DNA of 64,000 bases from Kangiella aquimarina DSM 16071. GTDB lineage: Bacteria; Pseudomonadota; Gammaproteobacteria; Enterobacterales; Kangiellaceae. Where the stretch lies: the NCBI RefSeq assembly GCF_000374105.1, contig NZ_KB893650.1, forward strand, positions 242,862 through 306,861. The letters are read 5' to 3'. How positions within the stretch are numbered: the stretch's first letter is position 1; each line of letters begins with the position of its first letter. Positions 1-64,000 of the stretch are shown here, in pieces. Made by a program: the position numbers and the translations under genes. The notes below the pieces were generated by a model. It ran no database searches. It saw only the letters and a program-made list of their open reading frames with translations, and was not told the DNA's origin.

Positions 1-638
1 GCCTGAGTACATTTTTCTGCAGCGTATGCTAGGTCAGAAGAGTAGCCCCAACCAGAAGCGTTGAATACCTTGATGATGTGCATTGGAACGCCAGGCGCCA
101 TACCTACAACACCAAAACCATTATCAGCTGCGCCAACTGTACCTGCTACGTGAGTACCGTGTGGGCCACCGTCAGTGAACCAGTCGCCCGTACCTGAATC
201 GCTGTCACCGGTAATAACTGACCAGTCAAAGTCAAAGTTCTTGCCGCCAGTTTCGCCCTGGCCGCCTGCGATACCTGAATCGATAACACACACTTTTTGT
301 CCAGGTTGCAATGTTAGCTGATCAGCCTGTGACTGATAAATTGCATATGGCGTCAATTGTTGGCTTGCAGGATCACCTGCGTCATCATTATAGATAGCCA
401 TTGGGAAACGCTTGTAGTCAGCTTCCATTGATTTGAAGCCTTTCTTACCGCGGATGGCACTTTTGCCATTCTCGTCCAGCTCAACAGCGAACCAGCCTTT
501 TCCTTCTACTTTTACCTGGTGACCTTTTTTAAGGCCTTGACCATTGCTATCGTATGAAACGATAACACGCTCAGCGTGTGCCGCTGAACCTAGCGCTAAT
601 AATGTGGCCGCGCAAGCCATCTTTACTTTAAAAGACAT
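1..638 (-). CDS. Secreted S8 (subtilisin-like) serine protease, 5' part only
   Basis: The gene enters from the left window edge, so only the first 212 codons are visible. Translation from the ATG at 636-638 gives a signal peptide (lysine-rich start, hydrophobic core, cleavage likely after AHA near residue 22). Further on are the catalytic Asp in CVIDSG (about D120) and the catalytic His in HGTHVAGT (about H160). The Ser region lies outside the window. Its signal peptide shares the core KMACAATLLA with the next protease gene, and the block HIIKVFN-SGWGYSSDL is also shared, so the two are tandem paralogues. S8 enzymes of this kind are exported and degrade proteins outside the cell. The propeptide segment between the signal and the catalytic Asp is only weakly like an I9 inhibitor. 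Confidence 0.9.
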   Translation of the reverse strand, partial: MSFKVKMACAATLLALGSAAHAERVIVSYDSNGQGLKKGHQVKVEGKGWFAVELDENGKSAIRGKKGFKSMEADYKRFPMAIYNDDAGDPASQQLTPYAIYQSQADQLTLQPGQKVCVIDSGIAGGQGETGGKNFDFDWSVITGDSDSGTGDWFTDGGPHGTHVAGTVGAADNGFGVVGMAPGVPMHIIKVFNASGWGYSSDLAYAAEKCTQ

Positions 639-1023
639 TAAACCTACCCCTTCTCTGGATAATTCTTTCAATCATTAATTAATCTATCTAAATAATGATT
701 ACTGAATCATTTGCTTAATCTTTCGATCTCAAAAGTTAAGTAACTGCAAATGAAGTGGGCCTGATTAAAGCAAAGCGGTTAAAAAGTCGTCAAGGGATAA
801 TTTAACTAATCCCATTAATTAGCTAAATTTATCATCAATGTAAGCAAATCTATCAGAAATGTATCGTTTAGTATCAACAAAAGTGTAAAAAATATCGGCA
901 TTAATTAACAAGGCCTATTTAATTAATCATTTCTATAGGATTAGTTTTTCTAAGCCAAATTAAAAATTAATGCTTAAAGCCCTTATTGCAGGCTTTGCGC
1001 TTTGTCCGTGCTGTATATCGCCA
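639..1023. other. Intergenic region upstream of the first protease
   Basis: AT-rich DNA of about 385 bases with no convincing reading frame. It should hold the promoter of the leftward protease gene. A 7-bp inverted repeat with a 4-base spacer (AATGATT-ACTG-AATCATT, 694-711) lies about 56 bases upstream of that start codon and is a possible operator. Nothing else was recognised. Confidence 0.5.
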
Positions 1024-1056
1024 TAAAAAAAGGCCGCCTAAGCGACCTTTTCTTTT
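1024..1056 (-). terminator. Rho-independent terminator after the tandem protease
   Basis: Stem GGCCGC/GCGACC (one mismatch, 4-base loop) is flanked by an A-run on the left and a T-run on the right. It can therefore work in both directions. It sits 12 bases past the stop of the 766-residue protease. Confidence 0.75.
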
Positions 1057-1068
1057 TTACTAGAGAGA

Positions 1069-3369
1069 CTAGTTTGAACTTCCGTCCAGGCTAACACCTG
1101 AATAGCTACTGTAGCCACTTAGCATTATGTAATAAGTACCTTCCTGAGCAGTAAGTGAACACGACTCATTGTTACCATACTTATAAGGACGACAATCGTA
1201 GCTTGAAGTAGTAGGCTCCGAACCAAACTTAACGTATAAGTCAGCGTCGCCTGATCCTCCTGACATCACAATATCAACAACCGAACGGCCTGCTGGTACA
1301 TCCAATGTGAAGTATTGCTTGCTACCCTGAGCACCTGACAAGTTAGACTCGCTCAGGGTGTCATTGATTGGAGTAGAACCACCATCAACATAGTCCGCAA
1401 CCAGGCTCATACCCGAATAGGCCTGATAGCCACGGATCATCACATGCCATGTACCGGCCTGTGGCGCCGCGAAACTACAGTTTTCGGTGTTACCGCCTTT
1501 ATACGGACGACAGTCATAGCTTGATGTGGTTGGATCCGCGCCATACCTTACGTACAGATCAGCATCGCCCGAACCGCCACTGATATCAAAAGTCAGATCC
1601 GTAGCCCCTGCAGGTACTTCAAAGGTATAGAAGGTTTCTGAACCCTGGGCACCGCTTAAGCCAGTCAGCGCAACACCCTTGCTCAGCTCATTACCACTCG
1701 GTGGTGGCTCAGTACCGCCGCCACAGTTACTAGCATTCAAATAGTTTACTGCAGCCTGAGCTTTTACCAGGCCATAACCCGTTTTGTTATCAACACCTGA
1801 TACATCCAGATCCACGGCTGTTGCTTGTAACGCACTGCGAATTTCTGCTGCGGTACAGCTCGGATGGAAGCTCCAGGCCAATGCCGCTACCGCACTGACG
1901 TGTGGTGTTGCCATTGATGTACCATTGTAATATTCCCAGTCCTGACCACCGTCTTTAGACATGGTTACGCTTTGACCGGCACGATTAGCAAGCTCCAAAC
2001 CAGTAGCTCGGTCAACCGAAACAACTGGTGTAGTGCCAATCTTACTGTCGAAATCAATCAAGAATGGATGCTGTAGACCAGGACGGGCAGCATTACTGTA
2101 GACCACTACGCCAGATGCACCGGCATCCATACAGGCATTAACCGCACGATATTCTGGGTAGTTGTTTTCTGTTGAGCTGGTGTTATCAGCCTGGTTCTCA
2201 CCACGCTCTACTAAACATACTTTGCCAACCATACTAGGACAGCTGTAGCTGGTGCCAGATGTTGAACAGACGCCTAAAGTGCCTGAAGCAGTACCAACGT
2301 TTGCCCCATTATCGAACTGCAGGCTGCTGTTGTAGAAGTTTTGCGGCACTACACCATTATCAAAATAGTCGACACCACCTACTTCAAGCTGGCCTAAGTA
2401 ACCGTCGCCAATCGCAACACTTGAAAGGATAGCTTCGCCAGGACCTGCTAGTTCCACCTGGTCATTGCGTTGTGAGAAATTAGCATGCTGATTACCTGAA
2501 TCCACTGCCGCTATCGATACCACATCATCATAGGATGCAGGATATGAATATGAAGTGTCGCCACCGTTACCTGCTGCGGCAATACTCAAGACACCATTGT
2601 TATAATAACTTGAGAAAGCGTTGCCCTCAGTTGTTGAAGAGCCGCTACCGCCTAAACTCATGCTAATGATATTAGAGCCAGCAGCAACACAGTCATCGAC
2701 TGCACTAACCAAATCTGACGAATAACCCCAACCGGATTCATTGAAGACCTTGATAATGTGCAAGTTAACATTCGCATTTGGAAGAACCCCTTCAACTCCA
2801 GAGCCATTGGCTACTGCAGCGATGGTGCCGGCAACGTGTGTACCATGAGAGCCACCTGGCTGGTACCAGTTACCTGTTCCAGAATCATTAGTTCCAGAAA
2901 CGCTGTTCGAACTTAAATCAGAATGGTTAATGTCATAACCTGAGTCGATGATACAAACAGTACGATTACCGGCATTAGCATCAGAAACCAGATCAGCCTC
3001 AACTCGGGCAAGGCCCCAGGGCTCAACTTCAGTGGTATCAAGATTGGTTGAAAGCAATTTACGAGTCAGATCTGGCTCAATGTACTCAACATTTGGATTA
3101 TTACGCAAACCTTTCAATGCCTGAGTGGGAACCTCAATGGCAAAAGCATCATGCTGCTTCAAGTCTACTTTAAGTTCGCCGCCAGCTCTTGCCGCAGCGG
3201 ATTTAACAGTGCTTCCATGTCCTGGTTTAAATTTAATGATAACGCGCTCTTTACCTTTTGCAGTGGTTGGCGCTTTGGTTGCCTGATTACCTAACTCATT
3301 AGCACCATGAGCAGTAACGCCCATTGCTAATAGTGTTGCGGCACAAGCCATCTTTAATTTAAAATACAT
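1069..3369 (-). CDS. Secreted S8 serine protease with PA insert and two C-terminal PPC domains
   Basis: This 766-residue exported protease is built in order as follows: signal peptide (1-22), an I9-type inhibitor propeptide (about 42-100, ending NVEYIEPD), the S8 catalytic domain with D142, H175, oxyanion N268 and S485 (GTSMATPH), a PA-type insert (about 355-470) inside the catalytic domain, and two PPC domains (about 565-660 and 670-766). The PPC domains are near repeats of each other and share the block GGSGDADLYV and DCRPYK. PPC domains are usually removed after export or aid secretion. The cysteines in the catalytic and PPC parts suggest disulfides and an extracellular site of action. It is a tandem paralogue of the protease to its left. 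The substrate is unknown; nutritional proteolysis is the likely role. Confidence 0.93.
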   Translation of the reverse strand: MYFKLKMACAATLLAMGVTAHGANELGNQATKAPTTAKGKERVIIKFKPGHGSTVKSAAARAGGELKVDLKQHDAFAIEVPTQALKGLRNNPNVEYIEPDLTRKLLSTNLDTTEVEPWGLARVEADLVSDANAGNRTVCIIDSGYDINHSDLSSNSVSGTNDSGTGNWYQPGGSHGTHVAGTIAAVANGSGVEGVLPNANVNLHIIKVFNESGWGYSSDLVSAVDDCVAAGSNIISMSLGGSGSSTTEGNAFSSYYNNGVLSIAAAGNGGDTSYSYPASYDDVVSIAAVDSGNQHANFSQRNDQVELAGPGEAILSSVAIGDGYLGQLEVGGVDYFDNGVVPQNFYNSSLQFDNGANVGTASGTLGVCSTSGTSYSCPSMVGKVCLVERGENQADNTSSTENNYPEYRAVNACMDAGASGVVVYSNAARPGLQHPFLIDFDSKIGTTPVVSVDRATGLELANRAGQSVTMSKDGGQDWEYYNGTSMATPHVSAVAALAWSFHPSCTAAEIRSALQATAVDLDVSGVDNKTGYGLVKAQAAVNYLNASNCGGGTEPPPSGNELSKGVALTGLSGAQGSETFYTFEVPAGATDLTFDISGGSGDADLYVRYGADPTTSSYDCRPYKGGNTENCSFAAPQAGTWHVMIRGYQAYSGMSLVADYVDGGSTPINDTLSESNLSGAQGSKQYFTLDVPAGRSVVDIVMSGGSGDADLYVKFGSEPTTSSYDCRPYKYGNNESCSLTAQEGTYYIMLSGYSSYSGVSLDGSSN

Positions 3370-3402
3370 TTAGTTACCCCTTAGCTATATTTTTTAGTTA
3401 AT

Positions 3403-3460
3403 AAAAAAGCCCTAACTCCGAAGACTAACTCACGAGTTCCGTCTTAAGAGATTAGGGCTG
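3403..3460 (-). terminator. Long hairpin terminator downstream of uvrD
   Basis: On the minus strand, AGCCCTAA and TTAGGGCT pair perfectly around a 36-base interior that itself folds (AAGAC/GTCTT and AACTC/GAGTT). The whole is followed by T6. It lies between the uvrD stop and the next protease start, so it ends the uvrD transcript. It could also act as an attenuator for the protease if transcription reads through. Confidence 0.7.
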
Positions 3461-3577
3461 GGTCTGGTTATACCAGTTAGAAAAATTGATTACAAGGGCA
3501 GTTTTGTATTAGTTACGGTAATAGCTGCATTACCATGATCCCAATGCTTTCTTATTAACTTTATAATAATCAGGGAC

Positions 3578-5758
3578 TTAAGTTACCGGCTCCAACTTGG
3601 CATAAGCCAGCATTAATTTTTTCAGTCCTTCCTTTTCAAAATTGATCTGAACGGAGGCCTGCGGTCCTTCCCCTTCATAATTGATGATAATGCCTTTGCC
3701 AAATTTCGGATGCTTGACCAGTTGACCAAGATAAAATCCTTCGGGACCTTTGCGCTGAATGGGTGATTTAGGTGAGCGGTTAAACACAGGGCGCTGCACT
3801 CGAGTATTCAGTCGCACTTCGGTTAGCAGTTCGTCAGGGATTTCGCGGATAAAACGCGATTGTTGCGGATAGGTTTCGCGGCCAAAAATGCGACGTTTTT
3901 CTGCGAAAGTCAGATACAGCTGCTTCATGGCGCGTGTAATACCGACATAAGCCAGACGTCGCTCCTCTTCCAGACCACCGGGTTCATCCAGCGACATCTG
4001 GTGTGGGAATAGCTTTTCTTCCACACCGGCAATAAAAACCAGTGGAAACTCAAGACCTTTCGCCGAATGCAAAGTCATCATCTGTACCGACTCCTGATAT
4101 TCGTCGGCCTGAGTTTCACCTGCTTCTAAAGTGGCATGGGCGATAAAGGCCTGTAATGGCGTCATGTCTGGTGTTTCATCAGGAATCGCTTCGTCTGGGT
4201 CGAACTCACGAGTAGCATTGACCAGCTCCTGCAAGTTCTCTTTGCGCGCCTGACCCTTCTCGCCTTTTTCCTTGCTGTACATGTCCAGCAAACCCGAATG
4301 CTCAATCACAATATCGGTCTGTTCCCACAAATCCAGTTCTGCGGTGCTGGTTTCCAATTCATTGATTAGATGCAGGAAACCACCCAAAGCATTCTTGGCA
4401 CGTGGTGGTAACAATTGCTCCACCACCATTTTACTGGCCGCCTGCCACAGTGAGGTTTCATCCTGACGGGCCTGCATACGGATCATATCAACTGACTTTT
4501 CGCCCAAGCCTCGCGCTGGCTGATTGACCACTCGTTCAAAGGAAGTGTCATCGTCTCGATTGGCCATGAGGCGCATATAAGCCAGCGTATCCTTAATCTC
4601 AGCGCGTTCGAAGAAGCGTAAGCCGCCATAGATTCTGTACGGTATGCCTTTCTGGAGCATGGCATCCTCCAGAATCCGCGATTGAGCATTGCTGCGATAC
4701 AGAATGGCGATATCGTCATAACTGTTGCCCTGCTGCACCCAATCTTCAATACGGGCTGCGATAAAACGCGCTTCTTCCTGCTCATTAAAGGCAGAATATA
4801 GAATAATCGGTTCGCCCTGATTGCCCTCAGTCCACAGGCTTTTACCCATACGATCCTGATTATTGGCAATCACCGCGTTAGCAGCTTTCAGGATGGTCGA
4901 GGTTGAGCGATAGTTCTGCTCAAGGCGAGACACCTTACAATCCGGAAAGTCTTTCTCGAACTGCTGAATGTTTTCAATACGCGCACCACGCCAGCCATAA
5001 ATCGACTGGTCGTCATCACCGACAATGGTAATCCGGTTGTTATCGTTGCATAACAGGCGAATCCAGGCGTACTGTATCGCATTGGTATCCTGAAACTCGT
5101 CCACCAGGATATGCTGGAAACGATCCTGATAATGCTTCAGTAAATGAGGATTATTAGCCCACAGTTCATAGGCACGCAGCAACAGCTCATTGAAATCGAC
5201 CAGGCCGCCTCTTTTACAGGCTTCTTCGTAGGCGTAATAGACTTTGACCATGGTGCTGACAAAGAAGTCACCGTGATGATGAATATCACCGGGACGCAGG
5301 CCATCGTCTTTTTTGGCATTAATAAACCATTGCGCCTGCTTGGGTGGCCACTCGTTGTCATCCAGGTTGAGTTCTTTCATGACCCGCTTGATGACTCTTA
5401 ACTGATCCTGGGCATCAAGGATCTGAAAACCTTCGGGCAGCCCTGCGTCGCGATAATGGGCCCGCAACAGGCGATGAGCGATGCTGTGGAAAGTGCCGAT
5501 CCACATGCCACGAGCAGGCATCGCCAGCATATCCTCAACCCGGCCCAGCATTTCCTTGGCCGCTTTATTGGTAAAGGTTACAGCCAGTATGGAATGAGCA
5601 GAAACGCGTTCCACCTGTACCAGCCAGGCGATACGGTGAACCAAGACGCGAGTTTTACCCGAACCGGCACCGGCCAGCACCAACAATGCTTTATTGGGCG
5701 CGGTGACCGCTTCTTTCTGGGCGTCATTCAGGGGTTGTATTATGCTACTGGCATCCAT
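3578..5758 (-). CDS. uvrD: DNA helicase II UvrD
   Basis: This is an SF1A 3'-5' helicase of 726 residues (E. coli UvrD has 720) that unwinds DNA in nucleotide-excision and mismatch repair. The Walker A motif AGAGSGKT is at 29-36, motif II is DEFQDTN, motif III GDDDQSIYGWRGA, and motif VI is VGITRA. The C-terminus carries the UvrD-type tail (GKGIIINYEGEGPQ ... AYAKLEPV), which separates it from Rep and PcrA. In E. coli uvrD follows yigB directly. Here it is on the same strand but 2.9 kb further on, with two opposite-strand genes and a small lipoprotein gene in between. The start ATG lies 56 bases from the divergent lipoprotein gene, so they share a short promoter region. Confidence 0.97.
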   Translation of the reverse strand: MDASSIIQPLNDAQKEAVTAPNKALLVLAGAGSGKTRVLVHRIAWLVQVERVSAHSILAVTFTNKAAKEMLGRVEDMLAMPARGMWIGTFHSIAHRLLRAHYRDAGLPEGFQILDAQDQLRVIKRVMKELNLDDNEWPPKQAQWFINAKKDDGLRPGDIHHHGDFFVSTMVKVYYAYEEACKRGGLVDFNELLLRAYELWANNPHLLKHYQDRFQHILVDEFQDTNAIQYAWIRLLCNDNNRITIVGDDDQSIYGWRGARIENIQQFEKDFPDCKVSRLEQNYRSTSTILKAANAVIANNQDRMGKSLWTEGNQGEPIILYSAFNEQEEARFIAARIEDWVQQGNSYDDIAILYRSNAQSRILEDAMLQKGIPYRIYGGLRFFERAEIKDTLAYMRLMANRDDDTSFERVVNQPARGLGEKSVDMIRMQARQDETSLWQAASKMVVEQLLPPRAKNALGGFLHLINELETSTAELDLWEQTDIVIEHSGLLDMYSKEKGEKGQARKENLQELVNATREFDPDEAIPDETPDMTPLQAFIAHATLEAGETQADEYQESVQMMTLHSAKGLEFPLVFIAGVEEKLFPHQMSLDEPGGLEEERRLAYVGITRAMKQLYLTFAEKRRIFGRETYPQQSRFIREIPDELLTEVRLNTRVQRPVFNRSPKSPIQRKGPEGFYLGQLVKHPKFGKGIIINYEGEGPQASVQINFEKEGLKKLMLAYAKLEPVT

Positions 5759-5814
5759 TAGGGTATGCTTGCTTCTATTGAAAATAATCGGCCTATTGTA
5801 GGGAAAAAGCCACT

Positions 5815-6579
5815 ATGAAAAAAGCATTGCTCGGTATTAGCCTCGTTTTCTCGTCATTAGTTGTCGCATGCGTCTCTACGAATGCACCGGAAAAGAATCC
5901 ATCCGCTGACGATCTGGAATCAGCCTATCAGCTGCAATATCAATTAGTTCAAGGAGTTGCCTTTCCTATTATCGGTTACAAGGCTGGCTTAACCAGTGAA
6001 GCCGGACAAAAGAAGTTTAATGTCAGTGAGCCGGTTGCTGGTGCCCTATTTCAGGAAGGCCTCGCTTTTGATCGCCATGCCTATCTACTGAGCAATCACA
6101 CCAATCTCATGCTGGAAACTGAAATTGGCTTCATCCTTAATCAGAATATTACCCAACTGGTCACCGCCGAGCAGTTACCGGCGATGATCAAAAGCGTGGT
6201 GCCAGTAATTGAATTACCTGACCTGCGCTTTGAAGATCCCTCCAGCATTTCAGGACATGGATTGATAGTGAATAATGTGGCTTCCAACAAAGTGCTGGTG
6301 GGTAAACCCATCAGTGTTGAATCGCTGGATATCAATCAAATAACAACTAGGCTGACACGCAACGGCCAACTGGTTATTGAAGGTCAAGCGACCGATGCCA
6401 TGGGCGATCAATGGCGGGCGCTTGCGTGGCTGATCAATCGCAGCCTAAGAACCGGCTACCCGGTCAGCGAAGGCAACCTCTTGATCACAGGCTCTTTAGG
6501 CCCCATGATTCCTGCCGAGCGAGGTCAATACGACGCCGACTTTGGCAAGTTGGGAAAGCTGGCTTTCTCAATACGATAG
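5815..6579 (+). CDS. 2-keto-4-pentenoate hydratase/FAH-fold protein with lipoprotein signal
   Basis: The body of the protein matches the MhpD-like hydratase family of the fumarylacetoacetase fold. The metal-binding pattern E-x-E (LETEIGFIL), an E-x-x-D (ELPDLRF) and the C-terminal GSLGPMIPAERGQ region are all present. These enzymes add water to 2-hydroxy-penta-2,4-dienoates in the cytoplasm. Unusually, the N-terminus is a clear lipoprotein signal: MKKALLG, a hydrophobic run and lipobox VVAC with C19, followed by V-S, which does not retain it in the inner membrane. The product is thus predicted to be a periplasmic, outer-membrane-anchored hydratase-like protein. A D-2-hydroxyacid dehydrogenase follows 48 bases downstream. 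Fold call is firm; substrate and true activity are unknown. Confidence 0.8.
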   Translation: MKKALLGISLVFSSLVVACVSTNAPEKNPSADDLESAYQLQYQLVQGVAFPIIGYKAGLTSEAGQKKFNVSEPVAGALFQEGLAFDRHAYLLSNHTNLMLETEIGFILNQNITQLVTAEQLPAMIKSVVPVIELPDLRFEDPSSISGHGLIVNNVASNKVLVGKPISVESLDINQITTRLTRNGQLVIEGQATDAMGDQWRALAWLINRSLRTGYPVSEGNLLITGSLGPMIPAERGQYDADFGKLGKLAFSIR

Positions 6580-6627
6580 ATTCTTAAACAATTTACAGAC
6601 AAGATTATTTAAACAGGAACCTTATTT

Positions 6628-7581
6628 ATGCGCGCAGTGTTTCTTGATGCCGATACTCTGGGTCAATGGCAAGACAACGAAAAGCAAAAAGCCAAAGTAG
6701 ATTTAACGCCGCTGACCAGCTGTTTTGACGACTGCAAACTGTATGGACTAACCAGCCCCGAGCAACGTCTTGAGCGTTGTCAGGATGCCGATGTCATTAT
6801 CACCAACAAGGTAGTCATTGATCGAGAGTTAATCGAGCAGTTGCCCAACCTCAAAGCCATTCAATTAGCCGCTACCGGCATGAACAATATCGATCTGGAA
6901 GCAGCCAAAGAAAAAGGTATTCAATGCTTTAATGTCGCCGACTACTCAACCTTTGCCGTCGCGCAGTTAACCATGCAGTTTATTTTAAATTTCGCCACCC
7001 GCGCCAGTGATCACTTTAATCTGACTCGCCAAGGTGCGTGGCAGGAAAGCCGCATGTTTACCTTAACCGACTTCCCGACCATGGAAGTCGCAGACAAGAC
7101 ATTAGTCTTGGTTGGCTATGGCAACATTGCGCAACAAGTTGAAGCGTTAGCCAAAGCATTCGGTATGCGCGTTCTCATCGCCAATATTCCAGGTCGGCCT
7201 ATGCGCGATAATCAGGTGCCATTACACACAGCACTACCACAAGCCAATTTTGTATCGATTCACTGTCCATTGACTAAAGAAACGAAAGAGCTGGTCAACA
7301 AAGACTTTATTGACCTCATGAAAACCGGCAGTTTTATTATCAACACCGCACGCGGCCCCATCATCAATGAGCAACACCTGGCCGATGCACTCAAAAACGG
7401 AAAAATCGGCGGAGCCGGCCTCGACGTTTTATCCGTCGAGCCACCCAGTCCTGACAATCCATTGTTGCAAGATGATGTACCCAACACCTACATCACACCC
7501 CATATCGCCTGGGCCAGCCACGAAGCAAAAATCCGATTGATAGAAGGCATGGCTGAGAATATGGAAGGATTGTTGGAGTGA
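6628..7581 (+). CDS. D-2-hydroxyacid dehydrogenase (glycerate/hydroxypyruvate reductase type)
   Basis: This is a 317-residue NAD(P)-dependent dehydrogenase that interconverts a D-2-hydroxyacid and its 2-keto acid. The Rossmann motif GYGNIAQQV, the catalytic Arg in NTARGP, the Glu in LSVEPP and the His in TPHIAWAS are all in place. The overall sequence, including ADYSTFAVAQLTM and LDVLSVEPP, is most like HprA-type glycerate dehydrogenases. A good ribosome site (AGGAA) precedes the ATG. It follows the hydratase-like lipoprotein gene and may share its transcript. The exact substrate cannot be read from sequence. Confidence 0.88.
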   Translation: MRAVFLDADTLGQWQDNEKQKAKVDLTPLTSCFDDCKLYGLTSPEQRLERCQDADVIITNKVVIDRELIEQLPNLKAIQLAATGMNNIDLEAAKEKGIQCFNVADYSTFAVAQLTMQFILNFATRASDHFNLTRQGAWQESRMFTLTDFPTMEVADKTLVLVGYGNIAQQVEALAKAFGMRVLIANIPGRPMRDNQVPLHTALPQANFVSIHCPLTKETKELVNKDFIDLMKTGSFIINTARGPIINEQHLADALKNGKIGGAGLDVLSVEPPSPDNPLLQDDVPNTYITPHIAWASHEAKIRLIEGMAENMEGLLE

Positions 7582-7638
7582 TTACTCCACTCATTTCTCC
7601 CTCTCAATACTCACCAACAATTCCTTAATCTAATTCAT

Positions 7639-7665
7639 GTCATTCCCGCGAAGGCGGGAATCCAT
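7639..7665 (+). repeat. Solo palindromic repeat (CATTCCCGCG type)
   Basis: ATTCCCGC-GAAG-GCGGGAAT palindrome preceded by GTC and followed by CCAT. The same unit occurs paired at 19873-20015 and 27732-27880 and singly at 57916-57941. Confidence 0.8.
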
Positions 7666-7696
7666 GCTCTTATTAATTACATTCCTTAATTAATGG

Positions 7697-7917
7697 TTTC
7701 GCCCCTCGGCGAGTTACTTTTCTTGCGTGGTCAAGAAAAGTAACCAAAAGAAGACCACCCCGAGATTGAGGCTTCACTTCGTTCAACTTCCTTCGCTACT
7801 GCCAAAATACTTAACGTACCAGAATTTACATCACATCCTTGTGCTGAAAATTCTTATCAAAATCATCCACGATTTTGATTACTATATTTTGTACGTAACT
7901 CAGCTCAATCTAAGGGG
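7697..7917 (+). repeat. Structured 221-bp element, copy 1
   Basis: First of four intergenic copies (others at 39318-39537, 45369-45589 and 52875-53095). Stems in order: CGCC-CCTC-GGCG at the left end; ACTTTTCTTG/CAAGAAAAGT with loop CGTGGT; loop GTGGTC pairing with GACCAC downstream; CACA-TCCT-TGTG; and ATCAAAATC/GATTTTGAT (7856-7879). It ends with CTCAGCTCAAT and GGGG. An open frame across part of it is not preserved in the other copies, so it is treated as non-coding. It lies between two convergent genes. Confidence 0.85.
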
Positions 7918-7948
7918 AATATTGGTGCAAATCTGAAATTTATCATTT

Positions 7949-7974
7949 GTAGGGTGCGTCACGACGCACCCTAC
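7949..7974. repeat. GGTGCGTC/GACGCACC palindrome, possible bidirectional terminator
   Basis: GTAGGGTGCGTC and GACGCACCCTAC are separated by two bases. The repeat ends five bases before the stop of the leftward lipoprotein gene. Related copies are at 19561-19588, where it has a T-run, and at 20052-20072. Confidence 0.7.
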
Positions 7975-7979
7975 TAAGA

Positions 7980-8546
7980 CTATTTTTTATCTATTGGTGT
8001 TCTGGGTGGAATAACAATGTATCGATGCACCAAAGTCCAGCCCTTATCGAGTTCAAAGTAACACATGCCACTCTCACCTAAATTTTCTAAGTAATCTTCC
8101 TCGCACAAATAAGATTCTGATACGGGTGACTTGTAATACTCATAAGAGAATGAGTGAGACCTATTTTGCTTTACAGTATCAAAGGTCAAGAGAATGAAAC
8201 CATTAGGATCACCTCCACCTAAGGGACTAGCTTTAGCATTGTATAAAGCTGTACAAAGCTCTTCAAAGTTCAAGATTTCTTTCTGCTCTTGTAGAGATAG
8301 CGATTTAAAGTACTCATCTTCTCTTACATCCTCTCCATCAAAGTAATAAATGCAGTGTTCTTCACCTATAAATTTATGATTATTGTCATAGTAATATTTC
8401 TTAATGAACTCAAATTCCTCAACGTTATCCCTAAAATTCTGATTAATAACTTTAATTACTTTTTCTAACGAAGAATTTTGATCTATGGTTGGTTCACAAG
8501 CTTGTAAGCTTAGTGCTAGCAATAGCAAAATAATTTTATTCATCAC
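7980..8546 (-). CDS. Small lipoprotein of unknown function
   Basis: I do not recognise a family. The 188-residue product begins with a short charged start, a leucine-rich core and lipobox LQAC (C17), so it should be lipid-anchored. Residue +2 is Glu, which leaves the final membrane open. The mature part is acidic, rich in Tyr, Glu and Asp, and has five further cysteines, fitting a periplasmic disulfide-bonded domain. The coding DNA is noticeably more AT-rich than its neighbours and the gene interrupts the E. coli-like yigB-uvrD neighbourhood, so recent acquisition is plausible. Either of the first two Met codons could be the start. Confidence 0.7.
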   Translation of the reverse strand: MMNKIILLLLALSLQACEPTIDQNSSLEKVIKVINQNFRDNVEEFEFIKKYYYDNNHKFIGEEHCIYYFDGEDVREDEYFKSLSLQEQKEILNFEELCTALYNAKASPLGGGDPNGFILLTFDTVKQNRSHSFSYEYYKSPVSESYLCEEDYLENLGESGMCYFELDKGWTLVHRYIVIPPRTPIDKK

Positions 8547-8680
8547 ATAATCCTATTAAATACTTCTTTGTATTTCACCAAAAATCAGCTGCACTGTTCT
8601 AAATCACTTCAGTCGATTTTTAACGCGGCTAGCGACTGCAGGAAGTTGCCACGAAACCGCGGTATGACAAAAAAAATAAA

Positions 8681-9346
8681 TCAACTCACCACCCACTCAT
8701 ACAACTTCCCAATATCATTTACATGAATTTCTAAATGCTGGCAGTCGGCGGCTATGCTACTTTTGATGTCGGTTTCGTAACTGTCGCCTATATGGAGAAG
8801 TTGTTGCGGCTCTATATTTTTAATTTCACATATTTTATGTAGCATTTCTGGTGAGGGTTTGGCGCGTCCATGAATCCCTGCGATGAAGTGGTGCTCGAAG
8901 TAGTCCATTAAGCCAAGCGCATATAAATTGGAATTGCCGTTGCTGGTAGCAAATAAGCTATATTTTGTCTTTAATTTTTTTAATAGATCATGGGTGATTT
9001 GTGGAATTTCGATTTGGCTTCGACAACCGTAAAACACTGCGAAGGCTGGATTAATGAGTGCGGCACCACCACCTGTTTGTTCAAGCATTTGGTGAATCAT
9101 TTCTTTGCGGAGCACAGTCATGTTATCCAGTTCAGGACGGTCTTCCTGAATCAATTTCTTTGAGATTGCCTGCATGGCAGCAACGTCATACTTCTCACCA
9201 ATTGGCGGATGCTCTTTTGCGAGGAACTCCAGTAAGTCCTGTTCACATTTTTCTATGACACCACGGTTGTCCCATAGCGTATCATCTAGATCAAAGCTGA
9301 TGACTTTGACTTGTTGCCAATCGATCTCTTTTATCTTTTCGGTCAT
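8681..9346 (-). CDS. yigB: HAD-superfamily phosphatase YigB
   Basis: 221-residue HAD hydrolase (subfamily IA). Motif I is DLDDTLWDN with both catalytic Asp residues, motif II ATSNG, the Lys is in RAKPSPE, and motif IV is GDSYETD. In E. coli YigB dephosphorylates FMN and other small phosphates and lies directly after xerC, as here with only three bases between the genes. That arrangement supports orthology. It is the last gene of the lptM-dapF-DUF484-xerC-yigB transcript. The preferred in vivo substrate in this organism is inferred from the E. coli protein. Confidence 0.88.
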   Translation of the reverse strand: MTEKIKEIDWQQVKVISFDLDDTLWDNRGVIEKCEQDLLEFLAKEHPPIGEKYDVAAMQAISKKLIQEDRPELDNMTVLRKEMIHQMLEQTGGGAALINPAFAVFYGCRSQIEIPQITHDLLKKLKTKYSLFATSNGNSNLYALGLMDYFEHHFIAGIHGRAKPSPEMLHKICEIKNIEPQQLLHIGDSYETDIKSSIAADCQHLEIHVNDIGKLYEWVVS

Positions 9347-9349
9347 TGT

Positions 9350-10249
9350 TTAATCTTTCTTTTTTCTTGCTCGAGGATGGGCGGCATCATAGGTTTTCGC
9401 GAGATGTTGAAAGTCCAGATGAGTATATATTTGCGTGGTGGAAATGCTGGCGTGACCCAGTAATTCCTGAACTGCTCGAAGGTCACTTGATGATTCGAGT
9501 ACATGGGTTGCGCAGGAGTGTCGTAATTTATGGGGATGTAAACGATCATTCAAACCAAGTTGCTTTCCCCAATGAGAAAGTCTTTGCTGTATTGCTCGAT
9601 TGGTTAATCGATTGCCTTGTTGGCTGACAAATAGCGCTTTTTCATCTGCACTCTTTACCAGCTGGTTTCGCTCTTTAATCCATATCGTCAATATTTTTTT
9701 TGCACTATTTCCAAAGGGAACTTCACGAATTTTATTTCCCTTTCCCAAAACCCTAAGTATTTGGTCTGAGAAACTTAAGTCATTCACATCCATTCCGCTG
9801 AGTTCTGCGAGTCGTATGCCAGATGAATACAAAAGCTCCATCATCGCCTTATCGCGAATTTGTAAAGACTCATCTTCGGGCATTTGATCGAGAAAATGAT
9901 TTAAACTATCGACATCAATATTCTTAGGAAGACGTTTCGCTTTTTTAGGTCCACGCACCCCAACTGCGGAATTAAGCTTAATTTTCTTTTCGCTGAGTAA
10001 GAATTCCAAAAAGCGTCTTGATGCTGATAAGAGCAATGCACATGTTGCAGGGGATGCTCCTTGTCGATGTTGTTTGGCAATGAGCATCCGTATGTCTTGA
10101 GTGGTAATCTGTTGCCAGTTGTTGTATCCGGCGTTTTGACAGAAGGCTAATAATTTTTCAAGCTGACGTCGGTAATTATTGACCGTATGTTCTGAATATC
10201 GTTTTTCATGCAACAGTCTGTTCAGATAGCGTTGAATATCAGATTCCAT
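9350..10249 (-). CDS. xerC: Tyrosine recombinase XerC
   Basis: 299-residue site-specific recombinase that acts with XerD at dif to resolve chromosome dimers. The N-terminal SAM-like DNA-binding domain spans about 1-90. The catalytic domain shows Arg in SSGIRLAEL, Lys in GKGNKIRE, H-x-x-R in HKLRHSCATH, His in LGHAS and the nucleophile Tyr in QIYTHLD. Length and its place between the DUF484 gene and yigB match XerC rather than XerD or a phage integrase. No recombination or attachment site was seen nearby. Confidence 0.96.
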   Translation of the reverse strand: MESDIQRYLNRLLHEKRYSEHTVNNYRRQLEKLLAFCQNAGYNNWQQITTQDIRMLIAKQHRQGASPATCALLLSASRRFLEFLLSEKKIKLNSAVGVRGPKKAKRLPKNIDVDSLNHFLDQMPEDESLQIRDKAMMELLYSSGIRLAELSGMDVNDLSFSDQILRVLGKGNKIREVPFGNSAKKILTIWIKERNQLVKSADEKALFVSQQGNRLTNRAIQQRLSHWGKQLGLNDRLHPHKLRHSCATHVLESSSDLRAVQELLGHASISTTQIYTHLDFQHLAKTYDAAHPRARKKKD

Positions 10250-10263
10250 GGTCAGCAGTTAAA

Positions 10264-10941
10264 TTAACTCTCCTGTTTTGCCAGGCACGCTTCTGTCACA
10301 TCACCGATCAAGCGTAAAAATAAGGTGCCCATATCAGCGGTAAACAAATCCACATCTTTACTGCCCAGAGCAATAACACCAATGCTGGCATTTTCGCCAA
10401 GCGGAATCATCGAATAGGATTCCAGCTCATGATCACCACCGAACAGTTGTGAAATACTTTCTGTTACACGGCCGCAAACGGGATCGTTCTGAATGAAATG
10501 CTGATCAGTCAGTTGACGTATAATTTCGATGTCGCTGTAATTCACATGGTGTAACGTACCGCTGTCATCACATAACCATAATTGAACATTATCCAGTTCG
10601 AAATTATCGCGCAGATGCTCAAGCAGACGATCAACCATTTCCTGAGTAGAGTGAGCCGAGATCATGGCCACAAACAGCTCTGCACATTTATTGAGTAACT
10701 CACCATTGCTGTGAGCATTATCAATCAATGTATTAAGTTGCGTTTGCAGTTTTTCTGCCTTACCTCTTAGACCCAAAATCTGTCGTTCAACCAAAGAAAC
10801 TGAGCCATACACTTTATGCTGTAATCTCAGCTTCTCTAAAATTTCTTGATGATTCTCAAAGAACTCTGGATGCTGCTCCAAATAAGCGGCAACTTCCTGT
10901 TCTTTTTTCAATCGGTCTTCTGCTGAATTGCCTTCTGTCAT
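10264..10941 (-). CDS. DUF484 family (GAF-like) protein
   Basis: 225-residue DUF484 protein, the equivalent of E. coli YigA but full length. It has a helical N-terminal part with the typical VAAYLEQHPEFFENH segment, a short coiled coil (about 50-80) and a GAF-like C-terminal domain. It is conserved between dapF and xerC in many gammaproteobacteria, and here it is 14 bases upstream of xerC. Function is not established; the GAF fold suggests binding of a small ligand. Confidence 0.88.
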   Translation of the reverse strand: MTEGNSAEDRLKKEQEVAAYLEQHPEFFENHQEILEKLRLQHKVYGSVSLVERQILGLRGKAEKLQTQLNTLIDNAHSNGELLNKCAELFVAMISAHSTQEMVDRLLEHLRDNFELDNVQLWLCDDSGTLHHVNYSDIEIIRQLTDQHFIQNDPVCGRVTESISQLFGGDHELESYSMIPLGENASIGVIALGSKDVDLFTADMGTLFLRLIGDVTEACLAKQES

Positions 10942-11039
10942 TGTACTTCCCCGAAAAAGGTATTCCCTTGATAAATAAATAAAGCCATTCCCAACTGGTG
11001 CGCAGCTCGCGCTATTTTTTTATTGTTAAATCTTTAGAA

Positions 11040-11870
11040 CTAAACTTCTACCTGACCTTCAAAAACAACTTTTGCCGGGCCACTCATCAGAACTGTTGAG
11101 CCTTCACCCTGCCATGTAATCCAAAGACTACCGCCTGGTAGTGTAACTTTGACCTTTTCGTCGGTCAGTCCTTGCAAACGGCTAACGACCACCGCTGCAC
11201 AGGCACCTGTACCGCACGCCAGGGTTTCGCCAACGCCGCGTTCAAAAACACGTAGCTTTATATTCTGGCGATCGACGACTTCCATAAAACCTACATTGGC
11301 CTGCGCCGGGAAGTAGCTATGCTGGCTTAGCAATGGGCCGACAGTTTGTACAGGAGCCTTCTCAACATTATCCACTTTAAGCACACAGTGTGGGTTGCCC
11401 ATTGAAACCGCACCCACCTTATAACTAATTCCACCAGCGTCTATTGAATATAGAACCTGTTTCTCAGCAAATCGCAATGGGATCTGTGCTGGTTCCAATC
11501 GCGGCTTGCCCATATCAATGGTTATTAATCCATTATCTTCCAGAGTCGCCTGCATGGTCGCGGTATTAGTCGACAATCTTAGCTGTTTTTTCCAGGTTAG
11601 ACCCTTTTGTCGCACATATTTTGCAACCGCACGGGCACCGTTACCGCAATGACCAGCTTCGCTACCATCCGCATTAAATATACGGAAGTGGAAATCCGAC
11701 TCCGGATGCTGTGGTGCTTCGACAATCAACAACTGGTCAAAGCCAATACCAAAATTTCTATGGGCCAAATTAGCAATCTGCCCCTGATTCAGATAGACCG
11801 GCTGCGATATAGCATCCACCACCACAAAGTCATTGCCCAGTCCCTGCATTTTGCTAAATGGCATAATCAT
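11040..11870 (-). CDS. dapF: Diaminopimelate epimerase
   Basis: 276-residue PLP-independent epimerase converting LL- to meso-diaminopimelate for lysine and peptidoglycan. Both catalytic cysteines are visible, in GHCGNGAR and ACGTGAC, together with the N-terminal signature FSKMQGLGNDFVVVD. The annotated start overlaps the preceding lptM stop by four bases (ATGA), and a second Met two codons later is possible. The coupling and order fit the E. coli lptM-dapF-yigA-xerC-yigB operon. Confidence 0.97.
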   Translation of the reverse strand: MIMPFSKMQGLGNDFVVVDAISQPVYLNQGQIANLAHRNFGIGFDQLLIVEAPQHPESDFHFRIFNADGSEAGHCGNGARAVAKYVRQKGLTWKKQLRLSTNTATMQATLEDNGLITIDMGKPRLEPAQIPLRFAEKQVLYSIDAGGISYKVGAVSMGNPHCVLKVDNVEKAPVQTVGPLLSQHSYFPAQANVGFMEVVDRQNIKLRVFERGVGETLACGTGACAAVVVSRLQGLTDEKVKVTLPGGSLWITWQGEGSTVLMSGPAKVVFEGQVEV

Positions 11871-12094
11871 GGCTGATCACCTGTTGGCTCAACAGATTCC
11901 TGTTCAACCTCTTGCTCAGTTTCCATGATAGGTCCATCTTTCGGATCCTGCTCATCTGGTGCTTCTTTAGTTTGAACCTCACTTTCAGTAGTTTCAGGTT
12001 CCGCTAAGAACAAGTCACCTTTTTGGCCGCAGCCTGTAATTATCAGACCCAGCAATGACAGTGCTAATAACTGTCCAATTCGATTTTTACACAT
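11867..12094 (-). CDS. lptM: LptM-type lipoprotein (YifL)
   Basis: 75-residue lipoprotein with lipobox ITGC (C22) followed by GQKGDLFL, the signature of LptM/YifL. LptM helps the LptD/LptE outer-membrane LPS translocon form its correct disulfides. The rest is an acidic, low-complexity tail rich in Glu, longer than in E. coli. It is the first gene of the dapF-xerC operon, translationally coupled to dapF, and divergent from cyaY, as in E. coli. Confidence 0.88.
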   Translation of the reverse strand: MCKNRIGQLLALSLLGLIITGCGQKGDLFLAEPETTESEVQTKEAPDEQDPKDGPIMETEQEVEQESVEPTGDQP

Positions 12095-12271
12095 CGTGTG
12101 TCGAGTTTTTTCATCAATTTGAGAATTAGCCCTATCTTCCTACAGCTTGCCGTTTCCTGCAAGTTCGCATCGCCCATAAAAACAGGCCTGATAGACTATT
12201 TTAACTTAACCCTGGGCTACCAATCTGGCACAATGTGCCAGCATTAATCATTAAGATTATTAGGAATTGCT
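12095..12271. promoter_or_regulatory. Divergent lptM/cyaY promoter region
   Basis: 177 non-coding bases separate two outward-facing genes, so both promoters must lie here. No clear -35/-10 pair or operator could be assigned with confidence. Confidence 0.5.
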
Positions 12272-12589
12272 ATGACTGAATCTGAATTCAATCAACAGGT
12301 TGATGACACTCTGATTGCCATCGAAGAAGCACTGGACGAGCTGGATCTTGATATTGACTATGAAACCAGCGGCGGAATTTTGACCATTACGCTGGAAAAT
12401 GGCACCAAGGTCATCATCAATCGTCAGACGCCGGTTAAACAATTGTGGCTAGCAGCCAAAGATGGCGGCTATCATTTAGACTGGGTTGATGAGCAATGGC
12501 TTACTGATAAAGATCAGGAACCGCTCTCTCAATTACTCTCACGCGTTATGACTCAGCAATCTGGCGAGTCAGTGACTATCACTCTATAA
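12272..12589 (+). CDS. cyaY: Frataxin-like protein CyaY
   Basis: 105-residue bacterial frataxin that binds iron and modulates IscS during Fe-S cluster assembly. The first helix is strongly acidic (Glu/Asp pattern in DDTLIAIEEALDELDLDID), as in the iron-binding ridge. The sheet signature GGILTITLENGTKVIINRQTP and the QLWLAAKDGGYH segment are typical. A clear ribosome site (AGGAATT) precedes the ATG. Divergence from lptM matches E. coli. Confidence 0.95.
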   Translation: MTESEFNQQVDDTLIAIEEALDELDLDIDYETSGGILTITLENGTKVIINRQTPVKQLWLAAKDGGYHLDWVDEQWLTDKDQEPLSQLLSRVMTQQSGESVTITL

Positions 12590-12619
12590 CCATTATTTTA
12601 TAACTATAAGTTTCTTTTT

Positions 12620-13288
12620 ATGTCTGAATTACTTCCTTGCGTTATTGTTGAGCCCACTACTGAGCACAAAGCCACTGTCATCTGGCTACACGGACTTGGG
12701 GCCGACGGCCATGATTTCGAACCGATTGTTCCCGAGTTAAAACTTCCTGCTGAGTTGGGCGTTAAATTTATCTTCCCGCACGCACCCGTGATACCCGTCA
12801 CCATCAATGGTGGCTACCAAATGCGAGCCTGGTATGACATTCGAAATGCCGATCTGTCTCAGCGCGAAGACGAAGCAGGCGTTCGCCAGTCTGCCGAACA
12901 GGTTGAGCAACTGATAAAACATGAAATCGAGCAAGGCATTCCAGCAGACAGAATCATTCTTGCAGGCTTCTCACAAGGCGGTGCCGTAACTTTGCATCTA
13001 GCCACACGCCTCAAGCAAAAACTGGCTGGCATAGTTGCACTATCCACCTACCTGACTATTCCAGACAAACTTGCTGGTGAAAAATCAGACGCTAATCTCG
13101 ACACCCCAATTTTCATGGCCCACGGCCAGCAAGATCCCGTCGTCCCGATGCAACGCGGCCAATACAGCGCCAAAGTGCTTGAAGACAATGGCTTTAAAGT
13201 CCAATGGAGTGACTACCCAATGCCACATGCGGTGTGTTTAGAGGAAATCCAGGCTTTAGGTAGCTATATTCAATCCGTTTTGAAATAA
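12620..13288 (+). CDS. Alpha/beta-hydrolase carboxylesterase (phospholipase/carboxylesterase family)
   Basis: 222-residue serine esterase of the Abhydrolase_2 family. It has the oxyanion region WLHGLGADGHDF, nucleophile Ser in GFSQGG, Asp in GQQDPVVP and His in MPHAVC, so the triad is complete. There is no signal peptide, so it is cytoplasmic. Members hydrolyse short-chain esters and some act as acyl-protein thioesterases. It follows cyaY by 30 bases and could be co-transcribed. The natural substrate is unknown. Confidence 0.9.
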   Translation: MSELLPCVIVEPTTEHKATVIWLHGLGADGHDFEPIVPELKLPAELGVKFIFPHAPVIPVTINGGYQMRAWYDIRNADLSQREDEAGVRQSAEQVEQLIKHEIEQGIPADRIILAGFSQGGAVTLHLATRLKQKLAGIVALSTYLTIPDKLAGEKSDANLDTPIFMAHGQQDPVVPMQRGQYSAKVLEDNGFKVQWSDYPMPHAVCLEEIQALGSYIQSVLK

Positions 13289-13300
13289 CTTTTGCTTTTC

Positions 13301-13323
13301 CTGCATCCTATTACTGGATGCAG
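13301..13323 (+). terminator. Hairpin after the esterase gene
   Basis: Perfect 8-bp stem CTGCATCC/GGATGCAG with a 7-base loop lies 13 bases past the esterase stop. It has no proper T-run after it, so termination would be weak. Its position argues against starting the kinase gene at a TTG at 13292. Confidence 0.4.
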
Positions 13324-13408
13324 GTTCAATTCTGCTCAACTTTTTCTACTTCTCTGTTTTTCAACTAACTTGTGGATTTCCTTGCACTTTTGCGCGACTA
13401 TAAGCTTC

Positions 13409-14446
13409 ATGAATGCTGCAAAACAGACCAACAGCTCATTGAACCAGCTCCCCGACTTCTGTCAGGCGGCTACCCTTTATCTGATTGTGATTGCCAGTGT
13501 TATTCTGGCTTTGCTGCTCAGTTTTGCCACAGCCAATTGGCAACAGCAATTCTGGATTCACCTCAGCCTTTACTCACTGTTTATTCTTTGGACTTCGCTG
13601 ACCAGTCTCGGCATCTTATGTCTGTTGCGGCGCTACATTCTATTAAAGCTGCCCAATGTCAGTCTGCAACGTTTCTCAGCTTTGGCTATCGGTATCATTT
13701 TGCTGGTTACTCTCAGCTATAGCCTGCTGATCAGTTTCTATTTAAGCGAAGAACCTTCGCTATGGTTTCTGCTTCGCAATCTCTTTATCGCCTTAATTGT
13801 TAGTGGCGTTTTCTTTCGCTACTTTTATCTGCGCGAAGAAAGCCTGCGTCGTATTCGCTCTGAAGCTGAAGCTCGTATTCAAGCATTACAATCACGCATT
13901 CGGCCACACTTTCTGTTCAATAGCCTGAATACGCTAGCCAATCTGGCGATTATCGATCCGGTAAAAACCGAACACATGATTCTCGATATGGCGGATATTT
14001 TCCGCGCCAGTATGCAGCGCTCAGACGTGCTGATCCCATTCAGTGAAGAAAAAAATCTTTGCTCTCAGTACCTCAATCTTGAGCAACAGAGGCTTGGCGA
14101 CAAACTACGTTACGAATGGCAAACTGATACTATTGACCCAAACATATTAGTACCGCCTTTATTGCTGCAACCGATTATTGAGAACGCGGTGTACCACGGT
14201 GTTCAGGCCTGTCCTCAGGGCGGCTCGATCATCATCAAAGGTGTCAGCTACCAGAAACATATTCAGCTGGAAGTGATTAATCCTCTGCCTGAAGAAAGCG
14301 CCAAGCAACACAAGGGCAACTCGCTGGCTTTGAGCAATATTCAGCAAAGACTGGATGTACTGTTTGGCAATAAGGCATCGGTTAATTATCATCAGGCTAA
14401 TGGCCGTTTTTATTGCACACTGACGATTCCCAAACGTTTAAGTTGA
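13409..14446 (+). CDS. LytS/AlgZ-type sensor histidine kinase
   Basis: About 345 residues from the ATG at 13409 (a TTG at 13292 would add 39 residues and read through a hairpin). Four hydrophobic spans fill the first 150 residues. The His_kinase domain then begins with RPHFLFNSLN, which holds the phospho-acceptor His, and the ATPase N-box is LQPIIENAVYHG. This architecture is that of the LytS/YehU/AlgZ class. It sits six bases before a LytTR regulator and just upstream of hemC, exactly the Pseudomonas algZ-algR-hemC order, so an AlgZ counterpart is likely. The signal sensed is unknown. Confidence 0.85.
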   Translation: MNAAKQTNSSLNQLPDFCQAATLYLIVIASVILALLLSFATANWQQQFWIHLSLYSLFILWTSLTSLGILCLLRRYILLKLPNVSLQRFSALAIGIILLVTLSYSLLISFYLSEEPSLWFLLRNLFIALIVSGVFFRYFYLREESLRRIRSEAEARIQALQSRIRPHFLFNSLNTLANLAIIDPVKTEHMILDMADIFRASMQRSDVLIPFSEEKNLCSQYLNLEQQRLGDKLRYEWQTDTIDPNILVPPLLLQPIIENAVYHGVQACPQGGSIIIKGVSYQKHIQLEVINPLPEESAKQHKGNSLALSNIQQRLDVLFGNKASVNYHQANGRFYCTLTIPKRLS

Positions 14447-14452
14447 TAGATT

Positions 14453-15157
14453 ATGATTTCGGTACTGATTGTTGATGATGAACAACCCGCTCGCCAGCGT
14501 TTACGTCGCCTGCTTGGTGAGCATCCACAGCTGGACATTGTTGGTGAAGCAGATAATGGTCAAACCGCCCTCGAATTGATCGAGCGGCAACAGCCGGACC
14601 TGATCTTTCTTGATATATCGATGCCAGTCATGAATGGCATGCAGGTGGCCAAACAACTCAATGAACAACCACATCAACCGCATATCATCTTTACCACCGC
14701 CTATGATGAATACGCATTGCAGGCATTTGATGTTGATGCACAGGATTATCTGCTGAAACCGATTCGTCAGGAGCGTTTGTCCAAAGCCCTACAAAAACTG
14801 AAGCGACAGACAGCTACTGCCAAGAGTGCATTTCTGAGTATTCGTGAACGTGAAACCGTGCGTCGAATAGCGATTGAAGATATCCTCTTTCTGCACTCCG
14901 ATCAGAAATATACCGAAGTCCATTTAGCCAATGAAGTACTGCTGTCGAGCGATAGCCTTAAAGATCTGGAGCAACGCTTTAGCAATGACTTTATCCGAAT
15001 CCATCGTTCAACGCTGGTCAATCGGCAACACCTGATTGGTATTGAGCAGGAAGATAATGCGTGTCTGGCGTTAATTAAAGATAGCCAAACGCGGCCGGAA
15101 ATCAGTCGACGCCATCAGCCTGATGTACGTCAATTTTTGACCGCAAATTCTGCTTAA
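14453..15157 (+). CDS. LytTR-family response regulator (AlgR-like)
   Basis: 234-residue regulator. The receiver domain (1-120) has the acidic pair DDE, the phospho-accepting Asp in LIFLDISMP, Thr in TTAYDEYA and Lys in LLKPI. The LytTR DNA-binding domain (about 135-230) contains FIRIHRSTLVN. The partner is the kinase directly upstream. Pseudomonas AlgR, encoded at the same place before hemC, controls alginate and type IV pili. Whether those roles apply here cannot be told from sequence. There is a 74-base gap to hemC. Confidence 0.9.
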   Translation: MISVLIVDDEQPARQRLRRLLGEHPQLDIVGEADNGQTALELIERQQPDLIFLDISMPVMNGMQVAKQLNEQPHQPHIIFTTAYDEYALQAFDVDAQDYLLKPIRQERLSKALQKLKRQTATAKSAFLSIRERETVRRIAIEDILFLHSDQKYTEVHLANEVLLSSDSLKDLEQRFSNDFIRIHRSTLVNRQHLIGIEQEDNACLALIKDSQTRPEISRRHQPDVRQFLTANSA

Positions 15158-15231
15158 GTAAATAAGTTTATGCTAAGATCCGCGCAACATGCTTGATAAG
15201 CAACTAACTGTTAAGAGTTAACTATCCAATT

Positions 15232-16167
15232 ATGAGTATCTCAACCCTTCGAATTGCCACCCGCCAAAGCCCATTAGCCATGTGGCAAGCCGAATATGTT
15301 CAATCCCGCCTCCAGCAACTGCATCCTGATCTGACCGTTGAGCTGGTTCCGATGACCACTCAGGGCGACAAGATTCTTGGCACGCCCCTGACTAAAATCG
15401 GCGGCAAAGGATTGTTTGTTAAAGAACTGGAACAGGCCATGCTTGAAGGACGTGCCGATATCGCCGTGCATTCAATGAAGGATGTGCCCTACCAGTTCCC
15501 GGAAGGGCTTGAACTGAAGGTGATCTGTGAGCGCGAAGATCCAACCGATGCCTTCGTCTCCAACAAGTACCATAATCTGGATGAGTTGCCGTGTGGTGCC
15601 AATGTCGGCACTTCCAGCCTACGCCGCAAAATTCAGCTATTAAAAGCCCGCCCCGATCTTAAAATTACCGATTTACGGGGCAATGTCGGTACCCGTTTAT
15701 CCAAGCTGGATGACGGCAATTATGATGCCATTGTGCTTGCCTCGGCAGGCCTTAAACGTTTAGGTCTTGAAGAACGCATTCGCAGTCAATTTGAGCCAGA
15801 ACTGATGCTTCCAGCACCGGGCCAGGGCGCCGTCGGTATTGAAGCGCGCACTAATGATCCTGAACTGGATGCCATTTTGCAGCCTTTGCAGGATGAAACC
15901 ACCAGTCTTCGTGTTCTCGCCGAACGCACCATCACTAAAACCCTGCAGGCCAGTTGTCAGGTACCGGTTGCCGCCTTTGCGACAATTGATAATGACACCT
16001 TGTCGTTGCGCGCTTTAGTCGGTGGTGTCGACCAGCAAATTATCGAAGCCAGTGCAGAAGGCTCGGCCAAAGATGCATTAGCGATTGGCCAGAAGGTCTC
16101 GCAGGAATTACTGGATTTAGGCGCAAGAGAACTTATTCAGGAACTGGCTGCCAGCGCAGACCATTAA
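15232..16167 (+). CDS. hemC: Porphobilinogen deaminase (hydroxymethylbilane synthase)
   Basis: 311-residue cytoplasmic enzyme joining four porphobilinogens into hydroxymethylbilane. Signatures are the N-terminal [13 protein letters not shown], the substrate-binding region HSMKDVP and [11 protein letters not shown], and the cofactor Cys in [11 protein letters not shown] that carries the dipyrromethane. It opens the hemCDXY cluster, with 16 bases to hemD. Confidence 0.98.
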
Positions 16168-16183
16168 CGAGCCTCCGATTGCC

Positions 16184-16936
16184 ATGGCTAATTCGCCAAC
16201 CATTATCGTCACTCGCCCATCACCCATGGGCGAAAAGCTGTGTCAGGAACTTAATGAGCATGGTTATCGAGCCATTCATTGCCCGCTGATCCGTTTTACC
16301 GCAAATACCGACTACAAGCCCGAGCAGAAATTTGCCTTATTGAAACAGCATAAGCTGTGGATTTTCGTCAGTAAACAGGCGGTGGATTTTTCATTAAAAG
16401 ACCTCAGCAAAGAGCAGCTTGATCAGTTTCTTGGCCATACTCTTATTGCCGTGGGTAAAGCTACCCAGAAAGCATTACAACCTTATGGCCTGTCAGCGCT
16501 GGTTCCGAAAACACCGGACAGCGAAGGCATTCTGGCACTCATTAATCAATTCTCATTACCTGCGGATTATCCGATCCTTCTGATTCGTGGTGATAAAGGA
16601 CGCGGCCTGCTAGAGCAGGAACTGAGTGGTCCTTATCAGCTTGGCGTTCTACCGGTCTATCACCGTATTGAACTTACCGCAGCTCTGCCTCCAGCTGTGC
16701 AACAGTCAAGCGCAGACAAACCTATTGGCTGGGTCGTCACCAGTGGCCAACTCCTTGAACTCACCGATAAGATGCTCTCAACTGCGGGGATAAAACCCGA
16801 ACAGGTTGCTATTATCGGGGGAAGTGCACGAATTAGCGATTTGGCTCGACAAAAGGGTTATACAAATTGTTATACTGCAAAAGACGCATCCAATGTTGAA
16901 ATCATTCGTGCCTGTCAGGAATGGCAAAAAGCCTGA
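16184..16936 (+). CDS. hemD: Uroporphyrinogen-III synthase
   Basis: 250-residue enzyme that cyclises hydroxymethylbilane with inversion of ring D to give uroporphyrinogen III. The family is poorly conserved. The N-terminal IVTRPSPMGEKLCQEL, the FVSKQAVDF segment and the domain-2 stretch VVTSGQLLEL are recognisable. Position between hemC and hemX makes the call safe. Confidence 0.95.
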   Translation: MANSPTIIVTRPSPMGEKLCQELNEHGYRAIHCPLIRFTANTDYKPEQKFALLKQHKLWIFVSKQAVDFSLKDLSKEQLDQFLGHTLIAVGKATQKALQPYGLSALVPKTPDSEGILALINQFSLPADYPILLIRGDKGRGLLEQELSGPYQLGVLPVYHRIELTAALPPAVQQSSADKPIGWVVTSGQLLELTDKMLSTAGIKPEQVAIIGGSARISDLARQKGYTNCYTAKDASNVEIIRACQEWQKA

Positions 16937-17038
16937 TCAAAGTCACGGTAAAGCAGCAACTTGCCAAGTTCGTTCAGCAATGTTTTATTTCTGATATGAA
17001 TAAGTAACTGATAATGAATAAATAAAGAGAGAGACACT

Positions 17039-18322
17039 ATGAGCAAAAAGGATAAGGACGCAAAAGATATGGTTAAGCAAGAGTCGTCTCCTGCCAGCCA
17101 GGATGACAATCAAGCGACCTCCAGTACAGATTCTAAAGCTGATAGTAAGACCAAGTCAGAGCAAAAAGAGCCAGCCAAAAAAGTAACCGGTTCTGGCCCA
17201 GGCAAAAAGACGCCACCAAGCAATACCACTAGCCCTAAAAACTCCTCTCCTTTTAAGTGGGTCATCATCGTTATTATTCTGGCAATCATCGGTGCTGGTT
17301 CATACTATGGATGGACGCTCTGGAACAATTATCAAACAGCACAAGACAAGGCGAGCACTCTCGATCGACTCAATCAACAAGTGCAACAACAACAAAATGT
17401 TATCGACAGCCTGGAAAGCGACAGCAAGCAGCAGGCTAACGAACTATCACAAGTTAATCATCAGCTCTCGTTACAGCTCGAGCAACTGCAAAAAGAATTA
17501 AAAGAAACCCAGCAAAAGATTACTTCTACTGACGAGCAACAAAATCAGTGGATGCTTTCCGAAGCCGAGTACCTTATTCGTCAGGCTTCCTACAAATTGC
17601 ATTACACTGATAATGCCAAAACCATCGTCGGCTTATTACAGGCCGCCGATCGTCAGGTGTTGGCCATGAATGATTCCAGCCTGCAAAATCTTCGTCAGGC
17701 TATCAGCAATGACATCAATGCAGTGCGTGCCAGTGGTGCGCTCGACATTGAGGGCGTGACTATCAAGTTACAAAGTCTCAAGTCATTGGTCGCCGATCTC
17801 GAATTAGCTACCGTGCAACTGCCTGACAGCCAAACGAATCAGGAATCAAATGAAGCAGAAACAACCAGCGAAGAAGACATTTCTGGCTGGCAACGCTTCA
17901 AAGACTCTTTCAGTTCTGCATTGAGTCAGTATTACACGGTGCATCATTATGATGAGTCGATGAAACCCTTTATCTCGCCACAGCACGATGCTCTGCTCCG
18001 TCAGAATATCCTGTTGAATCTGCAAACCGCTCAACTGGCCGCCATTCAGCATAATGACGCCATGTATCACAATGCGCTAAGTGTAGTAGAAGACTGGGTA
18101 AGCCAGTATTTCAAAAGTGAACCGGCAACCACCACTGCTTTTATGCAGCAACTGGACGAACTGGTTCAGATGAATGTGGCGCTGAATTTGCCACAGCAAC
18201 TGGAGTCATTGCCTGTTATCGAGCGTGTTACTGGACGCCAGTCGCAGACAGCTCCAGTGCAACAATCGCAACAGGAAGCTGTAAAGGAAGAGCCAGCAAC
18301 CTCTGAGGAGGTCGCCCAATGA
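17039..18322 (+). CDS. hemX: HemX, membrane-anchored protein of the hemCDXY cluster
   Basis: 427 residues in three parts. A low-complexity Lys/Ser/Pro/Gln-rich cytoplasmic tail (1-70) is followed by one membrane span (about 73-94). A glutamine-rich coiled coil (about 100-170) then leads into a helical domain outside the membrane containing the family segment WMLSEAEYLIRQA. It was once annotated as a uroporphyrinogen-III methyltransferase, but no methyltransferase motif is present. The stop overlaps hemY by four bases. Its biochemical role is not settled. Confidence 0.92.
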   Translation: MSKKDKDAKDMVKQESSPASQDDNQATSSTDSKADSKTKSEQKEPAKKVTGSGPGKKTPPSNTTSPKNSSPFKWVIIVIILAIIGAGSYYGWTLWNNYQTAQDKASTLDRLNQQVQQQQNVIDSLESDSKQQANELSQVNHQLSLQLEQLQKELKETQQKITSTDEQQNQWMLSEAEYLIRQASYKLHYTDNAKTIVGLLQAADRQVLAMNDSSLQNLRQAISNDINAVRASGALDIEGVTIKLQSLKSLVADLELATVQLPDSQTNQESNEAETTSEEDISGWQRFKDSFSSALSQYYTVHHYDESMKPFISPQHDALLRQNILLNLQTAQLAAIQHNDAMYHNALSVVEDWVSQYFKSEPATTTAFMQQLDELVQMNVALNLPQQLESLPVIERVTGRQSQTAPVQQSQQEAVKEEPATSEEVAQ

Positions 18323-19545
18323 AGTTGAAATGGTATCTACTATTCGGTCTGCTCGGCGGTCTGATTATTGGGCCTCTGATCAGCAAAATCCCTGGTTCAA
18401 CTTACATCCTGCTCGACAAAACTGCCATTGAGTTTAAGAACAATGTTGCGCTTGGTATGTTAATTCTTGCTATCGTCCTGTTATGGCTAGTCTGGATTTT
18501 GGTTCGTTACTTATTGCGTACCAGCAACCTGACGCTTAACTGGTTCGGCGATCGCAACCTGCGCAAAGCTCGCCAGAACACGATTGATGGCATGATTGCA
18601 CTGGCCGAAGGTCATTGGAAAACCGCTGAGAAACTTCTGGCCAAAGGTGCTCAGATTCGCAATACCAAACTGATTAATTATCTGGCGGCTGCCCGCGCCG
18701 CTCAAGAACAGGGCGATGACAAAGGTCGTGATCACTACCTGCATATTGCTGCAAAAACCCAACCGGATGCACAGGTAGCCATTGGTCTGACTCAGGCTCA
18801 GCTACAAATGCAGCACAAGCAATATGAACAGGCGCTTGCGACACTATCACATCTGCGTGACTTATCACCGCATCATCCTTACGTGCTCAAACTGTTGTAT
18901 CAGTTATATGCGCGTTTAAACGATTGGCAACATGTCATCGACATATTACCGAAGCTGCGTAAGAACCGCGTTTTTGATACAGAACAATTAAGCAGCATCG
19001 AAATCACCGCCTGGCAACATCAGCTGCAGAAGCATGCGGAAACCGCCAACTTTGATAAGCTCTCTGCATTCTGGAATGGCATACCTGCTCATGTTCGTAA
19101 ATCGCCCGAGCTAGAGCTTACCTATGGTAAAGCGCTGGCTCAATTGCAACAGGATCAGGAACTTGAAGTACTGGTTAAAGATTCGGTTAAACACCAATGG
19201 CAAGATGAGCTGATTCAACTGTTCGGTGATATCGATACACCACAGCCGGATAAAACATTGGCTTATGCAGAAACTTGGCTCAAGCAAAAGCCACACAACG
19301 CAGTGTTGCTTACAACACTCGGTAAGCTTTCTCTAAAAGCCCAACTCTGGGGCAAAGCCAAAAATTATCTGGAACAAAGTCTGGCCATCATTCCGACACC
19401 TTCAGCACACTACTACTTGGCGCAGGCATACAATGAACTTGGCCACCCGATACAGGCACAGGAAGCTTATCAAAATGGATTGGCTAATGAAGTTAAACCA
19501 AGAAGGGAATATGATTTGATTGGTGATTTAACGGAAAAGAGATAA
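18319..19545 (+). CDS. hemY: HemY, TPR membrane protein
   Basis: 408 residues with two N-terminal membrane spans (about 5-25 and 42-65), then tetratricopeptide-like helices through to the C-terminus (for example GHWKTAEKLLAKGAQ and YEQALATLSHLRDLSP). This is the gammaproteobacterial HemY of the hemCDXY operon, distinct from the protoporphyrinogen oxidase of the same name in Bacillus. It is translationally coupled to hemX (ATGA). The protein is thought to organise late haem synthesis at the membrane; this is inferred from the family. Confidence 0.93.
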   Translation: MKLKWYLLFGLLGGLIIGPLISKIPGSTYILLDKTAIEFKNNVALGMLILAIVLLWLVWILVRYLLRTSNLTLNWFGDRNLRKARQNTIDGMIALAEGHWKTAEKLLAKGAQIRNTKLINYLAAARAAQEQGDDKGRDHYLHIAAKTQPDAQVAIGLTQAQLQMQHKQYEQALATLSHLRDLSPHHPYVLKLLYQLYARLNDWQHVIDILPKLRKNRVFDTEQLSSIEITAWQHQLQKHAETANFDKLSAFWNGIPAHVRKSPELELTYGKALAQLQQDQELEVLVKDSVKHQWQDELIQLFGDIDTPQPDKTLAYAETWLKQKPHNAVLLTTLGKLSLKAQLWGKAKNYLEQSLAIIPTPSAHYYLAQAYNELGHPIQAQEAYQNGLANEVKPRREYDLIGDLTEKR

Positions 19546-19560
19546 AAATTACTCTCTTCG

Positions 19561-19588
19561 TAGGGTGCGTCGAGACGCACCTTTTTTT
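19561..19588 (+). terminator. hemY terminator formed by a GGTGCGTC palindrome
   Basis: Perfect stem GGTGCGTC/GACGCACC with a two-base spacer, followed by T7, 16 bases after the hemY stop. It is a member of the same palindrome family as 7949-7974 and 20052-20072. Confidence 0.8.
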
Positions 19589-19591
19589 CGG

Positions 19592-19825
19592 TTAAATAGT
19601 GCCGACCCAAACAATAAGCATTAAAAGTGTAATCCCAACCACATAGATTGCATTTTTACGCTTACTATTTCCAACCTCATCTAATATTTCTGGTTTAAAT
19701 AACCAGTATAGTGTTAAAAAAGGAACTTTAGAAAACCCTTCTTTTATGTGGTTGTATGCTATAAGCCAGTTCCACACATACATAATACCCGCGATTGAAA
19801 TTAAGCTAATAAATAGTAGGTTCAT
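19592..19825 (-). CDS. Small two-span membrane protein of unknown function
   Basis: 77 residues with hydrophobic spans near each end (about 3-20 and 60-76) joined by a short basic/aromatic loop. A strong ribosome site (AAGGAGGG) is seven bases before the ATG, which is the main reason to accept it as real. No family was recognised. It is tightly packed against the hemY terminator and lies next to repeat-rich DNA. Confidence 0.6.
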   Translation of the reverse strand: MNLLFISLISIAGIMYVWNWLIAYNHIKEGFSKVPFLTLYWLFKPEILDEVGNSKRKNAIYVVGITLLMLIVWVGTI

Positions 19826-19872
19826 AGAGTCCCTCCTTTCTTAGAATTATATGAATTTACACCCAGTTATAG

Positions 19873-20015
19873 ATTCCCGCCTTCGCGGGAATGACGTGTC
19901 GGAGAATATAATGCTGTAGTTTACTTCTTTCTTACTCTTCAACTAACGAAAACTCTAATGCATAACCCTCTTAAGCAACCACGCAAGCTTGTCATTCCCG
20001 CGTAGGCGGGAATCC
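19873..20015. repeat. Bipartite inverted-repeat element, 143 bp
   Basis: A CATTCCCGCG-type palindrome in reverse orientation (19873-19895) and another in forward orientation (19991-20015) bound about 95 bp of AT-rich DNA. The same layout, with matching edge sequence (TGTCGG on the inner left, AAGCTTGTCATT on the right), is seen at 27732-27880. This looks like a miniature inverted-repeat mobile element. No coding capacity is seen inside. Confidence 0.75.
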
Positions 20016-20051
20016 ATTTCATTTGAACCAAAAGGTGGCCTTCACCTAATC

Positions 20052-20072
20052 GGTGCGTCAAGACGCACCCTA
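20052..20072. repeat. GGTGCGTC/GACGCACC palindrome
   Basis: GGTGCGTC-AA-GACGCACC followed by CTA. It sits about 40 bases past the stop of the YheV-like gene and may end its transcript, though no T-run is present on that strand. Confidence 0.65.
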
Positions 20073-20113
20073 CACCTAACCTTGAGCACATCTCAGTCTT
20101 TTTAGCTATACCC

Positions 20114-20317
20114 CTATAACTCTTTGACCTTAATAATCTGCGGCTTTGATTTATCTTCTTGTTCTTCGTCATGACCAATCTTTTCATGAAATCCACAGTC
20201 AAGGCATTCGCGTACAAAGATATCGTCTTCGTAATAGCAGACGGTAGTGTCCATCGCCTTACATTCAGGGCAGACGGCACCGGCGACGAAGCGTTTGGGG
20301 GTTGTTTTCTCTTGCAT
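20114..20317 (-). CDS. YheV-like zinc-ribbon protein (DUF2387)
   Basis: 67 residues from the ATG at 20315-20317; a longer frame exists but its extra part is not family-like. The protein has two Cys pairs, CPEC near residue 16 and CLDC near residue 40, as in a zinc ribbon, preceded by the family start KRFVAGAVCPEC. The acidic tail ends in basic residues. It matches the small YheV/DUF2387 metal-binding proteins of gammaproteobacteria, whose function is unknown. Confidence 0.85.
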   Translation of the reverse strand: MQEKTTPKRFVAGAVCPECKAMDTTVCYYEDDIFVRECLDCGFHEKIGHDEEQEDKSKPQIIKVKEL

Positions 20318-20384
20318 TGAATTTACCTGATGATTGCTATATGGTGCTTTGACGGAAAACTCGAATAACAAAACCATTACCAAT

Positions 20385-21737
20385 ATGTCCTGGTTAAGCA
20401 TCCTTCCACCCATTGTAGCGATTTTAATTGCTGTCTGGAAACGTCAAGTCATCATCGCTCTGTTGATGGCTATTTTCACGGCTGAGTTAGTTCTGGTCGG
20501 CGGTAATCCTATCCATGCGTTTACCGACACCGTTGACCGCCTAGTGAGTGTTTTTTCCAGCGCTTACAACACCCGTATTTTGATGTTTAGCCTTTTGATT
20601 GGTGCCCTGATTCAGTTGATTAAGATTTCCGGTGGGGTATCCGCATTGGTCAATTGGTTAACGCGCAAAGAGTATGTGCACAATCAACGCCGCGCTGGCA
20701 TGCTACCGACCATTTTAGGCAGCAGCATTTTTATTGATACCAATATGAGCGTTTTAACCGCCGGCCTTTCGTCACAGGCGTTATTCGATAAGTTTAAGAT
20801 GAGTCGAGCACGACTGGCTTATATTATTGATTCGACCTGTGCGCCAATCAGCGTTCTGATTCTTCTAAACGGATGGGGCGCAGCCATTCTCGGTCATGTT
20901 GAAAAAACCGGCGTCACTAATCCAACTGAAGTCTTAGTCACCAGTATTGGTCTTAACTTTTACGCCATAGTCACCCTGCTGATCGTGTTTTACACCGTAT
21001 ACACCGGCAAAGTTTACGGTCCCATGAAAGCCGAAGAATCAAAAGCACTGGAAGTACCAAGCGAGCCATTACCACCAGCCACTAAGAAACGGTATATGCT
21101 ATGGCCACTAGCTTTTATGGTGCTAAGCATTCTTGTGTTTATGTTTATCACTGGCGATGGCGATCTACGCAAAGGTTCTGGTTCAGAATCCGTTCTATGG
21201 TCAGTCATCCTATCGACACTTTTAATTTTTGCTCTTTTACGCTTTGACGCTAAACGCAAAACCAAAGAGCTGATGGAGGAATCGTTCAAAGGACTTGGAC
21301 ATCTATTACCCTTGGTTACTTTAGTTCTTCTTGCTTTTGCCTTGTCTGACTCGATGACGGATTTAAAAACCGGCGAGTTTGTGGCTGGTGCAGTTGGTGA
21401 CTTCCTGCCGTTATGGATTATCCCAGCGCTAATTTTTGTATTAGCCGGTTTTATTTCTTTTACCACCGGAACCTCATGGGGCACCTTTGGCATCCTAATT
21501 CCGATTGCCATTCCACTCGCAGTCAGCTTGGGTATATCACCAAGTCTGGTGCTTGCAGCCGTTCTCGGCGGCAGTGTTTTTGGTGACCATGCCTCACCGA
21601 TTTCTGATACGACTGTAATATCGTCTTTAGCGGCTGGTTGCGATCTTTTGGATCACGTTAAAACCCAGTTACCTTATGCGCTGTTTGCAGGCGGCATAAG
21701 TATTGTGCTCTATATTATTTTCGGTTTAATCGGTTAG
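20385..21737 (+). CDS. NhaC-family Na+/H+ antiporter
   Basis: 450 residues from the ATG at 20385 (an upstream TTG would add 17 non-hydrophobic residues). The protein has about 11-12 membrane spans. Family features are the FIDTNMSVLTAG region, STCAPISVLILLNGWGA, TTGTSWGTFGILIPIAIPLA, and GGSVFGDHASPISDTTVISS in the C-terminal half. The family exchanges Na+ for protons, or organic acids in some relatives. It lies 9 bases before aroE and is probably co-transcribed with it. The transported ion is inferred. Confidence 0.88.
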   Translation: MSWLSILPPIVAILIAVWKRQVIIALLMAIFTAELVLVGGNPIHAFTDTVDRLVSVFSSAYNTRILMFSLLIGALIQLIKISGGVSALVNWLTRKEYVHNQRRAGMLPTILGSSIFIDTNMSVLTAGLSSQALFDKFKMSRARLAYIIDSTCAPISVLILLNGWGAAILGHVEKTGVTNPTEVLVTSIGLNFYAIVTLLIVFYTVYTGKVYGPMKAEESKALEVPSEPLPPATKKRYMLWPLAFMVLSILVFMFITGDGDLRKGSGSESVLWSVILSTLLIFALLRFDAKRKTKELMEESFKGLGHLLPLVTLVLLAFALSDSMTDLKTGEFVAGAVGDFLPLWIIPALIFVLAGFISFTTGTSWGTFGILIPIAIPLAVSLGISPSLVLAAVLGGSVFGDHASPISDTTVISSLAAGCDLLDHVKTQLPYALFAGGISIVLYIIFGLIG

Positions 21738-21746
21738 AGTTTTTAT

Positions 21747-22541
21747 ATGACTAGCATTATTGATCCCAATAGTCCGTTACGCCTTGGCGTTGTCGGTAAC
21801 CCCATATCACACAGCATGTCACCACAACTGCATCAACAATTTGCCCAGCAGTTTGGTATGAAAATTCAATATGGAAAGATCTGTCCAACGGTAAAAGGTT
21901 TCAACCGCGTCCTTAATGACTTCTTTCAAAGCGGTGGCTATGGCTTAAATGTTACCGCTCCTTTTAAGCAACAGGCCTTGCAGTATGCAACCATCATTAC
22001 GCAGCGCGCGGAAGATTCGCAAAGCGTTAATACTCTGGTTAAAACCAAAGAAGGTATTCTTGGTGATAGCACCGACGGTATCGGTTTTGTCAAAGACCTG
22101 CACCATAAACAGATTGACTTTCAAAACAAGCGCGCAGTCTTATTGGGTGCAGGTGGTGTTGCCCGATGTATAGCTCAGGCTTTGCTGCTGGATGGCTTTG
22201 AGGTCTACCTGATTAACCGAACTCAAAGCAAAGCTCAGACTATGGCTGATGCACTGCAGCATCTCGGCTCAATTCAACTTTACAACAATGAACCTGCGAT
22301 AGATTTAGTCGTCAATTCGGTCAGTTTTAATGCAGAACAGTTTTTGCAGCAGATTCAGTTTGACCCAAAGGCTATTGCTTATGACTTAAATTATGGCGCT
22401 AAAGCTGAGTCTTTTTTAACTGCTGCCAAAGATTACACCGCGCAACAGTTTGATGGTCTGGGCATGCTACTCGAACAGGGAGCAGAGTCCTTTGGTCTAT
22501 GGACAGGTAAGTATCCAGATACTTCATCTATCCATTTATAA
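21747..22541 (+). CDS. aroE: Shikimate dehydrogenase
   Basis: 264-residue NADPH enzyme reducing 3-dehydroshikimate to shikimate in aromatic amino-acid synthesis. Shikimate-binding S-x-S is in NPISHSMSP, catalytic Lys is in NVTAPFK and the Asp in STDGIGF. The nucleotide motif is LGAGGVA followed by NRT (NADP preference). Length is close to the E. coli enzyme (272). Confidence 0.96.
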   Translation: MTSIIDPNSPLRLGVVGNPISHSMSPQLHQQFAQQFGMKIQYGKICPTVKGFNRVLNDFFQSGGYGLNVTAPFKQQALQYATIITQRAEDSQSVNTLVKTKEGILGDSTDGIGFVKDLHHKQIDFQNKRAVLLGAGGVARCIAQALLLDGFEVYLINRTQSKAQTMADALQHLGSIQLYNNEPAIDLVVNSVSFNAEQFLQQIQFDPKAIAYDLNYGAKAESFLTAAKDYTAQQFDGLGMLLEQGAESFGLWTGKYPDTSSIHL

Positions 22542-22567
22542 TTTACACTTTATTCTTAAGATACCCT

Positions 22568-23029
22568 ATGCACGCTTTAGAATTAAAAATTCCCCCAATC
22601 ATAGTATTGTTTTTATTTGCTTTGTTGATGTGGGTAACACAATATTTATTTTCTATCTTGCCCTACACTTTTGTAGGTAAAGATTTTTTTGCCTGGACAC
22701 TCTATTGTCTTGGCGCGCTCTGTTCACTGCTCGGTGTTTATCAATTTCGTAAAGTACAAACCACGGTTGATCCTCGCTTTCCTGAGCAAACAAGCTCTCT
22801 CGTTCGCTCAGGCATTTACCGTTTCAGCCGAAATCCAATGTATCTTGGTTTTTTGTTCATTTTAATAGGCTGGGCAATCCAATTGGCAGATGTACTGCTT
22901 CTGTTATTCCTACCTTCTTTTATTGCCTATATGAATCGCTTTCAAATTATTCCAGAAGAGCGCTACTTAGCTGCGAAGTTTGGCTCTGACTTTAACGATT
23001 ATCAATTGAAGGTTCGTCGTTGGCTCTAA
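22568..23029 (+). CDS. Isoprenylcysteine methyltransferase-like membrane protein
   Basis: 153 residues with about four membrane spans and the family core SRNPMYLGFLF followed by the C-terminal PEERYLAAKFG and DYQLKVRRWL. This places it in the ICMT/PEMT-like bacterial membrane methyltransferases, which use S-adenosylmethionine. Bacteria lack prenylated-protein substrates of this type, so the real substrate is unknown. It follows aroE by 26 bases and ends at a strong terminator. Confidence 0.85.
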   Translation: MHALELKIPPIIVLFLFALLMWVTQYLFSILPYTFVGKDFFAWTLYCLGALCSLLGVYQFRKVQTTVDPRFPEQTSSLVRSGIYRFSRNPMYLGFLFILIGWAIQLADVLLLLFLPSFIAYMNRFQIIPEERYLAAKFGSDFNDYQLKVRRWL

Positions 23030-23039
23030 ATCTTTCCTG

Positions 23040-23075
23040 CAAAAAAAAATGCCACCCAAAGGTGGCATTTTTTAT
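23040..23075. terminator. Bidirectional terminator between the methyltransferase gene and katG
   Basis: AAAATGCCACC-CAAA-GGTGGCATTTT with A-run and T-run on opposite sides serves two convergent genes. Confidence 0.9.
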
Positions 23076-23087
23076 AGTATTAAGCAA

Positions 23088-25682
<2,595 letters not shown>

Positions 25683-26288
25683 ATGCTTATTAAACGTTGG
25701 CTCCCCTTTTCCCTTATTGTTGTATTTATTTCCTTATTACCAATTAACCAAGCCTCTGCTCATTGCGACACTTTGGATGGGCCTGTTGTCATGGCTGCCA
25801 AAACCGCTCTTGAAAAAGGTGATATCACTCCCGTTTTGAAATGGGTCAGTACAGATGACGAAGACATCATTAAAGCGGCTTTTGACAAGACTGTTACAGT
25901 TAGAAGTCAAAGTAAGGAAGCAATGGAACTAGCAGACATGTACTTTTTCGAAACTTTGGTTCGAATACATAGGGCCTCTGAAGGAGCTCCTTATTTAGGG
26001 CTGCAGCCAGCTAACTCCACTAGCCCTATTATACAGCTAACCGATAAAGCTATTGAGTCTGGGGCTGTGGACGAACTTAAAAATGCCCTCCTCCAGAAAC
26101 TATCACGTAAACTGGTTACCGATTTTGAAGCTACGAAAAATGCTTCCAAGAATGCAGACAACTCTGTGCAGGCTGGTCGTCATTTTGTAAAACAGTATGT
26201 TGAATTTACGCACTTTGTTGAGGCTGTCCATGAACTACTTGATAATACCAGTAATGAAAGCATTCACGCAGACCACACAAATCACTAA
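25683..26288 (+). CDS. Exported DUF6448 family protein
   Basis: 201 residues: signal peptide (cleavage near ASA, residue 26) followed directly by HCDTLDGPVV, the family hallmark, and the typical LEKGDITPVLKWV. The mature protein is helical, with conserved His and Cys at the new N-terminus and a His-rich end (HADHTNH). These could bind metal, but that is an inference. The family has no established function that I know of. An FNR-like box lies upstream, so oxygen-dependent control is possible. Confidence 0.8.
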   Translation: MLIKRWLPFSLIVVFISLLPINQASAHCDTLDGPVVMAAKTALEKGDITPVLKWVSTDDEDIIKAAFDKTVTVRSQSKEAMELADMYFFETLVRIHRASEGAPYLGLQPANSTSPIIQLTDKAIESGAVDELKNALLQKLSRKLVTDFEATKNASKNADNSVQAGRHFVKQYVEFTHFVEAVHELLDNTSNESIHADHTNH

Positions 26289-26386
26289 ATACTTTAATGA
26301 TGTATAAACGATTATGCATTATGCAGTTGTATTCTGGGTTTCTCCATGAAATCCAGAATACATAAAAAGTATCTAATTCTAATTTA

Positions 26387-26785
26387 TCAAACCGGAACGA
26401 TATCAAATGACGTTTTAATCGGCATATTGGGATCAAGTGAATGCATGACTGAACAGTATTTCTCCACTGATAGATCGATCGCCTTCTTCACATGCTTTGG
26501 AGACAGATCCTTTCCATTGACTACAAAATGGAAGTTTATTCCCGTAAAGCGGCGCGGTGGCTCATCGGCTCTGTCAGCTTCGATTTCACAATGACAACCA
26601 GTAATATTCTGACGTGCTTTTTCCAGAATCATGACCACGTCAATCGAGGCGCAGGCTCCTGCAGACATCAATAAATTCTCCATTGGAGAAACATAATCAC
26701 CCTCTCCGCCAAACATGACACGCTGGCGTTTGCTGTTCTTTCCGACGAAATTCAGGTCGCCGACCCAGTCTAAGGTTACTTTCAT
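26387..26785 (-). CDS. OsmC/Ohr-family protein (YhfA-like)
   Basis: 132-residue OsmC-fold protein. The first half has GGEGDYVSPMENLLMSAGACASIDVV, in which the Cys of the AGACAS motif is the first redox-active residue. The second Cys is in VEKYCSVMHSL. OsmC/Ohr proteins are thiol peroxidases for organic hydroperoxides. It is divergent from crp, as yhfA is in E. coli and the OsmC gene is beside vfr in Pseudomonas, so it fits the YhfA subgroup. Confidence 0.9.
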   Translation of the reverse strand: MKVTLDWVGDLNFVGKNSKRQRVMFGGEGDYVSPMENLLMSAGACASIDVVMILEKARQNITGCHCEIEADRADEPPRRFTGINFHFVVNGKDLSPKHVKKAIDLSVEKYCSVMHSLDPNMPIKTSFDIVPV

Positions 26786-26839
26786 AGTGTTTTGTGACTC
26801 AGTTGTATAATTAGGTGGCTATATAGTGCCACAACAAAT

Positions 26840-26868
26840 TTGATTTTGAAGGGGTACATGACTAAGAT
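26840..26868 (+). promoter_or_regulatory. Candidate crp promoter
   Basis: TTGATT, a 17-base spacer and TAAGAT lie about 45 bases before the crp ATG in the divergent OsmC/crp gap. Assignment is by eye. Confidence 0.4.
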
Positions 26869-26913
26869 TTCATGCTATATTTTCATTAGATTACAATAAA
26901 ATAGGACGACTTC

Positions 26914-27549
26914 ATGGCGCTACCTTATCATTTGGCACAAGACGAGACCATTCAATGGTTCCTCAACCATTGTCAAAGACGTCGCTTCCCAGCGAAAAGC
27001 ACTCTGATTTATGCCGGCGATTCGTCAAATACACTGTATTTCCTACTTGAAGGCTCAGTAACCGTATTGATTGAAGATGATGAAGGTCGCGAGTTAGTGC
27101 TTGCTTACCTGAATCCTGGTGATTTCTTTGGTGAGATGGGCCTTTTTACTGATGACCATGATCGCACTGCCTGGGTTCGTACTAAATCTGAGTGTGAGGT
27201 CGCTGAAATCAGCTACGACAAATTCCGCCAACTGACGCGTGAAAATCCAGATGTGCTATTCCGCTTGGCGACTCAATTGGCTACCCGCCTGCGTAAAACC
27301 AGCCGTAAAGTTGGTGATTTGGCATTCCTCGATGTGACAGGTCGTGTGGCACATGCCCTACTTGAGCTAGCCAAAGAACCCGATGCTATGACTCACCCAG
27401 ACGGGATGCAGATTAAAGTCACCCGTCAGGAACTCAGCCGAATTGTTGGCTGTTCGCGTGAAATGGTTGGCCGAGTGCTGAAAGCGCTGGAAGAAGAAGG
27501 CCATATTCACGTTAAAGGTAAGACAATGGTGATCTTCGGAGCACGCTAG
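26914..27549 (+). CDS. crp: cAMP receptor protein (Crp/Vfr)
   Basis: 211-residue global regulator. The cyclic-nucleotide domain has [10 protein letters not shown] and [16 protein letters not shown] with the Arg of the cAMP phosphate pocket. A dimer helix follows (about 110-135). The helix-turn-helix is [22 protein letters not shown], very close to E. coli Crp and carrying the DNA-contacting R-E-x-x-x-R. The protein should bind TGTGA-N6-TCACA sites. A strong terminator follows. Confidence 0.96.
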
Positions 27550-27571
27550 TTTTACTGTTTCGTTATGATAA

Positions 27572-27602
27572 GAAAGCCATGTGGAAACACATGGCTTTTT
27601 TG
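27572..27602 (+). terminator. crp terminator
   Basis: AAGCCATGTG-GAAA-CACATGGCTT followed by T4 (perfect 10-bp stem), about 22 bases past the crp stop. Confidence 0.9.
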
Positions 27603-27731
27603 TTGGGTGATTGATTCTAAACAAGTACCTGGATCACCTAGTCGATGGCTCGTTTAACCAAATATCGTCAGAGACAGACAAGATCGAAAATCATACTTCA
27701 CCGGATACTTCTGTAATAATAGCAACTTTTT

Positions 27732-27880
27732 ATGGATTCCCGCCTTCGCGGGAATGACATGTCGGTGAAGATATTGCTCTGCGTTTACTTTGGTAATACT
27801 TAACGAGATGAAGACTATAAATGTAACCGAGAGATGAACTAACTAATAAGCTTGTCATTCCCGCGTAGGCGGGAATCTAT
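27732..27880. repeat. Bipartite inverted-repeat element, 149 bp
   Basis: Same organisation as 19873-20015: a reverse-oriented CATTCCCGCG palindrome at 27732-27758 and a forward one at 27854-27880. Matching edge sequences are present but the middle is different. It lies 35 bases from the GIY-YIG gene stop. Confidence 0.75.
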
Positions 27881-27914
27881 GCTCTTTTAATTTTCAATAG
27901 AATTAAATCAACCA

Positions 27915-28223
27915 TCATTTTCGAACTTTCTCATCTATCAACTCATAATACAAATCTTCCCACTCAGGATTCATCTCTTCAATTAACCTGATCTTCCAAA
28001 CCCTATTCCATTTCTTGATCTGTTTCTCGCGCGTAATAGCAGACACAATGTCTTCAGTAACTTCATAATAAACTAATTGCTTCACATCATATTTTTCAGT
28101 GAAGCCTTTGGCTTGATTATTTTTATGTTGCCAAACTCTTTGTAAAAGGTTGCTCGTAACCCCAGTATACAGAGTCCCATTTGGTTTTGAGGCGAGCATA
28201 TAAACACATCCTTGTGTCTTCAT
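27915..28223 (-). CDS. GIY-YIG endonuclease domain protein
   Basis: 102-residue stand-alone GIY-YIG domain. CVYMLASKPNGTLYTGVTSNLLQRVWQH carries the GIY-YIG pair in diverged form (VYM and YTG), the catalytic Arg, and the His; the metal-binding Glu is probably in AITREKQIKKW. The C-terminal NPEWEDLY is typical of the small UPF0213/YhbQ-like group. It starts six bases after the TrpG-like gene on the same strand and abuts a bipartite repeat element. Function is unknown; a link to the repeat is speculative. Confidence 0.88.
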   Translation of the reverse strand: MKTQGCVYMLASKPNGTLYTGVTSNLLQRVWQHKNNQAKGFTEKYDVKQLVYYEVTEDIVSAITREKQIKKWNRVWKIRLIEEMNPEWEDLYYELIDEKVRK

Positions 28224-28229
28224 ACCTAT

Positions 28230-29090
28230 CTAATTCCTATATTCAAGGATAAAATTCTTCAACATCTGATGGCCATGCTGGCTCATGATGGATTCTGGAT
28301 GAAACTGTACGCCTTCCAGTTTCAGACTTTTGTGTTTAATGCCCATGATGTATTCAAGCTCACCTTCTTCATCTTCCGTCCAGGCGGTGACTTCAAACTC
28401 TTGAGGCAGGCTGTCGTTATCAACTACTAATGAATGGTAGCGTGTTGCTTCTATCGGATTGGGCAGATCTTTAAAAACACCTTTATTGGCATGGTGAATC
28501 TCTGAGGTTTTTCCGTGCATAACCTGCTTAGCACGAATAATCCTGCCACCAAAAACCTGTGCCATCGCCTGGTGCCCTAAACAAACGCCCAGTATGGGGT
28601 AGTCCTCCGCCAGCTCTTCGATGACGGCAAGCGAAATACCGGATTCATTTGGGGTGGCAGGCCCTGGTGAAATTACAATGTAGTCAGGATTGATTTCCTT
28701 AGCTTCTTTTACCGTTAACTCATCATTGCGTTTAACTAAGACATCCAGTCCTAAGTCTGCAAAGTATTGCACCAGGTTATAGGTAAATGAATCGTAGTTA
28801 TCGATCATCAGCAGGCGTTTGTGCTTGCCGACCATGGGTTTGGGAGCTTTGATGAAATAGGCACCAATTGCAAAAGCTACACTCAACACCAGTAGAATGA
28901 TGAAGCCAATATGGTTGGAAATATAGTTAGTCGAACCGGCATAGGCTTCTGTTTTAGAGCAATAATGCTGGTCGTAAAAATAGGTTCCGCCAGTTTTTAG
29001 ACACTCATCGATTGCTGCCTGATCCGCAATATAGTGGCCGATAAATGCTGCGACCACTAGTGCTACTAATACCCACCAAACTTTTCTCAT
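28230..29090 (-). CDS. TrpG/PabA-type glutamine amidotransferase with two-span membrane N-terminus
   Basis: 286 residues, about 85 longer than ordinary TrpG or PabA. The first part has a membrane span (4-22), a loop with C30 and C44, and a second span (about 60-79). From about residue 91 there is a complete class-I amidotransferase ([13 protein letters not shown]) with catalytic C170 in GVCLGHQ and the H264/E266 pair in QFHPES. Such subunits feed ammonia to anthranilate or aminodeoxychorismate synthase. Topology would leave the enzyme in the cytoplasm, tethered to the membrane. An internal Met at residue 86 could start a normal TrpG but has no good ribosome site. It lies 44 bases after rpe; gph, trpE, trpD and trpC are absent here. 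Confidence 0.85.
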
Positions 29091-29134
29091 AGTTTCAACC
29101 TAACAAGCTGACAATGAACTTTCAAATAGGAGGA

Positions 29135-29812
29135 TTAACCTAAACGCCCTTTAGCAGCATTTTCTTTCATGCTATGAACCACCTTGGCATAATCATCCGC
29201 ATTAAATACAGCCGAGCCGGCAACAAAAGTATCAGCCCCACAAGCTGCAATCTCCTCAATATTATCGACCTTGACGCCACCATCAATTTCCAGGCGAATA
29301 TCTAACCCACGCTCATCAATCAGACGGCGTACTTGTTGGCACTTTTGTAAGGTATGAGGAATAAAGCTTTGACCACCAAAGCCAGGATTCACGGACATCA
29401 ACAGCACCATGTCCAGTTTATCAATCACATAATCCAGCACGCTTAATGGTGTTGCCGGATTCAGCACCAGACCTGCCTTGCAACCCTGCTCTTTAATCAG
29501 GCCTATAGTGCGATCAACATGCTTGGATGCTTCTGGGTGGAAGGTAATATAACTGGCACCGGCTTTGGCAAAGTCAGGAATGATTCTATCGACAGGCTCA
29601 ACCATTAAGTGCACATCAATAGGGGCTTCAATGCCATAGTTTCTCAGGGCTTCACAAACCATCGGCCCGATGGTCAGGTTTGGTACATAGTGATTATCCA
29701 TCACATCAAAATGAACCCAGTCGGCTCCGGCCTTCAACACATTCTCGACTTCTTCTCCAAGACGGGCAAAATCGGCGGATAAAATAGAGGGGGCAATGAC
29801 GATATCTTGCAT
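29135..29812 (-). CDS. rpe: Ribulose-phosphate 3-epimerase
   Basis: 225-residue TIM-barrel enzyme of the pentose-phosphate pathway that interconverts ribulose-5-P and xylulose-5-P. Signatures are [24 protein letters not shown] with the catalytic Asp, [13 protein letters not shown] and EIDGGV with the second Asp. It appears to be co-transcribed with the downstream amidotransferase gene. In many relatives gph and trpE follow; here they do not. Confidence 0.97.
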
Positions 29813-29890
29813 AGCAGCACTTATTGGATGAGTTTAAGGCATTGTAACTAAACTTTATTTTAAGTGCTAATGAAGACGCTTGATAAGGGT

Positions 29891-29920
29891 GCCGCCTACC
29901 TAGGTTATTAAGCAGGCGGC
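29891..29920 (-). terminator. Hairpin between the DUF3050 gene and rpe
   Basis: GCCGCCT and AGGCGGC pair perfectly across 16 bases, in the 160-base gap. No T-run follows on the minus strand, so it may only be a weak terminator. Confidence 0.4.
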
Positions 29921-29972
29921 GAGGGGTTGGTCTTTATGACCTAACTTAAGACATTTTCTTATAACAATAGCT

Positions 29973-30716
29973 TTAGGCAGCTTTAATGCCCGATTTTTGA
30001 ACCAGTGCTTTTTCAACCTGATTCCAAAGTGCATCGCGCATCTGTAAGCATTCCTCGCCTACCGTCAATGCTCGCTGCCACTTTTCTTTATCGTCACCGC
30101 ATATTGCCTTTAGGCATTTTTCAGCCAGTGGGCCATGCTCATCACCATCAAGTTCGATATGACGCTCCAGGTAATAGATCAGCGTTGGGCAGTCAGCATT
30201 TTCTCTGATTAACGCTTCTTTGATGCCGGTGAACATTTCTGGGATCAATTTTTCGCGCCCATACAGGAAGGCTGCAGCGACTTCTTCATCGGTTCCTTCT
30301 TTAGCAAGTTTCAGGTTGTACTCCACGAACTCTCGAGCACCTTCTGGAATGATGCTGGTATCAAGCGTTGCAACAAACTGCTGTACCTTTGCAACGTCAG
30401 CCCCAACTTCCTGCATGGCTTCGATATAGAGTGAATAGTGACTAATCGGATGACCATTTTGGTCAAGATCACTTTCTTCCCCAATCACAATTTCATTAAT
30501 GAATCGCACAACTTCTGTGGGGTAACTTGATTCCCGCCACGGAATATCCACACAGGTTAAACGGCGTTGCAGGGCTTTCAATAAGGTCATGAAATCCCAT
30601 ACAGCATAGACATGATATTCCATGAAGGTGCGAATATTGTCCGTCGAGTTTAATAGTCCATAGGCTTTATGGTGGGATAAGGCCTGCTTTAATGGTGAGA
30701 GTTTTTGTTCAATCAT
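29973..30716 (-). CDS. DUF3050 protein with haem-oxygenase-like fold
   Basis: 247-residue helical protein of the DUF3050 family, related to the haem-oxygenase/TenA fold. Conserved polar helices include EYHVYAVWDFM, GEESD, HYSLYIEAM and ERHIELDGDEHG. The clustered His, Glu and Asp residues are arranged as in non-haem diiron oxidases of this fold, so metal binding is plausible but unproven. No partner gene is obvious. It is divergent from a hemerythrin gene across an FNR-boxed region, which may tie both to oxygen. Confidence 0.82.
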   Translation of the reverse strand: MIEQKLSPLKQALSHHKAYGLLNSTDNIRTFMEYHVYAVWDFMTLLKALQRRLTCVDIPWRESSYPTEVVRFINEIVIGEESDLDQNGHPISHYSLYIEAMQEVGADVAKVQQFVATLDTSIIPEGAREFVEYNLKLAKEGTDEEVAAAFLYGREKLIPEMFTGIKEALIRENADCPTLIYYLERHIELDGDEHGPLAEKCLKAICGDDKEKWQRALTVGEECLQMRDALWNQVEKALVQKSGIKAA

Positions 30717-31103
30717 AATTTCCGTCCTTCGTTCAGCTATATTGTTTTAAAAATTTTTACCTTATCTGACATTATAAAAATGCAGATATGCATTAACTGC
30801 TTCTTTTTATTACAGTTTTTCTATGCCCCTCTAAATAATCATACCCACATCAAAATAACCATATGTACCAAAGGGTTATTTATAGGGTTTATGAATTGGT
30901 TATCACTTTTTGCAGTGTTTTTAACAAAATTGTTATAAATCCTGCATAAAAAATACTTTTTATTTTGATGCATTTCTGCATTGACGCAGTGGTCATTTCT
31001 GCATTCTAAGCTATTGATATATATCAATAATTAGTGTCTACTAGAGAGATTAAAAAGATAATATTTTGTTTCTACTTTTTACATATAGCTGAGGAGTCGC
31101 ACC
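30717..31103. other. Divergent AT-rich region DUF3050 / hemerythrin
   Basis: 387 non-coding bases. Contains TAACAA-AA-TTGTTA (30922-30935), two copies of ATTTCTGCATT about 24 bases apart (from about 30971), and the perfect FNR-type box annotated separately. No reading frame here is convincing. Confidence 0.55.
31014..31027 (+). promoter_or_regulatory. Perfect FNR/Anr box upstream of the hemerythrin gene
   Basis: TTGAT-ATAT-ATCAA is an exact match to the TTGAT-N4-ATCAA consensus and is fully palindromic. It lies 77 bases before the hemerythrin ATG, a normal place for activation by an FNR-type regulator. Confidence 0.7.
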
Positions 31104-31640
31104 ATGTTTGGTTTTATCAAAAACTTTTTTCGTGATCGACCAGAAAATATCGATACACGTGAGCCAAACCCCATCCAAGAAGTTGATTTCACCAAGAAGC
31201 GTAATCATTACGGCATCAGTTACGACCCCCACCTGATAGACAACCTAAAAGGTGATCATAATCATTTGGTTGCACTTTATGGTCGTATCTGGACAGAAGG
31301 CTTTGAGGCTAATAACCGTGAGAAACTTGCCGATTTAGTCACTCAGTTTAAACGTGACTTTCAGGCACACCTGCTAAAAGAAAATGTGAAGTTTTATGTC
31401 TATCTGGAGCAGAAATTGTCCGATGACTCTTCCAGTATGGATCTGGTCAAAGATTTCCGTAGTGAAATGAATGACATTGCACAAGCAGTTATCCGTTTCT
31501 GTAAAACCTATTCAAAACCGATTATCACAGCGGAACAAAAAGAATCCTTTAAAAAGGATTTTGAAACTGTGGGTAAAGTGCTGACTCATCGTGTATCGCT
31601 AGAAGAAAACGAGCTCTATACCCTGTACCAGCCTAACTAA
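31104..31640 (+). CDS. Hemerythrin-like (HHE) domain protein
   Basis: 178 residues. After about 45 residues of lead sequence comes a four-helix HHE domain: DHNHLVALYGR, FKRDFQAHLLKENVKFYVYLEQ and LTHRVSLEENELYTLY supply the His and Glu ligands of a diiron site. Such proteins bind O2 or NO. No signal peptide is seen, so it is cytoplasmic. The upstream FNR box predicts induction at low oxygen. A good ribosome site (GAGGAG) precedes the ATG. Oxygen storage or NO defence is likely but not shown. Confidence 0.88.
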   Translation: MFGFIKNFFRDRPENIDTREPNPIQEVDFTKKRNHYGISYDPHLIDNLKGDHNHLVALYGRIWTEGFEANNREKLADLVTQFKRDFQAHLLKENVKFYVYLEQKLSDDSSSMDLVKDFRSEMNDIAQAVIRFCKTYSKPIITAEQKESFKKDFETVGKVLTHRVSLEENELYTLYQPN

Positions 31641-31666
31641 TTTTTTATTTGCTTCACTTCCCTTGA

Positions 31667-31710
31667 GGCACCTGGCTAAGCTCCCAACGAGGTCAGGTGC
31701 TATTTTTTTA
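31667..31710 (+). terminator. Hemerythrin gene terminator
   Basis: GCACCTG and CAGGTGC form a stem around a 19-base loop, followed by a T7 run. Confidence 0.75.
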
Positions 31711-31731
31711 CCCCCAATCTTTCAAGAACAA

Positions 31732-32859
31732 TCAAGGTGCTATCTTTGCCAGTCTGTGGAACAGGATGGCTAACACCAGCGCCATGACAATTGAGGTGCT
31801 GTCTGGCTGTTTTCCTACAATGAAAAATTGTAGTGCCGTGACCAGTATGACGAACACTGTCAATACCGTACCTGCGGCTCTGTAGCTCGATAGCCATTTG
31901 CCAAGAAAATAACCAAAGGAAGCCAGCAGCAAGGATTCGCGTAACAAGGCACTAAGATTATTCCAGGTGCTGCCGGTCAGGAAGTTATCAAACGGCATCC
32001 ACTCAAAGCTGTTAATGGTGCTTTGCCAGTGCCACGGGAAAAGGTTCTGCCAGACAAAGAGGGTCGCCGCCCCAATCGTTATTAGCACTACTTTTACCGA
32101 ATGCCCCAGATAGGCATGCAGCAGAATTGCTAATGGCACCGCGCTAATTTCACTCCATCCAAGCTGGCTTCGATACATGGCCAGTTTAATAATTAGAACA
32201 AACAGTGTGATGCCAATGATGACCGTCATGCTGTATTTTTTGGCTACCACTCTTTCCAGCACATAGTAGAACACCATCCAGAATAATATCCGTTCCATCC
32301 ACAATTCCAATGACCAGCCACTACTGACTATATGACTCAGTCCATCACCAAACTGCTTACCCTCGAACACCGGGATATAAGGAAAAAACTGCCATGCCAG
32401 CCATAACACCAACACCAGTAATGCTGGCGTGAGCTGGAACCGCAACCCTCTTGGAATTAAGCGCTGCACTCTTTGACTGTTGGTAAAGCCCGCCAGCGCA
32501 AAGCCAACCAGGATACCGATGGAGTTAGTTAAAGCGTCAGCTGCCTCAGGAATTCTGGAGGGAAGATAAAACTGTAGAATCTGCAGAAAAAGTGCAAATA
32601 GGAAACCACCGATAAAGGTCAGAATAATCCACAGTAGCGGCCAACCTCGATTTTCTTCCTTGATGGTTAATGCACCAAAGAATCCATAAGGGATAAAGAG
32701 CAGAATATTGGCAATCAGGTCACTGCGAATGGTTCTATGGTGCCAGCTGAATAACCACTTTGAAAAGTCATCTGGAAGATCGCGGCTCAGACCAAAATCA
32801 AATGGATACAGAGAACCGTAGGTGATGAATAAAATGACGATGTACCAAATTAGCCGCAT
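31732..32859 (-). CDS. VanZ-family multi-span membrane protein
   Basis: 375 residues. The N-terminal VanZ domain (1-120) has YGSLYPFDFG, the SDLIANILLFIPYGFF core and QFYLPSRIPEAADALTNSIG. A second membrane region to the C-terminus makes about ten spans in all. VanZ proteins are named for low-level teicoplanin resistance, but most have no known role. VanZ-type proteins also occur in exosortase/exopolysaccharide loci, and the two divergent genes beside it belong to families of that kind. Confidence 0.85.
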   Translation of the reverse strand: MRLIWYIVILFITYGSLYPFDFGLSRDLPDDFSKWLFSWHHRTIRSDLIANILLFIPYGFFGALTIKEENRGWPLLWIILTFIGGFLFALFLQILQFYLPSRIPEAADALTNSIGILVGFALAGFTNSQRVQRLIPRGLRFQLTPALLVLVLWLAWQFFPYIPVFEGKQFGDGLSHIVSSGWSLELWMERILFWMVFYYVLERVVAKKYSMTVIIGITLFVLIIKLAMYRSQLGWSEISAVPLAILLHAYLGHSVKVVLITIGAATLFVWQNLFPWHWQSTINSFEWMPFDNFLTGSTWNNLSALLRESLLLASFGYFLGKWLSSYRAAGTVLTVFVILVTALQFFIVGKQPDSTSIVMALVLAILFHRLAKIAP

Positions 32860-32971
32860 ATAACTCTTTCTTTTAACCCTTTTCTTTTTCTAATATCGTT
32901 AACTGCTCAATTGGCTATTGAGCCTAGCTTATGATGATTATTCCGATGATGGCATACATGTGCGTCAATTG

Positions 32972-33000
32972 CTGACGTAATTCATTGAAAAAGCTACAAT
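32972..33000 (+). promoter_or_regulatory. Candidate promoter of the AMP-ligase gene
   Basis: CTGACG, a 17-base spacer and TACAAT end 28 bases before the ATG at 33029. The -10 is good and the -35 is weak. Confidence 0.4.
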
Positions 33001-33028
33001 AGCGGCACTCTTTTCAATAGGAACAATC

Positions 33029-34606
33029 ATGTATTGCCAGCTTGACGCCATTGTAACTGCAAGCCAGCAAAAATTCGCGGACAAAGTCGCGATTGACGAT
33101 AACAAACGTCAATTGAGCTATGCCCAGCTAGAGCAGGCCATTAACCATCTTGCTCATACCTTTATTAATATGGGGCTAAAGCCGGGTCAGCGTATTGCAG
33201 TCTATCTGCCAAAACAGATAGAGACAGTTATTAGCATTCTGGCTGCCAGTCGGGCGGGCCTGGTATTCGTTCCTGTCAATCCAGTGCTCAAAGCTGCTCA
33301 GGTCGCTTATATTCTTAATGATTGTAATGTTAAGTTACTGATTACCAGCCAGCAAAGAGCTACATTGCTTGGCGATGCCTTACAACCATTGGCTGATCTT
33401 GAGCATCTGTTGCTGGTTGATAAGACTGCTGATGCTGATACTTTCTCGGCAGACCTTAAGCAGCAACTTTGGCCTCAAACAGCTGAACATACTTATTCTG
33501 CACCGGATATCCCGGTTATCGATCAAAACCTGGCGGCAATCCTCTATACCTCTGGCTCAACCGGTCAGCCGAAAGGTGTTTGTCTGTCCCATCGCAACCT
33601 GATTGCCGGTGCCCAGAGCGTCAGTCAGTACTTACATAATACAGCTGAAGATAAAATCCTGGTGGTTCTTCCTTTAAGTTTTGATTATGGCTTAAGCCAG
33701 ATCACAACTGGCCTGCTGGTCGGTGCAACGGTTGTCTTAATGGAGTACCTGCTGCCCCGTGACGTCATTCGTCAGGTCGCCAAACATCAGATTACGGGAC
33801 TCGCAGCTGTTCCGCCACTGTGGATTCAATTGGCAAAATTGGAGTGGCCTGCAGAGACCAGCTGTCTGCGATACTTCACCAACAGCGGTGGCGCCATGCC
33901 AACATCCACCTTGCAGCAATTAAGGGCACATTTACCCAGCGCTAAGCCTTATCTGATGTATGGCCTGACCGAAGCTTTCCGCTCTACTTATCTCGAACCT
34001 GCCTTTATCGACTCACACCCTGAGTCCATTGGTAAAGCCATCCCCAATGCAGAAGTTCTGGTGCTTAGACCGGATGGAACCGAATGCGATGTAGACGAAC
34101 CCGGAGAGCTGGTTCATCGTGGGGTTCATGTCAGTCTCGGTTACTGGAATTCACCTGAAAAGACCGCAGAGCGCTTTAGACCGATTGACAGTACCACAAA
34201 CTACCTGCCTGAACTGGCGGTCTGGTCAGGCGATACGGTTCGTCGAGACAAGGATGGTTTTCTGTATTTTATCGGTCGCCAGGACGATATGATAAAATGT
34301 TCAGGATACCGCATTAGTCCGGCCGAGCTTGAAGAAGCTCTTTATCAACTGGATGGTGTTGCAGAAGTCATTGCCTTTGGCTTAGCTGACGAAGAACTGG
34401 GACAGGCAATCAAGTTAGTTGTTAGATGTGATGGCCCACTGACGGAGCAGGATGTAAAACGCTACTGTCAGCAGCAGTTGCCAAACTATATGCAGCCTAA
34501 GTACATTGCCTTTGTCGATCAATTGCCGCGTAATCCCAATGGCAAAATTGACCGCAAACAAATTCAGCATGAATATGGCACCTCAAGTGCCCCGACGGCT
34601 AGCTAA
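33029..34606 (+). CDS. AMP-dependent acyl-CoA synthetase/ligase (exosortase A-associated type)
   Basis: 525-residue adenylate-forming enzyme that activates a carboxylic acid with ATP. It has the P-loop YTSGSTGQPKGV, A5 YGLTEAFRS, A7-A8 WSGDTV and GRQDDMIKCSGYRISPAEL, and the C-terminal catalytic Lys in NPNGKIDRK. Length and its pairing with the following decarboxylase match the ligase/decarboxylase pair I recall as exosortase A-associated (PEP-CTERM systems). No exosortase, PEP-CTERM substrate or acyl carrier gene is present in the window, so the pair is orphaned here. Substrate unknown. Confidence 0.85.
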   Translation: MYCQLDAIVTASQQKFADKVAIDDNKRQLSYAQLEQAINHLAHTFINMGLKPGQRIAVYLPKQIETVISILAASRAGLVFVPVNPVLKAAQVAYILNDCNVKLLITSQQRATLLGDALQPLADLEHLLLVDKTADADTFSADLKQQLWPQTAEHTYSAPDIPVIDQNLAAILYTSGSTGQPKGVCLSHRNLIAGAQSVSQYLHNTAEDKILVVLPLSFDYGLSQITTGLLVGATVVLMEYLLPRDVIRQVAKHQITGLAAVPPLWIQLAKLEWPAETSCLRYFTNSGGAMPTSTLQQLRAHLPSAKPYLMYGLTEAFRSTYLEPAFIDSHPESIGKAIPNAEVLVLRPDGTECDVDEPGELVHRGVHVSLGYWNSPEKTAERFRPIDSTTNYLPELAVWSGDTVRRDKDGFLYFIGRQDDMIKCSGYRISPAELEEALYQLDGVAEVIAFGLADEELGQAIKLVVRCDGPLTEQDVKRYCQQQLPNYMQPKYIAFVDQLPRNPNGKIDRKQIQHEYGTSSAPTAS

Positions 34607-34626
34607 CCACTTAAAGGACCCTATGC

Positions 34627-35853
34627 ATGAGTCTTAAAACGCACGCTGACATGAGTCAATTTACTACCCGTGATAGTCAACTGGTTATTGCCGGGCACGC
34701 CATTGACCAGCTAGCCGCTATAGCCGGACAAACGCCATTTTATGTTTATGATCGCGCAGTCATTCAACAGAACGTTGAAACACTACGCCACTATTTCCCA
34801 GAAGTCAGTTTGCATTACGCCATCAAAGCTAATCCAATGCCCGCGGTAGTCAACTATTTATCACAGCAGGTCGATGGTCTTGATGTGGCGTCTGCTAAAG
34901 AGCTGCATATCGCCTTATCTACCGGAATATCACCGTCCAAAGTCAGCTTTGCAGGGCCTGGGAAATCTACACAGGAATTGAGTATGGCAATTGCTGCCGG
35001 CATTACTCTCAATGTTGAATCAATCACTGAGCTAGAACGTATCATTGCCATTGTGGAACACGATAATACAAGTGCCAACGTCGCCCTTCGTCTAAATCCG
35101 GACTTTGAACTCAAATCTTCAGGCATGAAGATGGGTGGTGGGCCGCAACAATTCGGCATTGATGTGGAACAACTCGATTCAGTATTTGAGTTGCTCAAAC
35201 ATCCCAAACTCCATTTTATGGGTTTACATATTTTCACAGGTTCGCAAAATCTGAACGCAGGCTCCATCATCACCGCACATAACAGTATTTTTGCACTTGT
35301 CGATCGATTACAACAGGAATACAGCTTTTCACTAAAGCACTTAAATATTGGTGGAGGTTTTGGTATCCCTTATTTCCCTGGTGATCAATTGCTCGATCTT
35401 GAGCCAATTGCTGACAACCTCAATCAGCTAATTACCGAGCATCAAAAACTTCTTGTTGATTGCGAACTAATTTTAGAGCTTGGCCGTTACCTGGTCGGCA
35501 ACGCCGGTGTTTATGTGTGTCAGATTACCGATAAAAAGATTTCGCGCGACCAAACCTACCTCATTTGTAACGGTGGCCTGCATCATCATCTTGCTGCATC
35601 TGGTAATTTTGGCCAGGTCATCCGCAAAAATTATCCTGTTGCAATTGCCAATCGTATGCAACAATCTGACACCGAGCTGGTGAACATTGTTGGTCCCTTG
35701 TGTACACCACTTGATATCCTTGCCAATAAGATGGAACTCCCGAAGGCAGAAATTGGTGACTGGGTGGCAGTTTTTCAGTCTGGCGCCTATGGCTTCACTG
35801 CCAGTCCGCGCGACTTCTTAAGCCATCCGCATCCTGTAGAGCTACTGCTCTAA
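34627..35853 (+). CDS. PLP-dependent decarboxylase (ornithine/diaminopimelate decarboxylase fold, exosortase A-associated type)
   Basis: 408-residue fold-type III PLP enzyme. PLP Lys is in YAIKANP, the phosphate-binding His and Gly motif in HIFTGSQ and NIGGGFGIPY, then ELGRYLVGNAG, GPLCTPLD with the catalytic Cys, and SGAYGFTASPRDF. Diaminopimelate decarboxylase is the closest well-known family. Placement 20 bases after the AMP-ligase indicates one transcript. The two enzymes probably supply or load an unusual amine or amino acid; the target is unknown. Confidence 0.87.
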   Translation: MSLKTHADMSQFTTRDSQLVIAGHAIDQLAAIAGQTPFYVYDRAVIQQNVETLRHYFPEVSLHYAIKANPMPAVVNYLSQQVDGLDVASAKELHIALSTGISPSKVSFAGPGKSTQELSMAIAAGITLNVESITELERIIAIVEHDNTSANVALRLNPDFELKSSGMKMGGGPQQFGIDVEQLDSVFELLKHPKLHFMGLHIFTGSQNLNAGSIITAHNSIFALVDRLQQEYSFSLKHLNIGGGFGIPYFPGDQLLDLEPIADNLNQLITEHQKLLVDCELILELGRYLVGNAGVYVCQITDKKISRDQTYLICNGGLHHHLAASGNFGQVIRKNYPVAIANRMQQSDTELVNIVGPLCTPLDILANKMELPKAEIGDWVAVFQSGAYGFTASPRDFLSHPHPVELLL

Positions 35854-35877
35854 CTGTATTAACGAATAGAGATTTTT

Positions 35878-38430
35878 ATGTCGATTTCATCTTCTTTAAA
35901 AAACCTGACTGTTTCACTGTTACGCCTACCATTAAAATTATTGGTTCGTGAGCAGGGTGCGCCATCTGATCCTAAAAAAGAATTCGAACTTAATAATGAT
36001 GATCACATTATTTATGTGCTAAGAACTCAGTCGATGACTGCGATAGAACTGCTTCGCCGCCAGGCTTCGCAGCTAGAACTGCCTTCCGCTCGTGCGACCG
36101 ATAAAAAGCTGGCGGTTCCTGAGTCCGGCAGTTGTTTATTCTTGAATACTCGCCCAGGTATTATTCGCCGCAGTAAAGTCAATGCTGCCCATAAGCAGTC
36201 GCTGTCCAAACTGGTGCAAGCACAACAGGCTAATCCCGATAAATCTTATAAGCTCGTTCCTGTGTCTATTTACTGGGGACGAAATCCGGGAAAAGAAAAA
36301 TCTTTCCTGCGCTATTTCATGTCTAACGTTGAACAGTCAGGCCGTATCGCAAAGTTTTTTATCATGCTGTTTCTTGGCCGCCAATGTCTAGTTCAATACG
36401 GCGAGCCCATTGCTCTTAATTCACCTGACGTTAATCTGGACAATCCTGCTGACAAAACAGCACATAAAATAAGCCGTATTCTGCGTGTTCACTTCAACCG
36501 ACAGTGGGTAGCGACCGTCGGGCCACGCACACAAAATCGTCGCGACCTGATTGATGGTATCGTCGCCTCCGATCTCGTGAATCAGGCGGTTGAGCGTGAA
36601 ATCAAGAAAACCGGCAAATCACGTGCTCAAATAGAAAAGCAGGCTGGCAAATATGTTAAAGAAATTGCAGCCAACTTTAGCCCGCGCATGATTCGCTTTT
36701 TGTCGACCACTCTTACTCGATTGTGGAACAAAATTTACGCCGGAATTGAAGTCAATAATCTTAAAGAAGTGCGACAGCTAGCCAAAGATTATGAGCTGGT
36801 TTATGTTCCCTGCCACCGTAGTCATGCTGATTATTTATTACTGTCTTATCAGCTTTACCATGAAGGATTGGTGCCACCTCATATTGCCGCGGGTATAAAC
36901 CTTAACTTCTGGCCGATTGGTTCAGTCCTGCGTCGTGGTGGTGCATTCTTCTTGCGCCGCAGTTTTCGTGGTAACAAACTCTATACTGCGGTTTTCAATG
37001 AATATCTTTACCGTTTGTTCAACAAAGGTATCCCGGTTGAATATTTCCAGGAAGGTGGTCGTAGCCGTACAGGGCGATTGCTAACTCCCAAAACCGGTAT
37101 GCTGGCCATGACCGTGCAAAGTATGTTGCGCGGTGTTCGTCGTCCCATCGTATTTGTGCCTGTTTATATTGGTTACGAGCGTATGTTTGAAGGCAAAAGC
37201 TATGTCGGCGAACTACGCGGCAACGCCAAGAAACAGGAGTCTGTCGGACAATTGCTCGGTGTTCGCAAAGCACTGAAACGATTTTATGGTAAGGTTTATC
37301 TAAATTTTGGCCAGCCCTTGGCGCTTGAAGATTACCTCAAACAGCAACAGATAGACTGGACAGAATTTCAGGGCCAGTCTCAGGCTCGCCCTGACTGGTT
37401 ATCTAATTTCGTAGTTGATCTGGGCGATGAAATTAATCGTCGTATTAATGCCTCCGTCAGTTTAAACAGTGTCTGCCTTGTCAGTTTATCGCTTCTTGCA
37501 ACTCCACGTCTGGCGATGGACAAACATGAGCTGATTGCTCATCTTGATCTTCTAATGACCATCTCCCGTCAGGCTCCTTATAGCGATCACATCAATATCC
37601 CAGAGGAAAGCGGTGAAGAGTTATTAGAAACGGCTCAAAAGCTCGGTATGGTGCAGGAAATAAACGATCCTGCTGGTGATGTAATTTCCATCGAAGGCGA
37701 TGAAGCGATACTGTCTACCTACTACAGCAACAATATCCTCCATGTATTCGCACTTCCGTCTTTAATTGCTTCTATCTTCCAGCGCCACGATGACGTCACT
37801 CATGAACACATCATCAATGCCGTCAAGACTGTCTATCCTTTCCTTCACCAGGAACTCTATGTTCGCTGGGATATTGAAGAGCTGGATCAGCGCGCTGAAC
37901 AACTGATTCAGACCATGCTTGATAACAAACTTTTATTGAAGCGTGGCGATGAGTACGTTCCGGCAGACAGTGAAGCACCACAATGGTCACGTCTGATGTT
38001 GTTGGCACAGGCCGTTCAGCCGGCTCTTCAACGCTATGCAATGAGTTTAACCATTTTGTTCAGTCTTAAACCTGAACAAGTTATTCACCGTGCAGAGCTT
38101 GAGCAGGAAAGCCAGAAGCTGGCACAACGTATTGCAGCGCTTTATGGTATCAATGCACCGGAGTTCTTTGATAAGAACCTGTTTAAAACTCAGGTTAAAG
38201 TTCTAAAGGAACAGGGTTGGGTTGAACACAGAGAAGGCATTGGTATGCGCGCCACTAAAAGCTGCGAAGATCTGTATCAAAGTATTCTGAGCATGCTGAG
38301 TGTTCCTGTTCAGCAAGGTCTGCAGCAGGCTGCTCGTAGTTTACGCCAGCAGGCCCGCGATCAGATTCTTCTTGTCGATGAAAACTCACCCAAACTGGAA
38401 GTGCAGGACGATTCCCAGAAAGAGGACTAA
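35878..38430 (+). CDS. plsB: Glycerol-3-phosphate 1-O-acyltransferase
   Basis: 850-residue inner-membrane acyltransferase that starts phospholipid synthesis by acylating glycerol-3-phosphate; E. coli PlsB has 807. The active-site H-x4-D is in CHRSHADYL, followed by GINLNFWPIGSVLRRGGAFFLRRSF, the acceptor-binding EGGRSRTGR and PIVFVPVYIGYE. It starts 24 bases after the decarboxylase gene. Its 3' end overlaps the convergent ubiA gene by 45 bases. Confidence 0.97.
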   Translation: MSISSSLKNLTVSLLRLPLKLLVREQGAPSDPKKEFELNNDDHIIYVLRTQSMTAIELLRRQASQLELPSARATDKKLAVPESGSCLFLNTRPGIIRRSKVNAAHKQSLSKLVQAQQANPDKSYKLVPVSIYWGRNPGKEKSFLRYFMSNVEQSGRIAKFFIMLFLGRQCLVQYGEPIALNSPDVNLDNPADKTAHKISRILRVHFNRQWVATVGPRTQNRRDLIDGIVASDLVNQAVEREIKKTGKSRAQIEKQAGKYVKEIAANFSPRMIRFLSTTLTRLWNKIYAGIEVNNLKEVRQLAKDYELVYVPCHRSHADYLLLSYQLYHEGLVPPHIAAGINLNFWPIGSVLRRGGAFFLRRSFRGNKLYTAVFNEYLYRLFNKGIPVEYFQEGGRSRTGRLLTPKTGMLAMTVQSMLRGVRRPIVFVPVYIGYERMFEGKSYVGELRGNAKKQESVGQLLGVRKALKRFYGKVYLNFGQPLALEDYLKQQQIDWTEFQGQSQARPDWLSNFVVDLGDEINRRINASVSLNSVCLVSLSLLATPRLAMDKHELIAHLDLLMTISRQAPYSDHINIPEESGEELLETAQKLGMVQEINDPAGDVISIEGDEAILSTYYSNNILHVFALPSLIASIFQRHDDVTHEHIINAVKTVYPFLHQELYVRWDIEELDQRAEQLIQTMLDNKLLLKRGDEYVPADSEAPQWSRLMLLAQAVQPALQRYAMSLTILFSLKPEQVIHRAELEQESQKLAQRIAALYGINAPEFFDKNLFKTQVKVLKEQGWVEHREGIGMRATKSCEDLYQSILSMLSVPVQQGLQQAARSLRQQARDQILLVDENSPKLEVQDDSQKED

Positions 38431-39246
38431 TCCAACATAATTATTATTTAAAAAGGCGTTGAAGCACTCCTGACGATCACGGGTACGACAACGCCACATC
38501 TGGATTGCCACCAGCAACAAAGCTATAACCCAAGCAACGTAATAATAGACTCCAAATTCCAATTGCTCCCCAACCAGATACATTCCAATTAGGAACAACG
38601 CCTGAATAACACCGACCATCACAAGGTCCATCTCACCAAACAATATCGCGGTCGATTTCAATCCAAGGCGCAAGTCATCCTCACGGTCAACCATGCCATA
38701 CAGAGTGTCATACGCGAGAACCCATAACACCGTTGAGGTATAAATGACCCAGACAATCAAAGGTAATTCATCCTGTATTGCTGCAAACGCCATAGGAATT
38801 GACCAGGCAAAAGCAGCGCCCAGAATCACCTGGGGGAAATAGGTATAGCGTTTCATAAAGGGATAACTCGCGGCCAGACCAATAGCAACAAAACTCAAAC
38901 TGACTGCAAACCAATTAAGGGTCAAAGCTAAAGCAAACGCTATTAACACCAGCAGTAAGAACAAACTCATAGCTTCACGCGGCGACACCCTATTTTGCGC
39001 CAGGGGTCTATCCCGAGTCCGCTCCACATGGGCATCAAAATCCCGGTCAGCATAATCATTGATTACACAACCCGCTGATCGCATTAAAAACACACCTAGA
39101 CAGAACACCAACAAAATCCATAAAGGAGGCAAACCCTCCGCCGCAATCCACAACGCCCACAACGTTGGCCACAACAATAAAAAAGTACCAATGGGCTTAT
39201 CCAACCGCATTAATAACGAATACTGACGCCATTTCTCTTTATTCAA
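38386..39246 (-). CDS. ubiA: 4-hydroxybenzoate octaprenyltransferase
   Basis: 286-residue membrane prenyltransferase that attaches the polyprenyl tail to 4-hydroxybenzoate in ubiquinone synthesis. Both Asp-rich motifs are present: NDYADRDFD and YDTLYGMVDREDD. There are eight or nine spans. The 3' end runs into plsB by 45 bases. Its usual operon partner ubiC is 313 bases upstream, the gap being filled by a 220-bp repeat. Confidence 0.97.
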   Translation of the reverse strand: MNKEKWRQYSLLMRLDKPIGTFLLLWPTLWALWIAAEGLPPLWILLVFCLGVFLMRSAGCVINDYADRDFDAHVERTRDRPLAQNRVSPREAMSLFLLLVLIAFALALTLNWFAVSLSFVAIGLAASYPFMKRYTYFPQVILGAAFAWSIPMAFAAIQDELPLIVWVIYTSTVLWVLAYDTLYGMVDREDDLRLGLKSTAILFGEMDLVMVGVIQALFLIGMYLVGEQLEFGVYYYVAWVIALLLVAIQMWRCRTRDRQECFNAFLNNNYVGLVLFLGIVLHFQFG

Positions 39247-39317
39247 ACTTATCCCCTTTTTATAAGTACATAAACCTATAAAATTTTTTCATTCAATTAC
39301 CAGCTTGCCTCGGGCTA

Positions 39318-39537
39318 GCCCATTTGAATTGAGCTAAGGAACTTTTTGGTCATAGTAATTTGAATCTGGACGATTCAAATAGCGAAATTCGGGCCAGGGA
39401 TGGAACGTATTTCGCGGTACGTTATGAACAAACAGTTTTGAAGGTAATCATTCGAAGAATGATCTCAATTCACGGGTGGTCTTCTTTTGGTTACTTTTCT
39501 TGACCACCCAAGAAAAGTAACTCGCCAAAAGGCGAAA
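39318..39537 (-). repeat. Structured 220-bp element, copy 2 (inside the ubiC-ubiA gap)
   Basis: Read on the minus strand: TCGCC-TTTT-GGCGA, ACTTTTCTTG/CAAGAAAAGT with loop GGTGGT, GGTGGTC pairing with GACCACC, a CCA-TCCC-TGG stem and TTTGAATC/GATTCAAA. It also carries ATCATTC-GAA-GAATGAT, a hairpin shared with copy 3. It lies between two genes that are normally adjacent, so it may affect ubiA expression. Confidence 0.85.
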
Positions 39538-39559
39538 TTTATACTGATAAATAATTAAG

Positions 39560-40117
39560 CTACCGATACAAAGGTGCATCCGGCAAAAACACCTCACACA
39601 CCAGCATCCCATCGTCTTTATCTTTCTTCTTCCACAGCGAACGCCTTGCCCACAGCTTTGGCTTCTCGCTATCCACTAACAAGTTTTCATTCTTCAAATA
39701 CCTAATCGCGCTTTTATACAGCTGGCTGGTTTCCTGTAGCTGACATACCTGCAAAAATTGTCTTCTCAGTTCTTCATCGGTAAACAATATGCTGCCCAAT
39801 GGTTTACTGCCAAGCTTCTCAATCAGGTGTTTACTTGTCAGCGGCATACTGGTTCTCGCGTAGATCCAGGGGCTTTGTGGGCCATATAAAACTACTTCTC
39901 GAACCTGACAGGTCACATCACCGCTTACCTTTAAAGCTGATGCCTCTTCGGCTGTTAATATATCAGCACCTTCGCAAAGTACATCGAGCTTAACCTGATC
40001 CACATATCGCGACAGCTTTTCTGTGAGTGAGCCAAATTCTGCCAGCCACTCAGCCACATGAAAAGGCAGCTCTTTTATCGCAGTATCATCGGCATTTTGC
40101 CAGTTATTAAAATTCAT
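39560..40117 (-). CDS. ubiC: Chorismate--pyruvate lyase
   Basis: 185-residue enzyme that splits chorismate to 4-hydroxybenzoate and pyruvate, the first ubiquinone step. Family landmarks are SLTEKL near the start, CQVREVVLYG and the catalytic Arg/Glu regions around PWIYARTSMP and GSKPLGSILF. The gene lies upstream of ubiA as in E. coli but with a repeat inserted between them. Confidence 0.92.
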   Translation of the reverse strand: MNFNNWQNADDTAIKELPFHVAEWLAEFGSLTEKLSRYVDQVKLDVLCEGADILTAEEASALKVSGDVTCQVREVVLYGPQSPWIYARTSMPLTSKHLIEKLGSKPLGSILFTDEELRRQFLQVCQLQETSQLYKSAIRYLKNENLLVDSEKPKLWARRSLWKKKDKDDGMLVCEVFLPDAPLYR

Positions 40118-40179
40118 GCTTTGCCAGCCTAAACTAAAGTGAAGTCATTGTACTGGATCTTAATCACATTACCCAAGGG

Positions 40180-41082
40180 CTATGCGCCGTTGCCGGCCAG
40201 AGCATCTTTGCACACATCTTTTAAGGCTTCCACGCTTGATAGCCGGGTGAAGTTAGGCCGGATAATAAAGGCAATTCGCCTGTGTGGGCCGGGTTCTTTT
40301 AGATGGACCGCTGATAATTCCTTATTCTGTGAAATCAGCTGATCCAATGCCATTTCAGGAATCAAAGTCGTCCCCAACTTGCCGAGTACCATTTGAATCA
40401 GGGTATTCAAGCTTGTTGCCCCGAAGCCATGCTCGGTTTCTTCTTCACTTAATTTGCAGGCATCCAGAATATGGTCTTTCAAACAGTGGCCTTCTTTTAA
40501 CAGCATCAGATTGCTATGCATCATTTCATCACTGGTGATTTCTTTCTGCTGGCTGTATTTATCGCCTTTCAGGGTTACCCAGAAAAAGTCTTCCTGCCAG
40601 AACTCCATAGTCAGTAAGCCTTCACACTCATAAGGCAAAGCAAGAATCGCTGTATCCAGCTCCCCTTTTCTGACCTTTTCGACCAGAACGTGTGACTGTT
40701 CTTCGACAATGCGCAACTCGGCATTTGGAAATCGCTTATTCAGGGTCGGAAACATTTTGGGTAATAGATAAGGTGCAATGGTTGGAATAACGCCGACCGA
40801 CAGTGGAAAACTCAATGGTTCTTTAAGGCTGGAGGACAGATTTTGTAACGAATGTACCTGCGCCACAATCTCCGCTGCCCTTGCCAATACTTCCTGCCCA
40901 ATGGGTGTAACCAGCACCTTTTTATTATCTCGCTCAAAGATCTGTACGCCCAGTTGCTCTTCCAGCTGGCTGAGCGCCGTGCTTAGTGCCGACTGACTGA
41001 CATGGCATTTATCGGCAGCTTTCTTGAAATGGAGTGTTTCTGCTGCTGCCAGGGCATAAGTTAATTGCTTAAAGGAAATCAT
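40180..41082 (-). CDS. oxyR: Hydrogen-peroxide sensor OxyR
   Basis: 300-residue LysR-family regulator. The helix-turn-helix is FKKAADKCHVSQSALSTALSQLEEQLG. The peroxide-sensing cysteine pair is GHCLKDHILDACKL with eight residues between the cysteines, exactly the spacing of C199/C208 in E. coli. It is divergent from ahpC, its classic target, across 142 bases. Confidence 0.96.
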   Translation of the reverse strand: MISFKQLTYALAAAETLHFKKAADKCHVSQSALSTALSQLEEQLGVQIFERDNKKVLVTPIGQEVLARAAEIVAQVHSLQNLSSSLKEPLSFPLSVGVIPTIAPYLLPKMFPTLNKRFPNAELRIVEEQSHVLVEKVRKGELDTAILALPYECEGLLTMEFWQEDFFWVTLKGDKYSQQKEITSDEMMHSNLMLLKEGHCLKDHILDACKLSEEETEHGFGATSLNTLIQMVLGKLGTTLIPEMALDQLISQNKELSAVHLKEPGPHRRIAFIIRPNFTRLSSVEALKDVCKDALAGNGA

Positions 41083-41224
41083 AGCGGTATCTATTAGCCT
41101 CGATGTTCAATATTTTAGAACATAAATATCAAATTAATCAAATTTACTAATTTGCCTATAACCACTACAGTAGCTCCTGAACTCAATTAATACTTATTAC
41201 TTAACCATCCTAGGAGACTTATTT
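41083..41224. promoter_or_regulatory. oxyR/ahpC divergent control region
   Basis: 142 bases between two outward-facing starts, AT-rich. OxyR should bind here; ATAG/CTAT half-sites are not clear enough to position an operator. ahpC is preceded by a good AGGAG. Confidence 0.55.
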
Positions 41225-41788
41225 ATGGCACTTATTAACACTGAAATTAAACCATTCAAAGCAACTGCTTTTAAAAATGGTGAGTTTGTTGAAGTTTCTA
41301 ACAAAGATATCGAAGGCAAATGGGCAGTATTTTTCTTCTACCCAGCCGACTTCACATTCGTATGTCCTACCGAGCTTGGCGACCTTGCCGATCATTATGA
41401 AGAACTGCAAAGCCGTGGCGTAGAAGTATTCTCAGTATCTACTGACACTCACTTCACTCACAAAGCATGGCATGAAACTTCAGACACTATCGGCAAAATT
41501 AACTATGCCATGATCGGCGACCCAACAGGCGAAATCACTCGTAACTTTGACGTTATGCGTGAAGGTCAAGGCTTAGCAGACCGCGGTACTTTCGTTGTTG
41601 ACCCTGACGGCGTTATCCAGGTTATGGAAATCACTGCTGAAGGTGTGGGCCGTGATGCTGAAGAGCTAGTGCGTAAAATCAAAGCCGCTCAGTATGTACG
41701 CAATAATCCAGGTCAAGTTTGCCCAGCAGCCTGGAAAGAAGGTGAAGAAACTCTTGCTCCTTCATTAGACCTGGTAGGCAAAATCTAA
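41225..41788 (+). CDS. ahpC: Alkyl hydroperoxide reductase subunit C (peroxiredoxin)
   Basis: 187-residue typical 2-Cys peroxiredoxin. The peroxidatic Cys is in [10 protein letters not shown] and the resolving Cys in [10 protein letters not shown]. It reduces peroxides and is recharged by AhpF, encoded 137 bases downstream. The start is secured by AGGAG and by family length. Confidence 0.98.
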
Positions 41789-41820
41789 GACCGACTGTTT
41801 TCAGTCATACCCTTAAGAAT

Positions 41821-41840
41821 TGGCTGGCTGCGGCCAGCCA
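41821..41840 (+). terminator. Strong hairpin between ahpC and ahpF
   Basis: TGGCTGGC/GCCAGCCA (8 bp, four-base spacer) without a T-run. It could stabilise or partly terminate ahpC mRNA, giving more AhpC than AhpF. Confidence 0.55.
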
Positions 41841-41925
41841 GCTCTCCGGAGCTTGAGCATTCTTTACCCTTTTCTTATATCGGGTGTGGAATATCCAACT
41901 AACGCAAGACAAAGGTGAATACCCA

Positions 41926-43536
41926 ATGTTGAATAATCAAATTTTAGAAGCCTTAAAGGGCTATACCGCCAAGATGCAAAAGACGGTGACTTTCGTTTTG
42001 CAAACCGGTGAGCATTCAAAACGAAATGAACTTAAAGAATTCCTAACCAGTTTTGTCAGCGTCAGCGACAAACTGCAATTTGAAGAGCGTGATCTGTCAG
42101 GTCAGGTTCGCAGTCCGATCAGCTTCATTCTTGAGGCAGATGGAGACGATACAGGCATCCGATTCTCAGGCATCCCATCGGGCCATGAGTTTAACTCTCT
42201 GGTGCTTGCTGTGTTACAGGCAGCGGGCAGTCCGGTCAAGCTGGATGAATCCCTGAAGAAAATGGTAGCCAACGTACAGCAGGAAATGAATTTTGAAGTT
42301 TTCATCAGCCTAAGCTGTCATAACTGTCCTGATGTGGTTCAGGCATTGAATCAGTTCGCGCTGCTGAACCCTAATATTAAGACAGAAATGATCGATGGCG
42401 GCCTATTCCAGGACATGGTCAAAGAGCGCGATATTCAAGGTGTACCAAGCGTATACATGAATGGTGAGCTGTTTGCGAACGGTAAAGTCACAGCTGCAGA
42501 ATTGATAGATAAGCTGCTGGAAAAAGATCCCAGCATTGCACAAGCTAATGCCGACGAGCAGATGCCGTTACAGGACGTTGTTGTTATTGGCGGTGGCCCA
42601 GCAGGTGTTGGCGCAGCCATCTACAGTGCGCGTAAAGGACTGAAGGTTACCCTGATTGCAGACCGTATTGGTGGTCAGGTCAAAGACACCATGGGTATCG
42701 AAAATTTGATTTCTGTGCCTAAAACGACAGGTCCAGAATTGTCAGGTGCTTTACAGCAACACCTGAATGATTATGACGTTACTGTCAAAGAACATCTACG
42801 CGTTACCAATATCGAACAAGGTGATATTAAAAGCGTAACCCTTTCTTCGGGTGAAGTTATCGACAGTAAAACTTTAATTATCGCAACGGGTGCTAAATGG
42901 CGTGAGCTTGGTATACCTGGTGAGAAAGAAAATGTTGGGAATGGCGTTGCCTACTGTCCCCACTGTGATGGGCCTTTCTTTAAAGGTAAAGATGTTGCGG
43001 TCATTGGTGGTGGTAACTCAGGCATTGAAGCGGCACTTGATTTGGCAGGCATCGTGAAGTCGGTTACCGTTTTCGAATTCATGCCCGAACTAAAAGCCGA
43101 CAAGGTCCTGGTCGATCAGGCAGAAGCTCGCGATAACATCACCATTCTGCGCAATGTCTCGACAAAAGAAATCCATTCAGAGAATGGTAAAGTGTCCGCT
43201 ATCGAGTATCAGGACAGAGCCACCGAAGCTTTGCACAGCTTAAAGCTGGATGGCGTCTTTGTGCAGATTGGACTGGTGCCAAACAGCAAGTTCCTAGGTG
43301 ATGTGGTTGAGCTGACACGCTTTGGTGAAGTGGTGATCAATGAGAAGTGCGAAACTTCACAACCCGGCATCTATGCCTGCGGTGATGTGACTACGGTACC
43401 TTATAAGCAAATCGTGGTAGCAATGGGTGAAGGCGCTAAAGCTTCGCTGGCATCCTTCGAGTACCTGCTGGCGAACTCAACACGACTTGAAAAGATGTAT
43501 CAGGATCATCAGTCACGCCAATCAAAAGCTGCATAA
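41926..43536 (+). CDS. ahpF: Alkyl hydroperoxide reductase subunit F
   Basis: 536-residue flavoprotein from the ATG at 41926, preferred over an upstream GTG for its ribosome site AAAGGTG. It passes electrons from NADH to AhpC. The N-terminal thioredoxin-like part has CHNCP. The thioredoxin-reductase-like part has [20 protein letters not shown] and the redox pair in YCPHCDGP. E. coli AhpF has 521 residues. A clean terminator follows. Confidence 0.97.
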
Positions 43537-43552
43537 GATTGTCCTTTAAACT

Positions 43553-43579
43553 AGGCAGGCCATGGGCCTGCCTTTTTCG
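43553..43579 (+). terminator. ahpF terminator
   Basis: AGGCAGGCC/GGCCTGCCT with T5, about 17 bases after the stop. Confidence 0.9.
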
Positions 43580-43664
43580 TTTCTAAGCACTAACTCACCG
43601 CAATATCCCCAATTGCAATCCTTCTTGGTTCATGGCTTAATATTTCTTAAGCAAGGAGGTTTTT

Positions 43665-43898
43665 ATGTCATTAGTGGTCGTCGAAACATATCCCAATACC
43701 ATGCAGGCACATATCGCCCGCGGCCTTCTTGAATCTCACGGTATCCAGGCCACCATCTTGCACGAACACTCTCTCAGCACCTACTCTTTTACTATCGGTG
43801 AAGTGCCTTTGATGGTAGATGAAGAAAATTATATTCGAGCCAGAGAGATTTTAACCGACGAGTTGCCACCGGACCCGATCGAAAGTTTTTCGGCGTAA
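43665..43898 (+). CDS. DUF2007 family small protein
   Basis: 77 residues of the DUF2007 (putative signal-transducing) family: ETYPNTMQAHIARGLLESHGIQATI with the following VPLMVDEENYIRAREIL. A strong ribosome site (AAGGAGG) supports the start. The family is small, cytoplasmic and of unproven role. Confidence 0.85.
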   Translation: MSLVVVETYPNTMQAHIARGLLESHGIQATILHEHSLSTYSFTIGEVPLMVDEENYIRAREILTDELPPDPIESFSA

Positions 43899-43937
43899 GC
43901 CCTATTGAAATGATGGCAAAGGTATAGCGAAGTCTAA

Positions 43938-44252
43938 TTACTTTTCGACCGGATTATTCAGTTTCCACAACTCAAAACCACCATCCATGCTGTAGACTTC
44001 TTTAAAACCATGAGCGGCAAAATACTGCGCGGCTGGTTGGCTGCTGTTACCGTGATAGCAAACCACAACTAATGGCTTGTCCTTATCCGACTGCTCAATA
44101 AACTCTGCAGCATTCTGATTATTGATATTCTTTGAGTTCGGCATATGGCCCGCAGCAAACGACTGCGGGTCACGTATATCGGCCAACATGACATCCTTAT
44201 CCTGCATCAATTGCTTAGTATCTTCGATACTGATTCTTTTGAATTGGGTCAT
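43938..44252 (-). CDS. glpE: Thiosulfate sulfurtransferase GlpE
   Basis: 104-residue single-domain rhodanese. The active-site loop is CYHGNSS, identical to that of E. coli GlpE, with DIRDPQSFAAGHMP ahead and YSMDGGFELW after. It transfers sulfur from thiosulfate to acceptors such as cyanide or thioredoxin. It follows the rhomboid gene by three bases, as glpE and glpG are paired in E. coli. Confidence 0.94.
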   Translation of the reverse strand: MTQFKRISIEDTKQLMQDKDVMLADIRDPQSFAAGHMPNSKNINNQNAAEFIEQSDKDKPLVVVCYHGNSSQPAAQYFAAHGFKEVYSMDGGFELWKLNNPVEK

Positions 44253-44255
44253 GAA

Positions 44256-44855
44256 TTAAAACGCTCTAGTTTTTGCAGTGATGTAACCTAATAGACCACC
44301 ACTCAGTAAGCCTATTAAATGGGCGGCATTGGCAATATTGCCTAATAATCCGGTAAAGCCGAGCACCAACCACAACAACATGAACTGCATCAGTCCAGGA
44401 TGGACATGAACCGGGAAGAATGGATCGAAACGACGGCGCACAAAGTTAAAGCCTAGTAGCCCATAAACCACACCCGACATACCGCCAAATAAATAGGATC
44501 TTCCATAACCGAAATAAACTGAAGAAAAATACTCACCAACGTTTGAAGCGACACCTGTTATTAGCACTATCACCAATAAATACCAGGCACTTCGGGCTTT
44601 CTCAATTGAGCCACCCTGATCCCATAACCACATCATGTTAAACAACAAGTGGATTGGAAATGCACCAATCATAAAGTGTAAAAAGATGGGGGTAATTAAA
44701 CGGTGAACTTCACCTTGCAGGATAAGATTCCAGTTAAAAGCAAACCAATAGGTATATTCGTTGGTTCCCGACATGGTCAGAATACTGACCAGAATAGAGA
44801 TGCCCACAAGGGTTTTAGTCATCCAGCCTGCTTGAGAAAGAAAATCTTTAAGCAT
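44256..44855 (-). CDS. glpG: Rhomboid intramembrane protease GlpG (short form)
   Basis: 199 residues, about six spans. Catalytic Ser is in GGMSGVVYG, catalytic His in NAAHLIG, and the oxyanion His/Asn pair in HLLFNMMW. The E. coli protein is 276 residues with an N-terminal cytoplasmic domain, which is absent here. The gene overlaps the upstream acetyltransferase by eight bases and directly precedes glpE. It cleaves membrane proteins inside the bilayer; the substrates are unknown. Confidence 0.9.
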   Translation of the reverse strand: MLKDFLSQAGWMTKTLVGISILVSILTMSGTNEYTYWFAFNWNLILQGEVHRLITPIFLHFMIGAFPIHLLFNMMWLWDQGGSIEKARSAWYLLVIVLITGVASNVGEYFSSVYFGYGRSYLFGGMSGVVYGLLGFNFVRRRFDPFFPVHVHPGLMQFMLLWLVLGFTGLLGNIANAAHLIGLLSGGLLGYITAKTRAF

Positions 44856-45318
44856 CGTTGTCCTCGTATTGTCTAATCATGCCTATATGTGGGATACCAT
44901 CTTCAAGATAGGGTTCCGTTACCGTGACAAAATCCAAACTGGCATAGAAGTCCTCAAGATATTTCTGCGCACTGATTTTAATATTTTTAGCAAAATGCTT
45001 ATCACTGTAACTCAACGCCAACTGCATCATGTCTCGAGCTAAGCCCTGCTTTCGCATTGATTGCTCAGTACACACCCGACCTATTGATGCCAGACCATAA
45101 TACTGTTCCAGCGACTCAAACAAACGTAAATACCCAATCAGCTTTCCATCATTGTAAGCCAACAAATGCATCGCCTGTTTATCAAGACCATCCAGATCCT
45201 GATAGGGACAATTTTGCTCGACACAGAATACAGCAAGGCGGAGCTGTATCAGATCATACAACTCTTTCTTGGATAAACCGTTCCAACTTCGCCAGCGAAC
45301 ACTTATTCCCAAAGTCAC
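44848..45318 (-). CDS. elaA: GNAT acetyltransferase, ElaA family
   Basis: 156-residue ElaA-type acetyltransferase. LRLAVFCVEQNCPYQDLDGLD is the family signature; the acetyl-CoA site is RVCTEQSMRKQGLARDMM. Function is unknown. It opens a tightly overlapping elaA-glpG-glpE unit. Confidence 0.9.
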   Translation of the reverse strand: MTLGISVRWRSWNGLSKKELYDLIQLRLAVFCVEQNCPYQDLDGLDKQAMHLLAYNDGKLIGYLRLFESLEQYYGLASIGRVCTEQSMRKQGLARDMMQLALSYSDKHFAKNIKISAQKYLEDFYASLDFVTVTEPYLEDGIPHIGMIRQYEDNDA

Positions 45319-45368
45319 CTCAAATTATGTCAGTTTACTCTGTTATCAACAGCAAGCACATCTTAGAT

Positions 45369-45589
45369 CCCCTTATATTGAGCTGAGGAGTTCTCAAGTT
45401 ATAGCAATCAAAATCGTGGATGATTTTGATAGTAAAATTCAGGCCAAGGAAGGCCTGTATTTTATGGTGCGTTAAGTGGCTTGAGAGCTTCGAAGGCAGT
45501 CATTCGTTGAATGACCTCAATATCGGGGTGGCCTTCTTTTGGTTACTTTTCTTGGCCACGCAAGAAAAGTAACTCGCTGATTAGCGAAA
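45369..45589 (-). repeat. Structured 221-bp element, copy 3 (elaA-tdh gap)
   Basis: Read on the minus strand: TCGCT-AATC-AGCGA; ACTTTTCTTG/CAAGAAAAGT; loop GTGGCC pairing with GGCCAC, a compensatory change from GTGGTC/GACCAC in the other copies. Then come GTCATTC-GTT-GAATGAC, AGGCC-TTCCTT-GGCCT and ATCAAAATC/GATTTTGAT. It ends with CTCAGCTCAAT and a GGGG run. Confidence 0.88.
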
Positions 45590-45654
45590 CATTGGTCAGA
45601 GTTTTACAATCCAATATTCCACTTATAAATCATCACAAAATAAAATTTACCAAT

Positions 45655-46680
45655 CTAATCCCAACTCAAAACCACTTTACCAGACTGACCACTGGCCATG
45701 GTTTCAAAGCCTGTTTCAAACTCGTCAATCTTAAAGCGGTGAGTAATGATTGGAGAGACATCCAGACCAGACTGCAGCATGGCGATCATCTTATACCAGG
45801 TTTCATACATTTCACGGCCATAAATGCCTTTGATGATGAGACCTTTGAAAATCACCTGATTCCAGTCAATTGCCAGATCACTTGAAGGAATACCTAACAT
45901 GGCAATCTTACCGCCATGATTAATAGTCTGTAGCATCGAACGGAAAGCTGACGGCACGCCTGACATTTCCATGCCCACGTCAAAGCCTTCTTTCATGCCA
46001 ATCTCTTTCATGACATCTTCAAGCTTTTCCTGACTGACATTTACAGTGCGCGTTGCACCCATTTGCTTTGCCAGATCCAAGCGATAATCATTGATATCGG
46101 TAATCACCACATGACGCGCACCTGCATGGCGAGCAATGGCGGCGGCCATAATGCCAATCGGGCCAGCACCGGTAATCAGTACATCTTCACCAACCAGGTC
46201 AAATGACAATGCCGTATGCGCAGCGTTACCTAGCGGATCAAGAATAGACGCGACTTCATCCGAAATGTCATCTGGAATCTTGTAGGCATTTTCTGCCGGA
46301 ATAACCAGGTACTCGCCAAAGGCTCCCGGACGATTAACACCGACACCCACCGTATTACGGCACAGGTGACGTCGACCCGCACGGCAATTGCGACAGACAC
46401 CACAGGTGATATGGCCTTCGCCAGAGACACGGTCGCCCACCTTAAAACCTTTAACTTCCTGGCCAACTTCTTCGATCACGCCCACATATTCATGGCCAAC
46501 CGTCATTGGCACCGGAATGGTATTCTGCGCCCACTCATCCCAGTGATAAATGTGCATATCGGTACCGCAGATTGCGGTTTTCTTAATCTTGATTAATACG
46601 TCATTATGGCCAAGCTCAGGTCTAGGCTGATCGACCATCCAAATACCTTTTTCGGCTTTGGCTTTGCTTAATGTTTTCAT
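45655..46680 (-). CDS. tdh: L-threonine 3-dehydrogenase
   Basis: 341-residue zinc alcohol-dehydrogenase-family enzyme oxidising L-threonine to 2-amino-3-ketobutyrate. Catalytic Zn ligands are C in AICGTDMH and the GHE motif; the structural Zn cysteines are in [15 protein letters not shown]. The NAD motif is [12 protein letters not shown]. It pairs with kbl 20 bases upstream, as in E. coli. Confidence 0.97.
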
Positions 46681-46700
46681 TCAATCTACCCCAAACAGGT

Positions 46701-47897
46701 TTAGCTAATCACGCCAAGTTCTTTGCCCACTTTTTCAAAAGCGGCAATGGCGCGATCAATGTGTTCGATATCGTGAGCGGCTGACATTTGCGTACGAATA
46801 CGCGCCTGCCCTTTCGGTACAACCGGGAAAGAGAAACCGATGACATAGATGCCTTCTTTCAACATCATATCAGCAAACTTACTGGCTAAAGCGGCATCTC
46901 CTAGCATTACTGGAATGATTGGATGCTCACCTGGCACTAGTTCAAAACCTAAAGCCGTCATTTTTTCGCGGAAGTATTCACTGTTATGACGCAACTTCTT
47001 ACGTAACTCGTCGCCATTTTCCAGCATATCCAGAACTTTTAAACTGGCGGCCGCAATCACTGGCGCCAAGGTGTTCGAAAATAGATAAGGACGTGAACGC
47101 TGGCGTAACCACTCGACCACTTCTTTGCTAGCCGAAGTATAACCACCTGAAGCACCACCTAGTGCTTTGCCTAGTGTTCCAGTAATAATGTCAACGCGAC
47201 CCATCACATCGCAAAATTCATGCGAGCCTTTACCTTTTTCACCGATAAAGCCCACCGCATGTGAATCATCAACCATCACTAACGCATTGTATTTATCGGC
47301 CAGATCACAGACTGATTTAAGGTCGGCGATGATGCCGTCCATTGAGAAGACACCATCTGTCACAATCAGCTTATAACGGGCACCGTCAGCGTCAGCCTGT
47401 TGCAATTGTTTTTCAAGATCAGCCATATCGTTATTGGCATAGCGGTAACGTTTCGCTTTACATAAGCGTACACCGTCAATAATCGAAGCATGATTCAATG
47501 CATCAGAAATTACCGCATCTTCCGGATCCAATAATGTTTCAAACAAACCACCGTTTGCATCAAAACATGAAGAATAAAGAATGGTATCTTCCATACCCAG
47601 AAATTCACTGATGCGCTTTTCCAATTCTTTATGCACATCCTGCGTACCGCAGATGAAACGTACTGAAGCCATGCCGTAACCATAATGGTCCAGCGCTTCC
47701 TGACCAGCCTTGATCAGTTCTGGGCTATTAGCCAGACCGAGATAGTTATTGGCACAGAAGTTAAGAACACTCTCACCTGTTGTGACATGAATATCGGCGG
47801 CCTGTTGTGAGTCAATGACCCTTTCTTTCTTATAAAGGCCAGCTTCCTTAACTTCGTCAATGTTTTGCTGAATATGCTTAAGAAATTCTTGATTCAT
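46701..47897 (-). CDS. kbl: Glycine C-acetyltransferase (2-amino-3-ketobutyrate CoA ligase)
   Basis: 398-residue PLP enzyme that splits 2-amino-3-ketobutyrate with CoA to glycine and acetyl-CoA. The PLP Lys is in [14 protein letters not shown], the Asp/His pocket in VDDSHAVGF. Together with tdh it degrades threonine to glycine. Confidence 0.97.
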
Positions 47898-48039
47898 GAA
47901 ATAACCTTTTGAATATTTGAAACCTGCTCATGGCAGGCTATTTGAAACTGATAAAATTGACGCCATTCTAACATCTACGCCTGAAATTTACTCTATTGCC
48001 GTATGAAAAATATACCGCTGATAGATGCTTTCAATGGAA

Positions 48040-48067
48040 ACCGGAGCCAGTCATTACTGACTCCGGT
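48040..48067 (-). terminator. Hairpin after the PH-domain gene pair
   Basis: ACCGGAG-CCAGT-CATT-ACTG-A-CTCCGGT (one mismatch) lies 31 bases past the stop; the T-run is short. Confidence 0.6.
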
Positions 48068-48097
48068 AGATTAGGACTCACTGACTAGAAAGGAAAA

Positions 48098-49579
48098 CTA
48101 CCAATTAAATCGGGTGCCTTTAATGTTGTCGCTGATGCGATCCTTGATAGCAATCGCTACGCCAAGGTCCAGATAGGGAATATTGATATGATGCGCACCG
48201 ACCATTGCACCGGCGGTATCCACTTCCAGGCTGGCCATGCCATGACGACGGTCGAATGGACTTTCCTTCACCGCTATAGTCTGGGTTTTGGGTAGTCTGA
48301 CAAAAGTGTATTTAGTAAAAATGACACCATCTTTAAAGGCTACCAATTGACCATTAATGTGATAGCCAGCCCCTTTAACGTAGGCTTTAGAATAATAAAC
48401 GCTATAGATTAGCCATAAAACAAAGCCCACCGGATAGGCATAGAGGGTCCACAAGGCTAACGGTGCAGTAATGACCAACCCTATTAAGACCATAACCTTC
48501 AAAACGCGGCGCCAGCCTTTCTGATTAATTGGCTGCCAGTCAATGGCATCCCAATTCACATCGCTCTGAATTTCATTGAGCAACTGATCACGCATACTAT
48601 TGGGCGCAACTGGAACCACCTGCTTCATGCTGACACCCTGCTGTTCATTATTAACACCACCGGCAGTTTCAATGGTGATACCAATTCGTTTAAACCAGCG
48701 ATGCAGCAGCGACTCATGAATGGTCAAGGTCTGAATGCGAGTCATGGGAATGGTGGCCTGCAAGCGCGTTAGCAATCCCATGGTTGCCTGCAGTTTATCT
48801 TTGTTTTTGATCAGCACGAAGCCATGAAATTTCAGTAACGCCATGGCTATCGACAATAGCCACAGGGCAATGATTGCCGCAATCACGCCAATGATGGTTA
48901 TCAGGATGTAGTAAAGCCAGCCATTTTCGAATTCGATACTACTTACTAAGCCATCAATCCATTGCGTGAACTGACTGATATAGTTGGTAACAAGGCGTTC
49001 AACCTGGTTATCCATGAATTGCATGATAAAACCAAAAAAGATGGCTACAGCGACAATGCCCCGGTTAGTAATCATGCCATAACGCACAATCTCACCGAAT
49101 GATAAGCTTATGATACTGTCTTTGGGTTGCGCGACTTCTTCCTGCTCTTCTTCTTCATTTATTTTGCGCTTAAGTTCATTTACCGCCTGCATATCTATTA
49201 CGTTGATAACCGCTTCCGGTTTACCGCCTGATGCAGACTCAAGCTGTACTTTAACCACTCCAAATAACCGGTGTAGTGGCGACTGTACTAAATTGAGGTT
49301 CTGAATTTTTTTATAAGGAACCTGGCGAACATTGCGAAAGAAGATCCCTTCCTGCACTCGAATCTTATCGCCTTCCAGCCAATAACGATAAAAGCGGTAT
49401 TGGACAATGGCGCCTAAACTGATGATCAGCGCAAAGCCCAAGGCAAATAATTCCCATGAACTTCCGCGCGTACTGAAAAGGGCAACAACGATAGGAAATA
49501 TTAGTTTCTTAATGTTTTCAAACAGAATAAATAACGGGGATATTTTGTGCAGCCGATTGGCCTGTACTTCAGACTGCAT
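48098..49579 (-). CDS. PH (bPH2)-domain membrane protein, YdbT-like
   Basis: 493 residues from the ATG at 49577-49579, which overlaps the YdbS-like gene by 11 bases; a longer frame exists but runs antiparallel to that coupling. The protein has several paired membrane spans with three bacterial PH2 (DUF304) repeats between them, for example FRNVRQVPYKKIQNLNLVQSPLHRLFG and TIPMTRIQTLTIHESLLHRWF. The YdbS/YdbT pair is widespread; its role is not known, though membrane-stress links are suspected for the family. Confidence 0.85.
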   Translation of the reverse strand: MQSEVQANRLHKISPLFILFENIKKLIFPIVVALFSTRGSSWELFALGFALIISLGAIVQYRFYRYWLEGDKIRVQEGIFFRNVRQVPYKKIQNLNLVQSPLHRLFGVVKVQLESASGGKPEAVINVIDMQAVNELKRKINEEEEQEEVAQPKDSIISLSFGEIVRYGMITNRGIVAVAIFFGFIMQFMDNQVERLVTNYISQFTQWIDGLVSSIEFENGWLYYILITIIGVIAAIIALWLLSIAMALLKFHGFVLIKNKDKLQATMGLLTRLQATIPMTRIQTLTIHESLLHRWFKRIGITIETAGGVNNEQQGVSMKQVVPVAPNSMRDQLLNEIQSDVNWDAIDWQPINQKGWRRVLKVMVLIGLVITAPLALWTLYAYPVGFVLWLIYSVYYSKAYVKGAGYHINGQLVAFKDGVIFTKYTFVRLPKTQTIAVKESPFDRRHGMASLEVDTAGAMVGAHHINIPYLDLGVAIAIKDRISDNIKGTRFNW

Positions 49580-50123
49580 CGCTTTCGCCTTCTTCCTGCA
49601 ACACGGAACGCAACTTATGAGCGGTATCCAGCAAGATGCCGTCCAGCGAAACTGAGGCATCACGTGTACCCGCGGTGTGCGTCACCAGCTTGCCCAATTT
49701 ATACTTACGTTCCAGTGGGCCTTGCGCCACATCGGTGTGTTGCACACGATTAAAAGGTATCAGCGTCTTTTTACGCCACCAGACTCCGCTTTGAATATAA
49801 AGACCTTCGTCAGCCAGCCAGTACCAGGTGTAGTCGTATGATTTTTTGGCCCAGATAAAACCAATGGTAAAGATAATCGCTGCAACCGCCAGACCAATAT
49901 ACATCAGCCAGAAATTATCACTGAATATAGCGATCGCAGTCGGCACAATAGCAATGATCAAACACACCAAAGCGGTACTGATTCGCGACACTTTGATGGA
50001 GTCTGGATGCAGCTGTTTTTTATTATCCGGTAACTGCTCTATAAGACTGGAATCCGGTAGCTTCTGTTCTGTCGCTGCTTCGGTTTTATCTTGATCTTGT
50101 TGCTGTTCTTGTACGCTGCTCAT
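49569..50123 (-). CDS. PH-domain membrane protein, YdbS-like
   Basis: 184 residues. A Gln/Glu/Asp-rich cytoplasmic N-terminus (1-45), two spans (about 52-90), and one PH2/DUF304 domain with WWRKKTLIPFNRVQHTDVAQGPLERKYKLG. It is translationally coupled to the YdbT-like gene, and the two are probably subunits of one complex. Confidence 0.87.
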   Translation of the reverse strand: MSSVQEQQQDQDKTEAATEQKLPDSSLIEQLPDNKKQLHPDSIKVSRISTALVCLIIAIVPTAIAIFSDNFWLMYIGLAVAAIIFTIGFIWAKKSYDYTWYWLADEGLYIQSGVWWRKKTLIPFNRVQHTDVAQGPLERKYKLGKLVTHTAGTRDASVSLDGILLDTAHKLRSVLQEEGESDAV

Positions 50124-50216
50124 AAACGCAAATCCCCATTGCTTTTTTTTATAATTCGAGTATATCGAAACCTCACATACAACACTGTAGCAGAATGTTA
50201 CAGTCTGTTATTACAG

Positions 50217-50564
50217 TTAGTTGCGTTTAATAGCTTCCATACCGCCATGCAAGCTGTAGACACAGGAAAAGTCTGCCTGAATAAGCAAGCTGGCGGCGTT
50301 AAAACTTTTTTGTCCGACTTGGCAGATTGTCACTACCGGTTGATCGGGATCGAGCTGATTGATATGACTGCCAAATTCAGTAATCGGTATATTTTTAAGT
50401 GTTCCCGCTTTTATAAAGTTCAGCAATGCCTTATCAGCCTCATGCTCTTCCCCTTTTCGCACATCGATCACTAATGGCGCATCCTGCTGGCTGGCCCATT
50501 GTTTTAACTGTTCTGGACTTATCAGCTGTACCGCATCAGATTCCTGCCATTCGAAATTGCTCAT
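50217..50564 (-). CDS. Rhodanese-domain protein at the end of the thiamine operon
   Basis: 115-residue single-domain rhodanese. The active-site Cys is in TICQVGQKS, a loop unlike GlpE's, and the family ends YSLHGGMEAI. It overlaps thiDE by four bases and is the last gene of the thiG-thiDE unit. A sulfur-donor role for the ThiS thiocarboxylate is attractive because no thiI or thiF lies in the window; this is inference. Confidence 0.88.
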   Translation of the reverse strand: MSNFEWQESDAVQLISPEQLKQWASQQDAPLVIDVRKGEEHEADKALLNFIKAGTLKNIPITEFGSHINQLDPDQPVVTICQVGQKSFNAASLLIQADFSCVYSLHGGMEAIKRN

Positions 50565-52042
50565 ACCTTAGACCTGTGTTGTTCAATCAGTTGCATCATT
50601 GATGTAGCCGTCTGCTCTGGATAGTGGGCCTGGGTAATTGCAGAAATCATTGCAATCCCTGACACACCGGTGCTCGCTACTTCTGGGATTCTATCAGCAT
50701 TAATACCCCCAATGGCAACCCAAGGATAACTCTGCATCAGGTTTTTCCAATAGCTTAATTTGTTTATGCCATGTGGAATCCATGACATTTGTTTACTGTC
50801 GGTATGATACACCGGGCCACAGGCCAGATAGCTTGGCTTTATGGCGTGCGCACGCGCTACTTCATAAAAGCAGTGGGTGCTGACTCCCAAGTGCAATCCC
50901 GCCTGACTGACTGCTTCAAGGTCTGCATCATCAAGATCTTCCTGCCCGAGGTGTACGCCATAGGCTTGGTACTTAATTGCCAGCTGCCAGTAGTCATTGA
51001 TAAAGAGTTTTGCTTTATATTGCTCAGCGATGGCTATGGCCTTTCGGATTTCATTTTCTAATGCATCACCTTCTAAGTCTTTCACTCGCAATTGAATGGT
51101 CGTAATGCCCAACGGTAACAACCGTTCCAACCATTCGGCACTATCCACTACGGGATATAGGCCCATTATTTGCTTGGCCAGAGAAGGAAAATGGTATTCA
51201 CTTAAAGGGTACTGCCTGGTCAGTTTAGGCATGTCCTGTTCATCCATCGGCCATGACTTAACCGCTAACGGACCTTTCTGTTGCTTAACCGAATAGCTAT
51301 ACCTTAGTCCTTGATTCAAAGTCATTTTGCCGATCACCACAGCGTCTTCTATCGAGTAATTCAACGCCAAAGCAGTCGCTATAGCTGAAGACAACACACA
51401 GCCCGTTCCACGGGTATTGTTCGTTTCTTTTCGGTCACTGTGTAGCCAAAATTGATTCTTTTTATTGACGAAGAAATCCGAGGCGTGTTCAGAGGACCAG
51501 TGCCCACCTTTTACCAACACCGCACCTACACCCCGGTCGATTAATGTCCTAGCCTGTCTTTCAATATCTTCTATCGACTGAATTTCCTGACCGGTTAATC
51601 TGGCCAGTTCATCAATATTAGGAGTGATGAGAGTAACCACTGGTAATACTTTTTTTAACTGTTCGATGACTACATCCGGCATCAATTGCGTACCCGATGA
51701 AGTCTCTACGACTGGATCTAAAACTAGTGGTACAGACTTTTCTGTTTGTTTAAGAAAAGTAATTAACAGCTCCAGCGAATCTATGCTGGGTAACAGTCCA
51801 ACCTTGATAGCGTCGGGTTCGCCCAGCTCTTGCAATGCTTGTAGTTGTGACGCTAGCTGTTCTTTTGTCGAGGGATTGATCGCCACGACTCGATAGTTGT
51901 TTTGCGCCGTAATAGCAGTGGTAACACAGCATGCGTGTGCTCCTAGAGCTTGAATAGTTCTGGTATCTGCAAGTTGACCGGCCAGCCCAGAATTATCCAG
52001 TCCAGCGTAACTCCAAACTAAGCGTTTCTTTGTATTGCTCAT
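50561..52042 (-). CDS. thiDE: Bifunctional HMP-phosphate kinase / thiamine-phosphate synthase
   Basis: 493-residue fusion. N-terminal ThiD part (1-280) has AQNN for the pyrimidine site, VLDPVV, LVKGGH and the anion-hole [11 protein letters not shown]-terminal ThiE part (about 290-493) has [36 protein letters not shown] and AIGGI. ThiD phosphorylates HMP-P and ThiE joins it to the thiazole phosphate. The usual ThiD stretch DPSGGAGIQAD is diverged to [11 protein letters not shown]. It overlaps thiG by four bases. Confidence 0.93.
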
Positions 52043-52812
52043 GATTCCTGTTGCCAGAATGGCGTGCCTAAAACGGGGGTACTTGGTTGTGCCAGATCGC
52101 GCTGTGGCATTGCGCCAGCCTTATAAGCCTTGCGCCCTGCGGTCACCGCCTCTTTAAATGCTTCAGCCATAACCACAGGATTATCAGCCTGAGCAATTGC
52201 CGTATTAAGTAGCACTGCATCAAACCCCATTTCCATGGCCTGTGTAGCATGTGATGGTAAACCCAAGCCTGCATCAATCACCATCGGCACATCCGGCAAA
52301 CGCTTGCGCAAAGTTTGCAGTGCGTAAGGATCAGTGAGCCCACGACCCGTTCCAATTGGTGCTCCCCACGGCATCAAAATATTGCAGCCAGCATCCAATA
52401 AACGCTGACACAGCACCAGATCGTCGGTGCAATACGGAAATACTTCAAAGCCCCGTTTGACCAATTCTTTTGTCGCTTCAAGAAGCTGAAATGGATCGGG
52501 CTGAAGATTATATTCATCGCCAATCACTTCCAGTTTAATCCAGTTGGTTTGAAAGATTTCGCGCGCCATTTCAGCAGTCGTGACAGCCTCTTTCGCAGAG
52601 TGACAGCCAGCCGTATTGGGCAGCCAGAGACAATCCAGTTGCTTTAATTGATTCCAGAAATTTTCACCACCCAAACCCTGTCGTCTTACTGACACTGTCA
52701 CAACTTCCGCCTCGGAAGCTTTAATGGCATCCAGCATAATTTGTGGTGACGGATATAACGCCGTCCCGACGAATAATCTGCTGTTTATTTCTTTATTACC
52801 GATTTTTAGCAT
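52039..52812 (-). CDS. thiG: Thiazole synthase
   Basis: 257-residue TIM-barrel enzyme that builds the thiazole of thiamine from deoxyxylulose-P, the ThiO product and ThiS thiocarboxylate. The catalytic Lys is in [22 protein letters not shown] and [12 protein letters not shown] are family motifs. It is separated from thiS by 618 bases of repeat DNA and a terminator, so it may have its own promoter. Confidence 0.96.
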
Positions 52813-52874
52813 TCGATTCCTTATAATTTTTCAGGCTTTCTCTCTTAACTGTATCAGCGCATGAAATGTAATTT

Positions 52875-53095
52875 TTTCGCTACTCAGCGAGTTACTTTTC
52901 TTGCATGGTCAAGAAAAGTAACCAAAAGAAGACCACCCCATGATTGAGGTTTCACTTCGTTCAACTTCCTTCGTATCCACCAAGCCACTTCACGCACCGT
53001 AAAATACGTTCCATCCCTGGCCCGAATTTTACTATTCAAAACTTCCTGTTTTGAATTGCTATGTCTTGGCTTCTACTCAGCTCAATCAAAAGGGG
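52875..53095 (+). repeat. Structured 221-bp element, copy 4 (thi cluster)
   Basis: TCGCT-ACTC-AGCGA; ACTTTTCTTG/CAAGAAAAGT; loop TGGTC pairing with GACCA; CCA-TCCC-TGG; ATTCAAAAC/GTTTTGAAT; right end CTACTCAGCTCAATC and GGGG. In sequence it is closest to copy 1 at its left half (shared GAGGTTTCACTTCGTTCAAC-type segment) but different in the inner stems. Confidence 0.88.
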
Positions 53096-53173
53096 TTATT
53101 GGAGCACTCCTGCACGTTTGAACTTATCTACAACAACTTTATAAATCCCATTTACCCGCTAAACAAATGCACC

Positions 53174-53284
53174 AAATTAATTCTTAGCACTTGTTAAATC
53201 GTCTAAGCTAAGTTGGGGCGCGGCAAGATTGATTCTTGGAGCAGGAATTTGCTCATGACAAATGACGGTGACAAGAATTAATTT
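53174..53284. repeat. 111-bp segment bounded by a 12-bp inverted repeat
   Basis: AAATTAATTCTT at 53174-53185 and AAGAATTAATTT at 53273-53284. Smaller matching pairs (CTTGT/ACAAG, CGTC/GACG) lie just inside, so a long imperfect hairpin could form. Confidence 0.5.
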
Positions 53285-53344
53285 ACACTTCTGAATCAAT
53301 ACCCTTACCATAAAACAAAAATAGCTAAACAAGTACGCGGCAAA

Positions 53345-53405
53345 AAACAGTGTTCCAGAGGGAGTTTACTTTAGTAAATGACCTTGCAGGACACTGTTTT
53401 TAACA
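53345..53405 (-). terminator. Long hairpin terminator after thiS
   Basis: On the minus strand AAAACAGTGT pairs with ACACTGTTTT; an inner TTTACTAAAGTAAA palindrome folds within the loop, and T6 follows. It probably ends the thiC-thiO-thiS transcript before thiG. Confidence 0.75.
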
Positions 53406-53430
53406 AAGTAATTGTGACGATTTTTTTGTT

Positions 53431-53628
53431 TTATCCGCCTTGCATCGGCAAAACAATTTCAACCCGATCCCCCTCTCTCAACAAGGTCTCTCCATATAAC
53501 GAACGGGGAACGAACTCCATGTTTACAGCTATTGCAAAATTTCCGTCTTGCTTAAACCATCGGATGAACTCTGCAATACTCATCGGTTCATCTATCTCTA
53601 AAGTTTCATCATTAACAATTAATTGCAT
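53431..53628 (-). CDS. thiS: Sulfur carrier protein ThiS
   Basis: 65 residues from the ATG at 53626-53628 (ribosome site GAGG), overlapping thiO by 17 bases; another Met four codons upstream is possible. A ubiquitin-like beta-grasp protein ending in QGG, the C-terminal Gly-Gly that is adenylated and turned to thiocarboxylate. It supplies sulfur to ThiG. Confidence 0.94.
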   Translation of the reverse strand: MQLIVNDETLEIDEPMSIAEFIRWFKQDGNFAIAVNMEFVPRSLYGETLLREGDRVEIVLPMQGG

Positions 53629-54667
53629 GGCTAGCCTCATCTTTTTCTATCAATGCCTGTTCAAATAGCTTCATCATCTGCTCTACAACTGCTGGTGCTA
53701 ATAAAATACCATGCCGGTATAGACCATTGATAATTCCAATACCGTCTTGCAGTTCTATTTTTGGCAGGTTGTCGGGTAATGCCGGTCTGCAATTTACCAC
53801 CTGTTTGATAATGCGAGCTTCGCCCAAGGATTTATGAAGGCTATAGGCTGCGGATAATAATTCGAGGGTCGACCGGACAGAAACTGGACTGTGGTCTTCG
53901 CTCTCTATTTCAGTAGCTCCAATCAGGTAAACATTATTGGGGCGAGGCACCAGATAAATTCGATATCTAGGGTGCATTAAACGGGTTAAGTGTTTAATGT
54001 TTACATCCGGTGCATGCAACCATAACAACTCTCCCCTCACCGCGCGTAATGGTAATGTTTCTTTTGCCCCCAACCCGCGACAGTCAAAAACCCAGTCGTA
54101 ATTACAGGAGCCTTTATCAGTTTTAATTCTACCCGGCTCTATTTGCTGCACTTCGGTATTCTCTACCCACGAAACTCCTCGTTTTAACAATTGCTTTTGT
54201 AGAGCTGTTAACAACGCAATCGTGTCTATCTGTCCTTCATTTGTCATCCATAAACCATTCCCCAAGTGGGCTAATTCCGGTTCCTTTTCGCCAATACTTA
54301 TTTTTCTTACCTGGTCTTTACCATTGTTAAGCTTGGTCTCAAGTAATCGATACAACCGTTCCAGTTCGACTTTATCTGAACCATGCGCTGTGACTAATGA
54401 TCCCTGATGACGATAGTATATTTCAGTATCTAATTCCTTGATTAGATCGGGATATAGCTGAAGCGACCGAGTCCCTAATTCATAAATTTTAGACTCGGCC
54501 ATCTCCAATTCTGCCAGCGGTGACAATATGCCAGCGGCGGCAAAGGAACAAGCTGCTTCGCTGTCTATTGCGTTCTTGTCAAACAGCGTAACATCAAATT
54601 CTTTCTTTACCATTTCCCATGCTAACAGTCCCCCTGCGACTCCAGCACCAACAATTCCGACCTTCAT
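53612..54667 (-). CDS. thiO: Glycine oxidase ThiO
   Basis: 351-residue FAD enzyme of the D-amino-acid oxidase fold. The N-terminal nucleotide site is GIVGAGVAGGLLAWEM, with ACSFAAAGILSPLAELE typical of ThiO. It oxidises glycine to the imine used in thiazole formation, an oxygen-dependent alternative to ThiH. It is coupled to thiS and lies 33 bases after thiC. Confidence 0.94.
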   Translation of the reverse strand: MKVGIVGAGVAGGLLAWEMVKKEFDVTLFDKNAIDSEAACSFAAAGILSPLAELEMAESKIYELGTRSLQLYPDLIKELDTEIYYRHQGSLVTAHGSDKVELERLYRLLETKLNNGKDQVRKISIGEKEPELAHLGNGLWMTNEGQIDTIALLTALQKQLLKRGVSWVENTEVQQIEPGRIKTDKGSCNYDWVFDCRGLGAKETLPLRAVRGELLWLHAPDVNIKHLTRLMHPRYRIYLVPRPNNVYLIGATEIESEDHSPVSVRSTLELLSAAYSLHKSLGEARIIKQVVNCRPALPDNLPKIELQDGIGIINGLYRHGILLAPAVVEQMMKLFEQALIEKDEASHAINC

Positions 54668-54700
54668 TGGATCACCTTTTGGTTTGCAATTTGCAACTTG

Positions 54701-56635
<1,935 letters not shown>

Positions 56636-56667
56636 CTACATTAGATCAATAGATAGGTTGTGCATTA

Positions 56668-56779
56668 CTCTTCCCTACGCCGATGCGAGTCGGATCAGGT
56701 TATACGGGTTTGCTTGCGCATCTCAGCTCCTGAAATGATGTTGCTATGTAGCAACAACTTCAGGCGCACCCCGAGAGTT
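56668..56779 (-). promoter_or_regulatory. TPP riboswitch (THI element)
   Basis: On the minus strand, CTCGGGGTGC, GAGCTGAGAT, ACCCG, AACCTGATC and GGCGTAGGGAAGAG appear in the consensus order of the thiamine-pyrophosphate aptamer, with a variable P3a hairpin (GTTGTTGCTA/TAGCAACA). It ends about 84 bases before thiC and should repress the thiC-thiO-thiS unit when TPP is plentiful. The later thiG-thiDE unit has no riboswitch visible. Confidence 0.97.
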
Positions 56780-56868
56780 GCTCGAATTATACACATGCTA
56801 AGCCATAAATTCCTAGCCCCTATTTCTCGGTCTTTTTCGCAGTCTTTTCCTTTGTCTTTTTATTCAGA

Positions 56869-56898
56869 CAAAAAAAAGCGGCACCTAAGTAGCCGCTG
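56869..56898 (-). terminator. Terminator of the DUF4870 gene
   Basis: On the minus strand AGCGGC/GCCGCT with T8, about 80 bases past the stop. Confidence 0.85.
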
Positions 56899-56978
56899 GG
56901 GAGAATGGGGCGAAGCTTTTGATTCGACAGCGCCCCCTGTGGAGAGTCATTTTTTATTATTAGAATCTTGCCTATCTA

Positions 56979-57446
56979 TTACTGGATTAACTTCATTGAG
57001 AAGGGATACTCATAGACACCGCCTTCACTAGCCTTGATAGCTGCCAGAATGGTCACGATAAAGTGGAAAATGATCAGTCCAAACAGAATCGGTATACCAA
57101 TCAGGATGATGCATAGGATTAATGCAGCACAGTAAGCAATAAACATGGTGATATTAAAGTTTAATGCTCGTTTGCCGTTTTCTGCGACTAATGGCATCTC
57201 ATCTTTCTTCAATAACCAGACAACCAATGGTCCAAGTACCATACCGATGACCGGCACCAGAGGTACCATGGCAACAAATGCAGCTAAGTGGGCAAACATC
57301 GACCAGGTTTTCTCTTCACCGCGAATCTCTTCAGTACCCAGTACCTCCGCTTCGCCTTCGTAGACCCGTTCTTTACCTTCACCGCCTTGTTCTGGCTTGC
57401 TGTCGCCAGTGCCTTCAGGTTTTTTATCATCTTCGTGGTTCATCAC
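56979..57446 (-). CDS. DUF4870 (Tic20-like) membrane protein
   Basis: 155 residues: an acidic, Gly- and Glu-rich N-terminus (1-45), then three or four spans with LAAFVAMVPLVPVIGMVLGPLVVWLLKK and ENGKRALNFNITMF. This is the DUF4870 family, small membrane proteins of unknown role. The final FSMKLI is a family trait. Confidence 0.87.
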   Translation of the reverse strand: MMNHEDDKKPEGTGDSKPEQGGEGKERVYEGEAEVLGTEEIRGEEKTWSMFAHLAAFVAMVPLVPVIGMVLGPLVVWLLKKDEMPLVAENGKRALNFNITMFIAYCAALILCIILIGIPILFGLIIFHFIVTILAAIKASEGGVYEYPFSMKLIQ

Positions 57447-57915
57447 AATTTTCCTCGTCTGAAATCAAAATGTGTCAACGACCTTATTCGTTGCTCATTT
57501 ACAGACTAGCAAAGAGTGATATTTCAAATTGTTACTTTGAGTGATAGGAATTAACGATAAATCGGTACTTTCAATTAATTTTCGCTATAACCTTAAGTTA
57601 TTGAAATTTAAGGATTATTTTTATAGACGACATTCGACGAGTTTCATTTATATTTATACAACATGCTTTGCATGCCTATTTTATTAACTTAACTTATTGA
57701 TATTAAATGAAATTTAATTTTTTTAATTTTATTTATTTTTTCCTTTTTGGCGGCAAAATGGAATAAAAGGAGAAATTCACTTAACTTGTAGCTAAATGTA
57801 TCCAATATCAGGCAAACTGATGTTAATTACTCATATTTTCTAGCTTTTTCCATTTTGCCTACCGATTTGCAAATTTGTTTAGAATTGGAACTTATTTTAA
57901 TTCCTTTACCTTCCC
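57447..57915. other. AT-rich intergenic region
   Basis: About 470 bases without a gene. Includes a 12-bp inverted repeat GGCAAAATGGAA (57752-57763) and TTCCATTTTGCC (57848-57859) 84 bases apart. Nothing else was recognised. Confidence 0.6.
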
Positions 57916-57941
57916 GTCATTCCCGCGAAAGCGGGAATCCA
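57916..57941 (+). repeat. Solo CATTCCCGCG-type palindrome
   Basis: GTCATTCCCGC-GAAA-GCGGGAATCC, the same unit as at 7639 and in the two bipartite elements. Confidence 0.8.
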
Positions 57942-57971
57942 CTTTTATTATTTTCATTCCTGCCTCGCCTA

Positions 57972-58004
57972 TTTCGCTACTCAGCTCAATCAAAAGGGGT
58001 ATTA
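57972..58004 (+). repeat. Fused ends of the 221-bp element (deletion remnant)
   Basis: TTTCGCTACTCAGC (left end of copy 4) continues as TCAATCAAAAGGGG (right end), joined at the ACTCAGC shared by both ends. The interior is missing. Confidence 0.7.
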
Positions 58005-58049
58005 TGCATATACTTCGACATATGAGTTTATTAAAGAACTTTATTTTAT

Positions 58050-58436
58050 CTAAACAAACACATAGCCTGATTTTTTCAAAACTACCAGTGTTTCAGCTAA
58101 ATTGCGCTCTTTCACCAAAAGGTAGTCAGTTTCAAAAGTTGATACCACGAAAATTGGGATCTCTGCTTTAGCCAACTCATTACTAAGACCTGCAATAACT
58201 CCTGTCATGCTAAAGTCGAGGGGGCCCTCAACTTTGATGGAGCGCCAGTTCAGCTCACTTTTTTGCACTGAATCCTTTATCAACTCTCGATTGAGTCCTT
58301 CACACACCAGTGATAACTCTTCATCTGTAGAGGAGAGAAACCAGTTTCCCTGTAGATCCTCCAGCTGCATCACTGAGGACAATTTATGCACATCGAATTG
58401 TGCGTCGAGTAATTTCAGACGAGGTTTTTGCTCCAT
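58050..58436 (-). CDS. ACT-domain protein (amino-acid sensor type)
   Basis: 128 residues with two ACT-like halves: LKLLDAQFDVHKL ... LSLVCEG and VEGPLDFSMTGVIAGLSNELAKAEIPIFVVSTFETDYLLVKE, the second being the CASTOR-like ACT signature. It begins two bases after the cysteine-synthase-like gene and is surely co-transcribed. A sensing role for an amino acid is likely; which one is unknown. Confidence 0.85.
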   Translation of the reverse strand: MEQKPRLKLLDAQFDVHKLSSVMQLEDLQGNWFLSSTDEELSLVCEGLNRELIKDSVQKSELNWRSIKVEGPLDFSMTGVIAGLSNELAKAEIPIFVVSTFETDYLLVKERNLAETLVVLKKSGYVFV

Positions 58437-58438
58437 AA

Positions 58439-59491
58439 TTAATCTCTCCTTGTGACATTAACGATGACATTCTCATCCATTGACCGGTACCGCTGAAACA
58501 TTTGCTCAAGCGTTTCCAGATCATCCCTAATTCCTTTCTCAGCCAGAAACTCCGGGTTCCATAATTTCGAATACGAGCGTTCTCCAGCATCACAGGCAAA
58601 TGTAACGATAGTTTTGCCCGGGCCACTTTTTGCCGCAACAAATAGAGCACCTGCCAGATTAAGCGCTGAACTACTGCCCAGCACCAGTCCATCATTATTT
58701 CTTACCGCTCGTGACACCGTTACCAGATCCTGATCTGGCAAGGTTATTCCTTTATCAATTTTTGCCTGAGCAAAATTCGCCACCGTCCGCATAATGCCAA
58801 TTCCTTCTGTAAATGAGCTCCCTTGCGCCTTGTACTCACCGGTTTTCAGATAATGGTAGATACCTGAGCCATCAGGATCTACTGACCAGATCTGCACTTC
58901 AGGTTTCTGTTCTTTGAGGTAGCGGGAGGTTCCACCAATGGTTCCCCCTGTACCTGACACTGACACCAGTGCATCTATCTTACCCTCTGTCTGACTCCAG
59001 ATTTCTGGGCCAGTGTGCTTGTAATGGGCTTTTGCATTATTGGTATTTTCAAATTGATTAGCCCACCAATAATTATCGTTTTCTTCTGCGAGACGTCGCG
59101 CGGTATGATAGAAATGATTGGGATTAGCAAAGGGACAAGGATCCACCAACATCAACTCCGAGCCATGCAGCGCAATCATTTTTTCCTTTTCCGGCGTTTG
59201 CCCCTTTGGCATGACAGTTAGCATCTTGTAGCCCAATGCCTTTGCCACCACCGCTAATCCAATGCCGGTATTTCCGGCAGTGCCTTCAACGATGGTCATT
59301 CCCGGTTTCAGCTCTCCTGACTCAATGGCATCCTTCACCATTTGCAATGCAGCACGGTCTTTGATCGACCCGCCCGGATTCTGGAATTCGCACTTGACCA
59401 ATATTTCGCAACCCGTCAGTTCTGACAGTGAAGGAATTCGCAATAAATCGGTATTTCCAATTAATTCAGCGACATTTTGCTTATAGCTCAT
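58439..59491 (-). CDS. Cysteine synthase-family PLP enzyme
   Basis: 350-residue beta-family PLP enzyme. The PLP Lys is in NPGGSIKDRAA, the substrate loop in EGTAGNTGIGLA, and the phosphate clamp in VSGTGGTIGG. It is longer than CysK (about 320) and lacks typical CysM marks, so it may belong to the CysK2/other subgroup. It makes cysteine or a related beta-substituted alanine. It is paired with an ACT-domain gene. Confidence 0.88.
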   Translation of the reverse strand: MSYKQNVAELIGNTDLLRIPSLSELTGCEILVKCEFQNPGGSIKDRAALQMVKDAIESGELKPGMTIVEGTAGNTGIGLAVVAKALGYKMLTVMPKGQTPEKEKMIALHGSELMLVDPCPFANPNHFYHTARRLAEENDNYWWANQFENTNNAKAHYKHTGPEIWSQTEGKIDALVSVSGTGGTIGGTSRYLKEQKPEVQIWSVDPDGSGIYHYLKTGEYKAQGSSFTEGIGIMRTVANFAQAKIDKGITLPDQDLVTVSRAVRNNDGLVLGSSSALNLAGALFVAAKSGPGKTIVTFACDAGERSYSKLWNPEFLAEKGIRDDLETLEQMFQRYRSMDENVIVNVTRRD

Positions 59492-59637
59492 GGGACTTGT
59501 CTCAATCTACTTATCGATTCCATTTAGTCTAATTCAGCTTGCCTCTAAATGCGACCACGCCTATTGTATGATTTTTGTTCACAAAATCATTTTTTTGGAG
59601 TATAAAGCGCGCATAGAATTCATGAGGTTTCACTGCA

Positions 59638-60294
59638 TTGAACCCAGTTTTAAAATCCGTTTCTTCCAGCTCTACTGGTTATTTTGATGACGATGTCTTT
59701 GCGCGTATCTGCGATGCGATTACTGATCAGGGCTATATTGTTCTGAAAAACGCTTTGCCGCTTGATACCCTTAATCATCTATTTACCGGTCTAATTGATA
59801 GTAACCCCCATCAATTCGACCTGGCGGGTATTGGACGTGAGCAGAATTTTCATACCAATGAATTTGTACGCACGGACCAAATCCAATGGTTAGAACCAGA
59901 TCAGCCTTTTGCCAGTCAATATTTTACTTGGATCGAAGAGCTTCGCCTGCGTTTGAATAGGCATCTTTTCCTTGGATTATTTGATTACGAATGTATGTTT
60001 GCGCATTACCCGGAGGGCGCTTTCTATAAACGTCACCTGGATGCCTTTCGGGGCAGTACCAATCGTCGGTTAACCACCGTTTTATACCTGAATCCTCAAT
60101 GGCTTCCAGAGGACGGTGGAGAACTGCTGATTTATCGTAAACGCGAGAAAACCCCAATCGAAACAGTGATACCTGAGTTTGGTACTTTGGTCGTGTTTTT
60201 AAGTGAAGTGTTTCCGCATGAGGTTTTGCCCGCCAATAAATCACGGTTTAGTTTGACGGGGTGGTATCGAATCAATGAGGGGTTAGCGATCTAA
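59638..60294 (+). CDS. 2-oxoglutarate/Fe(II)-dependent prolyl hydroxylase-like oxygenase
   Basis: 218 residues from a TTG with a GAGG site nine bases upstream; no in-frame ATG exists earlier. The Fe ligands are H-x-D in YKRHLDAF and the distal His in VFPHEVLP; the oxoglutarate Arg is in KSRFSLTGWYR. The sequence resembles the bacterial prolyl-4-hydroxylase group that includes the EF-Tu hydroxylase of Pseudomonas. Substrate here is inferred only. Confidence 0.86.
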   Translation: MNPVLKSVSSSSTGYFDDDVFARICDAITDQGYIVLKNALPLDTLNHLFTGLIDSNPHQFDLAGIGREQNFHTNEFVRTDQIQWLEPDQPFASQYFTWIEELRLRLNRHLFLGLFDYECMFAHYPEGAFYKRHLDAFRGSTNRRLTTVLYLNPQWLPEDGGELLIYRKREKTPIETVIPEFGTLVVFLSEVFPHEVLPANKSRFSLTGWYRINEGLAI

Positions 60295-60317
60295 CCCCTG
60301 CAATTTCCCAAAATATT

Positions 60318-62312
60318 TTAAATAACATATTCAACGCGATTACGACCATTTTCCTTGGCCTGGTAAAGCGCTTCATCAACTCGGTGAAGTAGCTGATCCA
60401 TAGTCTCCCCCGATTTATATTCTGCTACTCCAACACTGATGGTTGCATTCAGATCACTTTCTATATTTGTGTACTGCTTAAGATCAACTTCTCGCTGAAG
60501 CCTTTTTGCAACCTGGATAGCCTGATCAATATTTGCATTAGGCAGGATCGCCAGAAATTCCTCACCACCCGTTCTGCCCAGTACGTCATTATCACGTAAC
60601 AGCTCTTTACTAAAGTTGGAAAGGTTTGTCAGAACCACATCACCCACCGAATGACCATGCTGATCGTTGATTACTTTAAAATGGTCAATGTCATACATCA
60701 GTATGCTCAACGGCTTCTTGCTCAAGCTGGCTTCATCCATCGCTTTTTTCAGTGCTCGCTCTATCTGCCGACGGTTGGCTAAGCCAGTTAAGCTATCGGT
60801 ATAAGCCAGTTGTTTAAATTTGCGTGAATTGGCAACCTGTCTCAAAGAAAACCCAATCAAAACTATGGTTAATAAACCACCTAGAATAATGGCCAGAATT
60901 TGCCACTGACGGGCTTTCTCAAAAGATTTCAATTGCTCATCTTTGAGTTTCTGTTCTTTCTGGAGCTGCTCGTTTTCCAGCTCAGTTCTTTCACTGTCAT
61001 ACTCGAATCGAAGTACCTGAGTCTGTTGATCAGAACGCTGTCGATCGAGCTCTTTCTGTAGCTCCATAAACTTCTGGAATTTATCCAAAGCCTGCTGGTT
61101 ATTGCCAGCACGTTTATAACTTTCAGCCCACTCCTCATAAAGCAAAGCCAGATAGCGGCGATTATTATCCCTAAGCATTTGCCTTTCCGCTTCAAGAAAG
61201 TACTCTTCTGCCTGTTGCGGTTGCTCAATATTACTCAGAGCAATTCCGTACTGCATGGCTGCCATGCCGTCATAATTTATGTTGCCCAGCCTTTCTCTGG
61301 CTTCACTTGCCAGTTCCAGTTCACGAATTGCCTTACTATATTCACCACGCAAATTATAACCACCAGCCAGAGCTATCCGTATCGGTACCATCTCACTCTG
61401 GATATCATCATCTCTGGCAACTTTCATTGCTACCTGATACTTTTCTATAGCCTTATCTAGGTTGTTGCGCTGCTCTTCGAGGAATCCTTGTTGTAAATAA
61501 ACCTGCAACTGACCAAATCGTAAGTTGTCTCTTTCAGCAATTTGCTGGGCGCGATTTAAATATTTCTCTGCTCGCTCCAGGAAACCTAACCGACGGTAAA
61601 TGATGCCAATATCAAAGATTAAGCCTTCCGAACCTTCCAGTAGGCCCTCTTCGCGATATAATTTTTCGGCTTTAACACAGTCCTGTAAGGCAAAATCATT
61701 TTCACCAATCAATGAACGCATCGAGCAACGACTTACATGTGCGTCAGCTATCAAGAGCTTATCGTTAAGCTCCTCACCAATATCAAGTGCTTTTTCGGTA
61801 GTTTGCAATGCTTCAGAGACTTCACCGGCTCTGGATTGGTAGTTGACCAGGCACATGTAAAGAACTCCCTCCTCTAGCCGGTCACCTTTTGATTTCGCCT
61901 TACTGATTTCATCTTTGGCAAGTTCGATTCCCGCTCTTGGGTCAAACATGCTGCTCAATACACAATGATAATACACATAGGACAGTCGGCGATCTTCATC
62001 CCCATCTGGAACTAATGCTTTCATTTTTTCTAACTGGCGGTCGAAGTCTTCCTGACTATTGACCTCTATTGCACCCGATTCAAGTTTATAAATGAAATCA
62101 TCAAACGCCTGCTGTTCAGGGGTTAATTCCTTTGACTTTTCTTCTTTTGATTCGGCATTGTGATTTTCAAGTTGATCGTCAAAAGTCCCTTTTATATTAA
62201 CAGGGTGGTGTCCTGCAAATGCCAGGGTATTGCTGAGTAAATATAATAGGATGCCCACCCACAAAGGAGAGCTAAAAAAATTCTTTAGGGAAGGTTGCCT
62301 CGCTTGGCGCAT
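60318..62312 (-). CDS. TPR-containing membrane diguanylate cyclase (GGDEF)
   Basis: 664 residues from the ATG at 62310-62312 (ribosome site AAAGGA); an upstream ATG at 62375 also has a good site and would add 21 residues. Signal-like N-terminus, about seven tetratricopeptide repeats outside the membrane (about 70-430), a coiled coil, one span (about 473-492), then a GGDEF domain with GGEEF and the RxxD inhibitory site (RDND) five residues ahead. It should make c-di-GMP. The TPR part is the likely sensor. Confidence 0.9.
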   Translation of the reverse strand: MRQARQPSLKNFFSSPLWVGILLYLLSNTLAFAGHHPVNIKGTFDDQLENHNAESKEEKSKELTPEQQAFDDFIYKLESGAIEVNSQEDFDRQLEKMKALVPDGDEDRRLSYVYYHCVLSSMFDPRAGIELAKDEISKAKSKGDRLEEGVLYMCLVNYQSRAGEVSEALQTTEKALDIGEELNDKLLIADAHVSRCSMRSLIGENDFALQDCVKAEKLYREEGLLEGSEGLIFDIGIIYRRLGFLERAEKYLNRAQQIAERDNLRFGQLQVYLQQGFLEEQRNNLDKAIEKYQVAMKVARDDDIQSEMVPIRIALAGGYNLRGEYSKAIRELELASEARERLGNINYDGMAAMQYGIALSNIEQPQQAEEYFLEAERQMLRDNNRRYLALLYEEWAESYKRAGNNQQALDKFQKFMELQKELDRQRSDQQTQVLRFEYDSERTELENEQLQKEQKLKDEQLKSFEKARQWQILAIILGGLLTIVLIGFSLRQVANSRKFKQLAYTDSLTGLANRRQIERALKKAMDEASLSKKPLSILMYDIDHFKVINDQHGHSVGDVVLTNLSNFSKELLRDNDVLGRTGGEEFLAILPNANIDQAIQVAKRLQREVDLKQYTNIESDLNATISVGVAEYKSGETMDQLLHRVDEALYQAKENGRNRVEYVI

Positions 62313-62630
62313 GGAGTTCCTTTCACAATCTACAATCGAGGCAGCCGTCTGAGTTACTCGAAAACGACGAGCCATAGGATTTCCTCATGTCTGACCTTCT
62401 TTTACTTTAGCAAAGAATGAGAATGAGAAATAGATCACACTGTCAGTATTTTTTACAGTGCTTAGGTCTTTCCTAATCTAAAGACTTATTACTTATTTTA
62501 ATGTTATATAAATCAATAGGTTATAAATTGTTGCAATATAAGTATTTTTGATATCAAAATGTAGCTTAGCGACCCATATCAAGTTAAATATGACTTAATT
62601 ACTGACAATTATTGTCAGTTTTGACTTGCT
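62313..62630. other. Intergenic region upstream of the GGDEF gene
   Basis: About 318 AT-rich bases, holding the promoter of the GGDEF gene. Ends with a perfect 9-bp hairpin ACTGACAAT-T-ATTGTCAGT (62601-62619), probably a terminator of the CNNM-type gene, without a T-run on that strand. Confidence 0.5.
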
Positions 62631-63818
62631 TTATTGGCTTTCAGAGTCTTTATCAATGATGAGGCCACGTTTTTCTGCTCTCTTGCGCCACTGCTGGCGG
62701 GCCAATAACTGCATATCTTTGACCTCGTCCATCTCGTCCATAATCTCTAATCCCAGTAAAGTTTCAACAACATCCTCAAGAGTCACAAGTCCGGAAGTCT
62801 GCCCATATTCATCAACCACCAGAGCGATGTGTTGGCGTTCATTGAGTAGTACTTCCATTAAATCCGGCAAGGGCATCTCCGCCAACACCACCATCAGTTT
62901 ACGTTTCAGATGAGCCAGTGTTCTGGCCCCATGATCTTTCGCTTGTGTCATCAAGATATCGTCTTTCAGCACAAAGTCAGTAATATCGTCATTGTCTTCA
63001 CTGTAGATTGGCAGTCTTGAGAACCGAATCTCCAGCACCTGCTGAAACACATCTTTCACTTTAGCACTGGCCGGAAGAGAAACCATTACAGTGCGCGGCG
63101 TCATGATATCCTTAGCCCGTAATTGACGGAATCGAAACAGGTTTCTGACGACCCTGAACTCATGCTCGTCTATGTGTCCTGTTCTTTCGCCCAATCCGGC
63201 CATCGCAAGAAATTCATCGCGGCTGAAGATGTGTTGTTTCTTACCATGCGAGATCCATTTGGTAATCATCTCTGAAAGCCAGATTAGTGGGTACAGAATC
63301 TTAATTAACCACTGGACATATACAGCGGTAATGGTAGCAAGCTGCTTCCAATAGACGGCACCAATCGTTTTCGGAACGATTTCTGAAAAGAACAGAATGG
63401 CTAATGTCATTATCACAGAAAAGAGCCCAATCCAGGCACTGCCAAAAACTACAGTGGCCTGTGCTCCAGCAGCAATTGCACCAACCGTATGAGCTATCGT
63501 ATTCAACGTTAAAATAGCCGCAAGCGAACGATCGACACTGGTTATCCTAAGAGTGCGCAATACTTTGGCACGCTTAGGATTTTTTTCCTGCATGTGCTCA
63601 ATGTAAGATGGCGTGATGCTGAGAAGCACCGCTTCAGCTATGGAGCAAAAAAAAGAAAATAGAATTGCGATAAGAATATAAAGCGCCAGTAACGCCCAAT
63701 CAATGCTACTGACCTTGCTGATATCAGAAGCAACCGCGCTGGCATGAGCAGGCTCAATAGACAACATCCATAATAGGCATAGGGTTGCTACAATAAATAA
63801 TCTTTTCATTACCGGCAT
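62631..63818 (-). CDS. CNNM/CBS-domain membrane protein (CorC/hemolysin-like family)
   Basis: 395 residues: a signal-like first span, then the DUF21/CNNM transmembrane domain (about 40-210; FFCSIAEAVLLSITPSYIEHM and FFSEIVPKTIGA) and a CBS pair (about 235-365; IMTPRTVMVSLP, RLPIYSED, LVVDEYGQTSGLVTLEDVVE). The C-terminal CorC_HlyC domain is absent. The family is tied to Mg2+ and Co2+ transport, but the ion is not known here. Confidence 0.9.
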   Translation of the reverse strand: MPVMKRLFIVATLCLLWMLSIEPAHASAVASDISKVSSIDWALLALYILIAILFSFFCSIAEAVLLSITPSYIEHMQEKNPKRAKVLRTLRITSVDRSLAAILTLNTIAHTVGAIAAGAQATVVFGSAWIGLFSVIMTLAILFFSEIVPKTIGAVYWKQLATITAVYVQWLIKILYPLIWLSEMITKWISHGKKQHIFSRDEFLAMAGLGERTGHIDEHEFRVVRNLFRFRQLRAKDIMTPRTVMVSLPASAKVKDVFQQVLEIRFSRLPIYSEDNDDITDFVLKDDILMTQAKDHGARTLAHLKRKLMVVLAEMPLPDLMEVLLNERQHIALVVDEYGQTSGLVTLEDVVETLLGLEIMDEMDEVKDMQLLARQQWRKRAEKRGLIIDKDSESQ

Positions 63819-63861
63819 AATTCCAATATTCTTTAAATTTAAACTTATTAATCTTCAGGTG

Positions 63862-64000
63862 TTAGCTTAACACGAGCTTGATCGCTATCAGAATCAATAT
63901 CACGCCACCCAATAGCTCTGCCTTACTTTCCAACCAGGTTCCACTGCGCTTGCCAATGTAAACACCTATCGTACTCATTAGCATCGTAATCAGTCCAATA
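63862..64000 (-). CDS. mntP: MntP-like manganese efflux pump, 3' end only
   Basis: The last 45 codons are visible, running off the right edge. The C-terminal helix has [10 protein letters not shown] and [19 protein letters not shown], matching the end of MntP (E. coli ends KAEILGGLVLIGIGVQIL). A small inner-membrane Mn2+ exporter. Confidence 0.75.

Follow-up and report, generated by a model that had tools for sequence, protein, structure and literature searches.

A dispersed intergenic element of Kangiella that contains the TwoAYGGAY RNA core and a pseudoknot with a candidate triple helix

Four intergenic gaps in a 64,000-nucleotide stretch of the Kangiella aquimarina DSM 16071 genome (the whole stretch analysed, termed the window) carry copies of a sequence of about 220 bases. 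The copy at positions 45369–45589 raises the question of what this element is, on which strand it acts, and how it spreads and is kept. The original prediction listed four copies of the same length whose stems keep pairing while the bases change. All four are present with those positions and lengths, and they align end to end (Table 1).

The element is intergenic and multicopy, with ~16–20 copies in the 2.68-Mb Kangiella genome (three contigs). A DNA search of this genome gave 20 matches at E ≤ 0.001, about 15 of them full or near full length. The same search found matches in 16 of the 19 other Kangiella genomes, at 2–25 per genome, and none in the remaining three. A total of 115 distinct copies was collected, which form 59 clusters by flank.

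Table 1. Copies of the element in the window and parts of the copy at 45369–45589 (window positions; strand is that of the RNA-like sequence).
Feature	Position	Strand	Details
Focal copy	45369–45589	+	Flanked by genes for a GNAT acetyltransferase and a zinc-dependent alcohol dehydrogenase, both on the − strand; listed on the − strand in the original prediction
Outer stem (helices 1–2)	45369–45372	+	CCCC, pairs with GGGG 45525–45528; 90.4% and 99.8% paired
Outer stem, continuation	45375–45382	+	ATATTGAG, pairs with CTCAATAT 45516–45523
Hairpin, loop GUGGAU (helix 6)	45407–45430	+	GGA 45418–45420
Hairpin, loop AAGGAA, A-N-GGA motif (helix 7)	45433–45464	+	GGA 45448–45450
Small hairpin GUCAUUC/GAAUGAC (helix 8)	45499–45515	+	Two-sided change in 7 of 7 pairs
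Pseudoknot strand GUGGCC (helix 9)	45528–45533	+	Pairs with GGCCAC 45554–45559, the loop of the long hairpin
Pyrimidine linker CUUCUUUU	45533–45540	+	Proposed third strand on purine arm 45562–45568
Long hairpin P2 (helix 10)	45542–45573	+	GUUACUUUUCUUG 45542–45554, loop, CAAGAAAAGUAAC 45561–45573
Terminal hairpin UCGCU-GAUU-AGCGA (helix 11)	45574–45587	+	96.9% paired
Copy 1	7697–7917	−	Convergent neighbours: a 2-hydroxyacid dehydrogenase gene (+) and an ORF of unknown function (−)
Copy 2	39318–39537	+	Between chorismate lyase and UbiA prenyltransferase genes
Copy 3	52875–53095	−	Upstream of thiG, thi operon

Covariation in a larger alignment had been named beforehand as the test of the predicted fold. 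An alignment of 52 non-orthologous Kangiella copies in the RNA-like orientation, with a consensus structure that includes the pseudoknot described below, shows strong covariation. Pairing is found in 95.0% of 4090 cells (81.1% in shuffled alignments), two-sided changes are found in 55 of 80 pairs (shuffled mean 36.8), and the number of cells with such changes is 575, compared with 172 in the shuffled alignments. The covariation score is 0.398 versus 0.156 shuffled, and none of 500 shuffles reaches any of the five measures. The shuffles ignore the relatedness of the copies, but controls in which the partners are slid by 1–3 columns correct for it, and these pair in only 35–43% of cells; the effect is large.

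The stems of the original prediction are therefore real and covary. One 10-bp stem, ACTTTTCTTG/CAAGAAAAGT, had been considered invariant, which holds among the four window copies only. Elsewhere it is replaced by ACTTTCTCTTG, CCTTTTCTTTG, CTTCTTTTTCTTA and others, with compensation, as 10 of 13 pairs change on both sides. In the individual helices, two-sided changes occur in six of nine pairs in helix 6 (99.8% paired), in eight of 12 pairs in helix 7 (97.2%), in four of four pairs in helix 9 (93.7%) and in 10 of 13 pairs in helix 10 (96.0%). The terminal hairpin is missing from some Kangiella copies.

While the stems change, each GGA base of the two hairpin loops is 95–100% conserved in 59 copies: 95–98% in the GUGGAU loop and 98–100% in the AAGGAA loop, where the preceding A is conserved 100% and the N is variable. 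At least two GGA loops are present in 52 of the 59 copies, and the two GGAs are spaced 27 or 31 nt apart.

These loops lead to a known name. No named family had been recognised at the outset, which was incorrect for the core of the element, since this is Rfam family RF01731, TwoAYGGAY. An Rfam search gave 48.5–51.0 bits for three of the four window copies (gathering score 43), and the fourth copy (52875–53095) gave 42.3 bits in the genome search, just below the cut-off. The whole genome has 17 matches, 14 of them over the cut-off. An Rfam hit to a known element was what the original prediction itself had said would remove the novelty, and part of the novelty therefore goes. The element has the two AYGGAY-like hairpin loops inside a covarying outer stem that define the family, with strict AYGGAY in only part of the copies and loops of the form ANGGAN/NGGAN here. 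The RF01731 model, typed as cis-regulatory by Rfam, has the same strand and the same two GGA-loop hairpins inside a long outer stem; however, it stops at the outer stem and covers about two thirds of the dispersed, multicopy element found here, which also has a pseudoknot module and the terminal hairpin.

TwoAYGGAY was described in 2010 (Weinberg 2010, PMC2864571) and was proposed to bind CsrA in 2014 (PMC4333381). The papers found to name RF01731 or TwoAYGGAY treat the family as an orphan. One copy of the CsrA gene is present in the Kangiella genome. The exposed GGA loops and the proposed CsrA target are reminiscent of the CsrA-sequestering RNAs CsrB, CsrC and RsmX/Y/Z, but the element has two GGA loops and not many, numerous dispersed copies and an additional pseudoknot. 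Typical Csr sponges carry many GGA loops (PMC11882849). In contrast to RNAs of the CsrB/RsmZ type, no promoter of their own and no classical terminator was seen for the copies, and the papers on Csr RNAs that were consulted do not describe the element. That CsrA binds the element in gammaproteobacteria is a prediction from the loops, and is regarded here as only slightly less probable than its opposite.

The RF01731 match is on the strand opposite to the one originally listed, and other properties point the same way. The consensus energy is −119.6 for the RNA-like strand and −106.7 for the other; wobble pairs number 50 on the RNA-like strand and 28 on the other (p = 0.017); and 40 of 52 copies have U-G at one particular pair. 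Together with the direction of TwoAYGGAY, these favor an RNA on the opposite strand, and several of these signs also favor RNA rather than single-stranded DNA as the form in which the element would act.

Signals for transcription were looked for around the copies. No promoter-like sites above chance were found near them, and there is no conserved upstream motif beyond CCAATA beside the element end. Most copies have no T-run after the terminal hairpin (present in 6/59). With gene calls made by a simple coding score, the contexts of 57 sites are 23 convergent, 4 divergent and 30 tandem. Within the tandem group the RNA-like strand reads sense at 14 sites and antisense at 16, with no strand bias, and host mRNAs therefore cannot supply all copies.

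The family name, the RNA-like strand, the pseudoknot and the mirror-repeat linker were all missed in the original prediction, and the last two lie in the region that follows the outer stem. The loop of P2 is complementary to the 5–6 nt beyond the linker, and at one position of this helix 9 the pairs G-C, U-A, C-G and A-U are all found in Kangiella. Complementarity of at least 4 nt between loop and segment is found in 90% of Kangiella elements versus 24% when permuted, in 72% of class-wide elements versus 17%, and, among the matches listed from beta-, gamma- and deltaproteobacteria, in 67% of named-genome elements versus 17%; the permuted maximum across the sets is 33%, and the permutations ignore the relatedness of the copies. 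The parts succeed one another as in an H-type pseudoknot (pseudoknot strand, linker, P2 5′ arm, loop, P2 3′ arm), and such a pseudoknot with a covarying second helix is highly probable.

The linker is a mirror image of the purine arm of P2 (a mirror repeat on the DNA) and co-varies with it. The following sets of arm and linker were found: AAGAAAAG with AAAAGAA, AAGAGAAAG with AAAGAGAA, AAAGAAAAG with AAAAGAAA, AAGAAAAAG with AAAAAGAA, AAAAGAAAG with AAAGAAAA, and AAAAAGAG with AGAAAAA. A mirrored match of at least 7 nt is present in 72% of 71 distinct stem/linker combinations, compared with a permuted mean of 37% (maximum 49% in 1000 permutations, which again ignore relatedness). When the commonest stem is left out the values are 70% and 21% (maximum 38%). 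For direct repeats, without mirroring, the value is only 39%. These values are from a register-free test, used in place of an initial test in a fixed register that was noisier.

Read on the RNA-like strand, the linker is a pyrimidine strand that would run in parallel with the purine arm and place U against A-U pairs and C against G-C pairs. This is the parallel Hoogsteen code, the signature of a U.A-U/C+.G-C triple helix. A triple helix of this type in the major groove, within the pseudoknot, is a candidate structure that we consider fairly probable. C+.G-C triplets require protonation.

Related arrangements are known. In telomerase RNA and SAM-II, loop 1 of an H-type pseudoknot occupies the deep groove of stem 2, and in these and in preQ1-II, as here, a pyrimidine-rich first loop matches stem 2 for U.A-U major-groove triplets; the present element differs in being a dispersed bacterial repeat with no link to a ligand or reverse transcriptase. 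ENE elements, which are found in MALAT1, PAN and plant transposon RNAs (and thus also in RNAs of transposable elements), combine a U-rich strand with an A-rich helix and likewise have the U-rich strand in a triple helix near the RNA 3′ end, but they are formed by an internal U-rich loop plus poly(A), in contrast to the pseudoknot topology seen here. No description of the element was found in the literature searched on repeat types and triple helices.

RF01731 matches occur in 24 of 369 gammaproteobacterial genomes, over the cut-off in 16, and several copies per genome are common. At many of these loci the match is accompanied by the hairpin-linker-pseudoknot module. Among the matches listed, the module is also found with other interiors in beta- and deltaproteobacteria. 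In the set examined, the betaproteobacterial elements (Thiobacillus, Gallionella and others) have the module, mostly without GGA loops. The module is therefore wider than TwoAYGGAY, and the superfamily as a whole cannot have CsrA binding as its function. Of 91 named-genome elements among the matches listed, 28 have GGA loops on the RNA-like strand, 23 of them at least two, and one has them on the other strand; this set includes a few Kangiella records. The exact long-hairpin pattern is found in four of 398 genomes phylum-wide, so that the exact hairpin sequence is rare, though the architecture is wider. Plasmids gave two weak records, phages none and IMG/VR two contigs, and the element is thus essentially chromosomal.

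Elements L073, L075 and L086 from Thioalkalivibrio and Thiotrichales show two perfect ANGGA hairpins together with the pseudoknot. As L073 and L075 are below the RF01731 cut-off, the Rfam model is too narrow. Among the matches listed there are also contigs labelled Verrucomicrobia (CAJCJI01; L067, L079, L088 and others) with many copies of the element, which may represent true transfer or a mis-binned metagenome assembly. The proposal that the elements make up a dispersed RNA superfamily of gamma-, beta- and deltaproteobacteria, built on a shared triple-helix pseudoknot module with varied interiors (two CsrA-type GGA hairpins in gammaproteobacteria), with copies under selection and sites that turn over, is judged to be evenly balanced.

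Sites do turn over in Kangiella. Presence at all four window sites differs among congeners. G000 and G019 carry the element at the focal site. In G011 and G013 this site is empty, even though the dehydrogenase next to it is 97–99% identical to the window protein. At the site of copy 1 the element is absent in G019. The thiS-thiG gap holds elements that differ from species to species and lie in opposite orientations, and in one species only the terminal hairpin is left. In the chorismate lyase-UbiA gap, the G019 ortholog of the copy has had its P2/pseudoknot module replaced as a whole, with the rest conserved.

Where a copy is shared it is strongly conserved. The median identity of shared copies is 97.3% (17 pairs), whereas their 60-bp flanks are 80% identical and the fourfold sites of adjacent genes are 48–60% identical between G000 and G019; non-orthologous copies show 74% identity. 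The simplest interpretation of these comparisons is that individual copies are under purifying selection. Because of the covariation, and because shared copies are kept far above flanks and fourfold-degenerate sites, the original view that the fold is selected is strongly supported.

Further features were noted. Tail-to-tail inverted pairs of the element, a few tens of bases apart, are frequent (L046, L061, L142, L219, L220, L222, L223, L229), with one member from a divergent subfamily ending in GCTAACTTTAAGGGG. A second repeat family with the core GTCATTCCCGCGAAGGCGGGAATCCA is found in intergenic gaps at 19867–19915, 27730–27778, 57899–57941 and near 7600, the last adjoining the copy at 7697. 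In the gap upstream of thiG (~53100–53430) there is another conserved motif, GTCATTTAC..AAACTCC..TTTTTTGCCGCGTA..TTAGC, which occurs in the thiS-thiG gap of several Kangiella species, either next to the element or in its place. A TPP riboswitch lies upstream of the thi genes at 56655–56783 (−).

The explanation tentatively put forward, with a likelihood somewhat short of even, is that of a dispersed, selected, structured RNA element of ~220 nt that binds CsrA in gammaproteobacteria and has a triple-helix pseudoknot. The 5′ domain, closed by CCCC/GGGG, presents the two GGA-loop hairpins at the 27- or 31-nt distance, a layout suited to one CsrA dimer. The 3′ domain forms an H-type pseudoknot, in which the segment immediately 5′ of the linker pairs with the long-hairpin loop. 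The linker itself, UUCUUUU, would lie in the major groove of the long hairpin as a U.A-U/C+.G-C triple helix, which should make the 3′ end rigid and resistant to decay. If transcribed, the copies together may act as a spread-out set of stable CsrA-binding RNAs, or each as a local CsrA-dependent element.

The copies might alternatively be mainly selfish, the fold of a non-autonomous (MITE- or SINE-like) mobile element serving as the substrate of a transposase or reverse transcriptase in trans. This is unlikely, though it would account for the many copies, for insertions that are polymorphic at orthologous intergenic sites between close species, and for the avoidance of genes and divergent promoter regions (4 divergent versus 23 convergent of 57) with no strand bias. 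However, no target duplication is visible at the empty focal site, where ~60 bp flanking the element on each side are new as well; a Y1 transposase is found in seven and RVT_1 in two of 20 Kangiella genomes, and neither tracks copy number; and conservation of shared copies far above neutral is unexpected for decaying selfish DNA. Particular forms of mobile element were not supported: a REP/REPIN with RAYT, as the Y1 transposase is absent in 13 of the 20 genomes, including four with 15–21 element matches; a MITE, for lack of a target-site duplication at the empty site and since the ends are not inverted repeats of each other; and a retroelement mobilised by reverse transcriptase, given RVT_1 in just two genomes. 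The element does resemble REP/REPIN-RAYT, ERIC, NEMIS and other palindromic repeats in being short, intergenic, palindromic and multicopy, but differs from them in having no RAYT association or target duplication and a much larger covarying fold. Quasipalindrome correction, in which inverted repeats without function are kept matching by template switching, could explain the swap of a whole module between orthologous copies; but template switching makes inverted or direct repeats and not mirror repeats, and under it neither the GGA loops nor the 97% identity of shared sites would be maintained. The covarying mirror repeat and the conserved sites already disfavor this reading, which is very improbable.

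The excess of convergent contexts suggests another role, at gene ends, as a bidirectional transcription terminator or a stabiliser of mRNA 3′ ends. MALAT1 and PAN elements protect RNA 3′ ends, and a triple-helix pseudoknot could do the same here. A U-rich tract follows the GGGG stem, and terminator-like matches are above shuffles (4 versus 0.4 and 2 versus 0.3 expected), but the terminator-like tails are mixed and are not U-runs, most copies have no T-run, and this role leaves unexplained the invariant GGA loops and the insertions upstream of operon genes (thiG, ubiA). It appears quite unlikely. The mirror repeat satisfies the rules for DNA triplexes too, and the element could be a DNA structure, a single-stranded hairpin or H-DNA (mirror repeat, purine motif), e.g. 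a protein-binding or replication-related site. In agreement with this, wobble pairs are rare (1–2% of cells) and no promoter was found. In a control of seven tRNAs, however, G-U pairs were also low at 3.9%, so that wobble rarity is weak evidence for DNA, and that argument was dropped. The wobble asymmetry, the conserved U-G pair, the energy and the GGA loops favor one strand as RNA, and H-DNA of 8+8 bp would be short. Purine-motif H-DNA was rejected, since the evidence for RNA is better matched by a pyrimidine motif on the opposite strand. A DNA structure is given only a small chance.

The literature searched does not describe TwoAYGGAY as one part of a dispersed multicopy element, the pseudoknot module with its mirror linker outside the Rfam model, the occurrence of this module with other interiors in beta- and deltaproteobacteria, or the turnover of copies between species with high identity of shared ones; a search by sequence snippet gave only unrelated viral or histone papers. 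Placed within the larger dispersed element, TwoAYGGAY, an orphan since 2010, acquires a complete anatomy together with a strand, a probable partner protein and a 3′ structure that can be tested. If the triple helix is real, its covariation can be read as a code in which A-U goes with U and G-C with C, and it would be, to our knowledge, the first on a dispersed bacterial repeat. The turnover of sites, together with the conservation of shared copies beyond neutral sites, raises the question of how these elements spread and why they are kept.

Follow-up and report, generated by a model that had tools for sequence, protein, structure and literature searches.

The loop of a hairpin that recurs four times in the DNA analysed here (the window, 64,000 nucleotides of the Kangiella aquimarina DSM 16071 genome) pairs with a short segment lying 5' of that hairpin. 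Our favoured interpretation, which we regard as probable, is that this helix (S1) belongs to an H-type pseudoknot in the 3' domain of a structured mobile element of ~221 nt, whose 5' domain is the TwoAYGGAY RNA; CsrA binding, action at the RNA level and movement are inferred. The evidence for the structure is strong, as covariation is observed in S1, in the hairpin stem S2, in helices P0 to P4 and between the linker L1 and S2. A strand bias, a broad range, dispersal in multiple copies and presence or absence at an orthologous site are also observed. New here are the 3' domain together with its covariation and range; the TwoAYGGAY RNA (RF01731) was already known.

Architecture of the repeated element

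The window contains four exact matches to the hairpin GGTTACTTTTCTTGRCCAYNCAAGAAAAGTAAC, none being expected by chance, and each lies within a dispersed, intergenic repeat of ~221 nt. The window's genome (2.68 Mb) contains at least 18 copies of this element. The window copies, with their scores against RF01731 and the sites of the exact hairpin match, are as follows.

7695-7920, minus strand: whole element, copy 7k; 48.6 bits; hairpin at 7713-7745
39317-39539, plus strand: whole element, copy 39k; 48.5 bits; hairpin at 39489-39521
45366-45591, plus strand: whole element, copy 45k; 51.0 bits; hairpin at 45541-45573
52873-53097, minus strand: whole element, copy 52k, with an outer G-U in the P-loop pairing; 42.3 bits; hairpin at 52891-52923

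Copy 45k is made up of the following parts.

45369-45382, plus strand: 5' strand of P0, CCCCTTATATTGAG, the element's 5' end; pairs with 45516-45528
45407-45430, plus strand: P2 hairpin, loop GTGGAT (GGA invariant); supported by RF01731 match, invariant columns and covariation
45431-45465, plus strand: P3 hairpin, loop AAGGAA (GGA invariant); supported by RF01731 match, invariant columns and covariation
45499-45515, plus strand: P4 hairpin, GTCATTC-GTT-GAATGAC; double changes in 6 of 6 consensus pairs
45516-45528, plus strand: 3' strand of P0, CTCAATATCGGGG; supported by invariant columns, covariation and folding
45528-45533, plus strand: P, the 5' strand of S1, GTGGCC, with core TGGC at 45529-45532; pairs with loop 45555-45559
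45534-45541, plus strand: linker L1, TTCTTTT plus G, the predicted Hoogsteen third strand; parallel complement of AAGAAAA
45542-45573, plus strand: S2 hairpin, GTTACTTTTCTTG-GCCACG-CAAGAAAAGTAAC; the loop holds P' (GCCA core), purine tract at 45562-45569
45574-45587, plus strand: terminal hairpin TCGCT-GATT-AGCGA, then AA; 97% of cells paired

The segment upstream of P is the TwoAYGGAY RNA. Three window copies reach the RF01731 gathering cut-off of 43 bits and the fourth falls short by 0.7 bits; an Rfam scan of the element's 3' half found no family. Helix P0 joins the 5' end of the element to the segment immediately preceding P and is paired at alignment columns 10-17/153-160 in all 46 copies; its variable pairs show double changes. 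Over the whole element, compensatory changes are present in 31 of the 58 consensus pairs (46 full copies).

Several features of the surroundings were also observed. The motif AGGAATG is conserved ~10 nt past the terminal hairpin in about a quarter to a third of genus copies (L001, L002, L003, L008, L021, L037 and L038), and this site may mark the true 3' end of the element. A second short palindromic repeat, TGGATTCCCGC...GCGGGAATGAC, which is dRS3-like, lies at window positions 19867-19915, 27730-27778 and 57899-57941; about half of the genus element copies sit ~35 nt upstream of such a repeat or of its first bases. A TPP riboswitch (RF00059, 63.1 bits) is found at 56655-56783 on the minus strand, upstream of a 627-aa ORF (54701-56584, minus strand).

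Covariation, folding strand and range of the loop pairing

The initial annotation had claimed that the hairpin loop pairs with a separate segment, that two bases change together in one copy and that this pattern reflects a selected contact. The pairing is confirmed in all four window copies and far beyond them. In element orientation, P and the loop read GTGGTC and GACCAC in copies 7k and 39k, GTGGTC and GACCAT in copy 52k, and GTGGCC and GGCCAC in copy 45k, which bears out the matched two-base change. The four window copies alone supply just one double change; strong support for a selected loop-to-distal contact comes from covariation in sets of 20, 42 and 77 genus copies.

P (GTGGTC or GTGGCC) is separated by 8 nt from the 13-bp hairpin downstream, with whose loop it pairs. 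Among 20 genus copies, both-sided changes are present at five of the six S1 pairs; the observed score was reached by none of 500 shuffles, and it dropped to about a quarter or less when the whole structure was slid. A MAFFT alignment spanning both stem-length classes displaces P' by a column; pairs were therefore counted in a fixed register, with the last base of P beside the linker and the first base of the loop beside the stem, because the register should not be picked from each copy. In this register, 42 distinct genus copies have Watson-Crick pairs in 166 of 168 cells at positions 2-5, with four pair types at position 2; over the first five positions, 195 of 210 cells are paired, as against 161 ± 4 once loops are exchanged among copies of the same stem class and 57-88 in slid registers. 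A perfect 4-bp core is present in 74 of 77 genus modules and takes 11 kinds (TGTC, TGGT, TGGC, TGGA, TGCC, CGCG, TGCG, CGCC, CGTC, CTGA and CGGC), and the first and last loop bases pair with each other, closing the stem (G-C in 57, A-T in 19 and G-T in 1). Many copies with unmatched loop and partner had been named as the outcome that would refute the contact; such copies are not seen in the genus. Orthologous copies at the 39k site in two genomes (G000 and G019) have the 5' domain in common and differ in P, linker (including L1 length), stem and loop, each set being matched to itself. Copies of one family are not independent, and hence the shuffle counts overstate significance.

A G-U pair on one strand is an A-C mismatch on the other, and the bias in these mismatches, therefore, can identify the strand that folds, while Watson-Crick pairs cannot. 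In the plus orientation of the element, G-U exceeded A-C by 27:4 with a strand-neutral stem finder. At the 58 consensus pairs of the 46 full copies, the excess was 61:5, or 27:5 once a single column, almost invariably U-G, was left out. These counts come from related copies rather than independent events, and their direction is the same in every set. The predicted folding energy is -89.1 kcal/mol for the plus strand and -71.9 for the reverse. Copy 52k illustrates the point, as its G-U pair on the folding strand is an A-C mismatch on the strand used by the initial annotation. The folding strand is the reverse complement of that strand, and the pairing is, therefore, between the loop and an upstream segment; the loop-to-distal pairing stands, while the description of the partner as downstream does not. 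Similarly, the conserved AAAGAAG segment that had been noted is present, and is now recognised as the complement of the linker CUUCUUU and as part of a larger structure.

Outside the genus, a scan for the exact stem (one genome per species, linker not in the pattern) returned at least 120 stretches from Gamma- and Betaproteobacteria, Desulfobacterota, Selenomonadales, Clostridia and Lentisphaerae, some of them metagenome bins whose assignment may be wrong. Among the matches listed, nearly all stretches carry the linker, and S1 pairing in distant genera amounts to 237 of 402, against 182 (maximum 209) in exchange controls. The proposed pairing fares less evenly here than in the genus: 44 of 105 copies have perfect cores, and the remaining 61 lack one in the fixed register, several of these pairing one position over and some being unpaired (again among the matches listed). 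A segment further upstream, GTCTTGC, is a possible partner for the loop in Burkholderia. GGA hairpins precede the pseudoknot stem in single folds from Psychromonas, Xanthomonas, Lysobacter, Thioalkalivibrio and Dyella, and in Psychromonas an RF01731 match (7253-7422, 81.6 bits) ends 3 nt before the hairpin (7425). There was no match in the phage records searched; the generic hairpin was present in 14 plasmid records, with an annotated feature under the match in none. A literature search with the hairpin letters returned only chance primer matches. As a separate observation, the Aggregatibacter sRNA AaHKsRNA22 (RF02902; L074:4504-4604, minus strand) ends ~20 nt upstream of a hairpin of the same class on the same strand, a position that hints at transcription; the source study for this sRNA was not found in a literature search.

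GGA hairpins, dispersal and inferred mobility

The GGA motif is invariant in both upstream hairpin loops of 46 of 46 copies, with variable flanking letters, which satisfies the RF01731 criterion of two hairpins with AYGGAY-like loops, and GGA outnumbers TCC in upstream hairpin loops by 106:0 in the genus and by 102:9 outside it (among the matches listed). With two such loops, the element fulfils the minimum of two GGA hairpin loops for a CsrA-binding RNA. RF01731 and CsrB (RF00018) share Rfam clan CL00106, and CsrA binding has been proposed for TwoAYGGAY by a published motif study (PMC4333381). Binding of a CsrA-like protein by the GGA hairpins is a plausible inference, for which there are no binding data. 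CsrA genes are present in 20 of 20 genus genomes, including those that are free of the element, and hence the presence of CsrA does not discriminate. In one genus genome, a weak CsrB-like match (L024:48-216, plus strand; 34.6 bits against a cut-off of 71; E 4e-6) lies ~1.2 kb from an element pair, and the RNase P RNA flanks that pair on its far side.

These observations leave room for a reading in which the element is a CsrA sponge or another regulatory RNA kept for its own function, the pseudoknot being a stabilising 3' end and the multiplication incidental. The invariant loops, the shared clan, the universal CsrA gene and the published proposal all speak for such a role, which we consider possible, if unlikely. 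The distribution of the element counts against it. The 3' module is present in 17 of 20 Kangiella genomes, with 3-37 copies in 16 and two in one more; no 3' module was found in the other three (G010, G012 and G017). The 45k site is occupied in G000 and G019, while nine relatives have a compact intergenic stretch of 14-77 bp. The intergenic flanks at this site have also changed, and therefore the exact ends and any target duplications are unreadable. In addition, copies have mixed orientations relative to neighbouring genes, and the surroundings of copy 45k show no promoter-like site. Copy 39k sits in a gap between minus-strand ORFs 38386-39246 and 39560-40117 and is antisense to both; in other species of the genus, this gap is either short or holds an inverted pair of elements.

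Modules less than 1.5 kb apart face outward in 12 of 15 cases and inward in three, and the close pairs listed face outward in 9 of 9. Some pairs enclose a gene. Its product is a 247-aa protein at two genus loci and, in Gallionella, a 232-aa protein containing hydrophobic segments; in Psychromonas (L118:719-5714), the enclosed stretch encodes an NsnA/GmrSD_N protein (190 and 96 bits) together with HEPN_RiboL-PSP. The cargo proteins of the genus's own pairs, including the 247-aa protein, have no Pfam or PADLOC match. The Psychromonas arms contain further inverted repeats beyond the pseudoknot. Besides its outward-facing arms, this locus has many degenerate module copies, and its limits are therefore unclear. 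In Burkholderia, head-to-head pairs (L084:950-1844 and L150:1659-2445) have inverted arms of ~300-330 nt that are 92-94% complementary and overlap the predicted sRNA Bp1_684 (RF02421). Pairing of S1 in trans between the arms of inverted pairs is not supported, as in outward-facing pairs at least 4 bp form with the arm's own loop in 11 of 24 arms and with the other arm's loop in 2 of 24.

It is also conceivable, although we think it rather unlikely, that the structure acts as single-stranded DNA, i.e., as a transposable-element end that folds once one strand is exposed and then serves as the target of a transposase, in the manner of IS200/IS605 or REP/RAYT systems. Dispersal in multiple copies, the excess of outward-facing pairs and the long inverted repeats in the Burkholderia pairs would be expected of such an end, and G-T wobble in DNA would give the same strand bias. 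No candidate enzyme supports this reading, however. Only 7 of 20 genus genomes have a Y1 transposase (PF01797), and its presence does not track copy number; none was found in G013, G018, G001 and G008, which have 20-37 copies, and the element fails the REP/RAYT criterion of a cognate Y1 transposase. Moreover, the GGA-loop hairpins and the membership of the CsrB clan point to RNA, and the two arms of an inverted pair each fold on their own outward strand, so that one strand never carries both. A reverse transcriptase was separately rejected as the mobility enzyme; RVT_1 occurs in 2 of 20 genomes without tracking the element, and the test for a retroelement is not met.

We conclude that the fold is likely to act as RNA rather than as single-stranded DNA, in the absence of transcript data. 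On this basis, the RNA would arise by read-through or by outward transcription and, to judge from the Rfam clan and the motif study, the GGA hairpins would bind CsrA-like proteins. The pseudoknot would shield or mark the 3' end, or be recognised by a mobility enzyme acting in trans, and the solo 221-bp copies and the head-to-head pairs may be forms of one non-autonomous mobile element. Movement of cargo by the element is plausible but not shown.

A predicted triple helix and comparison with known systems

In the common form, the 3' arm of the stem contains the purine tract AAGAAAA, of which the linker TTCTTTT is the parallel (Hoogsteen) complement. Tract and linker change together: with tract AAAGAAAA the linker is usually TTTCTTTT, with tract AAGAAAAA it is usually TTCTTTTT, and the left arms in G011 and G013 combine AAAAAA with TTTTTT. 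In 132 of 171 cases, the linker matches its own stem perfectly as a parallel complement, against 87 (maximum 97) after shuffling, and the complement is parallel in 101 of 132 and antiparallel (Watson-Crick) in 22 of 132. Taken together, the parallel complementarity and joint change lead us to predict an H-type pseudoknot with a major-groove triple helix. Loop bases that pair outside the hairpin with compensatory changes satisfy the pairing criterion for an H-type pseudoknot, and a third strand that is a parallel complement covarying with the purine strand satisfies the sequence criterion for a pyrimidine-motif triple helix. On the folding strand, the tail would run from P (the 5' strand of S1) through L1 (UUCUUUU), the U-rich 5' strand of S2 and P' in the 6-nt loop to the 3' strand of S2 (AAGAAAA), with S1 abutting S2 and L1 lying in the S2 major groove. 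The U.A-U and C+.G-C triples, and the physical formation of a triple helix, are inferences from sequence. Two points count against this model: L3 has only 1-2 nt with which to cross the shallow groove of S1, because the loop is of 6 nt, which is tight, and C+.G-C triples require protonation. A literature search for a triple helix with a pseudoknot found nothing.

Class IV (pyrimidine-motif) intrastrand triplexes have a Hoogsteen strand, a pyrimidine strand and a purine strand, in that order, on one strand; the study describing them concerns DNA, chiefly BoxC/PIT motifs rich in G/C, and makes no mention of pseudoknots (PMC4666352). The mirror and inverted repeats of the element fit this class, and one could argue that the element is merely a DNA triplex motif (H-DNA or class IV), with the loop pairing as a by-product of repeat amplification. 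This reading is already disfavoured and in our view very improbable, as S1, which is not part of the triplex, occurs in 11 matched kinds, P0 to P4 covary as well, and there is a strand bias. Barely credible is the view, implicit in the initial annotation, that the opposite strand forms the functional pseudoknot, with the hairpin first and the partner downstream; its geometry is classical (a loop 1 of 1 nt and an A-rich loop 3 of 8-9 nt) and Watson-Crick pairs are symmetric between strands, but the G-U/A-C ratios of 61:5 and 27:4 favour the other strand, folding is weaker, and purine-motif triple helices do not form in RNA (PMC4666352).

Our findings add a 3' domain backed by covariation to an Rfam family of unknown function. 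They also point to a natural bacterial triple-helix pseudoknot whose copies have diverged inside individual genomes, such that folding rules for triple helices and pseudoknots may be read from natural variation. If it is true that the paired forms move genes, they would represent an undescribed kind of mobile cassette. A wider proposal, which we advance only tentatively and hold to be doubtful, is that of a bacterial superfamily of mobile noncoding RNAs in several phyla, with a CsrB-like GGA-hairpin domain and a telomerase-like triple-helix pseudoknot, whose head-to-head pairs are the ends of gene-carrying cassettes, some of them anti-phage (NsnA-like GmrSD/HEPN in Psychromonas).

The element shares with TwoAYGGAY (RF01731) two GGA-loop hairpins on a three-way junction, on the same strand. 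The RF01731 model covers the 5' domain only, without the closing helix P0 beside P, the pseudoknot, the triple helix or the terminal hairpin, and a broad range such as that of the element is not described for it. The order of strands is that of class IV triplexes, from which the element differs in having the third helix S1 and an attached structured RNA domain (PMC4666352). REPINs and RAYT systems are likewise intergenic, palindromic, multi-copy and arranged in inverted pairs; the element differs from them in its ~200-nt arms with RNA-like structure and in the lack of a matching Y1 transposase. The pseudoknot of telomerase RNA has the same order (S1, U-rich L1, U-rich 5' strand of S2, 3' strand of S1, purine strand of S2) and U.A-U triples, with C+.G-C triples as in Kluyveromyces lactis. 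Telomerase RNA differs in having a long A-rich strand where the element has an L3 of 1-2 nt, and there is no telomerase context; the likeness is one of form, and we claim no homology. In triple helices of the ENE/MALAT1 type, which also occur in plant transposon RNAs, the major groove of a U-A helix is likewise occupied by a U-rich strand near the 3' end of an RNA, whereas in the element the predicted third strand is supplied in cis inside a pseudoknot, with no poly(A) tail.
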